The translations under genes and the position numbers were made by a program. Below, in pieces: positions 1-64,000 of a stretch of 64,000 nt of DNA. The stretch is from Petasospora fabianii (taxonomy: Eukaryota > Ascomycota > Saccharomycetes > Phaffomycetales > Wickerhamomycetaceae): NCBI GenBank assembly GCA_022641835.1, contig CP048715.1, forward strand, positions 3,064,647-3,128,646. The letters run 5' to 3'. Below the pieces are notes generated by a model. That model was not told where the DNA came from. It made no database searches and saw only the letters and a list, made by a program, of their open reading frames with translations. The first letter of the stretch is position 1. Every line of letters begins with the position of its first letter.

Positions 1-162
1 ACGGCCTCTCCAATAACAGTCACTTCAACAACATCAATTTTATCCGAGTGTAAGGTTGAACCCGCCGCTCTTTCTATTGCAGAGAATGGAGCCACTCTAT
101 CAAGTGCAAGGGCCAATGTTGCTGCCTTGATTGGATTAATGGTGATAATTGGTGTTGCTTGA
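1..162 (+). CDS. C-terminal fragment of a GPI-anchored cell-surface protein (5' end outside window)
   Basis: Reading frame 1 is open from the first base of the window to a TGA at 160-162 and gives 53 residues. The segment is Ser/Thr-rich, then has a small-residue stretch (AENGATLSSARA), and ends in a hydrophobic tail (ANVAALIGLMVIIGVA) with nothing after it. That is the usual layout of a GPI-attachment signal: omega-site region, spacer, C-terminal hydrophobic segment. The mature protein would be placed at the plasma membrane or cell wall. The parent family cannot be told from the tail. It converges on the membrane-protein gene that ends at 357. Confidence 0.6.
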   Translation, partial: TASPITVTSTTSILSECKVEPAALSIAENGATLSSARANVAALIGLMVIIGVA

Positions 163-356
163 TGTAGATCAAAATTCCTTTGCTACGATTGATGAACTTA
201 TGAACTTTCAACTTTTGCATTTTGCTATATGACTTCCTGAATTGAACTAGGAAGGGTTATACACTACGGATTCCATAAACTAGACTGCTTAATTCATTCA
301 TTAGCATAAAGAAATAACACATGATTAATCATTAGCAACATGTTCGTCACAATTTC

Positions 357-1892
357 CTAAACCATACGTGTTGGCTGAGGGAATAATATAGCCCTAGAGT
401 AAATAAGTCGGTATTTAACATTACTGTCGTTTTGCTTCTCAATATCGTTTACAATAGACTTACCACTCTCTCCACCATCGTCACATTCCAACTCATATAT
501 CACTCTCACGCCCTTATCCTGCACGGTCAAATAGAGAACAATTTGTTTAATCCTTCTCCAATCTTCACCACTCCCAGAGCCTTCAAAGATAGCACATATG
601 TCATCAACAACAAAGGGACACACATGTGTAGTCATTAAAGATCCTTCTTCAGCCTCGTCTAACACCTTAGCTTCCCAAACGTCCTCATTGAGTAAAGAGG
701 ATGAAAGAGGAGTGGGGATAATTTGATTCAAGGAAGGAACTGTAAGGACGAAATGATAATGTATGTTATTTGAAAGACGTGAACGCAACTCGTAGCCAAT
801 GTTGGTGATTGCAACCGAATGGATCTTGGTGACTAGATGCTGTGATGAGGTTGTTGTCAGTGGGAGATCTGAATGCAGCGTGTCGGATATAATGGAGAGT
901 ACACGGAGTTTTGAGGAAGTGGAGGTTCTCTGTGAGCTATTATCTGCTATATTGACAGTATTACTGATGGTTGTAAATGGTGTGGCGGTGAGTGCTGTCC
1001 CGTTGCTTAATCTATTGGCAGAGACAGCAACGAGAGCACTCGAGAACACGAAGGTGGCCACACCTAACCAGGCAACACTTATTGAAACCTTTTTCATTAT
1101 GCAGTCCTGTGAGAGGCGGACAATGAGCTCCTGCTTTGATGTCACCAAGGACAAGTTGGCACCGGATAAGGTGATGGTATCATTGAATAAATCGTAAACA
1201 CTCTGCATGCCATTCAACAAAGAAGTCGTCAAGTTATCAGCATTAGCGATAGATGACTCACCATCGTAGCTCAGAAGCTCATTGAATAGGGCTAAGCTAG
1301 TATAATCAACGGTGTAACTGCTGTTGTATTGTGAAATCAACTTCCCTGGATCCGTACAGTCCCAATTACCATACTTGGCCGTTGAATAGATGGCACTCGC
1401 ACTCCACATTGTTAAAGAGCTGAGCTCTGTACCAGATACACCGCTGGCGTAAACACCTTCTGAGGTTGACAAAGTGGAGAATAAACCATTTAGAGAGGTC
1501 AACTCTGTACTGGAAAGCATCGAGTTGGAGACACGAGAGAATGCATAGGGGATAAGAGAAAAGGACGTGTGGGAAAGAGCGGTAAAGACGCCAGTGGCAG
1601 CACCCAATGAGATGGTGGACTTAAGAGAGGAGAGGATGATGGAAGTAGAGTTGACACTGGATCCTTCGGCTTTAAACAAAGTCGCAGTGATATTGGATGA
1701 CCCAAGTAAAGAGTCAATCTCTGAGGCAAAGGAGGGAAGCGAAGAGTTGTTGTTGCCAATGAGATCACCACTGATTCCAATGAGGACAATGGCTAAAAGT
1801 ACCTGGAGAGTTCGTGCAAAGCCCGCATAGACCGTTATATCTGTGGATCCGAGACCAGTCAAGATGTTGACAATCCAGATAGGGAGTGCCAT
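357..1892 (-). CDS. Unassigned multi-pass membrane protein, MARVEL-like topology possible
   Basis: The open frame extends to 1937 but begins there with TTG; the first ATG is at 1892 and gives 511 residues. Hydrophobic segments lie at about residues 24-45 (LQVLLAIVLIGISGDLI), 97-119 and 269-291 (SVAWLGVATFVFSSALVAV). Between them are long Ser/Thr/Asn-rich stretches with several N-glycosylation sequons. A roughly 220-residue soluble C-terminal region follows the last segment. The first membrane segment recalls fungal MARVEL-type proteins (Nce102 or Sur7-like plasma-membrane organisers), but I do not recognise the family firmly and assign no function. Codon use looks like that of a modestly expressed gene. 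Confidence 0.6.
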   Translation of the reverse strand: MALPIWIVNILTGLGSTDITVYAGFARTLQVLLAIVLIGISGDLIGNNNSSLPSFASEIDSLLGSSNITATLFKAEGSSVNSTSIILSSLKSTISLGAATGVFTALSHTSFSLIPYAFSRVSNSMLSSTELTSLNGLFSTLSTSEGVYASGVSGTELSSLTMWSASAIYSTAKYGNWDCTDPGKLISQYNSSYTVDYTSLALFNELLSYDGESSIANADNLTTSLLNGMQSVYDLFNDTITLSGANLSLVTSKQELIVRLSQDCIMKKVSISVAWLGVATFVFSSALVAVSANRLSNGTALTATPFTTISNTVNIADNSSQRTSTSSKLRVLSIISDTLHSDLPLTTTSSQHLVTKIHSVAITNIGYELRSRLSNNIHYHFVLTVPSLNQIIPTPLSSSLLNEDVWEAKVLDEAEEGSLMTTHVCPFVVDDICAIFEGSGSGEDWRRIKQIVLYLTVQDKGVRVIYELECDDGGESGKSIVNDIEKQNDSNVKYRLIYSRAILFPQPTRMV

Positions 1893-2274
1893 TGTTGGTG
1901 ATGTTGATGATCTGTAATCCGGGGAAAGGCCAAACAAAGGGGATGGCGCGTCGTATGTGTGTTATATACAATTGACAAGGCAGGTTGATCTAAATGCTAA
2001 CTTCTCGGAAGCGACTTTATTATGGAAGTTGAGTATAATGCTTATGATATCCTCGATGCTGTAGAAGGGAGAAGTTCATAACAGAGCCATCTGCGAGTTT
2101 CTGCATTCCGAAAGTTTAGATTCGCCACTCCACAGGTTAAACGCACATCATCCCCTGAACTCTCCAATTTTATATGTTTAAGTAGAACATACAAGGACAC
2201 CTCCAGTATCAGGATAGCTAGTATATCTACAATATAAACTTACACCAAATCGTATCGTGTAATTAGATGGGGCC
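1893..2274. other. Intergenic region between two minus-strand genes
   Basis: About 380 bases between the ATG of the membrane protein and the stop codon of the next minus-strand gene. It should hold the promoter of the first and the 3' UTR of the second. I see no RNA gene or clear repeat. Confidence 0.5.
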
Positions 2275-4452
2275 TTATGGACCTGGGATATAAAAAGGTG
2301 AAAGACTTGCACCCATCTGATTCAACAATATCGACGAAGAGCTCTTTTGCAACATACCACTAGTAGGAGGCGACATCACCGTGTTCAGAAACCCACTTGG
2401 TGTAAATCCAGCTGGTGTGAACCCTGTCGGGGTCATCCCCGTTGCCGGTGGTAACATTGGCGGTAATGGGAACTCTGGCTTGATCAACATATCGTCGTGT
2501 CCCTGTATGGAACCAATGCTATCACCACGGGTTTCACTGACGCTTGATGCCGAAGTAGCGGACTCTGGGTGTGTCATTTGGTGATGTGGATGGGAACTGT
2601 GTATCTGCGGAGCGAAAGGGTCCACCGATGGCGATTGAGAATGTTGCTTGGCACTTTCTTCAAAGACATCCAATCCCTCATCACCATCGTCATCATCTCC
2701 AAAAAGATCCATAGTGGTGGATCCTCTCTTACCACTCATTATCGAGCCCGAGGCCGATGCCTCACTTAGTCTTCTAGCTTCTAAAAGACTTGAAATCTTG
2801 GAGAATAGGGCACGGGGGAGGTCCAGATTGGATTTGTATCTTAACACCATCGAATAGATTGTACTGAGCATATCATATGCATAAGATGTATCCTTGTAAT
2901 CTGTAGACATGATGGTAAATGTATAGAGTGAGTCCGCAATCTCCAATAGTTTGGCACTAACATCTGGTCCATTAGATTCGAATGCGAAATCAGGGAGTCC
3001 CTTAACGTGATTGAGGAAATCTTGTGCGATTTTGAGTGGGAATCGGACACTGAAACAGTCATCAAGTGGTGGAGAGACCGCATTTGGATTGATAAGGAAG
3101 TTCTCCGATGCAATGAGCCATCCAAGGGATTGAAGCCACGCCTTTGAGATCATCACATTGACAATTTGAGCATTAGAGACGATTTTGTTAACGTCAATTT
3201 TGCGTTCAAGAGTCTGTTGAAGTTGGAGCAGCCATTGTTTTTTCAAGTCATTCGAGTGGTTTTGAAGGAAGTCTTGAAGGATATTAATCTCTGGGATCTG
3301 AAGCATTGAATTGTTGGAACGGTCTGTCTTGAGAACTTTCGTATGTAGCTCAACATAAAATTGCTTGTCAGTGGCACTAGAGATACGACAAAGCGATATG
3401 AATCCATAGAGAAGATCAGGGTATTCTTCAAATTCTTGGTCCGGGATTGGGATTGTCGGTTCGAGCAGCACGGGTAGGTTTGTTTCGAAACTTATAAATC
3501 TCTCGGTGACAAGAAGCAAGTAGTAAATCTTCTTATGTCGATGAGCTTCGAGTGGAGTTTCATGCAAAATTGTTTCTGGGTCATGAAGCATAAGGATGTG
3601 TGCTAATGAGACAGACTCACGAAGGTAAATGAGTCCCTTTGGATTCTCTCCATGAGTGTTTGAGTGATACTTGTGAAGGAAAAAAGATGTTAGCAGCAAT
3701 TCAAGGTTTGGGTTACTCTTCAATTGGTACTCGAATATAATTCTTCTTGCCTCCTGAGCATAGACACCAGCATCGGGGCAGTTTTCCACAGTTTGGAAAG
3801 CATCTGTAGATTTGAGAAAGTTGTGATATCTAGCAACGGTAGCACATAATGCACAACATAGGGCATACTCCTGTGCATTGGTCTCATCAATGACGATCTC
3901 AAAATTTTCATCTGGTCCTGTCATTCTCAATGCTTCAGCTACTGTACCATATTCAGGGGATTTTTTCAAGATAGCAACTGATCTAGCGATGGACATCACT
4001 GGCCATATGCCATAGAACCAAGTCTGATATATTTCGAAGTAAGGTAGCAGTTTCTTCAACGAGAAGGCTCTCGGCCCATTCATTACCATTGACTGTGTCG
4101 GTGTTATAAGAGAGGCAGTGACCGTATCAGTGGTATGTGGTAGTGCTGTATTGGAGATGGAGCTGGCGGTGATTGAGCCTGTGATTGTGACTGGTGCTGC
4201 GGCAGGGGTTGTTGTTGTTGTTGTTGTTGTTGTGATGAGGTTACGAATGCTCTCCCTTGTCTTTTGCTTGATCTTCTTGGGACCAGACTTCTGTCGCACA
4301 CGAACGTTTGTGCATTCAATGTCATGATTTGTGCAGTTGGTGCACTTGCCCGTTTGACTGGTGGATATATCACAGCGGACACGGCGTACAGCACACGCGT
4401 CGCAAGGGCGGGACTGGACACGTTTAGACTTTTCTTGTTGGGCTGGGGCCAT
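2275..4452 (-). CDS. Zn(II)2Cys6 transcription factor, maltose-activator (MAL/Suc1-like) type
   Basis: A 725-residue fungal binuclear zinc cluster regulator. The cluster is at residues 17-47 with spacing C-x2-C-x6-C-x9-C-x2-C-x6-C, followed by a basic linker (QKSGPKKIKQK) like that of MAL activators. A Thr run comes next, then a fungal-specific transcription factor domain whose opening (YFEIYQTWFYGIWPVMS) resembles maltose/sucrose regulators such as Mal63 and Candida Suc1. The C-terminal part is Ser/Pro/His-rich with an acidic patch (FGDDDDGDEG), a plausible activation region. The frame stays open upstream to 4842, but that part starts at TTG and is low-complexity; the ATG at 4452 sits just before the DNA-binding domain. 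The target genes are unknown: no maltase or permease lies nearby. Confidence 0.85.
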   Translation of the reverse strand: MAPAQQEKSKRVQSRPCDACAVRRVRCDISTSQTGKCTNCTNHDIECTNVRVRQKSGPKKIKQKTRESIRNLITTTTTTTTTPAAAPVTITGSITASSISNTALPHTTDTVTASLITPTQSMVMNGPRAFSLKKLLPYFEIYQTWFYGIWPVMSIARSVAILKKSPEYGTVAEALRMTGPDENFEIVIDETNAQEYALCCALCATVARYHNFLKSTDAFQTVENCPDAGVYAQEARRIIFEYQLKSNPNLELLLTSFFLHKYHSNTHGENPKGLIYLRESVSLAHILMLHDPETILHETPLEAHRHKKIYYLLLVTERFISFETNLPVLLEPTIPIPDQEFEEYPDLLYGFISLCRISSATDKQFYVELHTKVLKTDRSNNSMLQIPEINILQDFLQNHSNDLKKQWLLQLQQTLERKIDVNKIVSNAQIVNVMISKAWLQSLGWLIASENFLINPNAVSPPLDDCFSVRFPLKIAQDFLNHVKGLPDFAFESNGPDVSAKLLEIADSLYTFTIMSTDYKDTSYAYDMLSTIYSMVLRYKSNLDLPRALFSKISSLLEARRLSEASASGSIMSGKRGSTTMDLFGDDDDGDEGLDVFEESAKQHSQSPSVDPFAPQIHSSHPHHQMTHPESATSASSVSETRGDSIGSIQGHDDMLIKPEFPLPPMLPPATGMTPTGFTPAGFTPSGFLNTVMSPPTSGMLQKSSSSILLNQMGASLSPFYIPGP

Positions 4453-5629
4453 GACTATATATTGTATGTGTGGGGCGGGAGGGTAAGCTGAACGAGCGGT
4501 TGGGCGGCAGTGGTCCCTATAATGTTGTGTGTTGTGAGTCGTGGACGTAGTCTTTAGTGGTTGTACTTGTAGCGACTGTCTCTGTGTATGTGTATGTGTG
4601 TGTGTGGGGTGAGGTGACCGCGGGGTCTGGGGGTTATTGGGGTTTTTATACGAACGGCTAGCGGTAAGCAGAATGGGTGGTCCGTCGAGCGCGGTAATGC
4701 GGCTGTCTGGGAGGTTTGGGGCTTTGTCTGAATCTTGGAGCCGGCAGGAGGCACGCGAAGCGGAGCGGAGACGCGGGGAAGGGCCATCTGGGATGGGGAC
4801 CACCTGGCTCCTCTCGATATCGTGTATTAGACTCAGAAACAACCATAATTTACAGAACAGCTACCCCTTACCTTCCCTCTTCTACCTTCCTTCACACTGT
4901 ACAGTACTCGCTCGCAACTCAGAGACCACCCCGGAGACTTGCGCCAAACGTGGGGTGGCACCAAAGCAGTCGCGAGTCAGCGGAGTCATTCATCAAATTG
5001 CCGGCGGTTCTTCCTGTTCCGACAAACTCGTTTCGCACAAGACGAAGGCGAGAGAGAGAGAGACTGTGTGTGTTGATGTATGTGTGTGGGTGGGTGGGTG
5101 GACAGAGTAGCATTAAGAAGCTAGTAGAAGTATACGATAATAAAGTCAAATTTAAGAGCCCGCTTGATCTGCAAATGAGGCTCAGATCTGGAGACCATCC
5201 CCTGGCGGCTGGCGGTTGGCGGCTGGGATGACTGGTGACGGATGACGGCATGGCAGACAAGTGTGCAGCAATCTGCCATCTTTCGGAGCGGGGGTCCCGA
5301 TATCACTAACGGATCATCGTTAGTTTGTTCAACGATACCTACTGCAACCCTCACAACACGGAAAAACTGTCCATGCACCCGCATCTATTTCGGAGACTAC
5401 ATCTGTTCTCCGGGCCGATTGTTTTAATGAGGGGAGGTAGGCTTGGGTCGGTAATGTACAGCGCTTACGATCTTAGGACCTCCGCGTGGCACCACCGGTC
5501 TTCGCCGACATGAGATGGAGAGATCAACTGTATAACATCTGTATCATCAATATTTAACACTCAAATCTATCTATTTGGTGGAATAACCAAAAAAAAACAT
5601 GGTATTTAAGACACCTGAGAAAAAAATAA
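4453..5629. other. Intergenic region with GT/GA simple repeats
   Basis: This stretch holds the promoter of the Zn2Cys6 gene and then about 1 kb with no convincing gene. A TGTG-rich tract lies near 4577-4605. A GA run followed by a TGTG/GGGT-rich tract lies at about 5049-5105. Short open frames here have no family resemblance and overlap one another on both strands. Confidence 0.5.
5049..5105. repeat. Low-complexity (GA)n then (TG)n/(GGGT)n tract
   Basis: A run of alternating GA is followed directly by TG-rich and GGGTGGGT-type sequence. It is simple sequence without a coding frame that resembles a protein. Confidence 0.6.
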
Positions 5630-5710
5630 CGACATCTGCAGGATTCGAACCTGCGCGGGTAAACCCAAAAGATTTCTAATCTTTCGCCTTAACCACTCGG
5701 CCAAGATGCC
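5630..5710 (-). tRNA. tRNA-Ser(AGA)
   Basis: On the minus strand an 81-nt sequence folds as a type II tRNA. It has a 7-bp acceptor stem with one G-U pair, a D arm containing GGCCGAGTGGTTAAGG (A box) and an anticodon stem AAAGA/TCTTT with loop TTAGAAA. A serine-type variable arm follows, then the T arm with GGTTCGAATCC (B box). The anticodon is AGA, read as IGA after editing. It is intronless and very close to yeast tRNA-Ser(AGA). A run of six T on the transcribed strand just downstream (5622-5627) is the Pol III terminator. Confidence 0.95.
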
Positions 5711-8091
<2,381 letters not shown>

Positions 8092-11000
8092 ATGTTACGT
8101 TAATTAGATCATGTATAATAATAAAGTCGAAATATTTTGGATAATAAACCCCTCCCCGTCCTTCGTAGCCCGTCAATACTGCAGTATAAGACACGAGAAG
8201 TACTAGTGCATGAGACGGTTTCACAACATAGATCTGAAGGCAGAGGGTAAGAGAGAGAGCTGTAAAGATGGCATGATACTGGAGAGAGTGTGTTGCGCGT
8301 ACCGCCGCGATTCCGCGATTACTTCCTCATCTGGACTCTTTCCCCCTCTTCTGTTGGGAGGAGGGGCTCCCCTCATCTGCCAGGCTGCCACATGGCAGAC
8401 CGTTTAAAGTTGGCGCCGGGGTGATGACAGATCTGGCTCTTTCGCTTGCAGATGAGACGGCAGGAGCGTCTCTGTGAGCGTTCTTCAACTCTTTCACCAC
8501 GAGCGATGCCAGAGGGGCTCCTCTTCCATCCTTTCACCTGTCCTGGCCTGTCCTGGCTGGCTTTCCGGACTGGCCAATCACACTTCCTCACAACCCAGTG
8601 GGAATTGGGTGTCCCGGGACGTCCTCACCTGTGCACACCTGCGTCCGAAGGTGCGCTCTCAAGCGTCGAGCGCGTCCAAAACAGACTTCCACGTTGAGAA
8701 GCCAGAATCCACACTTTCTCGCTAGCTAAACGCCGAGGAGCTCAGAGCTGGCGGAGCACCAGCCAGCGGGAAGGGGAGGGGCGAACAATATACAAGAGCT
8801 TTTGTGTTTGTGAAAAGATTCTCATTTCTTTGTCTTCTTGGCGTCAATACTCAGAGATCTTTGAGTTGTTCATTTATTGGGACTTATGCCCTCTCATCTC
8901 TGCCCTGCGCCCGGGGGCGCTCAGTTGATGTCCATCAACGGCCGCCCGGACATTCACCGTTTATGTCTGCCAAAAATCACTGCTTAGGGCTGTCCCCGAT
9001 GACTTTTGGGGAGTCATTGCTCTCAAACAGAACTGAGAGCCGTAAGAGTTTCACAGGTAGGGCATCAACAGATGTCCATCTCTGATACCTTACTAGTAAA
9101 CTAGGGCTAACCTTACACCTGACAGCTTAAACAGCTGAACGCGCCGCTGATGGGCTTAGCTCCGAGACCCCTACAACGACCATGCTTTTATGTGTAATAA
9201 ACACCCAACGTTTGTCTCTCACTGTCTGATCCCCAGCTTGACACTTGACGCTTGTCCCGTCGATTGCCTTCCTAATGGGACCCCACGGCTGGCCCACGAC
9301 TGACATCAAGTTCCCTTCCGCTGGCCCAGCTGCCAGGCCCACTACTACTGCTTTCTTTAGACAGCCAGAAGCACTGGAAGAAGATCAGGCGCCAAGATAG
9401 AGCAGATCTATTCAGTTTACCGAGGTTTCGTCTGGTACAAAACGCTGCAAAGATAAATCGGACTCCTAAAAAGGACAGGTTACCCCACGCAAGCGATGGC
9501 CACCACCTTCAAGAGACAAACCTATGCTTTTGACACCCATGTCTTGTGAGCTCATCTCGCAATTGGCTACAACTAGTGATCTGGTCAAACTCGTGAGAAA
9601 TAGTGAAAACCGTAACTCGGCAATGGTCCTTTCTGTGCCACTGATACAATCCAGCGATATACTTGTCGCCTAACCTATATACGACCAACAGATATGTTAC
9701 CCTTCGTGTTTTTCGCATGTATTCAATTCCCCCCACATTGCTTTTTGGGGGAAGGGCAACGGGGTTCACATTCATGTCCGCGGTTATGAGCCCTGTCTGT
9801 CCCGGAGTTCAACGTGGGTCCCTTGTCCGCTGGCATGAAGGGTTCCATCACCATTGAGTATGGAGGCCACAACAAAACTAGACATACAACCCGATAAAGA
9901 GCTGATGTTGCTTATCACAATCACTTTGAACAACTGGTAAAAGATATGACTGTACCGTCAATAGTGTTGTTCTAACGCCAAGGACAACCGGCTCTTCAGG
10001 AGAGACGTCTAGATGGGTGTCAAAATACTATATCACAAACGGGTGTATATGACGAGGGAGGTACTGTCAGCGTTAATAGATGTATCCAATCAAAAAAAGA
10101 TTCCCGGGGTACTGAACATCTTTCATTGAATGCTTTGTAACTTGAAAATATGTCAAATCTCCTTCAGTATAGTGACTTTAGAAGACACGTCAAACTATAC
10201 CATGATCAAGCATATGATAAGTAATACTATGACTCTTGACAGATGTATGCCATTTGGCACATGTATATACCCATAAATTCTTGCAGTCAAGATCACTGGC
10301 ATTATTGCTAACCCCAGTGTCCATTTTGTCGAATGGATCCCGAACCCAATTGGCTAATGCCAAAACAGGTGTAGGTGTCGAAAAAAGAGGTGTACATGTC
10401 ACTTTGTCCACCTGGGGAGTCAAGTCGACTCAAACAGCAATGGTGTTGTGGCTTGCACAGCTACGCTTTTGTCAAATGGGTGAGATGTGTACAGTTGTAA
10501 GAGAGTATGGCGTTTGACGTCTTGTTTACGAGACTTCCATTGCGATGAACAAATTGAGATGCTCCAGCTGTCTACCCTATGAGCAGATGACAGTGAGGCA
10601 ACAAACATTCACCTACTTGATTGAACTGCCATGATCCGAAATCGGTGTAACAACATGGTGTGGATTCTCCGGCGGCGCCGCTGTCCCAGTGCGTGTGGCC
10701 TTACCACTGATCGTGTAGATAAGAAGCTTTAAGGTACGGCCACGCTGAATTTTTCTCTTCAAGCGATGAGGTGAGCTCTTAAATAAGGGCCCACTAGAAG
10801 GGTAGCAAGTTGGCCAGAATTTAACTAAAATTTCGTAGTTGAGTCAATCAGTATATGCTCTCTTATTATACATAATTTTGTGAAGATCAGATGGCCTTGG
10901 ACCACAATTATTCGCTACTTACCGATGGCCATTAGCCACTGGCCGCCCCTCCAACGTCCCTCCCACCTCAAAAAGAAACTGCGCGATTCTCATGTCCCTT

Positions 11001-11353
11001 GTCCGGGCGCGCGCGCATTTGTCCGCGGTGGCGCCCCGAATTCCCGGAGCAGCTGGCTGTGGACAATCACCGAAGTCATATAAAAGTGTCAATGCCGGCA
11101 CACAGCTTGAAATAGAGGTGTTTCTTAACAACCACCACTCGAACAGGCTGTCACCAGACACCACCGCAGCAACAACGCCTTTGCTTGTTCTCTCATACAG
11201 CAGACTGACCGCTGCTCTCCCATAAAGGAACTCTATTCCCCATCTGCCCTCACTCATCGAGCGCTTCGAGCCCCCAGCGCATCGCCCGGTCCAGACACAC
11301 ACCCGGTATCATCTAGCTCAGCTCAGCTGCTAAGCTCTGCGCAACGTTATTTC
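8092..11353. other. 3.26-kb region without a recognisable gene
   Basis: Between the MET17 stop and the CTH-like gene I find only short frames with no family resemblance and no tRNA or known small RNA. Base composition is mixed, with GC-rich patches around 8,290-8,760 and 10,990-11,060. The last few hundred bases should be the promoter and long leader of the CTH-like gene, with a TATA-like element at 11079-11086. The rest is unexplained. Confidence 0.5.
11079..11086 (+). promoter_or_regulatory. TATA-like element upstream of CTH-like gene
   Basis: TATAAAAG lies about 270 bp before the ATG at 11354. If used, it implies a 5' leader of roughly 200 nt or more. The assignment rests on sequence only. 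Confidence 0.35.
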
Positions 11354-12658
11354 ATGTCGTGGGACTACAACTACAACTTTGCTAACATCCAGGTGCAAGC
11401 TCCCTTTGACAAGAACCAGGTTGAGCTCTCTGCCCAGTTGTCTGACGTGCAAAAGACCTCTTTCTCGTCCGCCTCTTCAGAATCCACCGCCTCTTCCGCT
11501 CACAGACGCAGCATGGCCACAGACTACGTGACAGACAGCGAGATGGAGTCCAAACTTTTACCACAGAACCTGTGGGGAGACTCCAAATCACTCGCATCTG
11601 CTACAGCTCACACAGCTGCTGTTGCTAATAGGGCAAATACCATCGAGGAACAACGTTTTTTGCAGTCACAGTTATCTGGCCCAGACCTTTGGTATTCGTC
11701 GGACTATACCCAGCCCACAGTCTCCGCACACGACGTGGGATCGTCCGCATCCTCCGTATTTGACATGAAGATGAACTCACACCCGCATCCTCCTCGCACA
11801 CAAGTATCCACCCCGGCTAGCAGCAACACCCCTAACTCGCTCTCTCATTACGGACTGTCAGGTATGTCATCGTTTCAGGGCATCGTCTCACCAGCTACTG
11901 CATCGTCACCGCTCGTGATGCCGTTGTCAATGTCCCAGCAGCAAAGCCAACCCCAGATGGCATCACAACAGCAGCAGCAACAACAACAGGGCATTCATCA
12001 GTTCACACAACAGGGCATCCAACAGCCATTACCACAGGGAGCCATGCCTCAGATAACCACTGCACAACTTCTCAACAACACGCAGAACATGCTTCAGAGT
12101 TATCAACAGCAGCAGGTGTACCTTGAGCAGCTTCAACAGCAGCAGCAACAGATTATGCAGAACCCACTTTTCCTACAACAACAAGCTCAGCTTGTATCTC
12201 AACAACTTCAGCAGTTGCAATTACAACTTCAGCTTCAACAACAGCAGATTGAGTCGCTTAATGCGAAGAAACTTGAATCGGACAAGCTTCCCTTAACAGA
12301 GGAGAACTTGACAAAGCTTCAACAATCACCGACTGAGAAGAACGCACAAGCTAATAACGATCAGAATAATACTCAGAACAATAACAACAACAACAATAAT
12401 ACAACTACACAGGCCAAATCTTCACACTCTTCGGAGAACAAGTCGACAGTAAACACTGAACTCTACAAGACAGAACTGTGTACAACTTTCCTCAAGTCAG
12501 GTTCTTGTCCATATGGAAACAAGTGTCAATTTGCCCACGGTGAAAATGAGCTCAAGGTTGTTGAAAGAGGATCCAAATGGAGATCAAAACCTTGTGCCAA
12601 CTGGACAAAGACTGGCTCATGTCGTTATGGAAACAGATGTTGTTTCAAGCATGAATAA
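11354..12658 (+). CDS. CTH1: Tandem CCCH zinc-finger mRNA-decay factor (Cth1/Cth2, tristetraprolin family)
   Basis: A 434-residue protein whose C-terminal end is a tandem zinc finger. Both fingers have the C-x8-C-x5-C-x3-H spacing (first C-TTFLKSGS-C, second C-ANWTKTGS-C). Each is preceded by the lead-in typical of the family (YKTELC; WRSKPC). The family binds UAUUUAU-type AU-rich elements in 3' UTRs and recruits decay factors; in S. cerevisiae Cth1/Cth2 reshape metabolism under iron shortage. The long N-terminal part is Ser/Thr-rich with several poly-Gln tracts and an Asn run. The protein ends at the second finger with almost no tail. It is probably the single counterpart of CTH1 and TIS11/CTH2. 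AU-rich elements lie downstream of its stop. Confidence 0.93.
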   Translation: MSWDYNYNFANIQVQAPFDKNQVELSAQLSDVQKTSFSSASSESTASSAHRRSMATDYVTDSEMESKLLPQNLWGDSKSLASATAHTAAVANRANTIEEQRFLQSQLSGPDLWYSSDYTQPTVSAHDVGSSASSVFDMKMNSHPHPPRTQVSTPASSNTPNSLSHYGLSGMSSFQGIVSPATASSPLVMPLSMSQQQSQPQMASQQQQQQQQGIHQFTQQGIQQPLPQGAMPQITTAQLLNNTQNMLQSYQQQQVYLEQLQQQQQQIMQNPLFLQQQAQLVSQQLQQLQLQLQLQQQQIESLNAKKLESDKLPLTEENLTKLQQSPTEKNAQANNDQNNTQNNNNNNNNTTTQAKSSHSSENKSTVNTELYKTELCTTFLKSGSCPYGNKCQFAHGENELKVVERGSKWRSKPCANWTKTGSCRYGNRCCFKHE

Positions 12659-13423
12659 TTTACTGGCGCTGTGCTAAAAAATGGTGTTGATTGTTGAACG
12701 TTTTATCCTGTTCTGTTTTGATTTGTTTTGCTTCTACTGCTGTTTTATTTACTGTGATCCTATAGAGAATGTGTTGTTTGGTTTGATCCCACGTTTCACA
12801 GACTTGCCTGTCCTTTTCTCTACCTTTTCTGGTGTGATATTGCTCCGAGTGCTCTCTCCATTCCACAAGAGGGGGAACAGCCTTGCAGGGCGATGAGCTC
12901 GGGTGTTTTTTTTTTTATTTTTATTTTTCTTCTCCGCATTTGACACATTTCACCCGCGTTTGAGGAGCCACTTCTATTACTACTATTCCTTACGCGCTGT
13001 TTTATATATTTATCGAGATGGGACAGGGCTTGTTACATGGTGCTAACGTGTGCTATTTATTTATCTGAATGAATTGACGACAACGATATTTATTGACTCA
13101 GCCAACGTAGAGTTAGTTTATCCATCAGAGGCCATCAGACCATTGCTCCCCATGGGCCTTGGCCACTCGCGACCTCTGCCCAGTTCTCTTCCCCGCTTTT
13201 ATCCGGCCACACCGTCGTATGATCTGTTTGTTCTACAATAGCATCAGAGCTCTCACTCAAACAAAGAAAACCCAACCCGTAAGCCCGTTATCATTACAAT
13301 TACTAAACCCAAAGTGCAAAGAAACAAGAAACAAGAAACTAGATATGCAAAAGAAGGAGAAAAGAAAAGAAAAAAACACACAGACAGAAACAAATCTATG
13401 AGGATTAGACAAGCTGATCAGAT
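12659..13423. other. Convergent 3'-3' intergenic region
   Basis: The CTH-like gene and NOG2 converge here. The plus-strand side contains AU-rich elements at 13007-13013 and 13054-13064 and a T-rich tract near 12906-12930. I see no convincing gene. Confidence 0.5.
13007..13064 (+). promoter_or_regulatory. Cluster of UAUUUAU AU-rich elements in putative CTH 3' UTR
   Basis: TATTTAT occurs at 13007-13013, and two overlapping copies (TATTTATTTAT) lie at 13054-13064, about 350-405 nt after the CTH-like stop codon. This is the binding sequence of the family encoded upstream. S. cerevisiae CTH2 mRNA is known to be self-targeted through such elements. Whether the mRNA reaches this far is not known. 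Confidence 0.45.
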
Positions 13424-15459
13424 TCACTCATCTTGGATGCCCTTCCACTCCTCTTCATCCGCCTGCTCCTCTTCTTGCTCATCCTGATCGTCAGCTTCAG
13501 CAGTGGCATTAGCATTAACTTCAGCATTTTGCTCCTTCTGTTTCTTTCTTGGTCTCTCCTCATCCTCTGGTGGTGGAACAAACCATGGAATCTTACCTCT
13601 GTTGAAATCATTGATAACCAACTTGGCAATACCTTGTTCATCTGGTTCACCACCCTTTAAGAGACGACCGTGTTTCTTGGCCAAGAGTTCAATGAACTCA
13701 GTAGCATTGTTCCAACCAGAAATCTCATAAGTTCTTTCAAGATGCTGTCTTTGACATCTCTTCAAGACACCAGGAATGTACTGTTCAGCGTGTGTAACGT
13801 GTTCAACTCTAACAACACCTCTAAACAAGATATCCTCTTCAGTGTCCTTGGTAGATGGAGGCACAATACCTGGACAATCAATCAAGAAGATTTTCTTCAT
13901 CAATGTGATGTACTGCCACACCTTAGTCTCACCAGGGATAGGAGCAACTTGACAAACCTTCTTTCTTCTCAATGTGTTGATAATACTTGACTTACCAGTG
14001 TTTGGATAACCAATAAATCCGACAGAAATCTGTTTACGATCTGGGTGCAAGGCAGAAAACTGACGAAGAAGCTGAATCAAAGAACCCTTACCGAAAGAGT
14101 TGGTGATCGAAGCGTGGAATGCAATAGTTGGGTGGAATTTGGACAAGTGCTTAACCCAAGCAGCCTGTAGACATTGTTAGTATAAACGATCCAATGACAA
14201 TATAAAACCAATCTTTCTCTTTCGAAATCAAGAAAAATCCATAATCTTTAAAGTTGTTTGTCTGTGTGTCTCAGCCCAGATAAGGAAATAAGAAATAGTA
14301 TATAGAATGTGAGAGTCTTTACTACGAACATCATCCATGAATGGGTCAAGATCACAAAGTGAACAACCCTTCAGAGTTCAACTCATAAGACTCTCTGGAA
14401 CTCCTAAGTGATGGCAGTCAAAACGACACCTTCACAATCCGACAAACCCAAAACGGGTAGTACAGAAGCGGAGACCTCTTGTTCTTCCAAAGCCGTAACA
14501 GACATACTTCGTGAGTGAAAATAGGAAGACATCCTGACAAAAGTCTTTGGTGTAGAAAAGAAAAAACGGGTAGAAAGAGACAAACAGACAACTAAAAGTA
14601 TGAATCTCAATAAGAGAGAAAGGTTAGTAAAATAGTGGGGGAAGACAAAACATACCGCAACCCAAGTTGGCACCAAGTCACACTTGTTCAAGACAAAGAT
14701 CAAGTGCTTGTGTGCAGCCTCCTTCTTGATATACTGCTCAACAGATTCACACCTCGTTCCGAGAGGATCTCTAGCATCCAAGGTGTGTATCACAACATCG
14801 GAGGAATCGATAACTTTGTACAATTCGTTCCAAATTCTCTTCGACTGACCCTTATGGAAAATGTACTCCTTAGCCTCAGCAGTCCAACCATCAGTATCAA
14901 TGTTACCCATGAGACCCATAGTGGCAGCAAGCTCATGCTTCTCCTCAAAGTCCTTAGCATCCTTGTCAGTGGCACCAGCAAGATCTTCCAAACTCGACAA
15001 GGCAACTCTTGGTCTCTTACGCTGAGACTTTGGTCCAAATGTGTGTTCGAAAGTTTCAGTCTCCAAGATCTTACTCGTAGGAGACTCGGTACTGTCCTTC
15101 TCCTCTAGCAGAGACATTGGCAACTTGTTTCTTCTAAGTAAAACCTGGTATGAATCTGTTTGCTTCTCTCCAAGAGCCTCTCTAAAATGGGTCAAGGCAT
15201 CTTGAGAAATGACTCTGGTGTTACCAAACCAACGTCTGTTTGGATCCACACGAGCAGTAGGAGCAGCACTATCCTGCAAGGCAGCAGCCTTGATAATATC
15301 ACCAGCCTTGTTACGAATTGCACGTCCTTGTTTGTACATGTTCAAGTGCTGTACCTTCTTTGCATCACGGTAGAAGTTCTCACCCTTGACACGCAGGTTT
15401 CCGTCCCTGGTGTCATTCTGGCGCACACGACGAGCTTTTTCTTTCTTTCCTGTTCCCAT
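13424..15459 (-). CDS. NOG2: Nucleolar GTPase required for 60S export (two exons)
   Basis: Exon 1 is 14656-15459 and exon 2 is 13424-14164, joined across a 491-nt intron to give 514 residues. This is a circularly permuted GTPase of the YlqF/Nog2 group that binds pre-60S particles before nuclear export. G4 (NKCD, about residue 258) comes first at the end of exon 1. Exon 2 holds G1 (GYPNTGKS, about 320-327) and G3 (DCPG, about 364-367). The join restores the conserved stretch [17 protein letters not shown]. The intron has donor GTATGT, branch site TACTAAC and acceptor ACAG. The unspliced frame stays open for 83 codons, so the gene could be misread as ending in the intron. ESF2 lies upstream in tandem, as in S. 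cerevisiae. Confidence 0.95.
14165..14655 (-). other. NOG2 spliceosomal intron hosting an H/ACA snoRNA
   Basis: The donor G is at 14655 (GTATGT). The branch site TACTAAC lies 11 nt before the acceptor AG, which ends at 14165. The intron is far longer than the other three in the window (59-67 nt), which is explained by the snoRNA inside it. Confidence 0.93.
14305..14552 (-). ncRNA. snR191: Intronic H/ACA snoRNA, snR191 homologue
   Basis: The minus-strand RNA of about 248 nt has a 5' hairpin closed by CCAAAG (14550-14545) and CTTTGG (14492-14487), then H box AGAACA (14485-14480). A 3' domain follows, closed by GAGGTCT just after the H box against AGACTCTC just before box ACA (14310-14308), which is three nt from the 3' end. 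In the 5' pocket GUCA (14538-14535) and GUUAC (starting 14499, exactly 14 nt before the H box) can pair around 25S Psi2258. In the 3' domain AGAGAGU (14396-14390) and UAGU (starting 14324, exactly 14 nt before ACA) can pair around Psi2260. S. cerevisiae snR191 guides these two sites and also lies in the NOG2 intron. Exact ends are estimates, and the 3' domain fold needs an extra internal stem. Confidence 0.8.
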
Positions 15460-15826
15460 TATGTGTTGTTTGTGGTGTTTACGGGTACTTGGCTGTCGTG
15501 GTGTTGGGTGGGACAGGGGGATATATATTAGGACGCTAGAGAGACAAAGAGCTCATCGCAAAATTTTTTTTTGCCTGCGAAAAATGAAAAGACAAAAAAA
15601 AAAAAAACAGGAGGCACAAGCAGAGGTGGTAGGGGCACGCACAGAGCCCATTTTTGATAGAGGGTTACACGATGCTTATCTTCGTTTCCTTTTAAATACC
15701 ATTTTGTTATGGTCTCAGGTATTAGATATCGTTTCTACAAGCTGAAATGGATGTTCAGATGACTCATTAATTAATGCTAATGTTGTGCATGAGCTGCACC
15801 ATAGTGTACTATTCACAAAGAAGTAC
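15460..15826. other. NOG2 promoter region / ESF2 3' flank
   Basis: This 367-base gap between two tandem minus-strand genes contains the PAC/RRPE pair and an A-rich tract near 15590-15608. No separate gene is visible. Confidence 0.5.
15551..15568 (-). promoter_or_regulatory. PAC plus RRPE-like elements upstream of NOG2
   Basis: On the minus strand GCGATGAGC (15559-15551), a perfect PAC core, directly abuts an RRPE-like AAAAATTTT tract (15568-15560). They lie about 92-109 bp before the NOG2 ATG. PAC and RRPE (bound by Dot6/Tod6 and Stb3 in S. cerevisiae) mark ribosome-biogenesis genes, which fits NOG2. Confidence 0.7.
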
Positions 15827-16810
15827 TCAGAAGATGCTGTTAACGATGCTCTGCGATTGGTTATCCTTCTTCTTGTGTTTTTCTGGACCATCAGCTCTTG
15901 CCGTTGTGACACTTCTCTGGTTGAAAGTTCTCCTGACTTCATCGTCCTTCTCTCCACTCTCAGCCTCCTTTACACCCTTCTTCTTCTTGATGTTCTCAAT
16001 CATCTTCGATTTCTGAACGTTGGTGATGAAGGTCTTGTTGAGCTTACGTGCCTGAGAAATCTCCATTTGCAACTTGCTCTGTCTGATCTCATTCTCCTTC
16101 GAGATCTGCTCAGTCAAATCGTTCCACTTGAACCCTGACAGATACTTGACGTTCATGACATCGTCGTAGTAGAAACTTCCCTTTCTTCCACCCAACGTGT
16201 TACCGTTCAAAGTGTCAGCAGCAAGTTTAGCATCTTTCTTTCTGATGAATTCGGCCCAACCTTCTTCGTAACTCGTTTTCTTGTTACCACCGTTCTTGAC
16301 TCTCGCTTGATGTTTTTGCGTTGATTCTTTCTTCAAGAATAATCTGTCAACTTCGCCAAACCTCGAAAGGATCTGTCTCATCTTGATTGGTTTCATGTAT
16401 GGCGGGATCTTAGAAAGGTATACCACACCTGTTTTACCCTTTGGCTTCTTGTCCTTGTGAGCTTGGAGCTTGGACTTTCGATAGAGCTCATTGACATTTT
16501 GCATCTCTTCGGTCTCTTTCCCCGTCGTCTTCTTCTTCGCAACCAGAGACTCAGTAGATGGAGTAGAGTCTAGGTTATCCTTATCATAATCATCATTATC
16601 ATCACTTTCATCAGCACCAAAGGCATCAAATGTTGTCTTCTTGGCCTTTCCTTGTGTCTTTGTCTGTCTCTCATCTTCCTCCTCATCGCTCATCTCCTCA
16701 TCAGAGTCCTTGAAAGTAGTGGACTTTCCACCGAAGAACTCCTCGTCAGAGCCTAAGCTGTGGTTACCAACGTTCTCGTCGTCACTTGTAATTCCAATGA
16801 GCTTGTCCAT
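15827..16810 (-). CDS. ESF2: 18S rRNA maturation factor (Esf2/ABT1 family)
   Basis: A 327-residue nucleolar protein with an acidic, Ser-rich N-terminal third. A single RRM-like domain begins at VVYLSKIPPYMKP and includes ILSRFGEVDRLFLKKES and YEEGWAEFIRKKDAK. A basic coiled-coil-like C-terminal region follows (SKENEIRQSKLQMEISQARK). Esf2 works in the SSU processome, where it promotes Dbp8 helicase action and early 35S cleavages. Length is near the yeast protein (316). It is adjacent to NOG2 and co-oriented, as in S. cerevisiae (YNR053C-YNR054C). A 21-A tract at 16890-16910 in its promoter probably keeps nucleosomes away. Confidence 0.93.
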   Translation of the reverse strand: MDKLIGITSDDENVGNHSLGSDEEFFGGKSTTFKDSDEEMSDEEEDERQTKTQGKAKKTTFDAFGADESDDNDDYDKDNLDSTPSTESLVAKKKTTGKETEEMQNVNELYRKSKLQAHKDKKPKGKTGVVYLSKIPPYMKPIKMRQILSRFGEVDRLFLKKESTQKHQARVKNGGNKKTSYEEGWAEFIRKKDAKLAADTLNGNTLGGRKGSFYYDDVMNVKYLSGFKWNDLTEQISKENEIRQSKLQMEISQARKLNKTFITNVQKSKMIENIKKKKGVKEAESGEKDDEVRRTFNQRSVTTARADGPEKHKKKDNQSQSIVNSIF

Positions 16811-16889
16811 GTCTATGCAGTGTCAGATATTTCCACATTCAGAGGAGTAAGTGTCTCCTGTACAAACTTTCTGAGCTCTCTTTGAAAAC

Positions 16890-16910
16890 AAAAAAAAAAA
16901 AAAAAAAAAA
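16890..16910. repeat. Poly(dA:dT) tract in ESF2 promoter
   Basis: Twenty-one consecutive A on the plus strand, 80-100 bp upstream of the ESF2 ATG. Such tracts are typical nucleosome-depleting promoter elements in yeasts. Confidence 0.7.
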
Positions 16911-16998
16911 GACAGATATACGCACACTGGTAAGGGACACACATGGATCAAGTTGAATTTTACAAAGTTCGCTTTAAAAACAGGGGTCTAAAAAGAAT

Positions 16999-17754
16999 TT
17001 ATACGAATGTTCTACTTGCCAAGGCCAGAATTACCTCTGGGGGATAGCTCAGAATGTCTTGTGAGTAGTCCGTGGTATGAATTTGACCACGATAGCCGGG
17101 AACAACGTTGGAGAGTGCTGCTGGGCGAGTTAACATGCTCTCTGGGTCATGACTCCTCTTGGCTTCTCTTGGACGGCTTATTCTGTTCAGCAAACGAAAT
17201 AACCCAATTCCATGGATCCAAGTACTTGTTCCTGAGAGTAGTACTGCCATGAATGTGATTGCGAGGGTTACGGAGGATGTTATCTGAGTGAACATCTTCA
17301 TGTCATACGAGCGAACCTCTTTGTTCTCAAAGTGCATCTTCAGATCGAATGGCTTATTGGAGCGGAGTACCAGAACTGTCAGCACGGTTTGGACAACAAA
17401 GCATACAAACTGCAGCATAAGCGAAGCCAGATTTGAATGGAAGGACTGCTTATGCGGGATAGCGGACACATTGATGGGTAAGAGGATGATGCACCAGATC
17501 ACCGTGCAGATTAACAAGAAGTCAGCAACAACGCACAAGTCGGGTCGATTCTGAATGTTGTCAAATGGCAACCCTGCAAAGAAACATAAATACTGAAGAA
17601 ACAAGAAGATCATGTATGCCTGGTTGCAGTTGTCGGCTAATTTACGCGGATAAATGTCATCTGGGTCATGCAAAAAGAGGTTATCGCCAACGGAGTACGC
17701 TGGTTCAGGCTCGTAGCCCTGAAGAGGGAGTCGTTCATTGTAGTCAGTAATCAT
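16999..17754 (-). CDS. Unassigned four-TM membrane protein
   Basis: The frame is open to 17766 but starts there with GTG; the first ATG at 17754 gives 251 residues. After a roughly 40-residue cytosolic-like N-terminus there are four hydrophobic segments: MIFLFLQYLCFFAGL, VVADFLLICTVIWCIILLPI, LMLQFVCFVVQTVLTVLVL and TSSVTLAITFMAVLLS. A basic, Pro-containing C-terminal tail follows. I do not recognise the family. Upstream, a 31-codon minus-strand ORF (17763-17858) ends 8 bases before this ATG in another frame, so it is either a uORF or part of an unresolved first exon. Confidence 0.6.
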   Translation of the reverse strand: MITDYNERLPLQGYEPEPAYSVGDNLFLHDPDDIYPRKLADNCNQAYMIFLFLQYLCFFAGLPFDNIQNRPDLCVVADFLLICTVIWCIILLPINVSAIPHKQSFHSNLASLMLQFVCFVVQTVLTVLVLRSNKPFDLKMHFENKEVRSYDMKMFTQITSSVTLAITFMAVLLSGTSTWIHGIGLFRLLNRISRPREAKRSHDPESMLTRPAALSNVVPGYRGQIHTTDYSQDILSYPPEVILALASRTFV

Positions 17755-17897
17755 ATTTGGACTCACAGCATGATGTTTAACAGTGAATAGTTCAGTATAA
17801 CACTAGAAATGAAATGTAACTGGAGTCTATCACCGGCAGCGGAGCAATGCGTCTCCATGATTTTTGTGTAAACGGTTGTTGTCAGTTTCCGCTTTTA

Positions 17898-18515
17898 TCA
17901 TACACGTGGGGTTGGTGGAGTAACAGGAGATGATCCATTCGTTAATTTATCATAGACGTTTCTTTCGATACGACAGATAAGACTCTCCGACCTCACAACA
18001 CCGTCCCTGACCCAGATTCCCCAGGCCCCCATCATATTAGCCATAAGCATATCTGTAAAGAGTCTGTCTCCAACAACGGCAACTTGGTGAGGACCTTCGA
18101 CGATTCCCTTCTTTTTGAAGTAGTCCATGATCTCTTCGTGACATCCAGGCTTCTTGGTGGTGTGTCTCAGCACTGTGACACCGGTACGGTCCTCGAGAAT
18201 CTTGGCTTGTTCATGGCCCTTATCGTCGTTGGTGCCCGCAGAGTTACTCACAATCAAAAGACTGGCATCCGGGTATGCCTTTCGTAGTTGTTCCCATTGT
18301 TCATTGTACGCGGGCCAGACCTTGTCGTCGTGGGCCTTGGCGAAGCAATTGTCCTTATCGAGAACGATGGCCTTGATCTGGGGATGATTTGTCTGGTAGC
18401 GGGAAAAGAAAAGCGGGACAGGTATTTTGTCGAAGGAGGACACGGTCAAATGCGGCAGACAGAGCTGTGGCTGGACAAGTAGACGAAAGACGTTTAGTGT
18501 GGCCGAGACATTCAT
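17898..18515 (-). CDS. GEP4: Mitochondrial phosphatidylglycerophosphate phosphatase
   Basis: A 205-residue HAD-type phosphatase that removes phosphate from phosphatidylglycerophosphate in the mitochondrial matrix, giving phosphatidylglycerol for cardiolipin. The family N-terminus MNVSATLNVFRLL fixes the start at 18515; the longer frame begins with GTG. The HAD nucleophile motif is KAIVLDKDNC, motif II is LLIVSNSAG, and the C-terminal motif is VAVVGDRLFTDMLMAN. Yeast Gep4 has 185 residues; the extra length is mainly a Ser/Thr/Pro-rich tail. It is divergent from HEL2 across a short promoter containing poly-T tracts. Confidence 0.95.
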   Translation of the reverse strand: MNVSATLNVFRLLVQPQLCLPHLTVSSFDKIPVPLFFSRYQTNHPQIKAIVLDKDNCFAKAHDDKVWPAYNEQWEQLRKAYPDASLLIVSNSAGTNDDKGHEQAKILEDRTGVTVLRHTTKKPGCHEEIMDYFKKKGIVEGPHQVAVVGDRLFTDMLMANMMGAWGIWVRDGVVRSESLICRIERNVYDKLTNGSSPVTPPTPRV

Positions 18516-18598
18516 CTCGAAGTGCACTGGGTCAATTAAACGGGAGAGATGTTGGGCTTGAGTGGCAGTCAATGCCTTCCCACACACATGTGCTACAC

Positions 18599-18630
18599 TT
18601 TTTTTTTTTTTTTTGAGATTTTTTTTTTTA
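18599..18630. repeat. Poly-T tracts in GEP4-HEL2 divergent promoter
   Basis: Two runs of T (16 and about 10) lie between the divergent GEP4 and HEL2 starts and are consistent with a shared nucleosome-depleted promoter. Confidence 0.6.
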
Positions 18631-18643
18631 AGCTTCTGAGCAA

Positions 18644-20743
18644 ATGGCCGTTGCCCATCAACCGAAATCGAGCGGACTCATCACCGACCGGCACCCACTA
18701 TACCTGCGCCTTACTTCACCATTAGGTGCCTTTCCCACTTCAGAAGGGCTACTTTCACTCGACCTGCATTACTGGAGCGACACACAGTCTGGTCCAACAC
18801 TCCAACGTTCACGCTCGTTCAGCAGCGTAGTAAAAAAAGCCAATCACCGAGCCGTCCCCCCCATCACACCAAGCATGTCTTCTCGAGTCCAGGACAAGGG
18901 CAGACGTAAGCCCCATCCAGCAAGACGGAATGGTACCAACCCGGGCCCTGGATCTTCCTCCAAGAGCACGTGGAAACGAGTACTAGCTGACGACAACAAC
19001 ACTGGCACTGATGACGATGACGAGTTTGATGAGAAGAAGCAGTGTATCATTTGCGCCGAAAAGATCAAGTACAGTGCACTTTCCCCATGCAATCACACCA
19101 CATGCCACAAGTGTACCTTCAGACAACGCGCTCTGTACGAGAAGAAGGCATGTCTCGTGTGCAGAAGCGAAAATGACACTCTGATCTTCACAGAACAACT
19201 CGGCAAGGAGTACGACAACTTCAGTACTTCCAACCTTCACCTCAAGAATGATAAATACGGCATCTACTTCACATCACAGAACGCTCACGACGATACAATG
19301 AATATGCTGTCTTTCAGATGTCAGATATGTAAGGAGACATGCTCTGACCTCAAGCAGCTGACAGAACACATCAGATCCCATGATAAGTACATCTGTACCA
19401 TTTGCTCTAATAACAAGAAGGCATTTCCATTTGAGCTTAAGGTCTACACACTAAGGCAGCTTCAAAACCATCAGATGAGAGGCGACGAAAAGGGATTTCC
19501 AGGTCATCCGCTATGTGCCTTCTGCAAGGGCAGACGTTTCTATTCTGATGATGAGCTCAATGTCCATTTGAGACAAGACCACGAGAGATGCCACGTTTGT
19601 GATGAGCTCCAACCACTAGAACCAAGATTCTTCAAGAACTACCCTGACTTAGAGGCCCATTTCAAAGCCGAACATCACTGCTGTGGCTTCCCAGAGTGTC
19701 TTGAACAGAAGTTTGTTGTGTTCCCTGATGAGATGGAGCTCCAACTTCACATGGCCAAGGTTCATGGTATCAAAAACGCAACAGCTGCATTTGGCACCAC
19801 AGGGAGAGGTTTCCAATCACAGCTATCAACATTCCGCTCACCTTCAGCTGGTAACTCTTCCTCTTCTTCATCAAATCACAGAAATGGCACACCAAACAAT
19901 AATAAAAGTGCTGACAGCGTGGAAACAAAACGTCTTCGTTTCGAAGAGAGAGCTAAGCACTACTTGAATTCATCATCCACAGGTTTCAAGCAGTTCCAAG
20001 ATATCAACAGCAATTACCAAAATGGCCGGATCGACTGTGCTGGCTTGAAATCATCCTACAAGGAACTTTTCAAAGGTAACTCTGAGGAGGAGATCTTTTT
20101 GTTGCTCAACAACCTTTCCCAAATCCTTCCAAAGAACAGTGCTGCTGCATTGGACCTCAGTGCATTTGTCAATAAGCACAATCAAAAGAAGACGGATATT
20201 GAGAGCTTCCCAGCATTACCAGGTTCCGATGCCTCTGGACTCAATTACGGCTCTTGGGGCTCTCAGTCCAGCGGAAAGAGGGCCAAGGCAAAGTCATCTT
20301 TGGATGATTTCCCAGCACTTCCAACGTCATCATCTACACCAGCATACACTCCTCAGAAGCAAACGGTAAAGTACAAGACCCTGACAGTCAACAAGTCTGG
20401 TAAGAGCACAGGATACGTTAAGGTGAACACAGGAAACTCCAACTATGTTCCAAACTATCTATCGCCAGCTGCCAATGCACCAAAACCAACTCGTACCGCT
20501 AAGAAGGATGATCCAGATTTCCCAGAACTTCCAAAATTAGCTACAAAGAAGGTGATTCCACGTGTTAACCCAATCCCACAGGGTAATGGCCAATGGGATT
20601 CTAGACCGGGCTCATCGGCATCAAGCTCTGCTGCTAGTTCTTCGATGAACTTGAATGAACTGGGCCAGAACCTTCCAGACGGAACCCCAATTACTGTCAA
20701 AGGTAAGGGAAAGAAGAAGAAGCAAATCTTGTTCTCTACTTAA
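18644..20743 (+). CDS. HEL2: RING/C2H2 E3 ubiquitin ligase sensing collided ribosomes (Hel2/ZNF598)
   Basis: A 699-residue frame from the first ATG. A RING near residues 134-173 (C-II-C ... CNH ... C-HK-C ... C-LV-C) is followed by several C2H2-type fingers (RCQICKETC, CHVCDEL, CCGFPECLE) and a low-complexity C-terminal half. Hel2/ZNF598 binds collided ribosomes and ubiquitinates small-subunit proteins to start ribosome quality control. An inner ATG at 18875 (MSSRVQDKG) gives 622 residues, closer to the yeast length of 639, and may be the real start; the first 77 residues have no family match. The C-terminal half repeats short FPALP and FPELP motifs. It converges on PEX10 with a gap of about 114 bases, as in S. 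cerevisiae. Confidence 0.94.
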   Translation: MAVAHQPKSSGLITDRHPLYLRLTSPLGAFPTSEGLLSLDLHYWSDTQSGPTLQRSRSFSSVVKKANHRAVPPITPSMSSRVQDKGRRKPHPARRNGTNPGPGSSSKSTWKRVLADDNNTGTDDDDEFDEKKQCIICAEKIKYSALSPCNHTTCHKCTFRQRALYEKKACLVCRSENDTLIFTEQLGKEYDNFSTSNLHLKNDKYGIYFTSQNAHDDTMNMLSFRCQICKETCSDLKQLTEHIRSHDKYICTICSNNKKAFPFELKVYTLRQLQNHQMRGDEKGFPGHPLCAFCKGRRFYSDDELNVHLRQDHERCHVCDELQPLEPRFFKNYPDLEAHFKAEHHCCGFPECLEQKFVVFPDEMELQLHMAKVHGIKNATAAFGTTGRGFQSQLSTFRSPSAGNSSSSSSNHRNGTPNNNKSADSVETKRLRFEERAKHYLNSSSTGFKQFQDINSNYQNGRIDCAGLKSSYKELFKGNSEEEIFLLLNNLSQILPKNSAAALDLSAFVNKHNQKKTDIESFPALPGSDASGLNYGSWGSQSSGKRAKAKSSLDDFPALPTSSSTPAYTPQKQTVKYKTLTVNKSGKSTGYVKVNTGNSNYVPNYLSPAANAPKPTRTAKKDDPDFPELPKLATKKVIPRVNPIPQGNGQWDSRPGSSASSSAASSSMNLNELGQNLPDGTPITVKGKGKKKKQILFST

Positions 20744-20857
20744 TCGAGGATGCACATCCTGTTGTCAATAGACCAATACAGATACAAAAGAAGGCATAGC
20801 TCTATCATGTTCGTTACGTTGTGTAGTTGGTTTCATCTAAGGCTTCATGGAGATCAT

Positions 20858-21933
20858 TCATTGAAGAGACAGCAAAGACTGTTCGGTCAATGCTTGTCTA
20901 CAAAGTGGACATTCTGGATGTTGTCTGCTCCAGTCAGAGATACAAGACCAACAGAAGATATGGCCACATGGTGCACAGGCTGGATCAGTCATGTAGCTGA
21001 GACAAAGCATGCACTTTCTTGAACTTTCCGGAATGAACTTGAGCAATTTTGGATTTGATAGGTCGAGCCCGTTTGTAGTGGTATTAGCTGGGACACCTCT
21101 AATCTCATTTGAGCGTAACGTCTTCTCATTCACTTCGTCATAATCATCATCATCTTGTTGTACAAACTCCTTCACTTTGCTGGTTACCTTGAATGCAATC
21201 TGTGCAAGTATCAGGCCACCAAGAAGTTCATATCCACCTCTTGAAAGCTGCTCGTTTTTATCAACCTTGTGGCCAAACACATATCTCATGCCAAATACTC
21301 TCTTTGATAGATTGTAGAAAGCACCATTCAGGTAGAATGTAGCCAGGTGAATACTTAGCAATGTATCCATAACTTTGGCATAGCTCAAACTACCCACGAA
21401 TGCCCTCAACCCTTTCTTTTGCTTCTTTGGCTTGTCATCAATCTCATTTTCCAACACATCAGAATTGGCAAGTTTCTTGACTAATTTCGTAGCATAGTAT
21501 GGCAACACGGCATACGCAAGAATAAATCCAAGTCGTCTTTTCAACTTTGGAATCTGTCTTCCGTCTCGTGTAACATATATCAGATCTGTGTATTCCTCAC
21601 CGAGTGTTCTGGATCCCAGGAGAGTCGTCAAACCAAGGTAGAGAGCCTTAGCGATGACTGTGAGCTCTTCTGGGTGCGTGTGGATAAACCTTTGACTTGT
21701 GAGAATCTGCAGTGTATCCTGGAGCTTACCTCGGACAATGGACTCGAGATATGAATCCTTTTGATGGGCTCTCACTGGTGATAAAGTGTTAGGAGAGCCA
21801 TTTATTGTTAAAGAGCGGGGAAATAATACATACCAATGCTAGGAGCATCTGCAAAGGGAAGCATTGGCTCCTGTGGAGTGGTGTCAGTCGCTGTGGAGTC
21901 TGATTCCACATGGACACTTTTATTCTTGTTCAT
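20858..21933 (-). CDS. PEX10: Peroxisomal RING E3 ligase subunit (two exons)
   Basis: Exon 1 (21834-21933) and exon 2 (20858-21774) join to a 338-residue protein, almost the yeast length (337). Splicing restores the family signature FADAPSIVRAHQKD across the junction. Pex10 forms the Pex2-Pex10-Pex12 ubiquitin ligase/retrotranslocon in the peroxisomal membrane, which recycles the import receptor Pex5. The N-terminal domain contains RTLGEEYTDLIYVTRDGR and hydrophobic segments. The C-terminus is a RING (CMLC-LSYMTDP-CAPCGHIFC-WSC ... CPLC). The 59-nt intron has donor GTATGT, branch site CCTAAC and acceptor CAG. Exon 1 starts at the only suitable ATG; the longer frame begins with TTG. Confidence 0.95.
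21775..21833 (-). other. PEX10 intron (59 nt)
   Basis: The donor GTATGT begins at 21833, CTAAC lies 13 nt before the acceptor, and the intron ends CAG at 21775. Phase and restored protein identity support it. Confidence 0.92.
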
Positions 21934-22443
21934 AATGAGCTGGGTCAGAGTCTGTTGTTCCCTCAAAGTGCTGCTATGACACAACAAAGATGTTGAGGAC
22001 TGGGGAAGTGTTGCCAACTATGGTCAAGGTCGCGGCCTCGGCTTTTCCAAAAGAGCAAGAAAATCGCCTCATTGGGCAAGTACCGAAAGTGTATAAACGA
22101 ACTAGAGCATATGGTAATTCGCTCAAAACGAACCCACGCAGAGCCACGGAGCCTTTTGTTTTTCTTATCGAGGTATAGGAAGGAACATAGAGAATGAGAA
22201 ATTCACTGTAGATTCAAGACAGAGGCGCTGTTGACTGGGTTCCTCGAAGCGGTTGACTCCGGCCAAAGCGGAATTGCCCGAATCGGACAAAGGTCCGAAG
22301 TGCGCATAGATAAGCTGTTTGTTGTGTTGAGTTCAGCCATTAGCTGATAAATAGGCTGTGCTGCCCACCCGAGACCCCACAGTTGTACCATACAACTTGT
22401 CAGCGGTATATGAATTGACAGAAGGACGTCAATTGCCCGTACA
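21934..22443. other. Divergent promoter between PEX10 and CPS1
   Basis: About 510 bases between two divergent starts. No further gene is visible. Confidence 0.5.
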
Positions 22444-24177
22444 ATGTCCCAATTCAACGACTACACTAGCCTGGACGAGAAGGCTTTGGCCCCTCAGCCA
22501 CACAAGAAGAAGCTGACGCCATGGTACCAACGTACAGCCATTGCACTCACTGGGCTTCTCGCTCTCTCCGGTGTTTACCACCACGTCCAGAAGCAAAATG
22601 CCGAAGTTTCTGCTTTCGAGGCTATCACCGTCCCTGAAATAACTGCCATCCGTCCTGAGTCTTATCTTCACGACGACTCCCCATTGAAGTTCATTCTCAA
22701 GGACCCTGGATTCCGTTCTAAAGCTGCTGGCATCTTGTCTGGATCTCTCCAGATTGAGACAGAATCTTATGACGACAATCCAGATCCAGCCGACGACATG
22801 ACCCCATGGAAGAAGTTCTTTGCCTTCCATGGCTACTTGGAGAGACAGTTCCCATTGGTGCACAAGAACCTCAAGGTTGAGACTGTCAACCATGTCAACT
22901 TACTCTACACATGGGAGGGCTCTGACCCATCGCTCAAGCCATTGATGTTGACTGCCCACCAGGATGTGGTTCCTGTTGATAAGGAGTCTGCTGGTGAGTG
23001 GACTTACCCACCATACTCGGGTCACTACGATGGTACCACCATCTGGGGAAGAGGTGCCCAAGACTGCAAGAACTTGTTGATCGCTGAGTTGCAGGCTGTG
23101 GAGAAGTTGCTTGAGACTGGTTTCACTCCAAAGAGAACAGTCATCTTGGCTTTCGGTAACGATGAGGAGAGTGGTGGACAAGGTGCTTCATACTTGAACC
23201 ACACACTCACTGAGAGATACGGTGAGGACTCTATCTACGCCGTCGTTGATGAAGGTTTGCCAATGGTCAACGTTGGTGGTGAGTGGTTTGCTCTCCCAGG
23301 TGTTAGCGAGAAGGGCCACTTGGACATTTATATTGCCTTGACCATGAATGGTGGCCATTCTAGTACTCCACCTGACCACACTGCCATTGGAGTTATGGGT
23401 GAACTCATCACCTCCTTGGAAGCTAACCCATTCACTCCTTACTTGCCAAACGATTCGCCAGTCATGCAGATGCTTGAAACCTTCGCTGCTACCATTCCAG
23501 AGTGGCCAGAGTCCCTGAAGAAAGACGTTGCTAATGCAAAGAAGGACCCAGCTGCTAAGAAACGTGTCTTGGAATGGATGGCTACTAGTAAGGAGCTCAA
23601 GTTCCTAGTTCAGACCTCCCAGGCTATTGATATCATTCACGGTGGTGTCAAAGCAAACGCTTTGCCAGAGTACGTCACCTTGCTTGTCAACCACAGAATC
23701 ATTCTCGAGAGTACTGTTGACGAGACCGTTGACCGCTTGTTCACCATCATGAACCCAATTGCTAAGAAGTACGGCCTTCATGTCTTTTACGACGAGCAGG
23801 AGATGACACAGCAAGACCTGTTTGTCGCCGAGGGATATTTCAATGTTTCTCTTGAAGGTGCTATCAATGCCCTCCCAATCGCCCCTTCATCAGGCCCAGT
23901 CTGGGATCTCTTGACCGGTACTCTCAAGCACGTCTTTGAAGATGAGGTCTTCGAGAATCAGACACTTCACTTTGCTCCAAATATTCTTGTTGGTAACACT
24001 GACACCAAGAGATACACTGGTCTCACCAGAAACCTTTACCGTTTCCAAGCTACTCGTGTCATTGATGCCAACACTGGTCTTCACAGTATCGATGAGCACA
24101 TTGGTATCGACCAGCATCTGGAGACCATGGCCTTCTTGTATGAGTACATCCAGAATGTCGATGCTACCACTGATTGA
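22444..24177 (+). CDS. CPS1: Vacuolar carboxypeptidase S (M20 metallopeptidase)
   Basis: A 577-residue type II membrane protein, the yeast length. A short cytosolic tail rich in Lys is followed by a signal anchor at about residues 32-46 (TAIALTGLLALSGVYH) and a lumenal M20 peptidase domain. Zinc ligand and catalytic motifs are seen: TAHQDVVPVD, WGRGAQDCKN and FGNDEESGGQGA. The enzyme releases C-terminal residues from peptides in the vacuole and is sorted through the multivesicular body pathway by ubiquitination of its N-terminal tail. Codon bias is strong, suggesting high expression. Confidence 0.95.
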   Translation: MSQFNDYTSLDEKALAPQPHKKKLTPWYQRTAIALTGLLALSGVYHHVQKQNAEVSAFEAITVPEITAIRPESYLHDDSPLKFILKDPGFRSKAAGILSGSLQIETESYDDNPDPADDMTPWKKFFAFHGYLERQFPLVHKNLKVETVNHVNLLYTWEGSDPSLKPLMLTAHQDVVPVDKESAGEWTYPPYSGHYDGTTIWGRGAQDCKNLLIAELQAVEKLLETGFTPKRTVILAFGNDEESGGQGASYLNHTLTERYGEDSIYAVVDEGLPMVNVGGEWFALPGVSEKGHLDIYIALTMNGGHSSTPPDHTAIGVMGELITSLEANPFTPYLPNDSPVMQMLETFAATIPEWPESLKKDVANAKKDPAAKKRVLEWMATSKELKFLVQTSQAIDIIHGGVKANALPEYVTLLVNHRIILESTVDETVDRLFTIMNPIAKKYGLHVFYDEQEMTQQDLFVAEGYFNVSLEGAINALPIAPSSGPVWDLLTGTLKHVFEDEVFENQTLHFAPNILVGNTDTKRYTGLTRNLYRFQATRVIDANTGLHSIDEHIGIDQHLETMAFLYEYIQNVDATTD

Positions 24178-24343
24178 TCGTTTCAGTACTCGGTTTCAAA
24201 GAGCAAGCACCTACAAGCTGAGCGAATACCGCGTTACACCTTACACTAGTAGTAATATTAATACAAATATATTACATGGTCAATACAGAACAGTTGATTA
24301 TAGGTCATGCGCGTTGCAAATGCCATTAAAAACCCAGCCACAT

Positions 24344-27202
24344 TTATATGTCCATGTTAGCACCGTTTTGGGCCTGTCTAGAGTCACCATTCGAGTCAAT
24401 TACCCTGTACAAGAAATCATCTAGGAATTGGGTACTTGAAGTGTCCACATTATTCAGTCCAGCAATATCTTTCAAGAAGCCGTCACCTCCATTTGGACCT
24501 GAAGATGGATCATATCCAGAGCGAGAAAGAACGTCCTCTGGGACAGCCGACATGTTGTCAACTTTCGGAAACAGCCAATCCTGGAACCTCAGAATGTTCT
24601 CAAAGTTTTGCTGAGTGTTAATACGTTCCTTAGCAGTGTGCGATGATGAATCGGACTCATTGCCATCAACCGTCTCAGGCAGGTGTTGGGTCACATCCAA
24701 CATGTTCTGCAAGATGTCAGCATAGCGCTTTGACTGAGGATCAATACGACCATAGTGAACAAGGACCTTAATCACTGACGCCATAGCATGTGAAAGCATT
24801 GCATCTGGATCAACGTTAATCTGTGGATCATTCTTGAACATCTCCACATCGATGCCCTTGAGCTTCAAGAGCAACAGCAAGCCAAGAACCAAGCCAGCGT
24901 GGAAAGTGCATGAGACGAGAGACATTGGCTTGAATGGGTGAATGTTCTGATAGTAGCAATATTCGACAATCTTGACAATAAGAAGTGAGGACTTGATGCA
25001 TGATTGATAGAAGTTCTCAAGGTGTGGGAAGTTCCTTGATGATGCGTCGTAATTCACAAGACCGAGCTTGTGTAAAACAACAAAGTGGAAGAAAGGTCTC
25101 GAGAGAAGAATGATACCATGAAGGTAGATGACGTGCGGAAGCAAGTATTTGTGGTCCACAGGGGCTGGGTAGTTTTCTGCAGAGACAGGCTTGATTGGGT
25201 TCTTCAGTGTGAAGACCTTGAGATCGACAGCAATATTGAGGGCTATCTTCAATGTGACACATGGGTTGTAGTAGACGTCTTCCAGAATCTTACTGTTAAG
25301 CCTGCAAACCTTCATCAGTTTGCCTTGGTAGTCATCAATGCTGTCGATGGATTTGATGTCATCCCACTCTTGTAAACGAATTGTCATTGCCCTGCCCAGG
25401 TGAACCGATGAGAGAGTATCCATGATGTACAAACTTCTGAATAGCTTGCGCCTGTGAAGGATCACCTTTGGATCTTTGTAAGACTCGTTAACGAATCTTC
25501 TGTGAAGGCCAAGACCCAGCGCGTAACGAATGGCAGATCCCAGCTTAATCCAAGCCGTGTTCTTATGGCCAGTAAATTGATAGAAGAAGAAGATAAGGAG
25601 GTATGCTTCAGCCATCCAGATATTATCGTCCTCAGCGGAAGTGTTCAATATGGTCATTGCTGTTTCAAAGTACACCATTGGATCAGTGAAGTAGTTTTCT
25701 GGGAAAGGGAACAGCTTTTTGGAGATTTCAGCACTAGAATACACCGATGCAATTGCAAGCACCAAATACAGCACGCAAAAATCATGTGGATGATCCGTTG
25801 CGACATTTTCAGAAGAATAGACTCTATCAACCAGACTCAATAACGAATCGTGGTCAAGCACATAGAGCACATTGTTCAAGTTGTTCAAATAAGTCGTCAC
25901 GAGGTAGTCAGTGTATGATCTCTCTGGTAGCTTGTCAAACTGCCTTGGTTTCAATGAAAGGGTAGGACTATCGACGAATGTAAATCTTTCTGGGTCATTA
26001 GAGAACTTTTGTCCTCCAAGAACTTTAAAAAATAGCTTGCGACATTGGAGAAGGTATGATGTACCGGAACTCTCACCTATGTAACGAGGATTTTCAGCTT
26101 GATCAAACAATAGACGCCAATTAGTATCATTACCCGTAGAGATGGTGTAGTTACTGTATGACTCGTCTTGAACATCATTTGGATGAATATTCAATGGGAA
26201 ACTGAGAAGAGGCTGAAGTGATGCTGGAATTTGTGATGATTTGCTTGATCTCGGGTGATTTCCTGGAACAGGTGTTGGTGTTCCTGATGGCAACCCAGAG
26301 TTTGAACGTGGAAGTGGCGCATGTTGTTGAGATGGTTGTTTGTAGGCCATTCCGAGTGGTGTTGTATCTCTTTGAGGCATTGGGGATGTAACCGGAACAC
26401 TGTACTGCTGCACATATGGAGATTGGCCCTGAAGCTGGGGTTGTGTAAGCCGTGTGTCCATGGAAGATGTGTTTGGTTGAAGCTGGTTGTTGTATGGGTA
26501 TGGAGAAGAGTTATAGCCCATCGCCTGTTGCCGAGATGATGGTGGCTGCTGGTTTTGTGCCGGATGCGAGTTGAATGTATTGGTCGGCTGTTGGTACTGC
26601 TGCTGCTGTGGCTGCTGCTGTGGCTGCTGTTGTTGCTGTTGTTGTTGCTGCTGTTGTTGTTGTTGTTGCTGCTGTTGTTGTTCCTGCTGCTGCTGCTGAG
26701 TGTAACCTGGTTGAGGAGGGTCTTGCCATTGATACTTGGCAAAGTGCTGCTGATGCTGCTGAAATGTCAACGCTGCAGAGCTAGCGGAATCTGCCTCTCG
26801 AGGAGTGTGCTGATGAGTGATGCTGTGATTCTGACTGTCGTTACCATGACCATTGTTATGCAACGGGGTCTCCCGTAGTGGATGCAATGGGGAGCCGATG
26901 GATGCATTACTTGGGGAGCCACTCGTCATGGATATGCCATCCTCAATGTGCTTGCGGGAGGGCTTGAGCACACGTCTGTCAATAGAAGTATAGAGACACT
27001 CGAGGTCCTTGGCTGTACAGAGGTTGCAGGGCTTCTGTCCATTGCATTTTTGCTTTCGTTTCTTGCAGACGTCGCAGGCCTGGGCCACCTTCTTGCGTCG
27101 CTCTGGGGGTATGACACGCGAGTTTTTACGCTTGTGCTGGACGGCGCTCACGTCGATCGGGTTGCCTGCGTAAGTGACCTGTCCACGGCCGTAGTCACTC
27201 AT
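24344..27202 (-). CDS. Zn(II)2Cys6 transcription factor with long poly-Gln tract
   Basis: A 952-residue regulator. The binuclear zinc cluster is at residues 43-69 (C-x2-C-x6-C-x5-C-x2-C-x6-C), preceded by a basic stretch (PPERRKKVAQA). A very Gln-rich region follows, with an almost uninterrupted run of about 40 Gln encoded by mixed CAA/CAG near 26590-26700. A fungal-specific transcription factor domain comes next (YLLIFFFYQFTGHKNTAWI, GLGLHRRFVNESY). The C-terminus is acidic and Asn-rich. I cannot assign it to a named S. cerevisiae factor. It is divergent from the hexose transporter gene across 3.07 kb; a regulatory link is possible but not shown. Confidence 0.85.
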   Translation of the reverse strand: MSDYGRGQVTYAGNPIDVSAVQHKRKNSRVIPPERRKKVAQACDVCKKRKQKCNGQKPCNLCTAKDLECLYTSIDRRVLKPSRKHIEDGISMTSGSPSNASIGSPLHPLRETPLHNNGHGNDSQNHSITHQHTPREADSASSAALTFQQHQQHFAKYQWQDPPQPGYTQQQQQEQQQQQQQQQQQQQQQQQQQPQQQPQQQQYQQPTNTFNSHPAQNQQPPSSRQQAMGYNSSPYPYNNQLQPNTSSMDTRLTQPQLQGQSPYVQQYSVPVTSPMPQRDTTPLGMAYKQPSQQHAPLPRSNSGLPSGTPTPVPGNHPRSSKSSQIPASLQPLLSFPLNIHPNDVQDESYSNYTISTGNDTNWRLLFDQAENPRYIGESSGTSYLLQCRKLFFKVLGGQKFSNDPERFTFVDSPTLSLKPRQFDKLPERSYTDYLVTTYLNNLNNVLYVLDHDSLLSLVDRVYSSENVATDHPHDFCVLYLVLAIASVYSSAEISKKLFPFPENYFTDPMVYFETAMTILNTSAEDDNIWMAEAYLLIFFFYQFTGHKNTAWIKLGSAIRYALGLGLHRRFVNESYKDPKVILHRRKLFRSLYIMDTLSSVHLGRAMTIRLQEWDDIKSIDSIDDYQGKLMKVCRLNSKILEDVYYNPCVTLKIALNIAVDLKVFTLKNPIKPVSAENYPAPVDHKYLLPHVIYLHGIILLSRPFFHFVVLHKLGLVNYDASSRNFPHLENFYQSCIKSSLLIVKIVEYCYYQNIHPFKPMSLVSCTFHAGLVLGLLLLLKLKGIDVEMFKNDPQINVDPDAMLSHAMASVIKVLVHYGRIDPQSKRYADILQNMLDVTQHLPETVDGNESDSSSHTAKERINTQQNFENILRFQDWLFPKVDNMSAVPEDVLSRSGYDPSSGPNGGDGFLKDIAGLNNVDTSSTQFLDDFLYRVIDSNGDSRQAQNGANMDI
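26590..26700. repeat. CAG/CAA (Gln) trinucleotide tract inside the Zn2Cys6 gene
   Basis: On the plus strand this reads as runs of ctg/ttg triplets, the complement of mixed CAG and CAA codons. Mixed codons suggest a selected or aged Gln tract rather than a fresh pure-repeat expansion. Confidence 0.8.
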
Positions 27203-29084
27203 GGCAGAGTTGACGGGGAGTAGTTGTTGACGGTGGGCACGAGATGGTGAGTCTGGAGCGCCGGACGAAACGGGGCAGCGATAAGGGAGGGTGCGGTGGA
27301 GTGCGGCTAATAGCTGGGAGACGCGTTAAAGAGAGCGTACGAGTAGCCGTTAATTAAAACAGGTGGACCGATGTGTGCTGAGGAGCTGTAGGCGGAGCGC
27401 CGTGAGTTGTGTGGCGGTTTCTCCTAGACATGCCCAGGCGTCCTCACCATTTTCGCACTGTTTGTTAGTGAGATTTCGGTGGGTTCGCGATCGTGATTGT
27501 GATTGTGCTGATTGTGGGACGCGTGAGTATCTGGGTCATCAGCTAAGCCAGGAACAACGTTTTGGAGTTTCCTAGCTGAGTGTTTTGTAGGACTAGTGTT
27601 CAAGTGTCTCTTTAAACTTGGTTCAAATCCTGTGCCAGTAGCTGCGCCACCCTGGGTTACATGGCCATCTATTGTTGCCAGACTTGGGACCTCAAAACTC
27701 AGAACTCGACAGCGCGCTCAGGCTGCTATCGATCTGCTCCCTTTGTTGTGGAGCTGGCCGGAATAATTCCTTGGGTCAGGAAGCATATCGCCTCGAAACG
27801 TTCACTTCTTCTTCTGCTACAACTACAATTACTCGAGGTTTTCAACCAAACTGGTAATCTCGAGCAGGGAAAGTCATGTGCGTCAGCATGTGACCTTAAG
27901 GCCGAATTAAGATAATTCTCCGGCGATGAGCCGAATGCCCAACCTCATCAATACCCATCAATGCTGAACCTTGCCTCTTCAACTGCTTACCGCAGTGACA
28001 CAAGATTGCCAAGACTCAGATGAGCCTAATAATCATCACCTGAAAAGATCACCATGACAGTATAAGCCAGGCATAGACACATTTAGTGTACCTCATAGAC
28101 TAGATGATCTTTCATGAATTAAGGGCCCAACAAGTAGAGCCGACATACGCGTACCCCTCAAGGACAATGTGGTACGACCAACGCTTCTCCGCAAACCATC
28201 AAGCAACACAGACACACGACATCACCTGTTGTTCCCCTCTGGCAGATCTGCTCAGTAGAAACATGTAGTACCTGATCAGACACGATACGACTTGATTGAT
28301 CTCCTGATCGCCCCAGGAGCTTGACCCGGCGCCTCCAACCGTCGGCCGAGATTTTGGGACATGACTCCTGGACCCCCAAATCTCCGCCACGCCGCACCCC
28401 AGCCATGGCCCCAGAGGACAGCAGCGTGGGGAGCAGGGCTGGTGATTGACAAGGACAAGGCATCGGAGTTGCTCATGATGTCGAAACCCTTTGATGACGT
28501 GGTGAGGGTATAGATGTGTCCGTGTTGTTACACGATATGATTACTACGTTTCAAAGACCGAGGGCCCCATTTAGCTAAATGGTCAGTTTCAATCGATTGA
28601 GTTGGCGCTCTGCAGTCTAGTATTTAGAGCGATAATCGATGAACAGATGATTACTAGCAAGACTTCCAAACGAGAGACCCCAAGCATTCGAGCCGAAATC
28701 TCAAGCGATCGCCTTCGCATGCGTGTCGCCAGTACTATCACAACTCAACCATTGGCTGGAGGCCATTAGTCCTTTGTTGTTTGAGTAGCCGGTCAGTACT
28801 GTGCGTTTACTGGTCTAGGACTCGGGGGAAATGGGGACATCATCTGCTGGCGAGTGGAGAAATTGAGCCCGAGGTCGTGTGTTTGTTGTGACTCGGATTA
28901 AAACTTTTTCCGGACAGATGCACGTTGACGCACAAGGATTTTCCGGGACATCATAAAAAGTTAAAGACCGGCTGAGAGGGAAATTGAGCTATCCTTGAGT
29001 GCTCCTTCAGCTAGCAATACGGTTTAATCGCCACTTTTTTTTTGTGTTACTTGCTTAGGTGAATCGACTGGCTCAGGATATAAT

Positions 29085-29116
29085 TTAGGCTCTCTCACTA
29101 TTAGGCTCTCTCACTA
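29085..29116. repeat. Direct tandem duplication of a 16-bp unit
   Basis: The unit ttaggctctctcacta is present twice in perfect tandem. It is probably replication slippage; no coding context. Confidence 0.85.
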
Positions 29117-30169
29117 TGCCCACAACCTCCGATGTTCTAGAAAATCGTGCCATCCGGAATAACTCTGCAGCCACCGTATGCATGTCCATCAAAAAGTGGA
29201 ATGTCCTGATGAGCGTGTCGACGCAACCAAGGGCGCTTTGACCTAAGCGGTTGTACCCAAAACACGAGCAAGCTTCTTAGATGCCCCAGCGCAAACGTTT
29301 CTTGTTTGAAGGTGTCCTTCAAGGTTTAGAGGTGGAAAGGCGGTGTGAAATCGGAGCGACAGCAGATTCTGAATTCGATGCAATACTTCTTTTGAGTGCA
29401 CCTTCCTTTTGACCGAGGATAGACATACGCCGCACCAGATTACAAATGAGATGGCGCACTGGCCACCGGCCCCCGGCCACTTGCCACCCTGGCTCAAACG
29501 GCTCTGGTTGGCACAAATGTATGACGGTGCAGGATAGTGTCTGGTGTGCCACTTGTTTTTCCGGACACCATGCACTGGTGGTGTGTGGTGTCCCGTGTTC
29601 GCCGACCCGATTGGTGGAATCCAACTTTCCAGCGCGCAGGCGCTCAAGGACAAAAAAAAGCACCGCTCCGCTCTCCGCCTCACTGTGCTTTCAGGAATGG
29701 CTGGGGCATCTAGACATCGGCAGACAACTGGGGTGGTGTGTGGGACGAAGGATTGGGGTGCGCCGGTCCCGACCCTCTCCGGGGTCAAAGCCCACCAGTA
29801 GAATACCACTTTAACGGCTCATAATAGTGAGCAAGACACAGCTGAACTCCCAACATGGTTCACCACTAATCTAGTCCTGGTTCACCGCGACACACGATAT
29901 GTTTTGTCACCTTTAGAACGTACTCTAAGGTCTCACCGACCAATAAAGACTTCCAGGACAGATGCAGGCTGTCGCGTGGTGTCGTAGTGGCGCGCCAGAA
30001 TCACGGCCCCGGAAAAAGAAAAGCCCACCAGTTCGGCACAGTTTCTCCGGACCCCCTCAACCGTCTCCTGCTTTGTGCATGAAGTTGTCCCGTGGGGTTG
30101 GCCCACCGGTGGACATTTTTCTCCAGCGAGTGGCTGCACCTCGCATTTTCGCCGTCGGCCACTAGAGTG

Positions 30170-30177
30170 TATAAATA
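30170..30177 (+). promoter_or_regulatory. TATA box of hexose transporter gene
   Basis: TATAAATA lies 100 bp before the ATG at 30270, a normal distance for a strongly regulated yeast gene. Confidence 0.6.
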
Positions 30178-30227
30178 TGGCCAGGTTCGCTGCCATGTTT
30201 GCTCCCTCAGACTTTCCCTTAATCCAT

Positions 30228-30256
30228 CACACACACACACACACACAAAAAAAAAA
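30228..30256 (+). repeat. (CA)n followed by poly-A in the 5' leader of the transporter gene
   Basis: A 19-base alternating CA run followed by ten A, starting 42 bases before the ATG, is probably transcribed as part of the 5' UTR. Confidence 0.7.
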
Positions 30257-30269
30257 CTATACATACAAA

Positions 30270-31967
30270 ATGTCTTCTGTCCAAGACCAGGGCCCTGCTC
30301 AGTCCGCGGACGAGAACTACTCCTCTGGTGTCATGACACCAGCCTCCTACGACACCCAGGAGAAGGGTGAGGAGTCCTCTGTCGACCAGCAAAACACCGT
30401 TGAGATCCCAGCCAAGCCAGCTTCTGCCTATATCCTTGTCTCTCTTCTCTGTTTCATGATTGCCTTCGGTGGTTTCGTCTTCGGTTGGGATACAGGTACC
30501 ATTTCCGGTTTCGTTAACATGTCCGACTTCAAGCAGAGATTTGGTCAGGTTAACTCTTCCGGTGAGTACTACCTCTCCAACGTTAGAACCGGTTTGATTG
30601 TCTCCATCTTCAACATTGGTTGTGCTTTCGGTTCCGTCTTTTTGTCCAAGGCCGCTGATCTCTACGGTCGTCGTATCGGTTTGATGATTATGATGGTTAT
30701 CTACGTTGTTGGTATCTTGATCCAAATTACTTCCATTGACAAGTGGTACCAGTACTTCATCGGTAGAATTATCTCCGGTCTTGCTGTCGGTGGTATTGGT
30801 GTCATTTCCCCACTTTTCATCTCTGAATCCGCTCCAAAGCAACTTCGTGGTGCTCTTGTCTCCTCTTACCAGCTTATGATTACATTCGGTATCTTCCTTG
30901 GTTACTGCACCAACTACGGTACCAAGACCTACGATAACTCTGCTCAGTGGAGAGTTGGTCTTGGTTTGTGTTTCTTCTGGGCTTTGCTCATGATCACTGC
31001 CATGATCTTCATGCCAGAGTCTCCAAGATATTTGATTAAGGCTGGTCGTTTGGATGACGCCCGTAAGTCTCTTGCTTACTCTAACAGAGTCTCCCAGGAT
31101 GACCCAGCTATCTTTGCCGAGGTTGAGGAGATCAATGCTGCTATCTTGAAGGAGGATGCTGCTGGTAAGGCTTCCTGGGGTGAGTTGATTACTGGTAAGC
31201 CAAAGATTGGTTACCGTGTCATTTGCGGTGTCTTGCTCATGGCTTTGCAGCAGCTCACTGGTAACAACTACTTCTTCTACTATGGTACCACGATTTTCAA
31301 GGCTGTTGGTTTGGATGACTCTTTCGAGACCTCTATCATTCTTGGTGTTGTTAACTTCTGCTCTACCATGTTGGCTATCTACTCTGTCAACAAGCTTGGT
31401 GGCCGTCGTTCCCTTCTTTACGGATGTGTTGGTATGATTATCTGTTTCGTTATCTTTGCATCCCTTGGTGTCAAATGTCTCTACCCAGACGGTGAGAACC
31501 AGCCTTCTTCGAAGCCAGCTGGTAACGCTATGATTTTCTTCGCCTGTCTCTTCATCTTCTTCTTTGCCACCACCTGGGGTCCATGCTGCTTCGTTGTTGT
31601 CTCTGAGATCTACCCAATTAGAATCAAGTCCAAGGGTATGGGTATCGCCTCCGCTGCCAACTGGCTTTGGGGTTTCCTCATTGCTTTCTTCACCCCATTC
31701 ATTACTTCTGACATTGGCTTCAACTACGGTTATGTCTTCATGGGCTGTTTGATCTTCGCTCTCTTCTTCGTCTACTTCAACATTCCACACACTTCTGGTT
31801 TGACTTTGGAGGAGGTTGATGAGATGTACGCTACTGGTGTCAAGGCTTGGCAATCATCTAACTTTGTTCCAACCAGAAACTTCACTCAGGACTTTGCCTT
31901 CAACAAGGCTAAGGCCACTCAGCACGAGGATGCTGAGGAGATTGCTGCTTCTGAGAACAGTGCTTAA
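30270..31967 (+). CDS. Hexose transporter (MFS sugar porter, Hxt type)
   Basis: A 565-residue 12-TM sugar porter, the usual length of yeast Hxt proteins (about 570). After an acidic N-terminal tail, family motifs follow in order: [60 protein letters not shown] in TM7 and [11 protein letters not shown] at the end of TM12. It should take up glucose and related hexoses at the plasma membrane. The frame extends upstream to an ATG at 30075, but that part covers the TATA box and leader repeat, so the ATG at 30270 (context CAAAATG) is chosen. Codon bias is extreme, implying very high expression. The subtype cannot be fixed from sequence. Confidence 0.94.
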
Positions 31968-32439
31968 TTGCATCCCTGGCTTTTACGATTTGTTACGAAA
32001 AATACCTTCTGTTCTGTTATAGATTTATAGACTCAATATAGTCACACAGCGATTGCATATAATTCACTTTCTTGTACAAGCGAATCGAATGTAGTCTAGC
32101 TGTTTTTCAAGCAAAGTGCTAGCTGTTGCCGAGGTTATCTACTTCATCCTGTTCAGAAAAGCTGCGCTTACTTAAGGCCCAGCCAGTACACCTCGTCAGA
32201 ACCCATCACTATCATTCTTCGAGACAACTTCTAGTTATTGCAATGATATGATCGGTCCAGATGACCCTTAGAAAGAGAGTTGGGCTCTTTGGGGCGCTGG
32301 CAAAATTAATTGGTACGCGCACTTATAATGTTGGGAGAAAAAAAAAAACTGGCGAGCCGATGAGTTGAAGTACTCGGGCGAGGAGTCACCCAGGACAACA
32401 ACCTGCTTTCGCCTGTATCGCACTCCGAAACTGACGTGT
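31968..32439. other. Intergenic region between transporter and arginyl-tRNA synthetase
   Basis: About 470 bases holding the 3' UTR of one gene and the promoter of the next. No additional gene is seen. Confidence 0.5.
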
Positions 32440-34371
32440 ATGTTCAAGAGACTTGTTTCACTGTCCATCACACGCCACCTTGTTAGACCTTCTTACGCAC
32501 GAATCTCATACGCCCCGCTCGAACTCAGAAAGATTCACACCATTCCATCAGTCATGGCCGCTGCTGACATCACCAACCAGCTCCAAAAGCTTAATATCGA
32601 GGCCCCTCCAAGCTTTGAGGGCTCCTTCCCAGAGTACAACACTGTCGATTTACTCAGAAACTACATCACCAACGAGCTCGCTAAGATCACCGGTGTTGAT
32701 ACCAAGCTCATCTTCCCAGCTCTTGAGTGGACCAACACACCAGATCGTGGTGACCTTTTGATTCCAATTCCAAGACTTCGTCTTAAAGGAAACCCAAAGG
32801 AGTTTGCCGAGGAGTGGGCTTCCAAGTTCCCATTAGGTGAATACCTTGAGAAGGTTGAGGCTAACGGTCCTTTCATCCAGTTCTTCTTCGCTCCAAAGTT
32901 CTTGTTCAACTTTGTCACCAAGGACGTTCTCACTAGAAAAGCAGACTACGGTTCTTCCCCAGTCGGAAAGGGCAAGAAGGTTGTTGTGGAATTCTCTTCT
33001 CCAAACATTGCTAAGCCATTCCACGCTGGTCACTTGCGTTCCACTATCATCGGTGGTTTCCTTTCCAACCTTTATGAGAAGCTCGGTTGGGATGTCACCA
33101 GAATCAACTACCTCGGTGACTGGGGAAAGCAGTTTGGTCTCTTGGCCGTTGGTTTTGATAAGTACGGATCGGAGGAGGCACTTGAGAAGGACCCAATCAA
33201 CCACTTGTTTGAAGTTTATGTCAAGATCAACAAGGACATTGAGGAGGAGGGTGACAGTTTGTCAGAGGCCGAGTCTACCAACGGTAAGGCTCGTGCTTAC
33301 TTCAAGAAGATGGAGGACGGCGATGAGGAAGCTCTTAAGATCTGGAAGAGATTCCGTGAACTTTCCATTGCCAAATACATTGACACATACAAGCGTTTGA
33401 ACATTCAGTACGACACATACTCTGGTGAGTCCCAAGTCTCACAAAAGTTGATGAACGAAGCCCTCCAGATCTTCAAGGACAAGGGTCTTACACACGAGGA
33501 CAGAGGTGCTGTTCTTATTGATCTCAAGAAGTTCAACAAGAAGTTGGGTAAGTGTATTGTTCAGAAGTCTGACGGTACCACTCTTTACCTCACCAGAGAT
33601 GTCGGTGAGGCTATCCAACGTCAAGAGAAGTACAACTTTGACAAGATGATCTATGTTATTGCTTCCCAGCAGGATCTCCACACTGCTCAGTTCTTTGAAA
33701 TCTTGAAGCAGATGGGCTTCGAGTGGGCTTCTAAACTTGAGCATGTCAACTTTGGTATGGTTCAGGGTATGTCCACCAGAAAGGGTACTGTTGTGTTCCT
33801 TGACAACATCTTGGAGGAGACTAAGGAGAAGATGCACGAGGTTATGAAGAAAAATGAGGCTAAGTATGCTCAAATTGAAAACCCAGAGGAAGTTGCTGAT
33901 CTCGTTGGTATCTCCGCCGTGATGATCCAGGATATGCAGTCCAAGCGTATCAACAACTACGAGTTTAAGTGGGAGCGTATGCTTTCCTTCGAGGGTGACA
34001 CAGGTCCATACTTGCAGTACGCTCACTCTCGTCTCAGATCTGTTGAGAGAAATGCTACAAACATCACTGAGGATGAGATCAAGAACGCTGATTTCACCTT
34101 ACTCGTGGAGCCACAGGCTGCTCTTCTCATTCGTCTCATTGCGCAGTACCCAGATGTTATCAGAAACGCTTCAAAGACACATGAGCCAGCAACTGTTGTC
34201 ACATACTTGTTCCGTCTCACACACCAGGTCTCCTCTTGTTACGATGTCTTGTGGGTTGCTGGTCAGACTCAGGAGTTGGCTGCTGCCCGTTTGGCGCTTT
34301 ACTCTGCTGCTAGACAGGTTTTGCACAACGGTATGACCTTGTTGGGTTTGACTCCAGTTGATAGAATGTAA
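32440..34371 (+). CDS. Arginyl-tRNA synthetase, probably dual cytosolic and mitochondrial
   Basis: From the ATG at 32440 the protein has 643 residues; from a second in-frame ATG at 32554 it has 605, near the yeast cytosolic enzyme (607). The 38-residue extension (MFKRLVSLSITRHLVR...) is Arg-rich, lacks acidic residues for most of its length and looks like a mitochondrial presequence. The body is a class I synthetase: the HIGH motif is present as HAGH (FHAGHLRSTIIGG) and the KMSKS loop as MSTRKGT. C-terminal anticodon-binding domain motifs follow. S. cerevisiae has two separate genes, YDR341C and MSR1; here one gene could supply both compartments by alternative starts. The longer frame to 32365 begins with TTG. 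Confidence 0.94.
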   Translation: MFKRLVSLSITRHLVRPSYARISYAPLELRKIHTIPSVMAAADITNQLQKLNIEAPPSFEGSFPEYNTVDLLRNYITNELAKITGVDTKLIFPALEWTNTPDRGDLLIPIPRLRLKGNPKEFAEEWASKFPLGEYLEKVEANGPFIQFFFAPKFLFNFVTKDVLTRKADYGSSPVGKGKKVVVEFSSPNIAKPFHAGHLRSTIIGGFLSNLYEKLGWDVTRINYLGDWGKQFGLLAVGFDKYGSEEALEKDPINHLFEVYVKINKDIEEEGDSLSEAESTNGKARAYFKKMEDGDEEALKIWKRFRELSIAKYIDTYKRLNIQYDTYSGESQVSQKLMNEALQIFKDKGLTHEDRGAVLIDLKKFNKKLGKCIVQKSDGTTLYLTRDVGEAIQRQEKYNFDKMIYVIASQQDLHTAQFFEILKQMGFEWASKLEHVNFGMVQGMSTRKGTVVFLDNILEETKEKMHEVMKKNEAKYAQIENPEEVADLVGISAVMIQDMQSKRINNYEFKWERMLSFEGDTGPYLQYAHSRLRSVERNATNITEDEIKNADFTLLVEPQAALLIRLIAQYPDVIRNASKTHEPATVVTYLFRLTHQVSSCYDVLWVAGQTQELAAARLALYSAARQVLHNGMTLLGLTPVDRM

Positions 34372-34637
34372 GAGGGCCGGTGTTTGACGCTGATGACTAT
34401 GAGCTATTTGTTTTATAGAGTGTACTGTTAAATGACACGTAATTCCATTTTGAAGTCAATGCGACTAACTTTAGATGTGCATGACTCCCCATAAAAGCTT
34501 ATATGAGCCATCTGATTGAAGTCACGATAACGAGCAGCACAGCCATCTTATGATGATATGGTTACCCGACTTTTGACTGTCCTTCGATCATAGCTGTACG
34601 CATAAAACCGATCACAGGATCCATCATGGGAATCACC

Positions 34638-34734
34638 GTCCCAGTGGCCGAGTGGTTAAGGCGATGCCCTGCTATTCTAAGTAGCTGTTAGGCATTGGGT
34701 TCTACCTGCGCAGGTTCGAATCCTGTCTGTGACG
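34638..34734 (+). tRNA. tRNA-Ser(GCT) with 15-nt intron
   Basis: A type II tRNA starting GTCCCAGTGGCCGAGTGG. The anticodon stem is ATGCC/GGCAT, the anticodon is GCT at 34671-34673, and a 15-nt intron lies at 34675-34689, right after position 37 as expected. A serine variable arm and T arm (GGTTCGAATCC) follow, ending GTGACG. The mature length is 82 nt. The acceptor stem as I align it has one C-U mismatch at the fourth pair. T7 at 34738-34744 is the Pol III terminator. It decodes AGC/AGT. Confidence 0.94.
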
Positions 34735-37682
34735 CCATTTTTTTACTTTTCGTAATTTGAAATGAGTAAAAATCACTTCTCGAATAAGCAAGTTTGGAAC
34801 ACGCACACGCATACGCATGTTTGAGGCTTTCAATAACGCCTGTATAAAGTCTATGGATCTGTACGGTATACTGTGCTTCCTTCTGATCTTTCATGTGTCA
34901 GAATTATGCTCAAACGAGTTTGACTTATAGTCCTACGGTTTGCCGGACGTGCACGGTAGCTTAAAATGCGAGATCGCCGGTCCAGGGCACACAGGGGTAC
35001 CATCTACCGTGTGCGTTGCGTGTTTTTCTTTGTTTAGCTGTCAAAGCTTTATGATCAATGAGTTATGATGTCTTGTCGTGATCTTGAATGAATGAAGCTA
35101 GCTGGTAACTAGCTTATGGTAATTGACTAGCTAGCAACTAGATGAAATCAAATTCGCTACCTGGTGGAACGTCGCGGCTAGTACAACGGGCGTTATTGCC
35201 CTCGCCTAGCTCGTGTCACTGCCAGCATTCCTTTAATCAACATCCTTAATGACTTGGGCCTCGGCTGTATGGGCTAGTCTGAAACAAAAAAATTCTCCTC
35301 CTTGTTACCGGCTATGACATGAATAACTCGTCATGCATCGGTTTCTCCAACGTACAACCCGCGAGTAGCGCCAAAGCTTCGCTGGCATAAGGGTCCACAG
35401 GTGCACGGCAGACGCAGAGACGGGAGTTGACATGGCCAAATATAAAACTTTCATGGCCGTAGAAATGCACGGATCAGGGATCCGAAGTTTGAAGGGAACG
35501 CATGTTCTGCTAGGCTTTACGCCAGTGGCTGAGCCTCGATACAGATCAAGATCTTTAGCGCCTCCTGATGCTGGCCCAGTACATGGGACGCGTGAAAGAG
35601 ATGAGGTAGCCGAGCTGCAAGGCTAGTTCCCGTTGTGAATTTTCACTCGCTGTATTTTGCATTGATGTTGGAACTATAAGCTGTGCCATTGAAGGCTGAG
35701 GTGAAAATTTCCGATGGGATTGGTGCTAGCTGCTGGTTGGTCATCCCGAAGTTGCCGGAATCGGCAATTTGTGTAGGCAGAGGACACCAAACACGAGAGA
35801 AGTTTATGGATTCAGATTTCAGACGTAAGCCGTAGGCCCGTAGCTGTAGCCCTAGGTCGCGAAACCAGTCCAAATTTCAGTGTGCTGCAGCGATGTCTTA
35901 GGGTACAGAAGCGTAAGTTTGGGATGAAAACAAAGAAAGAGAAAGCGAGAGATGGTTGGCTTGTACCTGGACTTGGGTAGGAAGATGGTCCAGTGGGGAG
36001 GAGAATAGTAATGACCTCCGCGCATTGGATGCGTGCTTTTTAATCCATGGTGCCGGTGCTGGATTTTTGGGATTGGGTTATTTAAAGAGACTTGACAGCG
36101 GGCCAGCACAGGCAAGCGAAAAGCTTTCTCATGCAGTGAGGCGAGTACGTCCGGACCTAGCGGAGCTTCTGGGCCTGGGAGGCGGGTCTCAAAACTTCAA
36201 AATCCAAAACACAACGTTCAACGTTGATGAAGGGCAAGCTGCAACCACGAATGTTTGTTTCATTACTTGTTTCCTTGTGTAAATTATTCTCTACTATAAG
36301 CTTGAGAGTAGGATAATCAGGTTGAACTAGAATTCAGTAATGTGTACATCTAGACAAGCCCTGTTAAGGTTGGTACGTGGTTGTAGGAATCTATCATTAT
36401 AATCCCTGACACAAAGTGGTTAGAGAAGTAGTTCAAGAGAGCGATTAGGTACTATGTGTACAGCATCAATAAAGATTTGCACTTTGACCATATCAATGAG
36501 TCGGGCCAAATTTGCCTAGGATGAGAGGTGAGAGCATCATGTAGGAAACTCAGTTGAGGCTCCACACTAAGTCCTGAAAGTCTCGACCATGCGCGTCTCG
36601 TTTCATGGGTGTGCTACACCAACAAACAACAAACAAAAGGAGCTTGCAAGACCACCCGTCACCGGGCAGTTCAGGAAAAGAACTGTGCCTTTGTCTAACA
36701 GCGACATCACAGATTATGTACTTAGCAGCAGATGTAGAGGTGCCGGGAGGAATTATGCCCGCTGAGTTTCGCAGAGAAGGGCGTGTTCCAAGCTGAAGGC
36801 GGATTTCAGCTGGCAGGAGTCCTCGTGTTGATCTCTTGGGATGTGAGCATAGAGATGGCGGTGTGTGTTCGCGCTAGAAACGTCTAGAGCTTGTTCTCGT
36901 GCAGCCACGGCAACGTCAGCTTGTGAAGAGCTCACAGAGAATAGCATTGTCGGCACCATAAGAGCCCTCATGCGTGTTTCCGCTAGTAGCCGAGAGCATC
37001 GCTTGCGAAGACGACCACGACGACAAGTACTTGAGGAGATGGATGGATGGTGGAGAGTTCCTGTGCTGGTTCGCAAATCGTATGAAAGAGAGATGATGGA
37101 TAGCGATTGAGTGAGGGCCACTCTGTCGATCCCCACCCAACTCTAACCACTAGAGAGATTGAGCGCTGAATTTTTCTACACAGAAAGCAAACCGTTGTCT
37201 GCAGCATCTTCTGTATCACCTTGTAGCCCTCAATTCCTAGCAATTCACCGCCAGTGTCAGCTTGCCGACACCCAGTACCTAGCACCGCCTCCGTCATCTC
37301 CTGCCTTTCCCATGCTGGCTGCCCACTGAGTCCCGAGCCGCCCCACAGGCGCGGTAAAAAGAAATTATTTCGATGCTGTGCCCTGTTGATCACCTGTCGA
37401 AACGGGAAATTGTCTGCGTTGGGAGAGCTAGGGCTGCACCATGTTGCAGCCAAAGCAGGCCTCTTAGGACTAGCTTCCATACAAACCGCTGCGAGGGCAG
37501 CACCTACCATGTGCGGTATGCAGGTTATGCCTGAGCCTGCAGTAGCCTGTTTGCCTAATTTTACCTCCCCCCGATGAGTGTTCCATCAAGCCAACCGTAT
37601 ATAAAAAGCCCTCAACTGCCCCCATCTCATCGCTCCCCTCCCTTCTCTTCCTTCCTATCTCTCAACACACTCTTCAAACAAA
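34735..37682. other. 2.95-kb region without a recognisable gene
   Basis: From tRNA-Ser(GCT) to the aquaporin gene only short, unrelated frames are seen. A patch of GCTAGC/ACTAGCT-rich inverted sequence lies near 35098-35145. The right end contains the aquaporin promoter. No known RNA gene or transposon signature was found. Confidence 0.5.
37598..37606 (+). promoter_or_regulatory. TATA box of aquaporin gene
   Basis: TATATAAAA lies about 77-85 bp before the aquaporin ATG, the normal distance for a yeast TATA-containing promoter. Confidence 0.6.
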
Positions 37683-38510
37683 ATGACTGCCACAGAAGCT
37701 CAGTCTGCTAACGATGTCGAGGCCCAGTCCGATGTCGAGTACATCCCACCATACCAGCCAAGATCCTCCAAGTTGGGTCTCTCCGACACTTTGAGAAACC
37801 ACTTTGTCGCCATGATTGGTGAGTTCTGTGGTACTTTCCTTTTCTTGTGGTCTGCCTTTGTCATTGCCCAGATTGCCAACCAGGACACCTCTGTCAAGGA
37901 GGCTGGTTCCCACCCATCCCAGCTCGTTATGATCTCCTTCGGTTTCGGTGTTTCCGTCGCTGTCGGTGTCTTCATCTTCTTCAGAGTTTCTGGTGGTAAC
38001 TTGAACCCAGCTGTCACAACTACTCTTGTCCTTGTCGGTGCCGTTCCACCAGTCAGAGCTGCCTTCATGATCCTCTCCCAGATGGTTGCCGGTATGGCTG
38101 CTGCTGGTGCCGCTTCCGCCATGACTCCAGGTCCAATTGCTTTTGCTAACGGTCTCGGTGGTTCCGCTTCCAGATCCCAGGGTGTCTTCCTCGAGGCTTT
38201 CGGTACTGCTATTCTCTGTATCACCGTCTTGTTCATGGCTGTTGAGAAGCACAGAGCTACTCACATGGCTCCACTCGCCATTGGTCTTGCCTTGTTCATT
38301 GGTCACTTGATCTGTGTCTACTACACTGGTGCTGGTCTTAACCCAGCCAGATCTTTCGGTCCATGTATCGCTGCTGCCTCCTTCCCTAACTACCACTGGA
38401 TCTACTGGGTTGGTCCACTTCTCGGTTCCCTCATCTCTGCCGCTCTCTGGCACTTGTTGAAGTTCTTGGACTACGAGACCTGTAACCCAGGCCAGGACGC
38501 TGACCAGTGA
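37683..38510 (+). CDS. AQY1: Orthodox aquaporin (water channel)
   Basis: A 275-residue six-TM MIP-family channel with both NPA motifs, at 108-110 (GGNLNPAVT) and 220-222 ([10 protein letters not shown]). Ser rather than Asp after NPAR, and His208 in TM5 (IGHLI) with Arg223, match the narrow filter of water-specific channels, not glycerol facilitators. The N-terminal tail is short and acidic, like yeast Aqy proteins. Codon use is as biased as that of the hexose transporter, which is unusual for a yeast aquaporin and implies abundant protein. In S. cerevisiae AQY1 (YPR192C) is also close to RPC82, though here about 8 kb and three other genes lie between. Confidence 0.93.
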
Positions 38511-39478
38511 ACTTATGACTCCACACATTACATCCTAACGAATCAGAGATGCTGAAGATTGATCATTGACTTTGGCTCTTGAACTAATTAATTCCTAATG
38601 AAAAGATGATAAATCATATATCAAGTTGTAGCTGTCATTTTTAGATTGTGCGCGATAATAGTTGCTCAGTCTCAGGAGTGCATGCATGGTTTGGGCCACG
38701 GGTCTTTTAAGAGTCTAGACCCCCACAATAAACAAGCACGCTTCGCGGTTGGTGAACAAGATGAGCTCTCTGTTTTCCAGTTAATGACTTTGCAAACATG
38801 GATATTTGTTGTGATGTATGTCCAATTGACATCAATACAAACAATGGACAGCCCAAGGTTTCCAGATCACTCATCGTTATTCACCCTCTCCTCAATGTAG
38901 ATGAGGACGTTGCGCTCGTGAGCTTCGTGGGCACTGCCCGAGGCCGCCTTCTTGCAGTCAGCTGTAACTGATCAAGCATCAGTCTCGGTAAACTAGTTTC
39001 AAAGGAACAACTATTACAGGTTTGGCGTAACATCTTTTATCTTCTTCTTTTGAATCAGATAGGATAGAGAGCTGCAAAGGTAAAGTCAGGGTTTGCCTCC
39101 CCGCATATACAATGCATGCGTCAGTGAGTTAGGAGGCGTTGCGTGCCACTAAAAAACGATGTCAGAACTTCGAAATCACGTCGTTGAAGAACGTGACAGC
39201 TAGCACAGGTCACTTCCATCAAGAATCAAATTTCCAGTTGGCTACGAAAAAAGCTCAAGTTAACTTGTATCACTAGTGCATAAACAAGATCCTTTAGATG
39301 TTGGGCCGTAAGCGACGCCAGTGGATTTTTCGATCGAATATAGATCAGCCAAATCAAATTAACACCTTACTTTCCAGCTCAGTTCCCAGCAGGCTGTACA
39401 TATTAGTTAGTAAAGAGCATCATCGTCATCATTGTAAAGTCGTAATTCGTAAAATCTTGTGAAAAGGCACATGATACA
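38511..39478. other. Convergent intergenic region between aquaporin and CRZ1
   Basis: About 970 bases at the 3' ends of two convergent genes. No gene, RNA or repeat that I can support. Confidence 0.5.
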
Positions 39479-40687
39479 TCACTGTGACTTCTTCAAGAGG
39501 TCGTTGATGAAGGTTGTACCAAATGTAGCCTCATCCATTATATCAGCCTTCTCGTTCTCCTGCCGCTCCATCTCCTTAGCTTCCAGCATCAGGGGTCTGA
39601 TGCACAGCCAACCAATATCTGTTCTGAAATGTCTTCCCAATCCATCAGCTCTGGAAAATCTCTTACCACAACCCCACCGAGTGATCTTATCTTTCAAGAC
39701 ACCACCACACTGGAACTTCTTCACTCCCTGATGCAACAGCTCGTGTCTTTTCTTGTCGTGATTACGAGCAAAACTGCGATCACAGAAGGAGCACTGAAAT
39801 GGTCTCTCATCACTGTGTGTCTTTAGGTGACTCTTCAGGTTGTATCCCTTTGCAAATGCCTTGCCACAGTGTTTGCAAGTGAAACTCTCTTGGCCCTGCG
39901 AAGGTGAAAGCTCATGTTTAGTTCTTGGTTTCCTCTTGCCAGTTGACGAGGATGTGGTGTTAGTTATCATCAAGAGGTTTTTGACCTGTTGGTCTGTGAG
40001 CTCAGAAGACGAACTGTGGATTTGGTGTGGACTCTGGTGGACTGGGTAATAGTCATGTTGAATTGGGTGGGAATGAGTGCGGTGTAGGTGATCGTTTGCC
40101 GAGACCCTGCTATGTTCACTCCACGGTGACAAGTTCGACAATGTGTTATCATATGGAGAACGCGTTTGAGAGTTTTCATTATAGCCAGAAGCAGATGGCA
40201 CCAAGTTACCAGTGGAGTCACTGGGCTCTGGGAATCGAAGGTCGGAGAACGACGAGATAGAATTTTTGGATTGCATACTCTGGGACGTGATGGAGTCACT
40301 GGAGAGGGCATCCGATGGCGCCAATGTATTAATCTGAAGTGAATTATGTGACTGAGGGGCACTCCTTGGATGGTGAGCTGTACTAGGGAAGCCCAAGGGG
40401 TTGGCAGTATTGTATATGTTCTTTGGGACGTTGTACGGGGGTATTGTGTTGTAGTTGTTGGGGTGGGTGAAGACAATCTGCGGAAGTGTTTGAGGAACGT
40501 TGATGGGTGGCATAGCTTGACCGCCCGTAATCATACCGAGATACATTTCGCTTGGAGAACCCTGGTGTGGATTCTCTGTGTGGCTGCTGGCCATAGAAGA
40601 GTTGTTAAGAGAAGATCCCATCTCGTTAGAACGGTAGTCACGACCATTGTGAAGATCGTAGTACTGTTCGGCCATGATGCTCATCAT
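39479..40687 (-). CDS. CRZ1: Calcineurin-responsive zinc-finger transcription factor
   Basis: A 402-residue protein with Ser/Asn/His-rich N-terminal regulatory sequence and C-terminal C2H2 fingers. Finger 1 is at about 271-291 ([21 protein letters not shown]) and finger 2 at 299-319 ([21 protein letters not shown]). A third, non-canonical finger has the insertion typical of Crz1 ([20 protein letters not shown]). A calcineurin docking motif of PxIxIT type, PQIVFT, is at residues 69-74. Crz1 moves to the nucleus when dephosphorylated by calcineurin after calcium, salt or cell-wall stress and activates stress genes. The longer frame to 40711 starts with TTG; the ATG at 40687 is used. It is shorter than S. 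cerevisiae Crz1 (678). Confidence 0.92.
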
Positions 40688-42813
40688 ATGTTGCGGTAAG
40701 GTCGATTTCAAAGGAGTGACAGTGATTGAGCGTTTACGTGTACGTGACTCAGAGTCTTTGTTGAGGTTACACGGTTAAAGACCAGATGGTAAGGTCTGAT
40801 TGTCTGGAGACGGGCTCTATCGGTATAAAGCTGACAGCTTTCAAGTGACGTAGGGATTCAAATGTGTGTTCAGCACTGTTGTTTGTGTGTTTAAGGTGTT
40901 TGTCTGTATAAGGTGTCGTGAGTGTAGAGAATGTGCTCAAAAACCTCATAGTAAATAAACTGGGAAGCCGGCCATTTATAAGCTGGCACTTTAAATCTGT
41001 GAGTCGTGCAGCGGCATTTGGCTTTTGAGTTAGGCCGGACGAATCAGCGTTATGCTCGGCCATGAAGAATCCCTTTGGGAGAGCCCGGCCGCATGACGCG
41101 CAGTTTCCAGCGGGGTGTCCGCCCTTTCAGAAAAACTTTCCCAAATTCCTCAAACTACCCAACGAGGCAGTGCTGGTTAGCCTGCAGCACTAGTGTTGGT
41201 GTTGTCACTAGAACTCTGGTGCATAGTCCCTTGAACAGGTTCAACGGTACCACATCCCTATTGAAAGCTACTTCTCGTAGTCCTGACAAGAGTGAGCAAC
41301 AACATTTCCTGTTATTTTGAATCACCGAGACACCGATAGCAGCTCGTTTGTTAAAAGGCAGTAATTAGGTCTTGGCATGCCCCAGTGCCAGCTCCGCTAC
41401 GCCTGAACCGGTACTTGGGGGGCAGTGCCGCAGAATGCGCTCTGCTCTGCGGCAGAAATCAAGTTGGCCGGGAATCCGACGGAGCGGATAAATAAAATAA
41501 AAAAAACACCACGGATGGTGAACCTACCGGCAAACGTGGGTAGCCTTTTTCAAGATATCTGCAGCTAAAAGATCAGTCAGAACTCGACACTCGAAAGCTT
41601 GGCCCTATAAGTTGCCGAGATCTGTTGAGAATAGTTATATCGTCTTATCACTTGCTTGGTACATCTTTCTTCACAACCCTGACACCAAGCCTTGGGAGGA
41701 TGGCTCCGGTTGTGTGAGAGTAATAGATACATGTGCAATCCTGCACTCTTCCGCTGTGTTCAGTAGTCGTGAAATTGGGGCGCCGTGCAGCGGATGCACA
41801 ACGCACGACGTGGCCAGACGGCTTCGTTCAAACACCGAGGCGCGGTCTTCAAATATGATCTATTTGATCAGCTACGATAGTACGAATCCTTATTTTCTTA
41901 TGCCCTGCTCAGAGCTTGATGGCATGTATCAATATACACCTTTGAATACAAGTGGACCCAGTCCTTAAGATATCAATTGCTGCTTTTCAGAGACAGCTGT
42001 GGGTACTGACGGATTCGATCCTAGATCCCGTAATTTTCTCCGCTCATCAGCATTCGCCGACAGCCCCGCATCATACTTATTTTTCAGATATCAAATGCCG
42101 CTGACATCGGGATTTAAACGTCTTCGCCTGGCGGGCCCCGAAGCAGTCGTGTCTGAATCTATTGGCTCTTGAGACCCCCATTTTGTTGCCTGGGAGGTAT
42201 AAAGTACTACTGCATCTAGTTACACCTTCTCCATGACTACTCAGAGCTGATAGAAGCCAATGCCGCCGGGGATGCTGTTGTTGAGCACCGGGATATGTTC
42301 TGGCTTGAAACACCGAACGCGCGACGCGTAATCTGTCTGCGCTTGCCGTACACTCCAAATGAGCCTTGCGCTTATTTCATCAAAACGATCTAGATTTAAT
42401 GTGTAATGATTGCCTTTATCCTCAATGCGCCTTGTGGGGTAAAAAGGGTGGCTATGGTACAGCTCGCGTGCGCTAATGTACAGGCATCCCATGGCCATTT
42501 ACTGCTTTAATTGTATTTTGATCGACGCGTGACTTGATTAATGTGAGCAGTCGATCTATCTACTTGTTAAACTCACACGGGTATTTGTTTGTCGTAGTCT
42601 TATACTACAGTATACAAGAAGGCTTCACAAAATGGCCATATAATGTCTATAGTGTCTTCGTGTGTATATGGGCAAACATGTGTTGGCTCTACCGCACGGT
42701 GATGTACTGATAATCAGAAAAATTCAAAAGAACCCCGCCCCTGCAGCCCATATCTACAATAAACTCCACCAAGGAACTTCGACTCACAACCTTGTAACGA
42801 ACTTACGAGTACC
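40688..42813. other. 2.1-kb divergent intergenic region
   Basis: It lies between CRZ1 and the SNA-like gene. No frame resembles a known family. A long promoter for the stress regulator CRZ1 is plausible, but I cannot assign elements. Confidence 0.5.
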
Positions 42814-43212
42814 ATGACCGACTACCAACAAGCCCATAACATTGACCCAGCTGATGTTTTTCTCTATATTTTGGCATTCTTTTTTCCTCCCCTCCCGGTG
42901 GCGCTGAGACAAGGATTCTGGACTAATCAGCTTCTTTTGAATGTCCTCCTTACAATGCTTTTCGGTCTTCCAGGGACTCTACACGCTATATACATTGTCT
43001 ATATCACAAGTCCGATTACTGGTCACCCAGAGAGACGGGTTCGTATTGGTGGAGATGACTACGAAAGTCTTATCGAGAATCACGATCAGACTAGCTCTGT
43101 CCCATACAACGCCGGTTCATCCAGCACAACTGCCAACACCGCCGCACCACCTCCATACGAAGAGAGCACTGTGATCACTTCTACTGACAACAAGATCCAA
43201 CACAACGGTTGA
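42814..43212 (+). CDS. Sna3/Sna4-like PMP3-family membrane protein with PPxY motif
   Basis: A 132-residue member of the UPF0057/PMP3 family. Two TM segments (VFLYILAFFFPPLPVAL and LLLNVLLTMLFGLPGTLHAIYIVY) carry the family core. The hydrophilic C-terminal tail holds PPPY at residues 112-115, a binding site for the WW domains of the Rsp5 ubiquitin ligase. This separates Sna3/Sna4 (vacuole/MVB cargo and Rsp5 adaptors) from the short Pmp3/Sna2 proteins. Length matches Sna3 (133) and Sna4 (140), so I leave the symbol open. Confidence 0.88.
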   Translation: MTDYQQAHNIDPADVFLYILAFFFPPLPVALRQGFWTNQLLLNVLLTMLFGLPGTLHAIYIVYITSPITGHPERRVRIGGDDYESLIENHDQTSSVPYNAGSSSTTANTAAPPPYEESTVITSTDNKIQHNG

Positions 43213-43744
43213 TTGTTCCACCAAATTTCATGACTATCGACTTCAGGTCGCAGTGGCCGCCTGCTCCTGGAGAAATGACGATTCCCCCTTTTTTTAACGA
43301 CGTCGACCCATATGACCCATTTAATGAATGAATTTATCAAGAAGTGGTCCTGCACTAGATATGCTATGTCCGTCAATAGTTTTTGTGCCGATAAAACCTG
43401 TTGTACTAGTTCAAGACCTAAGTTATGCGCAGCCTAGTACAGTGAGATGGTCGTAGCTAGTAAGATGGGATACCACTAATGATCCAAGAATCATATGAGG
43501 TATCGGGCGCCTTCAATTCAATGTTTGTGATGGAGCAATGCAGATTAATTGAGTGTACCAGGTGAAAAGGTAAGTAGGTAAGAGCCAAGCGGCGAATATC
43601 AACCCCCTCAATTTTCTTTGTTTACATTTTTTTGTGGTCACTTCATTTCCTTATCGCTTCCTTTTCTATAGATTCACCACATTACCAACTAACGCGGTAT
43701 CCATACAAGTTGAACAATCAGCTTGTAAAGTTTGATAAATAGCA
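43213..43744. other. Intergenic region before beta-glucosidase gene
   Basis: About 530 bases holding the SNA-like 3' UTR and the beta-glucosidase promoter. No extra gene is seen. Confidence 0.5.
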
Positions 43745-46532
43745 ATGAGATTACGAGGAACCGCTTCAGTTGTGCTCATCGGTGCACTCTTGAACCATAT
43801 CGGTGTTGCCGCCCGAGCCAAAGTTGAAGACACAGCTTTGGAGACTAGAAACTTTGAGAAAACACCATTATACGTAAACCCGAACCCAGATAATGGTGAC
43901 AGCAAGAACACAGATAGTGATGTCGATGATGTGAACTTCTACAGCCCAAACTACTATCCATCTCGTTTGTGAACACCATGAATACGCCGTTTTCCGTCTT
44001 TATACTGGCGGCCAACTAACACGATCTCCAGCTGCAGGAGGCCGTCTCCAAAAAGTCTGGCAGGCGGCATATGCAAAGGCAAGAGATGTTGTGAGTGAGA
44101 TGACAATTTTGGAGAAGGTGAACTTAACCACTGGTACAGGCTGGGGATCTGGTCCCTGCATCGGCAACACTGGAAGTGTTCCAAGACTTAGCATTCCATC
44201 TTTATGCTTGCAAGATGGGCCCAATGGTGTGAGATTCACGGATTTTATCACAAGTTTTCCCTCTGGTTTGGCTGCGGGTTCTTCCTTCAATCGTGACTTG
44301 ATTTTCAACAGAGGTAAAGCGATCGGTCGGGAAGCCAAGGTCAAAAGTGTTGACGTTCTTTTGGGTCCGACCATAGGGCCCATTGGCTATAAAGCACAGG
44401 GTGGCAGAAACTGGGAGAGCTTCGGCTCTGATCCATACCTTCAAGGTGTCGCTGGTGCTCTTACTGTGCAGGGTGTTCAAGAAGAAGGTGTTGTAGCTTG
44501 TGCACGCCACTTCATTGGAAATGAACAGGAAAGATTTCGTCAGGAGAACGAATGGACAGGTGGTGACTGGGACCGTCTTTCGGCTTCCATAAATTCACTC
44601 ATCAAGGACCGCGTAATGCATGAGGTATACTTGTGGCCCTGGGCTGATGTCGTTCATGCTGGTGTTGGAGGCGTGATGTGTTCTTATAATCGTGTCAACG
44701 GAACGTATGCATGTGAGAACTCATATCTTTTAAACTATCTTTTGAAGGAGGAACTTGGCTTCCAAGGGTTCGTTGTCAGCGATTGGGGAGCACAACATAC
44801 AGGAGTCGATTCTGCTCTTGCTGGATTGGATATGACCATGCCAGGTGAAATCTTTGGTGACTGGTGTAGTGGTAAATCCTACTGGGGTCCTCTCTTGTCC
44901 CGAGCTGTTTACAACGACACTATTCCCCAAGCAAGACTCAACGATATGGTCAGTAGGATCTTGGCCCCCTTCTTCTACGTTGGCGCGGGCCTTCCAAACT
45001 CAGATCATGAAGAAGATATCCCAAACTTTAGTTCCTGGACATTCCACACATATGACCAAGAGTTTCCATTCCAGAGTTTTAGCCCCATCAAGCAGACCAA
45101 CTATCACATTGACTCCAGAGATGATTTCACTGAATGGACTGCTTTGGAGGTTGCTAGAGAAGCGATAGTATTGTTGAAGAACGACGGTCACAACCTTCCA
45201 ATATCGGAGACAGACGGTGTTCGTCGTTTGTTGATTGCCGGTCTCGCCGCGGGGCCTGATCCACAAGGATTTAACACCAAGGATCAGAAGTCAGCAGATG
45301 GTGCACTCTTCACTGGTTGGGGGTCTGCAAGTGTCAATGCGCCGTTTGACATCACACCATTTGAATCTATTGCACAATATGCGAGGGAGAGGAACATGGT
45401 TTACGATTACACCAGCGATCAATACGACTTCGACCATGTCGATGATGTGGCTGAATATGCAGATATGTCAATTGTCTTTGCAATGGCTGATTCTGGAGAG
45501 GGATATATAGAGGTTGACGGGAACTATGGTGATCGCAAGAATGTATCTCTTTGGCAAAACTCGGAGGAATTAATCACTCATATTGCCAATAGATGTCGCA
45601 AAACTGTGGTAGTTATCACATCAACTGGCCCAGTTGACCTTGAGCCATTCATCGACCACGAAAATGTCATTGCGGTATTGTACTCTGCTCCACTTGGTCA
45701 GTACTTTGGAAGAGCTATTGCGGAGGTTCTCTTTGGGGAGGTCAACCCAAGTGGGAGGTTACCATTCACTATTGCAAGAAAAGAAGATCAATACGTCGGT
45801 ATCGTTGACAAGATTCCAATTAAGGGAAAACCAGAAGACGATCTCAATAGACTCTTGGATTACCGCTACTTTGACGAAAACGGAATCAGACCCCGTTATG
45901 AATTTGGTTATGGTCTCTCTTACTCGAAGTTCTCCCTTTCAAATTTGTCTATTAAGGAGATCTTGCCGCCAACTACCGACTTGCCATTACCGCCGCCCTA
46001 CTTGGATGAGTACGTTTTCTCTGAAGAGAAATTGAGGGACGTTGATGATGCACTCTTCCCTTTCAGTGAGTTCTCTCCAGTTCCGGGCTTCATTTATCCA
46101 TACCTTTACAACGAAAAGATATACAGTGTGAACGAGTACGAGTACCCTGAGGGCTACACCGAAGAAGAAGACTACCAGGAGCCGTTGGCAGGCGGAGGCT
46201 TGGGCGGTAACGATGCCTTGTGGAACGTCTTGTATTCGGTCAAGGTCGACATTACAAACATTGGAGATGTCGAAGGTGCTTTTGTTGCTGAATTATACAT
46301 CTCTTATCCAAATTCCGGCGGTCTAAAAACTCCAAGACAGTTGAGAGGCTTTGACAAGGTGTATGTTAAGCCAGGAAACATCGTTCAGGTTGAATTCGAA
46401 ATCTTGCGCAGAGACATCAGCATATGGGATACCGAGGAGCAAAGCTGGATAATTACACCGGGAACTTTCAAGATTTTTGTGGGGTCAAGTAGCAGAAGGT
46501 TGGAATTGGCGGGTGAAGTTGAGATCCTCTAA
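43745..46532 (+). CDS. Secreted GH3 beta-glucosidase (two exons)
   Basis: Exon 1 (43745-43964) encodes a signal peptide (about residues 1-24, RLRGTASVVLIGALL core) and the start of the mature protein. Exon 2 is 44032-46532; joined they give 906 residues. The junction restores YYPSP-AGGRLQKVWQAAYAKARDVVSEMT, the entry of the GH3 catalytic domain. The catalytic aspartate lies in GFVVSDWGAQH, and the KVNLTTGTGW, CLQDGPNGVR, ARHFIGNEQE and GRLPFT motifs are present. A FN3-like C-terminal domain follows an acidic, Tyr/Pro-rich linker. It should hydrolyse cellobiose and aryl or alkyl beta-glucosides outside the cell. Without splicing, exon 1 stops after 75 codons. The donor GTTTGT is unusual. Confidence 0.9.
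43965..44031 (+). other. Beta-glucosidase intron (67 nt) with GTTTGT donor
   Basis: The donor is GTTTGT instead of GTATGT. The branch site CAACTAAC and acceptor CCAG are standard, with 11 nt between CTAAC and the end. Phase, family alignment and the in-frame TGA right after the donor support it. Confidence 0.8.
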
Positions 46533-46872
46533 GTGTTGTCGCGTACATGCAACCAAGAGAGCCTGCTAGCGTTTACTTTAGTTGATATTTATGAACAACT
46601 ACGTGCAATGTACATCAGCTAATGCTGGTATATAGACGCATACATCGCTCTAGATTTAAGTATCAGCGTATGGCCCAAGGTTGAAGTAGCTTTCTGATCA
46701 GCAGCTTTGTTTCCTGACCCTAGCCCAAGGAAACAGCGCTCTCACGCAAGTACGAGAGTGTGAGTTTTTTTTTGGGGCCCTGCCCATCACCAAAATTTTG
46801 GTCGCATCGACTCCAGTGCAGCTAGGTCAACTTCGTAGCAGTGTAGCCAATAGCTCATCAGCTACACTGCTA
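46533..46872. other. Intergenic region between beta-glucosidase and RPC82
   Basis: About 340 bases, including a T8 tract near 46764. It holds the 3' UTR of one gene and the promoter of the next; no other feature is seen. Confidence 0.5.
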
Positions 46873-48648
46873 ATGGTCTTACCTGCATCCTCAAAGACAC
46901 AGAACTCTGAACTGTTCCTATACAGTGGGATCATTGAATCTCATTTGGGAAAGAGAGCTTCTGCTGTAGCCCTGGCCCTCTACAACTATGGCCGTCTCAA
47001 CATCAAGGAGCTCGCAAAAAGGTCAGGTTTGCCTGTCGTACTTGTCAAGAAAGCACTAGTGAGTCTCATTCAACTGAAATGTGTCTCTGTGTGGCAAGAT
47101 TCGTCATACAAAGGAACTACAACATACTACTCTTTCAGAGATGAAGGTGTTCTCTTGATGCTATACTCGGGGGAAATTATCGCCCACATTGAAGATATAT
47201 TCAACGATGATTACTTCACACAGATCGTTCAGAACTTCTTAAGCCTGGGGGGTCTAAGCACATCCGAATATCTATCATCGTTTGGCACTCAGGATGCGCA
47301 AACAAGAGCCAATATCGAAGAGCGGTTTACCACGCTAGTACAACAGCAGTACCTCATTCCGGTCAAGGATACACATTTCCAACCAACCAAGGACATTTGG
47401 AAGAAGACATACCACAACGCACTTTCGAAGGTCCCAAAAGCTCCCATGACCTCAGAACTGAGAAGAACAGCTGAGGCTAAAGCAATTGCCAAAGTCGACT
47501 TCCTCAACCTTCTAAGCAACGAACCAGAAGGGCTGTACCTGAAGGACAAAGCCACACTCACCAAAAGGGTCAACCCGGCCATTCCACTCGCATTCAACCT
47601 TCAGAGATTTCTCAAGGCAAGAAGAACACTACAATTGGTACAACTCTGTTCGCACCGAGTGGGAAAGTTAACCTCGGTCATCTACAAACAAGCACTAATG
47701 CTCAATGAAACCAACGCCCCTGACGTCAGCGATCCGCTCCTGCAAATAGGGTTGACCAATGAGGAGGTACTTTACAGAAAAGATTACGAACCAAAGACTG
47801 GTCAGATTTTTGCTGCCAAAGATCTGGTTGGTAAGCTGCCGAAGGACTTGAACCTGAAGGGCAGTATCCTCTCTGGCCCAGCCAAGAGAAAGGCCGACGT
47901 TGATGACTCCTCGAGAAAGCGTGTCAAGCTCAACGGTGGATCTTATGGCGTTCCAGACCTTAACAATGACGATGATGACGATGCTGACGATGCTGATGAT
48001 GATTTTGAGCTTGTCGGTTCCGGGAACTCTTTAGCCATCGTGGAGCAACATTTGAAGCTTCTGACGAAGTCTGGAATCCCATTCATCAAGAAAGCAAGCG
48101 GTGGAAGCTATTACATTCCATATCCCGACCTCATGGGCTACATAAAAAAGACTGTACTCGAGTCTGTGGTCACTGCTACGCTTGGTGCTCCGTCCGCCAG
48201 AGTCCTCAGATGTGTCCGTGACAACAGGTTAGTCTCAGAGAAGCTGATCAACTCTGTTGCTCTGTTGAGAGAAAAGGACGCTCGCTCGCTTACTTCTGTG
48301 CTTGTGAAGCATAACCTTCTGCACATTCAGGAAGTTCCAAAGTCTGCAGATAGAGCTGCTTCGAAGTCTGTGTTCTTGTACAGAGTCAACGATAAGCACT
48401 GCTTTGACACCATGAAGAACAACATGTGTTGGAATATGGGTCGCCTTCTCGAGAGAGGGTTAGTATTGAAGCTTGAGAATAGTGCACTGGTTTCTAAAAT
48501 CAACAGAGAGGATGTTAAGGGTAAGGAGTTGGAGTATTTGCTACCTAGTGAGCTGACACAGTTGAAGAAGATGAAGGATGAGGAGCTGACCTTGGCTGTC
48601 AAGATGCACAGGCTGATGTCACTCTGGGAGATTTTCAAGCTCTTCTGA
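46873..48648 (+). CDS. RPC82: RNA polymerase III subunit C82
   Basis: A 591-residue subunit of the Rpc82-Rpc34-Rpc31 trimer, which is needed for Pol III initiation and open complex formation. Winged-helix repeats are present: the first around LFLYSGIIESHLGKRASAV and GRLNIKELAKRSGLP, later ones around ILSGPAKRK and EKLINSVALLREKDARS. A C-terminal coiled coil ends near LTLAVKMHRLMSLWE. An acidic insertion (NDDDDDADDADDDF) lies near the middle. The open frame begins at a TTG (46798); the first ATG at 46873 aligns with the family start. It is the first gene of the block conserved with YPR190C-YPR183W. Confidence 0.94.
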   Translation: MVLPASSKTQNSELFLYSGIIESHLGKRASAVALALYNYGRLNIKELAKRSGLPVVLVKKALVSLIQLKCVSVWQDSSYKGTTTYYSFRDEGVLLMLYSGEIIAHIEDIFNDDYFTQIVQNFLSLGGLSTSEYLSSFGTQDAQTRANIEERFTTLVQQQYLIPVKDTHFQPTKDIWKKTYHNALSKVPKAPMTSELRRTAEAKAIAKVDFLNLLSNEPEGLYLKDKATLTKRVNPAIPLAFNLQRFLKARRTLQLVQLCSHRVGKLTSVIYKQALMLNETNAPDVSDPLLQIGLTNEEVLYRKDYEPKTGQIFAAKDLVGKLPKDLNLKGSILSGPAKRKADVDDSSRKRVKLNGGSYGVPDLNNDDDDDADDADDDFELVGSGNSLAIVEQHLKLLTKSGIPFIKKASGGSYYIPYPDLMGYIKKTVLESVVTATLGAPSARVLRCVRDNRLVSEKLINSVALLREKDARSLTSVLVKHNLLHIQEVPKSADRAASKSVFLYRVNDKHCFDTMKNNMCWNMGRLLERGLVLKLENSALVSKINREDVKGKELEYLLPSELTQLKKMKDEELTLAVKMHRLMSLWEIFKLF

Positions 48649-48881
48649 GACTAGATCACTACTATACACAAGATCTAATCGTACTCACGTTGTAGGAGTC
48701 TGATTCCTGGTCCTTCCACTAGTCGTAGTCGAGATCGTGCTAGTAAAAAGATCTTCTGTATGCGCGCGCTCTTCCAGATCGGGCGAAACATAAACAAGAA
48801 AATGTATATGTCAAAACAGTACCCACTTCCTCCCATCAACCATCTCACTCACTAAGTACTCCTCCAGAACGAGATATAACC

Positions 48882-49412
48882 ATGGCAAAGAAGGGCAAGT
48901 CAAAGGGTAGTTCTGGTACACTCACTGAAAGTACCGAAACGGTAAATCAGAGCCCACAAGCAGATGCGGTTGGGGCCAACTTTTCACAGCTTCCTTCAGA
49001 ACAGATTGAAAGACTTCGAGACGCCTTTCAACTGATTGACCAAGATAACGACGGGTTCGTGTCAGAAAAAGATATCAAGGCAACCTACAAATCTATCTCA
49101 AAGGATATCAAGGATGATGAAGTGAAGGCCATGCTTAACGGTAAGACCGATGATGGAAAGCTGACATTTCCTGCATACCTCTCCCTCATGTCCAAAGAAA
49201 TCGCACAACTTCCTAACAAAAGTGAAATTCAAAAAGCTCTTCGAGTTTTCTCAAGTGATATGGAAATCAATTTGAAAGATTTGAGAGAAAGTTTGGCGGC
49301 AGTCGGTATGAAAAAAGAAGAATTAGGACCTGTCTTGTCTGCTTTCAAGACTGAGCGTATGGATGGTGAGGTCATGTTTATGGGTGGGAACTTCATGAGT
49401 TATGTTTCCTAA
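48882..49412 (+). CDS. MLC2: Myosin II regulatory light chain
   Basis: A 176-residue EF-hand protein. A basic and Ser/Thr/Gln-rich N-terminus of about 36 residues leads to EF-hand 1 (DQDNDGFVSEKD, residues 53-64), which retains a full calcium loop. The later EF-hands are degenerate, as in regulatory light chains. Yeast Mlc2 (163 residues) binds the Myo1 heavy chain at the bud neck and helps ring disassembly in cytokinesis. The position next to RPC82 and RPO26 matches S. cerevisiae YPR188C and supports the orthology over calmodulin or Mlc1. Confidence 0.9.
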   Translation: MAKKGKSKGSSGTLTESTETVNQSPQADAVGANFSQLPSEQIERLRDAFQLIDQDNDGFVSEKDIKATYKSISKDIKDDEVKAMLNGKTDDGKLTFPAYLSLMSKEIAQLPNKSEIQKALRVFSSDMEINLKDLRESLAAVGMKKEELGPVLSAFKTERMDGEVMFMGGNFMSYVS

Positions 49413-49645
49413 TGAATTCGGTTTGGTCTTTGGTTCTTGTCTAGTGATACCGAAATCGTAGATTACGATGTAGCTAGCGTCATTCAGGTTCGTAACATTC
49501 TGTTTGCGGTACCCATTGTAGCTAGCATTTTGCTCGTTTGCTTCAGCAAGAGTCTAGTATCGCCCACACATATCTTCTACTCTATATTTCAAGAAAACAA
49601 ATCACAAGCTTTTATACATAGTGTTACACTGTCTCATTCTGCACA

Positions 49646-50170
49646 TTAAACGTCGATGTCGACAATCAATTCATCACAACCCCAGTCCTCATAGGAGCCA
49701 TCTGGGAGATATCTTCTGATAACGAGAGGGATCTTTTTCTGTGAAAGTTCCTTCATGGCAATCTGAAGTGGATCTGTTTCGCCTTCGAGGTCGACGAGTA
49801 CTGGTGCATTCATGGAGATCTGGAGTGCACGGGTTCCTAATATTCTAGCTCTCTCGTACTTGGTCATGTAAGGCGTTGTTGTTCTCTGGTCTGAAGGGAT
49901 AGCGAGCTCCTTGTTTGTCTTTCTTCTCTGTTGTTCGTGTGAAAATTCATCTGGACCGTTACCACCATTGACGATCACTCTTCCATCTTCCGTTGTCTCC
50001 TGGACAGGCTCTTGTGGTTCCTCGAAGTCTGACTGATACTCTTGGTCGAAATCCTCGAAGTTTTCGTTTCCATCGTTGAAGCTGTGAGGGGTGTTAGTCT
50101 CCTGTCATGCGCGTGCCGTAATGAGTCCTTGTATCAAAAGAACTTACGCATCATCACCGTAGTCAGACAT
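49646..50170 (-). CDS. RPO26: Shared RNA polymerase I/II/III subunit ABC23 (Rpb6), two exons
   Basis: Exon 1 (50148-50170, seven codons plus two bases) and exon 2 (49646-50081) give 152 residues, against 155 in yeast. The join makes [19 protein letters not shown], matching the yeast N-terminus. The body carries the invariant Rpb6 sequence [19 protein letters not shown] and [16 protein letters not shown]. The subunit is common to all three nuclear polymerases and helps clamp and assemble the core. The 66-nt intron has donor GTAAGT, branch site GACTAAC and acceptor ACAG. S. cerevisiae RPO26 also has an intron close to its start. It is divergent from PZF1 with 253 bases between the ATGs. Confidence 0.96.
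50082..50147 (-). other. RPO26 intron (66 nt)
   Basis: GTAAGT at 50147, CTAAC 11 nt before the acceptor, acceptor ACAG ending at 50082. The restored protein junction AFNDGNENF is a direct family match. Confidence 0.95.
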
Positions 50171-50423
50171 ATTTTGAAGCTGATCACTCAAAGGGCGATA
50201 AGTTATATCGTTGTAAAGCCATTTGATATGCCTTCTTCAAGACGTCAAATTTTTTAGCCGTTGTTTCGCGAACTCCGCGAATGCGTGTTTTTTCCATAAG
50301 ACACTAGAAGGCACTTATCAATGAACTTTAACATCTAGCTCTTGTTAATCTTTGTTAAGCTTCAGAACGAAACAGCTGTTCCTTAACAGTAATTTGTCAG
50401 GCACACACAGGCACACACAACCG

Positions 50424-51614
50424 ATGGATCTTAAGGTTTCTTCGACTGGGTCTATGACGCCTCCTACAGACCCTGGTGTTCGGGGGAGATCCACGAACCA
50501 GCCATCGACCCCAATCACATCTCCATTCAATTCACGTTCTTCTTCCAAGAACTCATCACGACCAAAGACATATATGTGTGATTACGAAGGATGTGACAAG
50601 ATCTATTCTCGTCCATCTCTTCTCACGCAGCATCAACGCTCCCACACAGATTCGAGACCGTTCTCATGCGATCAATGTGATAGCTCTTTCTTCCGCGAGA
50701 GTCATCTGAAGAGACATCAACTTTCACACGCTCAGGAGAGGCCATTCAAGTGCTCTATTTGTGGTAAAGGTGTTAACACCAAACAGCATCTGAAGAGACA
50801 TGAAATCACACATACCAAGTCTTTCAAGTGTGATCATGAGGACTGCAACGAGTCCTTCTACAAACATCAGCAGCTACGGCACCACGTCCAGTCCGTTCAT
50901 CTCAAGACTTTGACATGTAAAGAGTGTGGCAAGACTTTCCCAAGACCATACAGGCTAGCTAATCACATCACCAAACATCATGGTGCTGAGCCTGCTTATC
51001 ATTGTGATTTTCCAGGCTGTTATGGCTCGTTCAAGACGTGGTCCGCTCTGCAGCTGCATATGAAAACAGATCATCCAAAGCTGACATGCTCTGTATGTGG
51101 GAAAGGTTGTGTAGGTCAGGAAGGTTTGAGAATGCATATGCTCGTTCATGATGATGAGCGCAGCGCTAAGATCTGGAAGTGTACGGAATGTCCAGAGGAC
51201 TTTGCTAAGAAGGATGAGCTGGTTAATCACTGCCAGGCAACACATAAGTTCATCCCACACAACTTGCAGACGCAGGATAAGCAACCACAACCTCCGGTCA
51301 AGTCTCAAGAACAGAACGCCACAGCAGTAAGATCGGACACCGTTGAGCGTGTTTTGGCAAAGGGTCAGTCGTCAGTAGAGTTGCTGTTGAAGTCCGTGGC
51401 ATCGCCTTTGAAGACAATACCTTGTACTTTCAAAAACTGTTCAAGGACGTTCAGAAGAGATTATGATCTTCAACGACATCTGGCATGGCATGAAAAACAA
51501 CGTGAGATATTCGCAGCGAAAGGTTTACTAATGGTCTCTGGAACATCTACGGATAACGAAACAGAAGAGGAAATGGCTGATGACTTAGTTGGTGTGATTT
51601 CGGGTACGGGTTAA
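50424..51614 (+). CDS. PZF1: Transcription factor IIIA (5S rRNA gene activator)
   Basis: A 396-residue protein with nine C2H2 zinc fingers. Eight lie in a continuous block starting at CDYEGCDKIYSRPSLLTQH. The ninth (CTFKNCSRTFRRDYDLQRH) follows a long spacer after finger 8. This eight-plus-one layout with an interrupting spacer is specific to yeast TFIIIA. The protein binds the internal control region of 5S rRNA genes and recruits TFIIIC and TFIIIB. The frame upstream to 50352 begins with TTG; the ATG at 50424 is used. It shares a divergent promoter with RPO26, so two Pol III-related genes sit head to head. Confidence 0.95.
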   Translation: MDLKVSSTGSMTPPTDPGVRGRSTNQPSTPITSPFNSRSSSKNSSRPKTYMCDYEGCDKIYSRPSLLTQHQRSHTDSRPFSCDQCDSSFFRESHLKRHQLSHAQERPFKCSICGKGVNTKQHLKRHEITHTKSFKCDHEDCNESFYKHQQLRHHVQSVHLKTLTCKECGKTFPRPYRLANHITKHHGAEPAYHCDFPGCYGSFKTWSALQLHMKTDHPKLTCSVCGKGCVGQEGLRMHMLVHDDERSAKIWKCTECPEDFAKKDELVNHCQATHKFIPHNLQTQDKQPQPPVKSQEQNATAVRSDTVERVLAKGQSSVELLLKSVASPLKTIPCTFKNCSRTFRRDYDLQRHLAWHEKQREIFAAKGLLMVSGTSTDNETEEEMADDLVGVISGTG

Positions 51615-51677
51615 TAGGTGAACAATTTTTGTGGGATTCATAGTATTGGTCGAGGTTAATAACATTAATAGTATTGG

Positions 51678-53381
51678 TTATCTGGGAACATTCATATCAC
51701 TCATTGTAAACAATAAGTCGTCCTCCTCATCGTGATAATCAGAAGCCGGAGCAGCAACTGCAACTGCAGATTCTGAGGCCGAGTGTATGTTGCGATACAT
51801 CTTAGCATGGGTGTTGGTTGAAGCAATAGTTGGATTCGATGGCCCGATGTTGCGTTTCAAGACAGATGCTGGAGATGCGGAGCCAAATCTTGAGGCAAAG
51901 CCATTACTATCTGCCAAATGCGGTAGAAACTCCGAGCTATTACCACTCGTACTTCCCGTTTCGTACATTTTGGAAGGATTTAGTGGTGATAACTTGTAAG
52001 ATCCAAATGCACTTGGTGGCGACTTGGAGTAATTACGTGAATGAGAACCAATAGCAACTGGTGGTGGAGAGGCTGATGAAAAGCGAACACTTTTGGATAA
52101 ACTCTCACCCAAGAGTTCATTCTTGCCTTTCATCAATTGAAACTTTGTCAGTGAATCCTGGACATTTGGGGAGTAACTGAGCTGAAGTTCAACCCTATTG
52201 TCCAGCATCTTGACAAATTCATTCAAGTCCTCGTCTGATGAAACTGTGGTACGAGGTTCAAATGATGTTGGTGTGCTGGTAGACGAACGTCTCAAACTCG
52301 AGCGTCTAACAACTTTACCGAAGGATGATGAGTACTTGGGCGTACTTCCACTTGAGCTTAGGTCATTAACGGGATTGTGCGTAGAGCTCATGGATGATGA
52401 CACAGATTTGGGTACAGATATTGGATTGACTGCGATGGGTGCTGCAGCACCAGTGGATCCTGAGCGTTGAAACTTCAGTGTGGTGGTGATGGATGAGCTT
52501 GAGTCATTCTTAGCCAAAGGTGATGTTCCAGGTGGAGGTCCTGCCACTGTGTTCGGTGCCATTGTATTTCCGGACTTGAATGCTTTTCTTAAGGATGATG
52601 ATGGCGGGCCAGATGATGAAGATGCGGTTCGTGTCTTGTCAATGTGGAGAAAATGATTGGAGAGTGTCTCCTCGCTGTCGTTGAGCTCAAAGTTAATTTG
52701 TTTGCGATAGGAAACTGAGACACGGAGCGAGCCAGCACTTGTAATCACGGGCGTAACTTTCTTCTGTACAAGGTGGTCTGACGAGCTGATAATAATGTTC
52801 TTGCTTAACCCAATACGTCCTTTGGAAACGATGGGACGACTTCCATCAAGAACACGAGTTCGGATGGCAAGTGGGGACTTCGTCAACTTCACCCGGGAGA
52901 GCCTCTTCATCAACTTGTATGATGGGAGTAGTCTCGATAATGTATAGATGTATCTGATGGTCACAATCAGCTTCTTGTAGAGTGAGGGGAGCTCATTATT
53001 GTCATCGGATGCCTCGCTCTTGTCAAGCTCGATCAACCAGCGCTCCAAAACAATTTCAGTCTTCTTAGTATTGACAGTCCACGATGTACCGTCTTCATCT
53101 TTAAGCACAAGCGATTGTTTCGTGTTCAACTCTCTCAGATCGAGGTAAGTCTCGACGACTAAGGGGAGCAGCTGTTGTGGCGACGACTTCCACTGCTTCA
53201 ACTCCTCTCGAGGGGAGTCCTGTGTCTCCAAATTGAACCATTTGTTCGTCTTCGTCGACGATGCACCAAGAGGACCTGGTATTTCACTGTCATTCCGCGA
53301 CTGGTGTATCACGTTAGCCGTCTTGAGGAAGAAATTTTGCATGACTTGACCAAACTTGTCCTTCTTGTGATATCCTGACAT
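51678..53381 (-). CDS. ATG13: Autophagy regulator Atg13 (HORMA domain)
   Basis: A 567-residue protein. The N-terminal HORMA domain spans about residues 12-245 (FLKTANVIHQSR, WFNLET, TYLDLREL, RWLIELD, IVTIRYIYTLSRLLPSYKLMKRL, GRIGLSKNIIISSS). A long Ser-rich disordered region follows, carrying the Atg1- and Atg17-binding segments in the family. Atg13 is dephosphorylated when TORC1 is inactive and assembles the Atg1 kinase complex. It is shorter than S. cerevisiae Atg13 (738), the loss being in the disordered tail. It converges on PZF1 with 63 bases between stop codons, as in S. cerevisiae. Confidence 0.93.
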   Translation of the reverse strand: MSGYHKKDKFGQVMQNFFLKTANVIHQSRNDSEIPGPLGASSTKTNKWFNLETQDSPREELKQWKSSPQQLLPLVVETYLDLRELNTKQSLVLKDEDGTSWTVNTKKTEIVLERWLIELDKSEASDDNNELPSLYKKLIVTIRYIYTLSRLLPSYKLMKRLSRVKLTKSPLAIRTRVLDGSRPIVSKGRIGLSKNIIISSSDHLVQKKVTPVITSAGSLRVSVSYRKQINFELNDSEETLSNHFLHIDKTRTASSSSGPPSSSLRKAFKSGNTMAPNTVAGPPPGTSPLAKNDSSSSITTTLKFQRSGSTGAAAPIAVNPISVPKSVSSSMSSTHNPVNDLSSSGSTPKYSSSFGKVVRRSSLRRSSTSTPTSFEPRTTVSSDEDLNEFVKMLDNRVELQLSYSPNVQDSLTKFQLMKGKNELLGESLSKSVRFSSASPPPVAIGSHSRNYSKSPPSAFGSYKLSPLNPSKMYETGSTSGNSSEFLPHLADSNGFASRFGSASPASVLKRNIGPSNPTIASTNTHAKMYRNIHSASESAVAVAAPASDYHDEEDDLLFTMSDMNVPR

Positions 53382-53807
53382 GGCGACGCGTATACAATGA
53401 AAGGATGCGCTAAATTTGGAGATTGCCTGTGGCTGGTCGAGCGCAGTATAATGCTTACTCTGTGATTAACTTTTGTTTGCGTGTTTCCTGCTGTTTGTTA
53501 TCTTTTATTCTCCGAAGGGAAGTTCTTGTGGAGTGCTTATTATCATAGATGGCAACTGTCACAGCCTACCCCCCGCGCGGTGCTGTGATATCATCTGCGC
53601 GACTCATAAACCCAGACACCATTTTCTTATCCTTATCATTATCGCATCACACAATTCATCATCCCTTCTTGGCACTAGGTTAAAAGCACCAGGTCTCACA
53701 TAGTTCCATTGCGGTCCCGGCTTCCAACGAATCTACAGGTACTTCATAGCTGGGATAGTTTATTTATCACTCTAAATTATAAATATTCACTGAGGCCGAC
53801 AACCGAG
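53382..53807. other. ATG13 promoter / GDB1 3' flank
   Basis: About 425 bases between tandem minus-strand genes. No other gene is visible. Confidence 0.5.
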
Positions 53808-56800
53808 TCACTCATCGCTGCTCCATCTCCACACGTCAAGATACAAGTCAAGAAGACATGAGGAACTCCATGCTTGGGTAGGGGACGAGTCGTGACACAA
53901 ATCGCCATCCTTATTCGTCAGTTCTGTGAGTCCAGCCCATGGACTGTCCTTGATCCACCTTCTGTGTCCACTCAGACGATCTGTCAACAGCTGGAAAATT
54001 TGAGATGTCTCATGGATGTCCTTGTAGAAGTGCGTCATTGCTCTCAAGAAGAAACCCATGCACCAAACCCATTCTGGTCCCTGATGGTAGTTTCTTCCCT
54101 TGGATGTCGCAAAATCATCAGAGTCCTCACTGTTAATGTAGTATGGTCTGTAGTTCAAATCTGAAGGATCAAGTGTTCTCATTCCTAGAGGACCTCTGAT
54201 GGTCTCGTCAGCAATCTGTATGGCGCCTCTTGCCCTCTCTGGCGTGAACAGCTCTGGCGCAACTGTCATGGCAATAGCAAAATTCGGTCTGAGTTGATAG
54301 TCCTCATATGGTTTACCAGATTTATGCAGGTCCTTGTAGATACCTCTTCTGTTCACAATCTTGGAATCAATGTCGAAGAAAGAATCCTCTGATGGATCGA
54401 TTGGCACGTAATAGACCCTCTCAAAGTTCTTCTGGATCAGATCATCCCACTCCTTGAACGAAACTGTGGTCGAGTCGGCCTTTTGTACTTCAGTGTACTT
54501 GAACAATCCCTTTTCATTCAGCTCAAGAACAAACCTCAAACAGCTCTTCAGCATACCACTGATCTCGATAGCAGCGCCATCTCTCGGTGTACCCGGAATT
54601 CCCTTGTTGTTGGCTTTCTGGCTCTCACCCATTTTGTCCATCCATGTGCCACAATTCAGCTGAGATCCACCATAAACAAGACCCGTGGACCAGTCGACAT
54701 TGACTTCAACATTGAAACCCTCATCCTTCATCTGGCTATCCAAGTTTACACCAGCGTTGGCCTCTCTGTACTTGATACCCTGTGCATGACGAGATAGAAT
54801 CTCATAGATAATGTCCTCAATGGAAGTTTCGTAGCTGAAAGCTTCTGGATCATCGTACTTGATGTATCTGTCGTCTAGTGGGAACCTTCTCTTCACCTTA
54901 TCCTTCAAGATCGACTCACCTTGAGGAACCAATGTTACGTAGTCTTGAATACACTGAACAAAGAACCAAGCAGCATCTCTAGCATTGTAACGTGGGTTTC
55001 TTCCAGCATCTAACAAGTTCGGAATGAGGCCATGCTTCAGTGTCGATGCGAAGTTCAAAATATGCTCTCTTGCCTCCTCAAAGCGACCCGTGGCGAGCAA
55101 AAGACCTCTTACAGAGATGAAGACGTCTCTTCCCCAACATCTCATGTAGTCGTAACTGAAGTGTGGGAGACCAGCAGCCATACATGGTGTCTTTTTGAGA
55201 GGAGTCAATGATGTCGACTGCATGAAGCCCACCATCTGTATCGAGGTCAAAGCAAGACGTTGGACGAACACGCTTCCAGTTTGGATTTCCACTCTGAGCA
55301 ACGAGAGAGCTTTCAGTCGCAATGCCTCATATGCAATACCAATTACCAGTGCAAAGTAACGAGGAATCAAGAAAAATGGAACACCCTTGACTCTCTCCAA
55401 TCTCTCATGCAACCAATCCCTGAACTTGGAATCGCAGTGGTACTTCTCAAGGCGGTCAGTAACGTAGTCCAAAGCCCAAAGGCCATCTCTGAGATGCTGA
55501 GCCAATGGATGTGCAAGATCATTACTGGAGATGACGTCTCTGAGAACTGAGATCCAGCCTTGAAGCCCCGCATAAACCAGTGGACCATAGTTCGGAATGG
55601 TGTAGACTCCTCCTCCAGTAGTGTCGTGCTCTTCAGCATCACATCTGTACAGCAAGGCGTTAATATCATTCAAGCTCAAGTCAGCAGTTGAATCAATAGC
55701 GCCACGGCGGAGGAAATGGTCAAGCTCTGGACCCACAGAATTGAACTGAGTTTTAAGGATTGCAATAGAGCCCTGTGGGAAGTAGTCTGGTAAAGTAATC
55801 TTACAATCACCATCAACATTTTCGGTTTTCACTGGTTCAAGATCCCTCACATTCACTGGTACAGGAGTGATGTGCTTTTCATCTTTGGTAGGGTCACCAA
55901 CTTTTTCAAGACAATGGGCAAAAATGAACTCTGCTTGGGTACCCTTCAGAGAGATTGGGGCCAGCCACTGGTCACCATCTTGGTAGAACTTCGTTCTTGC
56001 AATCAAGAACCAGCCTTCCCCTGTCTTCGCGTTGACTCTCTGCAAAGTAATGAACTGTCCCTCATGATGAACGTGCATCTCATGATCCTCCGCATTGACA
56101 CTAGAATCTGAGATAGATTTTCTGATCTTGTACAACTTTGACTTAATCTCACCAATTCCTTTGCCAAATGTGTAGATTCTAGATTCGTTCACAACATCCA
56201 AAAGGTGCGGGTAGCATTCATCGTAGCCAAAGACAGACCCGACAGCTGTGGCGCACAGTGACACCAAAGCTGCGTTTGGCAATGTGTCTTCAATGGTTCT
56301 TTTGTCAAACGGAGTTTCGTTGTCATGGGTACAGTCCATAAATAGGGCATGCGTCTTACTTGGAACAAGAACTCTTGGAACTTTAACCTCTGACAATGTG
56401 TTATTCACAAGTTGTTCCTCATTGTTGGCAGGGTATGCGAACTCATCCAAAGGTAACGGCAAGAAAGAACCTATTGGTGCACCAGCATGGCGATGCACAA
56501 GACGAGACAGCTCCTCGACAGACCAAGCCTGCATGGCCTCTCTGATCAAAGATGTTATGCCAAGTCTCTCGACAAACAAGTTATCCATCTCCTCTGAACC
56601 AGTGAACAGTTCCGCAACAACATAAAGATGCGGGTTCACACTTCTGGCGACATCAAGGAAGTACTCACCAACATGCAGTGGTGTGGAGTGACAATTATCG
56701 ATACGGAAACCGTTGAAGATTTTTGCGTTCATCTTGATGTAGTCCTCCATTCTCGACCACAGATACGGAGAGTCTTCTGGATTACTGCCATATCTCAACT

Positions 56801-58265
56801 TGACACAATCACCCCAGATTATGACAGCTCTGTGCAGATAACTCTTGGATTTGTCAGATGCGAAGTCTACCAGTGGATCACCATTCCAAATCCAGCCATT
56901 GTTGGCCAGTTGGTACTCCTCACCATCCTCAGCTGTCAGTCTTGTGAAATAAGGTTCTGTCAACGGGTTCTTTTCAGTGATCTTCCCAAGCTTTGGACCA
57001 TGATCATCAATTCTGAGGTACTTGATACGATTGTAGAGCTGCTCCAATATTTCCTCGAGATCAGCGTCGTACTCCTTGTAGAGAGGCAAGTTAATCTCAT
57101 TGAGAATCTCTTCAGCCTTTTGTAAATCAACCGAGCCGTAAACTGACATTAGGACGGACGCAAACCCAGTTGGGTTGATAGTATTCTCATAACGACCCCT
57201 CATGCGAGACTGGAATCCACAATGCTGCTTGACGAATTGAGCGAGTTTGACAAGTGACCCTTTGACATCATCCGGGACAGAGACCTCGTCAAGCTGTTCA
57301 GCAGTCGAGTCGATCTCTTTGAGAGTCTTCAATGCAGCCTTCACATCAACAACGTAAAACTCCCAGAGCTTAAGTGGGACAAGTACATGCTTTTTGATAC
57401 CGTCCATGACGTTGAGCAGGTCATCAATGTTGTGCAATTCTTGAGGATAGTTCAATTTTCCCAATGCCTTGCTAAAGTTCAGGAGCTCACTATCAAGCTC
57501 AATGGCAGCGGTGAGATGTGGTGCAGTCTTCTTGTTGTAACCTGCCTCTGGGTGTGACTTAAGCCAGCTAGAGTTGTTGGCAGTGTGGTTCAGAACAATG
57601 TCAGTGATAGAGAGGAGGCCCTTCTCCTTGTGCAGATTGGAAACGAGTGTGGAGACGTCATCCACGTTTTTAAATAGATTGGAGTCGAAGGTGAGCTGGT
57701 CAAAGATAGAGTAAGGGGAGTCAGACTCACCACGCTCTTGCAATGGAGTGAAATGAACCACATTATAACCTTTGTTTTTAACCTCCTCAAACACACTGTC
57801 CCAGTTGGATCTTGGACCGAGCCATTTGGACACGATGGACTCAAGGGCGATAGAGTTCAGAGGTAAAAATTTACCGTTGATGTAGAGTGAAGGTGGAACG
57901 ACAAAATAAAACTTTCTCGTGGTTTGAATACTGTCATCGGTACCTCTGTAAGAAATGTAATAGCTATAGCAACCTGGTGAGAACACCCTGAAATCGATCT
58001 CCACATCGGAAACGAACGAGTTTGGAACAACGCGTTTGTAGTACTTCGTTCTTTCAAAGGCCGTCGTTCCATCCTGTGGTAAATTTGTCCAGATGATTGC
58101 ATCTCTGGCAACTGGACACGATGCTGGGAGGAAGAGTCTGAGGTTGAAGAGGTAATCAACCCCTTGCTTGAAGTTGTCCGGGAGTGGGAGCGCCGGAAGA
58201 AAGACGACGCCGCTTTTGGACGGGCTTCCACCATGTTCCTCGACTCTCAGGAGCAGTGTAGTCAT
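53808..58265 (-). CDS. GDB1: Glycogen debranching enzyme
   Basis: A 1485-residue bifunctional enzyme with 4-alpha-glucanotransferase and amylo-1,6-glucosidase activities, which removes glycogen branches in the cytosol. Family blocks are continuous: VHFTPLQERGESDSPYSIFD, LTDIVLNHTANNS, GFRIDNCHSTPLHVGEYFLD around the transferase nucleophile Asp, and PHFSYDYMRCWGRDVFIS, GLIPNLLDAGRNPRYNARDA and VDWSTGLVYGGSQLNCGTW in the glucosidase half. I start at the ATG 58265 (MTTLLLRVEEHG), which aligns with the yeast N-terminus. The frame and an ATG continue to 58445, adding 60 residues that are Arg-rich and unmatched. It is tandem with ATG13 and DPM1, as in S. cerevisiae. Confidence 0.95.
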   Translation of the reverse strand: MTTLLLRVEEHGGSPSKSGVVFLPALPLPDNFKQGVDYLFNLRLFLPASCPVARDAIIWTNLPQDGTTAFERTKYYKRVVPNSFVSDVEIDFRVFSPGCYSYYISYRGTDDSIQTTRKFYFVVPPSLYINGKFLPLNSIALESIVSKWLGPRSNWDSVFEEVKNKGYNVVHFTPLQERGESDSPYSIFDQLTFDSNLFKNVDDVSTLVSNLHKEKGLLSITDIVLNHTANNSSWLKSHPEAGYNKKTAPHLTAAIELDSELLNFSKALGKLNYPQELHNIDDLLNVMDGIKKHVLVPLKLWEFYVVDVKAALKTLKEIDSTAEQLDEVSVPDDVKGSLVKLAQFVKQHCGFQSRMRGRYENTINPTGFASVLMSVYGSVDLQKAEEILNEINLPLYKEYDADLEEILEQLYNRIKYLRIDDHGPKLGKITEKNPLTEPYFTRLTAEDGEEYQLANNGWIWNGDPLVDFASDKSKSYLHRAVIIWGDCVKLRYGSNPEDSPYLWSRMEDYIKMNAKIFNGFRIDNCHSTPLHVGEYFLDVARSVNPHLYVVAELFTGSEEMDNLFVERLGITSLIREAMQAWSVEELSRLVHRHAGAPIGSFLPLPLDEFAYPANNEEQLVNNTLSEVKVPRVLVPSKTHALFMDCTHDNETPFDKRTIEDTLPNAALVSLCATAVGSVFGYDECYPHLLDVVNESRIYTFGKGIGEIKSKLYKIRKSISDSSVNAEDHEMHVHHEGQFITLQRVNAKTGEGWFLIARTKFYQDGDQWLAPISLKGTQAEFIFAHCLEKVGDPTKDEKHITPVPVNVRDLEPVKTENVDGDCKITLPDYFPQGSIAILKTQFNSVGPELDHFLRRGAIDSTADLSLNDINALLYRCDAEEHDTTGGGVYTIPNYGPLVYAGLQGWISVLRDVISSNDLAHPLAQHLRDGLWALDYVTDRLEKYHCDSKFRDWLHERLERVKGVPFFLIPRYFALVIGIAYEALRLKALSLLRVEIQTGSVFVQRLALTSIQMVGFMQSTSLTPLKKTPCMAAGLPHFSYDYMRCWGRDVFISVRGLLLATGRFEEAREHILNFASTLKHGLIPNLLDAGRNPRYNARDAAWFFVQCIQDYVTLVPQGESILKDKVKRRFPLDDRYIKYDDPEAFSYETSIEDIIYEILSRHAQGIKYREANAGVNLDSQMKDEGFNVEVNVDWSTGLVYGGSQLNCGTWMDKMGESQKANNKGIPGTPRDGAAIEISGMLKSCLRFVLELNEKGLFKYTEVQKADSTTVSFKEWDDLIQKNFERVYYVPIDPSEDSFFDIDSKIVNRRGIYKDLHKSGKPYEDYQLRPNFAIAMTVAPELFTPERARGAIQIADETIRGPLGMRTLDPSDLNYRPYYINSEDSDDFATSKGRNYHQGPEWVWCMGFFLRAMTHFYKDIHETSQIFQLLTDRLSGHRRWIKDSPWAGLTELTNKDGDLCHDSSPTQAWSSSCLLDLYLDVWRWSSDE

Positions 58266-58591
58266 TGCCTGCGAGATGAGGGGTGTAAAGGGGCGATTGT
58301 TGATGCTGTTCAGGGGTGTTTGAGGGAAGCAAGAAATGTTCAAGCGGGGCGCGCCACCTCCTGCTGCCCTGCTGCCCCTCCACACTCGTGCAGCCAGCTT
58401 TAGGTGATACCGCGGCGTGGTCCGTTCGAGCTCGATAGTCGGCATCTAGAAGCTCTACGGTACTATCTAGGAGATCTATGGCTCCATTGTTGAAAGGAAA
58501 AACGTCTACTCATGATTCATGAACCAATTAAACAGAAAAGAGTGGGGGGAGCAACAAGACAATAGCGCCCGCACACATACACATACGCTTT
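58266..58591. other. GDB1 promoter / DPM1 3' flank
   Basis: About 325 bases; 58266-58445 is also an in-frame upstream extension of GDB1 that may or may not be translated. Confidence 0.5.
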
Positions 58592-59371
58592 TTAAAGCAA
58601 AAGAGATAGAATGTAAAGGGCAAACACGGCAAGACCTAAAATGAAGGCAAGAATTGGGACGAGGCCAAACTTGTAGATGTACAAGTCCTTCAATTGCTCC
58701 AAGTACTGGATCATGACCTTACTGTCAAGCTTGGACTCACCCTCTGTTCTGACACCAAAGGAGTATGGCACCTCACCAATTGGCTTATCGGCAGGGAGTG
58801 GCAGTCTTGCGAGGAGCTCGAGGGCGATCTTGAAACCCTTCTCGTTGATATCCTTGGCCTGGAGCAAATATTTCTTCTGGAGACCGAAGAATCCACCCAT
58901 TGGGTCAGAGGCGGAAGTCAATGGTCTAGCCATGTATCTGGCACCAGAGGAGATGACACGACGGTACCACGGCCAGCTGTCATCAATGGCAACTCCCTCG
59001 GCGTATCTTGTTCCAGTGACAAATGGATACTCTCTAAGAGCCTTGAAGAAAGCTGGAACGCTCTCTGGTGGGTGCTGCAAGTCGGCATCCATACAAAGCA
59101 AGTATTCACCTTTACCCTCCTTGAAACCTCTCATCACGGCAGAACTGAGGCCACGCTCGGTGGTTCTGACAATGATTCTGACGTTGTAACCCTCTTTTTG
59201 AAGAGCCTCGACTTCTTCGACTGAACCATCGTTGGAGTTGTCATCCACAAAGATAAGTTCAGTGGTCTTGGAGCCAGTCTTGCCCATCGCATCGAAGAGA
59301 CGCGTGGTGAGAGGTCTGATGTTAAGCTTTTCGTGGTAAGCTGGGACAACGACGGTGTTTTCAATGGCCAT
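58592..59371 (-). CDS. DPM1: Dolichol-phosphate mannosyltransferase
   Basis: A 259-residue GT2-family enzyme that makes dolichyl-phosphate-mannose at the ER membrane from GDP-mannose, for N-glycans, O-mannosylation and GPI anchors. Motifs are VVVPAYHEKLNI, the metal/nucleotide-binding FVDDNSNDGS and MDADLQHPPE, and RVISSGARYMAR. A C-terminal TM anchor covers about residues 236-257 (LVPILAFILGLAVFALYIL). An anchor in the same chain marks the yeast-type single-subunit enzyme, unlike the human three-subunit complex. The start ATG fits the family. It is divergent from QCR2. Confidence 0.96.
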   Translation of the reverse strand: MAIENTVVVPAYHEKLNIRPLTTRLFDAMGKTGSKTTELIFVDDNSNDGSVEEVEALQKEGYNVRIIVRTTERGLSSAVMRGFKEGKGEYLLCMDADLQHPPESVPAFFKALREYPFVTGTRYAEGVAIDDSWPWYRRVISSGARYMARPLTSASDPMGGFFGLQKKYLLQAKDINEKGFKIALELLARLPLPADKPIGEVPYSFGVRTEGESKLDSKVMIQYLEQLKDLYIYKFGLVPILAFILGLAVFALYILSLLL

Positions 59372-59830
59372 TTTTTCTGCTTATTATGATGAAAGTTGAT
59401 GATGGACTATGAATAGAGTATTACTGTAACAGCGGGGGAACACGGAGAGAAAGAGAGAGAGACAGAGACGACCATGTTTAAAGGAGATTGGCGACGTGGC
59501 ACGTCACGCTCGCGTTTTGCACCCGCTGCTGGCCCTACCACTATCTGGGAAAACCTGTCTGTGTGCGGCCCCTACCACACCATCTGAGATCTCCGCGAAC
59601 TCATTCGATGCGCTTCTCCATTGCCCAATCATAGCGCGCTAATTTTCAATTTTTTTTTCGTGGGCCTCTATGTCGCTGTGTACTGGCCGCGATGGTAGGC
59701 CCAAGCGCTGCTCCAGGCCCGGTACGTACCGCAGTAGCCTCGAGAAAAAAAGAGGATACACACAAGCACCGTGCAATTTGATCCCTATTCTCCCACCGCC
59801 AACACCACGTTACCTCTCCTCACCCGCACA
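59372..59830. other. Divergent DPM1-QCR2 promoter
   Basis: About 460 bases. A CCAATCA box lies at about 59621-59627, roughly 205 bp before the QCR2 ATG. This is the sequence type bound by the Hap2/3/4/5 complex, which drives respiratory genes in yeasts. A GA run lies near 59448-59465. Confidence 0.45.
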
Positions 59831-60928
59831 ATGCTCTCCAGAAGACTCACACAGGCCACCAGAGGCTACGCCACCAAGGTCTCCGCCTCCAGCTCCGAGG
59901 GTAAGGTCTCCTCCTTGACCGTCAAAGTCAACGCCGGTTCCCGTTACGCCTCTAAGGATGGTATCTCTCACTTGCTCTCCAGATTCAACTTCCAGAACAC
60001 CAGATCAAGATCTGCTTTGAGATTGACCAGAGAGTCCGAGCTTCTCGGTGGTGAGTTTTCCTCTAAGGTTGACAGAGACGCCATCTACTTGTCTGCCAAC
60101 TTCCTCAAGGAGTCTCTTCCATACTACGTCAACGCCATTGCCGACGTCCTCTACAAGACTTCCTTTAGACCACACGAGTTCCCAGAGGTTGTTCTTCCAG
60201 CTGCCAAGTACGACTTGGCTACTGCCCTCGCTTCTCCATTCTTCAAGGCTGAGGAGTTGTTGCACTCCATCACTTTCAGAAAGGACCTTGGTAACACTCT
60301 CTTGTACGACGGTGTTGAGAAGGTCACTTTGGATGACATCAAGGCCTTTGCCGACAAGGTCTACGTCAAGGAGAACATTGAGGTCATTGCCAAGGGTGTT
60401 GACGGCAAGGCCCTTGACTCCTTCATCAAGGACTCCGCCCTCGCTCAGTTGCCAGCTGGTGCTTCCTTGGCCTCCACTGCCGCTCCAAAGTTCTACGAAG
60501 GTGTTGAGACCAGACAAAGAGCCACTGGTGAGTCCGTTGCCGCTATTGCCATCCCAGTCAAGACCCAGGACTTTGCCACTTATGAGGTTTTGGCTGCCTA
60601 CCTCTCCTCCCCATTGTTTGAGAACTCTGCTGCCGTTGCCAAGTCTGCTTTGAACAAGTACTCCAACGCTGGTTTGTTCACACTCTACGTTAAGGGTGAG
60701 GCTTCTACTGTCTCTGCTAACATCAAGAAGATCGTTTCTTCCTTGAAGTCTGGTGTTGACCTCTCTGGTGCCACTGCTCTTGCATCCACCAAGTTGGCCC
60801 TTGCTAACGAGGTTGCTCTCGAGGCCACTGCCTTGGACCTCTCCAAGGCTAAGGACTTCAAGTTGTCCAAGTTCAACTATGTTGCTCTCGGTGACGTTAA
60901 CAACTTGCCATTCGCTGACGAGTTGTAA
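59831..60928 (+). CDS. QCR2: Ubiquinol-cytochrome c reductase core protein 2
   Basis: A 365-residue subunit of respiratory complex III, close to the yeast length (368). An Arg/Ser/Thr-rich mitochondrial presequence ([16 protein letters not shown]) is followed by an M16-peptidase fold. Conserved stretches include [22 protein letters not shown], here as separate matching blocks, [12 protein letters not shown] and [15 protein letters not shown]. The zinc motif of active processing peptidases is absent, as expected for a structural core protein. The frame upstream to 59771 begins with GTG. Codon bias is very strong. In S. cerevisiae QCR2 flanks RPC82 at the other end of the conserved block. Confidence 0.95.
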
Positions 60929-61250
60929 GCAGTTTGCCTTACATACATCCCTACCCACATACATTCATATCAAACATGATACACCCCGCTTCTCATTCCT
61001 CAAAGCACTTCATCAACAACAATTTCCACCCTTTACCGTCCATCACCCTCATCCTACATCAGAATCACATTCAAACACACCCCATATACGCACACTAATG
61101 ACAGGCTCACACAGTACATAGTTCATACCAGCATGGCGAGTCGAGAAATCAAAAAAGGAAGAACATTGAGACTACATCATACTACAGACCTTTTCCCCTC
61201 TCTCCCACGATTTCATTTATCAGTGTGTCTTTTATATCATCCTACTCTCT
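60929..61250. other. Convergent 3'-3' gap
   Basis: About 320 bases between QCR2 and the next minus-strand gene; C- and A-rich downstream of QCR2. Nothing else is seen. Confidence 0.5.
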
Positions 61251-62426
61251 TCAGTCCACAGTATTTATAGTAAGTTCTTGTAGGTTTGTCGAAGATGTTA
61301 ATGGAGTGTTGAATGACGTAGTCGAGGTTGATCCAGGAACTGCGTCTGAAAAAGAGTATGATCCTGAAAAAGTTCTGAAAACTTCTGCATCGATAATGTC
61401 CCACATATCATCCAGATCGTACTCTTTAGACCAGTAAATCTGTCTAAGCACCCATGTGTCTGACAATGATTCTGGTAAGGGGTCAGTTGTCTTGAAGACA
61501 AAGAAGGCCAATGCGAGCTGTTCCAGCATGAGAAGAAGTAACGATAGATAAGCCAGCCTCTGAGATAGCAATTGAAACACCAAACCAAACCCAAACGCCA
61601 GTCCAATACGAGAATCTACCCATTGGCCCGCTTGTTGATTGGTCAGACGTAGTCGCTGAAAGTATGGCATCGTTAATAGTGAACCTATCAAAAGCAATGT
61701 TGAATGAAAAAATGAGTAAATCACAATCATATAGTATGGTGGAGCAATCCATCCAGCGGCAAACATTAAAGATGCAGCATTGGTACCGATGATGGAGTTA
61801 AACGATCGGGCAACTTGGAGAGAAACGAGTGTGTGTGCAAACCATGGGGAGTGACAACAGATGTTTAGAGCAATGATTCGTGCCGTAAGCATAGCATATG
61901 ATCTAAATAACCGAGTTAAGTGGTTGGTCTGAGCTATACTAAAGGCTTTATCATCTTTGACTATCAATTTCAAGACCCTTCTCACCCCGTTACTCCAAGG
62001 GATCTCGTACTCTGCCTTGGGGCTTGCGTGAAGCGACCCCCAATAATCCTCTCCAGACACATCAGAAGCAAACCGCATGCCTCCAAGAAATATGTCATCA
62101 AACTGAGAAATGTATATGCAGTGAAATATGAGTGGGATGATTGTCGGAAGGTTGAGCACAGTGCCGTGAAAGTAGTTGATGGTATTAGCGTACGTGGTGG
62201 GGAGACCAAGCAAGGTAATGGCCCATGTCGGTAGGGCTAGCAGGATCTGGATTCCGATCGAGATATAGAGACAAAAGAGCACGAATCTGAAGTTCTGTGC
62301 ATTCTCGAAGAAAAGTTGGTTTTGTAAAAGTCTGTATGTGCCGACGATGGCAAGTTGGGACCCTATTAGGATAGCAATGGGCGAGAAGTTGGAGCTCGGG
62401 TTGGAGACGAACACGGGTGATGGCAT
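61251..62426 (-). CDS. Polytopic membrane protein, possibly EI24/Rrt8-Lds family
   Basis: A 391-residue protein with about seven hydrophobic segments. These include AILIGSQLAIVGTYRLL, FVLFCLYISIGIQILLAL, TIIPLIFHCIYIS, MIVIYSFFHSTLLLIGSLL and LAYLSLLLLMLEQLALAFFVF. A hydrophilic Ser/Thr-rich C-terminal tail of about 70 residues follows. The segment QAGQWVDSRIGLAFGFGLVF followed by two hydrophobic helices resembles the EI24-domain pattern of yeast Rrt8, Lds1 and Lds2 (lipid droplet / outer spore wall proteins), but I am not certain of this. No enzymatic motif is seen. Confidence 0.65.
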   Translation of the reverse strand: MPSPVFVSNPSSNFSPIAILIGSQLAIVGTYRLLQNQLFFENAQNFRFVLFCLYISIGIQILLALPTWAITLLGLPTTYANTINYFHGTVLNLPTIIPLIFHCIYISQFDDIFLGGMRFASDVSGEDYWGSLHASPKAEYEIPWSNGVRRVLKLIVKDDKAFSIAQTNHLTRLFRSYAMLTARIIALNICCHSPWFAHTLVSLQVARSFNSIIGTNAASLMFAAGWIAPPYYMIVIYSFFHSTLLLIGSLLTMPYFQRLRLTNQQAGQWVDSRIGLAFGFGLVFQLLSQRLAYLSLLLLMLEQLALAFFVFKTTDPLPESLSDTWVLRQIYWSKEYDLDDMWDIIDAEVFRTFSGSYSFSDAVPGSTSTTSFNTPLTSSTNLQELTINTVD

Positions 62427-62737
62427 GCTCTTTCTGTTGAAGCTAGGTATAAAGTCCGGTTGAAGGCTCGATCTGCTGGTAACTCATGCAATACGTGGTT
62501 GTGAGGAGGGGAGGGGACAGTGACACTTGAGAGATTGAGAATATAACAGTTTATAGAAAAGTCCATGGGCTTCTCCAAAGATCGCGCGCGCACGCATGCA
62601 TCAAATCATCGCCGATAACAAATTTCGAGCATACACAATGTTACGCAAGCTCTTATTTGATATCTCAACAGCAAATGCTAAAAAAAGGAAAGCTTATTAT
62701 TTTGTTTCTTATACAGCCTTGCAGCTTCTGACCTTGA
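62427..62737. other. Intergenic gap between membrane protein and GATA factor
   Basis: About 310 bases upstream of the membrane protein and downstream of the GATA gene. No feature that I can support. Confidence 0.5.
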
Positions 62738-63637
62738 TTACTCAACGCGGTCAGGCACCTTTCTGTCGTCTGTTCTGCCCTCCTCGCGGCGTCTGGTCAT
62801 ATGCACAACTGCCTTGTCTCTACCGAACTTCTTCACAAGCTTGCTGAAGAACAACCCACACGCATTGCATACACTTCTGTCTCCATCTGGACCCTTTCTC
62901 CACTCCGGAGTGTCACTGGTTCCACAGTGTAAACATCGGGATGACCCCCTAGTTGCGCTTTTGCGCTTGGGGGCCCTCTTTGGAGAAAGAGAAGGAGTAC
63001 TCTTGCCCGTACTAACGCTTGACTTCCGTGTAGACGTAGCGGTTGATACCGTCTTGGACTTCGGACTTGATCCTGGTGATGACGAGCACTCAATGATGGT
63101 ATTTCTGTCTCCTGCAGTCTCCAAAGACTCGTTATCGATTGCACTTGTAGCTTGGGTTAAGGTATCTCTCATGCTCTTTGTGAGATCTATGAGGGCAAGA
63201 ACGGTTGCATTCCAGTTCTCATCTCTCAGAAGCGATTCACCATTGTGAATGGCGCTTGCCGTCTGCTCGATCATTGGTGTCACGTCAAGGTTGGTCTGAT
63301 AACGTAAAAGATCTAGACTCAAAGCCGCATCACGAGTAGACCAATTACGGTGCTCTGTAGTACTGTGGTCGTCCGCATCTTCTCCAAAATGCTGGTTTGC
63401 TTCTCCCAAACTTCTCAGAGAAGAAGAAGAATTTATTGTTTCAATGTTCCTCGGTACTGGGCATGGGCTTGTGAAGCCTTTATCCAATTTCTTTATAACT
63501 TCAGCATCCACTTCGGCTGTGCCCGATTGAGTGGGCATAAATGCCACATTTTGGTAGGTACCTTTGTCCACTGAAGTAATCTTTCCCAGGTCTGGAACTA
63601 ACGGGTTTTGTTCTGATAGGATAAATTTCAGATCCAT
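62738..63637 (-). CDS. GATA-type zinc-finger transcription factor (Gat2-like)
   Basis: A 299-residue protein with one GATA finger at residues 235-260 (C-LH-C then 18 residues then C-NA-C). It contains TPEWRKGPDGDRSVCNACG and the following basic helix FFSKLVKKFG. The 18-residue loop and TPEWRKGPDG sequence are closest to the yeast Gat2/Ecm23/Srd1 subgroup rather than Gln3/Gat1. The N-terminal part is Ser/Thr-rich and unmatched; a basic Ser-rich linker (SPKRAPKRKSATRGSSR) precedes the finger. The frame is open for nine codons before the ATG behind a TTTACAG, so an upstream exon is possible but unproven. Confidence 0.85.
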   Translation of the reverse strand: MDLKFILSEQNPLVPDLGKITSVDKGTYQNVAFMPTQSGTAEVDAEVIKKLDKGFTSPCPVPRNIETINSSSSLRSLGEANQHFGEDADDHSTTEHRNWSTRDAALSLDLLRYQTNLDVTPMIEQTASAIHNGESLLRDENWNATVLALIDLTKSMRDTLTQATSAIDNESLETAGDRNTIIECSSSPGSSPKSKTVSTATSTRKSSVSTGKSTPSLSPKRAPKRKSATRGSSRCLHCGTSDTPEWRKGPDGDRSVCNACGLFFSKLVKKFGRDKAVVHMTRRREEGRTDDRKVPDRVE

Positions 63638-64000
63638 TGGCTCAAGTTTATAGTTCTGGCTCCACTGTAAAGTGAGAGAGAGGTGTCAACTGGAAGTGAA
63701 GTCTCACAATTGCCTGATGTTTCTTTCTTCATTAATCTAACGCTACTCATTTTCTGGCCTTAGTGAGCTCTTACAGGTGTGCCTATCTTTTCACAATAAT
63801 AAATTTTAAATCATGTAATTTTTCTCAGTCCTATGGCCATAAAACACCTCAGAGTTATATTTTATGTCTACTTCAGTCATCGTGCAAAATTCCCAAAAAG
63901 TCAACTCAGCAGCACCGACTCAGCTGATGGCTCCAGCACTACTCTCTTGTACAACAATCATCGAAATGACTGAGGTTTAACGTTTATAAAGATAATGTAA
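63638..64000. other. Right-edge region upstream of GATA factor
   Basis: AT-rich sequence that probably holds the GATA gene promoter. No second gene can be recognised before the window ends. Confidence 0.45.

Follow-up and report, generated by a model that had tools for sequence, protein, structure and literature searches.

A predicted snR191 box H/ACA snoRNA inside the NOG2 intron of a budding yeast

What does the long intron of NOG2, a gene whose protein takes part in ribosome assembly, carry in this yeast, and what would the RNA released from it do? The gene lies in a window of 64,000 nucleotides, the whole stretch of DNA analysed here, which, judged by its genes, is from a budding yeast, and it occupies positions 15459–13424 of the minus strand as two exons. 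Exon 1 begins with the ATG (14656–15459), exon 2 ends with the stop codon (13424–14164), and the 491-nt intron between them (14165–14655) has GTATGT at its 5′ end (14650–14655), CAG at its 3′ end (14165–14167) and TACTAAC at 14176–14182, with 11 nt between the end of TACTAAC and the end of the intron. Removal of minus-strand positions 14655–14165 joins the exons into a single open frame and gives an unbroken protein of 514 amino acids; the unspliced frame stops within the intron (ORF 14404–15459). Pfam domains NGP1NT and MMR_HSR1 are found on the spliced protein, Nog2 is its top match among solved structures, and the alignment with the solved yeast Nog2 extends through both exons and across the junction (VPTWVAAAWVKHL), with an E-value of 8.6e-265. 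These matches point to NOG2 as the host gene. A search for relatives of the exon-2 protein in viral contigs returned nine stretches that matched the pattern, none of which was confirmed.

The original prediction gave the length of this intron as eight times that of the others. It is indeed longer, but by about 7.4-fold and in a single comparison (491 versus 66 nt), as the intron of RPB6/RPO26 is the sole other one with support. A consensus intron scan of the window, which can miss introns with other signals, yielded 10 candidate pairings, two of which were accepted (NOG2 and RPB6/RPO26); the remaining candidates include one of 73 nt on the plus strand (10245–10317). The 66-nt intron lies close to the start of RPB6/RPO26 (window 50082–50147, minus strand), with the signals GTAAGT, GACTAAC and CAG, and the joined protein matches both Pfam Rpb6 and the solved yeast Rpb6.

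Within the NOG2 intron, cmscan aligns the Rfam snR191 model (RF01263) to minus-strand positions 14305–14552 over its full length (model positions 1–273 of 273), which delimits an RNA of 248 nt. The score of 98.8 bits passes the gathering cut-off of 46 and is twice that value, and the E-value is 3e-23 in the search of the intron region and 2.5e-21 in that of the whole window. snR191 is the only RNA family matched within 14050–14800 at E-values up to 1, and across the whole window at E-values up to 0.1 there are, besides snR191, two tRNAs and no other RNA family. The covariance-model search had been put forward as a check on the original prediction, which named snR191 and NOG2 and gave the same coordinates to the nucleotide; the end-to-end match and the Nog2 alignment bear it out on each of these points.

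Box H/ACA snoRNAs have two pocketed hairpins, an H box (ANANNA) between them and an ACA three nt from the 3′ end, with a distance of 14–16 nt from pocket to box. The hairpins, both boxes and the spacings are all present here, in addition to an extra middle domain and with a weak lower stem in the 5′ hairpin. As originally read, the H box is AGAACA (14480–14485, RNA positions 68–73), and the ACA (14308–14310, RNA positions 243–245 of 248) is three nt from the RNA end. The 5′ hairpin (14487–14550) is defined by the covariance model and by the letters of its lower stem, CCAAAG (14545–14550) with CUUUGG (14487–14492), both strands of which are present as described. In isolation this stem has a pair probability of only about 0.30–0.31 and the hairpin a folding-energy z of −0.50 against shuffles; the complete RNA is not unusually stable either (z −0.29), and the 5′ hairpin is missing from its centroid fold. 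In the alignment to the Rfam model, the inner stem of this hairpin is flanked by the two arms of the 5′ pocket, GUCA (14535–14538) and GUUAC (14495–14499).

The 3′ hairpin (14311–14395) is unusually stable, with a z of −2.51 against shuffles for 14305–14395. Its lower stem is formed by GAGAGUCUU (14387–14395, RNA positions 158–166), which pairs free of mismatches with AAGACUCUC (14311–14319, RNA positions 234–242) with probabilities of 0.555–0.998, and the model alignment places its inner stem between GAGU (14381–14384) and UAGU (14321–14324), the arms of the 3′ pocket. From the first letter of GUUAC to the H box the distance is 14 nt, and it is equally long from that of UAGU to the ACA, as had been reported. 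Between the two hairpins lies a branched middle domain (14397–14476), closed by GG-U-CUCC with GGAG-UU-CC at pair probabilities of 0.47–0.60; the stability of the middle stretch (14384–14480) is not unusual (z −0.75).

Which uridines would these pockets present? The target was the helix 69 motif of the 25S rRNA, and the numbers U2258 and U2260 were assigned to its letters by us. In the 5′ pocket, GUCA pairs with UGAC 3′ of U2258 and GUUAC with GUAAC 5′ of it; in the 3′ pocket, GAGU pairs with ACUC 3′ of U2260 and UAGU with ACUA 5′ of it. A 25-mer of helix 69 has exact matches in 32 genome-contig records, nine of which are titled as bacteria and were run through Rfam; eight of the nine are classed as eukaryotic large-subunit (LSU) rRNA and contain the motif, and the ninth, L013, as archaeal. 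Chosen by an exact match to the motif, the eight rRNAs are uninformative on the conservation of helix 69, and what they do show is that the motif is real eukaryotic LSU sequence, while supplying competing U sites. Under the assigned numbering, the Am2256 tabled in PMC8307265 falls on an A; the table lists snR191 for positions 2258 and 2260 of 25S rRNA, in helix 69, and PMC8476143 likewise gives these sites.

When all U positions are scanned, U2258 comes first for the 5′ pocket in six of the eight rRNAs and second in L014 and L032, where the sites that outrank it have only a 3-nt run on one side; for the 3′ pocket, in its Rfam-type form, U2260 comes first in seven and second in L007. The fit is thus to helix 69 of eight eukaryotic LSU records rather than of the host's own 25S rRNA. 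When the intron was shuffled 20,000 times with its dinucleotides kept, 25 of the resulting sequences contained both 4+4-nt pockets with a box 14–16 nt on, 522 the first pocket and 980 the second, and the short guide arms, taken alone, are modest evidence. Together with the family match, the sequence identifies the RNA at 14305–14552 as snR191, its two pockets matching the U2258 and U2260 sites.

The records used as targets merit a remark of their own. The eight that hold eukaryotic LSU rRNA under bacterial titles (L004, L006, L007, L014, L017, L018, L026 and L032) look like contamination of bacterial assemblies, L013 carries archaeal LSU rRNA under the title Mollicutes, and L018 has a group I intron match (5392–5807) in its eukaryotic LSU rRNA that overlaps or adjoins helix 69 (5384–5408). 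A 30-mer of helix 69 had no matches in viral contigs. snR191 was sought in the eight genomes behind the rRNA records and found in none; the controls also gave 0 of 14, which makes that search uninformative either way.

The same match could be left by a decayed snR191, its sequence kept but the RNA no longer made or no longer guiding, with a second copy elsewhere doing the work. There is precedent for snR191 changing its place: in Kazachstania africana the intron is gone and another copy lies at a different place (PMC4202332), and in C. parapsilosis and C. orthopsilosis snR191 lies outside NOG2 (PMC5033589). In the moves described there, however, the NOG2 intron was lost or is too short for the snoRNA, and is in no case kept with an intact copy inside. 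Here, the boxes, arms and spacings are all intact. Compared with the Rfam consensus, 34 of the 76 model pairs are unchanged, 3 are changed on one side, 15 are changed on both sides, 1 is broken and 23 are gapped, counts that come from one sequence in an alignment itself fitted to the model. Fifteen pairs changed on both sides against one broken is not what a relic would be expected to show, and we consider a relic very improbable. In the 3′ lower stem seven of eight model pairs are unchanged and one is changed on both sides; of the six closing pairs of the middle domain, five are changed on both sides.

These paired changes also bear on how the 3′ half of the snR191 RNA folds. In the original prediction, AGAGAGU served as the 5′ guide arm for U2260 and GAGGUCU/AGAC(U)CUC as the lower stem, so that one large 3′ element would match U2260 by 7+4 nt. 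The letters are present, and UAGU stands as an arm for U2260, as do GUCA and GUUAC for U2258. In this alternative fold the U2260 match scores 11 rather than 8, with U2260 ranked first in all of the eight rRNAs but L007, where it is second. The RNA's longest complementarity to helix 69, 8 nt (AGAGAGUC), also lies here. The roles given to AGAGAGU and GAGGUCU nevertheless fail: AGAGAGU (RNA positions 157–163) overlaps GAGAGUCUU and belongs to the lower stem with AAGACUCUC, an arm at that place would not adjoin the inner stem of the 3′ hairpin, and GGUCUCC instead helps to close the middle domain, in a stem that the GAGGUCU pairing would break together with its paired changes. The best fold with that stem is 2.9 kcal/mol worse, at pair probabilities of 0.001–0.002. 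Shuffling the RNA produces AGAGAGU in 107 of 2,000 cases and a match of at least 8 nt in 165 of 2,000, and a second guide mode through the long AGAGAGU match was rejected as being within that first expectation. The covariance model, fold energies and paired changes agree on GAGAGUCUU/AAGACUCUC as the lower stem and GAGU as the arm; the rival geometry, despite its longer rRNA match, is rejected on the last two and is very improbable.

The intron thus almost certainly encodes, as far as its sequence can tell, the budding yeast box H/ACA snoRNA snR191, which would be trimmed to about 248 nt and guide the pseudouridylation of U2258 and U2260. By analogy with snR191 of S. cerevisiae and with what is established for H/ACA snoRNAs in general, the NOG2 pre-mRNA would be spliced, the intron debranched and then trimmed to the 248-nt RNA, which H/ACA proteins would hold. 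Its 5′ pocket, GUCA/GUUAC, would present U2258 of helix 69 in the 25S rRNA for modification, and its 3′ pocket, GAGU/UAGU, U2260. There is a slim chance that the middle domain, besides holding the guides, has another role, such as contacting a further protein or a site on the pre-60S particle, and that this partly explains why snR191 has remained long and linked to NOG2.

That S. cerevisiae snR191 is intronic in NOG2 (PMC8476143) and assigned to both sites (PMC8307265) is published, as the original prediction had stated. As with S. cerevisiae snR191 (RF01263), compared here through the Rfam consensus, the RNA has the same family, host gene, boxes, two pockets and target sites. A branched part between the H box and the 3′ hairpin is found both in the Rfam consensus and here, and PMC12389098 describes a multi-branch loop in the S. 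cerevisiae RNA. At 248 nt the RNA is shorter than the model, with its 273 positions, and than S. cerevisiae snR191, which has 274 nt (PMC12389098). Of the 76 model pairs 23 are gapped, and the loop of the 3′ hairpin is longer than that of the consensus (21 versus 7 unshown positions). A 2025 report describes in vitro binding of S. cerevisiae snR191 to the lipid PIP2 (PMC12389098).

Other fungi place the arrangement in context. One survey gives the NOG2 intron position as retained in 72% of surveyed fungi, notes that the intron encodes snR191 in S. cerevisiae and shows H/ACA snoRNAs within the NOG2 introns of eight intron-poor species, in one case with parts of low confidence; it suggests coordinated expression of host gene and snoRNA and discusses what the link means (PMC8476143). 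Loss of the intron removed snR191 from the genome of Naumovozyma dairenensis (PMC4202332). In a synthetic S. cerevisiae chromosome XIV without the intron, a growth defect is described on glycerol medium at 37 °C, with NOG2 mRNA and protein unchanged (PMC10667330). snR191 is also reported within NOG2 in C. albicans, Lodderomyces elongisporus and S. cerevisiae (PMC5033589); for the first two, compared by description, the host gene and the intronic location are the same as here, but the paper covers CTG-serine yeasts, whereas CTG in this window mostly faces leucine. This can be seen in a glycogen debranching gene, where 20 of the first 25 CTG codons could be read by eye against the printed alignment with a solved relative: they face leucine in 16 cases, phenylalanine in 3 and proline in 1, and serine or alanine in none, so the codons suggest that a CTG-serine or CTG-alanine yeast is not likely as the host. 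Elsewhere in the window, ARAGORN under its bacterial setting calls a tRNA-Pyl (cta) on the plus strand at 34638–34737, where Rfam finds a tRNA; from its sequence, a serine tRNA (anticodon GCT) that contains an intron is the likelier reading.

As the arrangement has already been described in S. cerevisiae and in further yeasts, snR191 in this NOG2 intron is a real but ordinary find. Beyond annotation it means little: it corrects the earlier reading of the 3′ pocket, adds one more yeast with snR191 inside NOG2 and provides a data point on the survival of the NOG2 intron in intron-poor yeasts.
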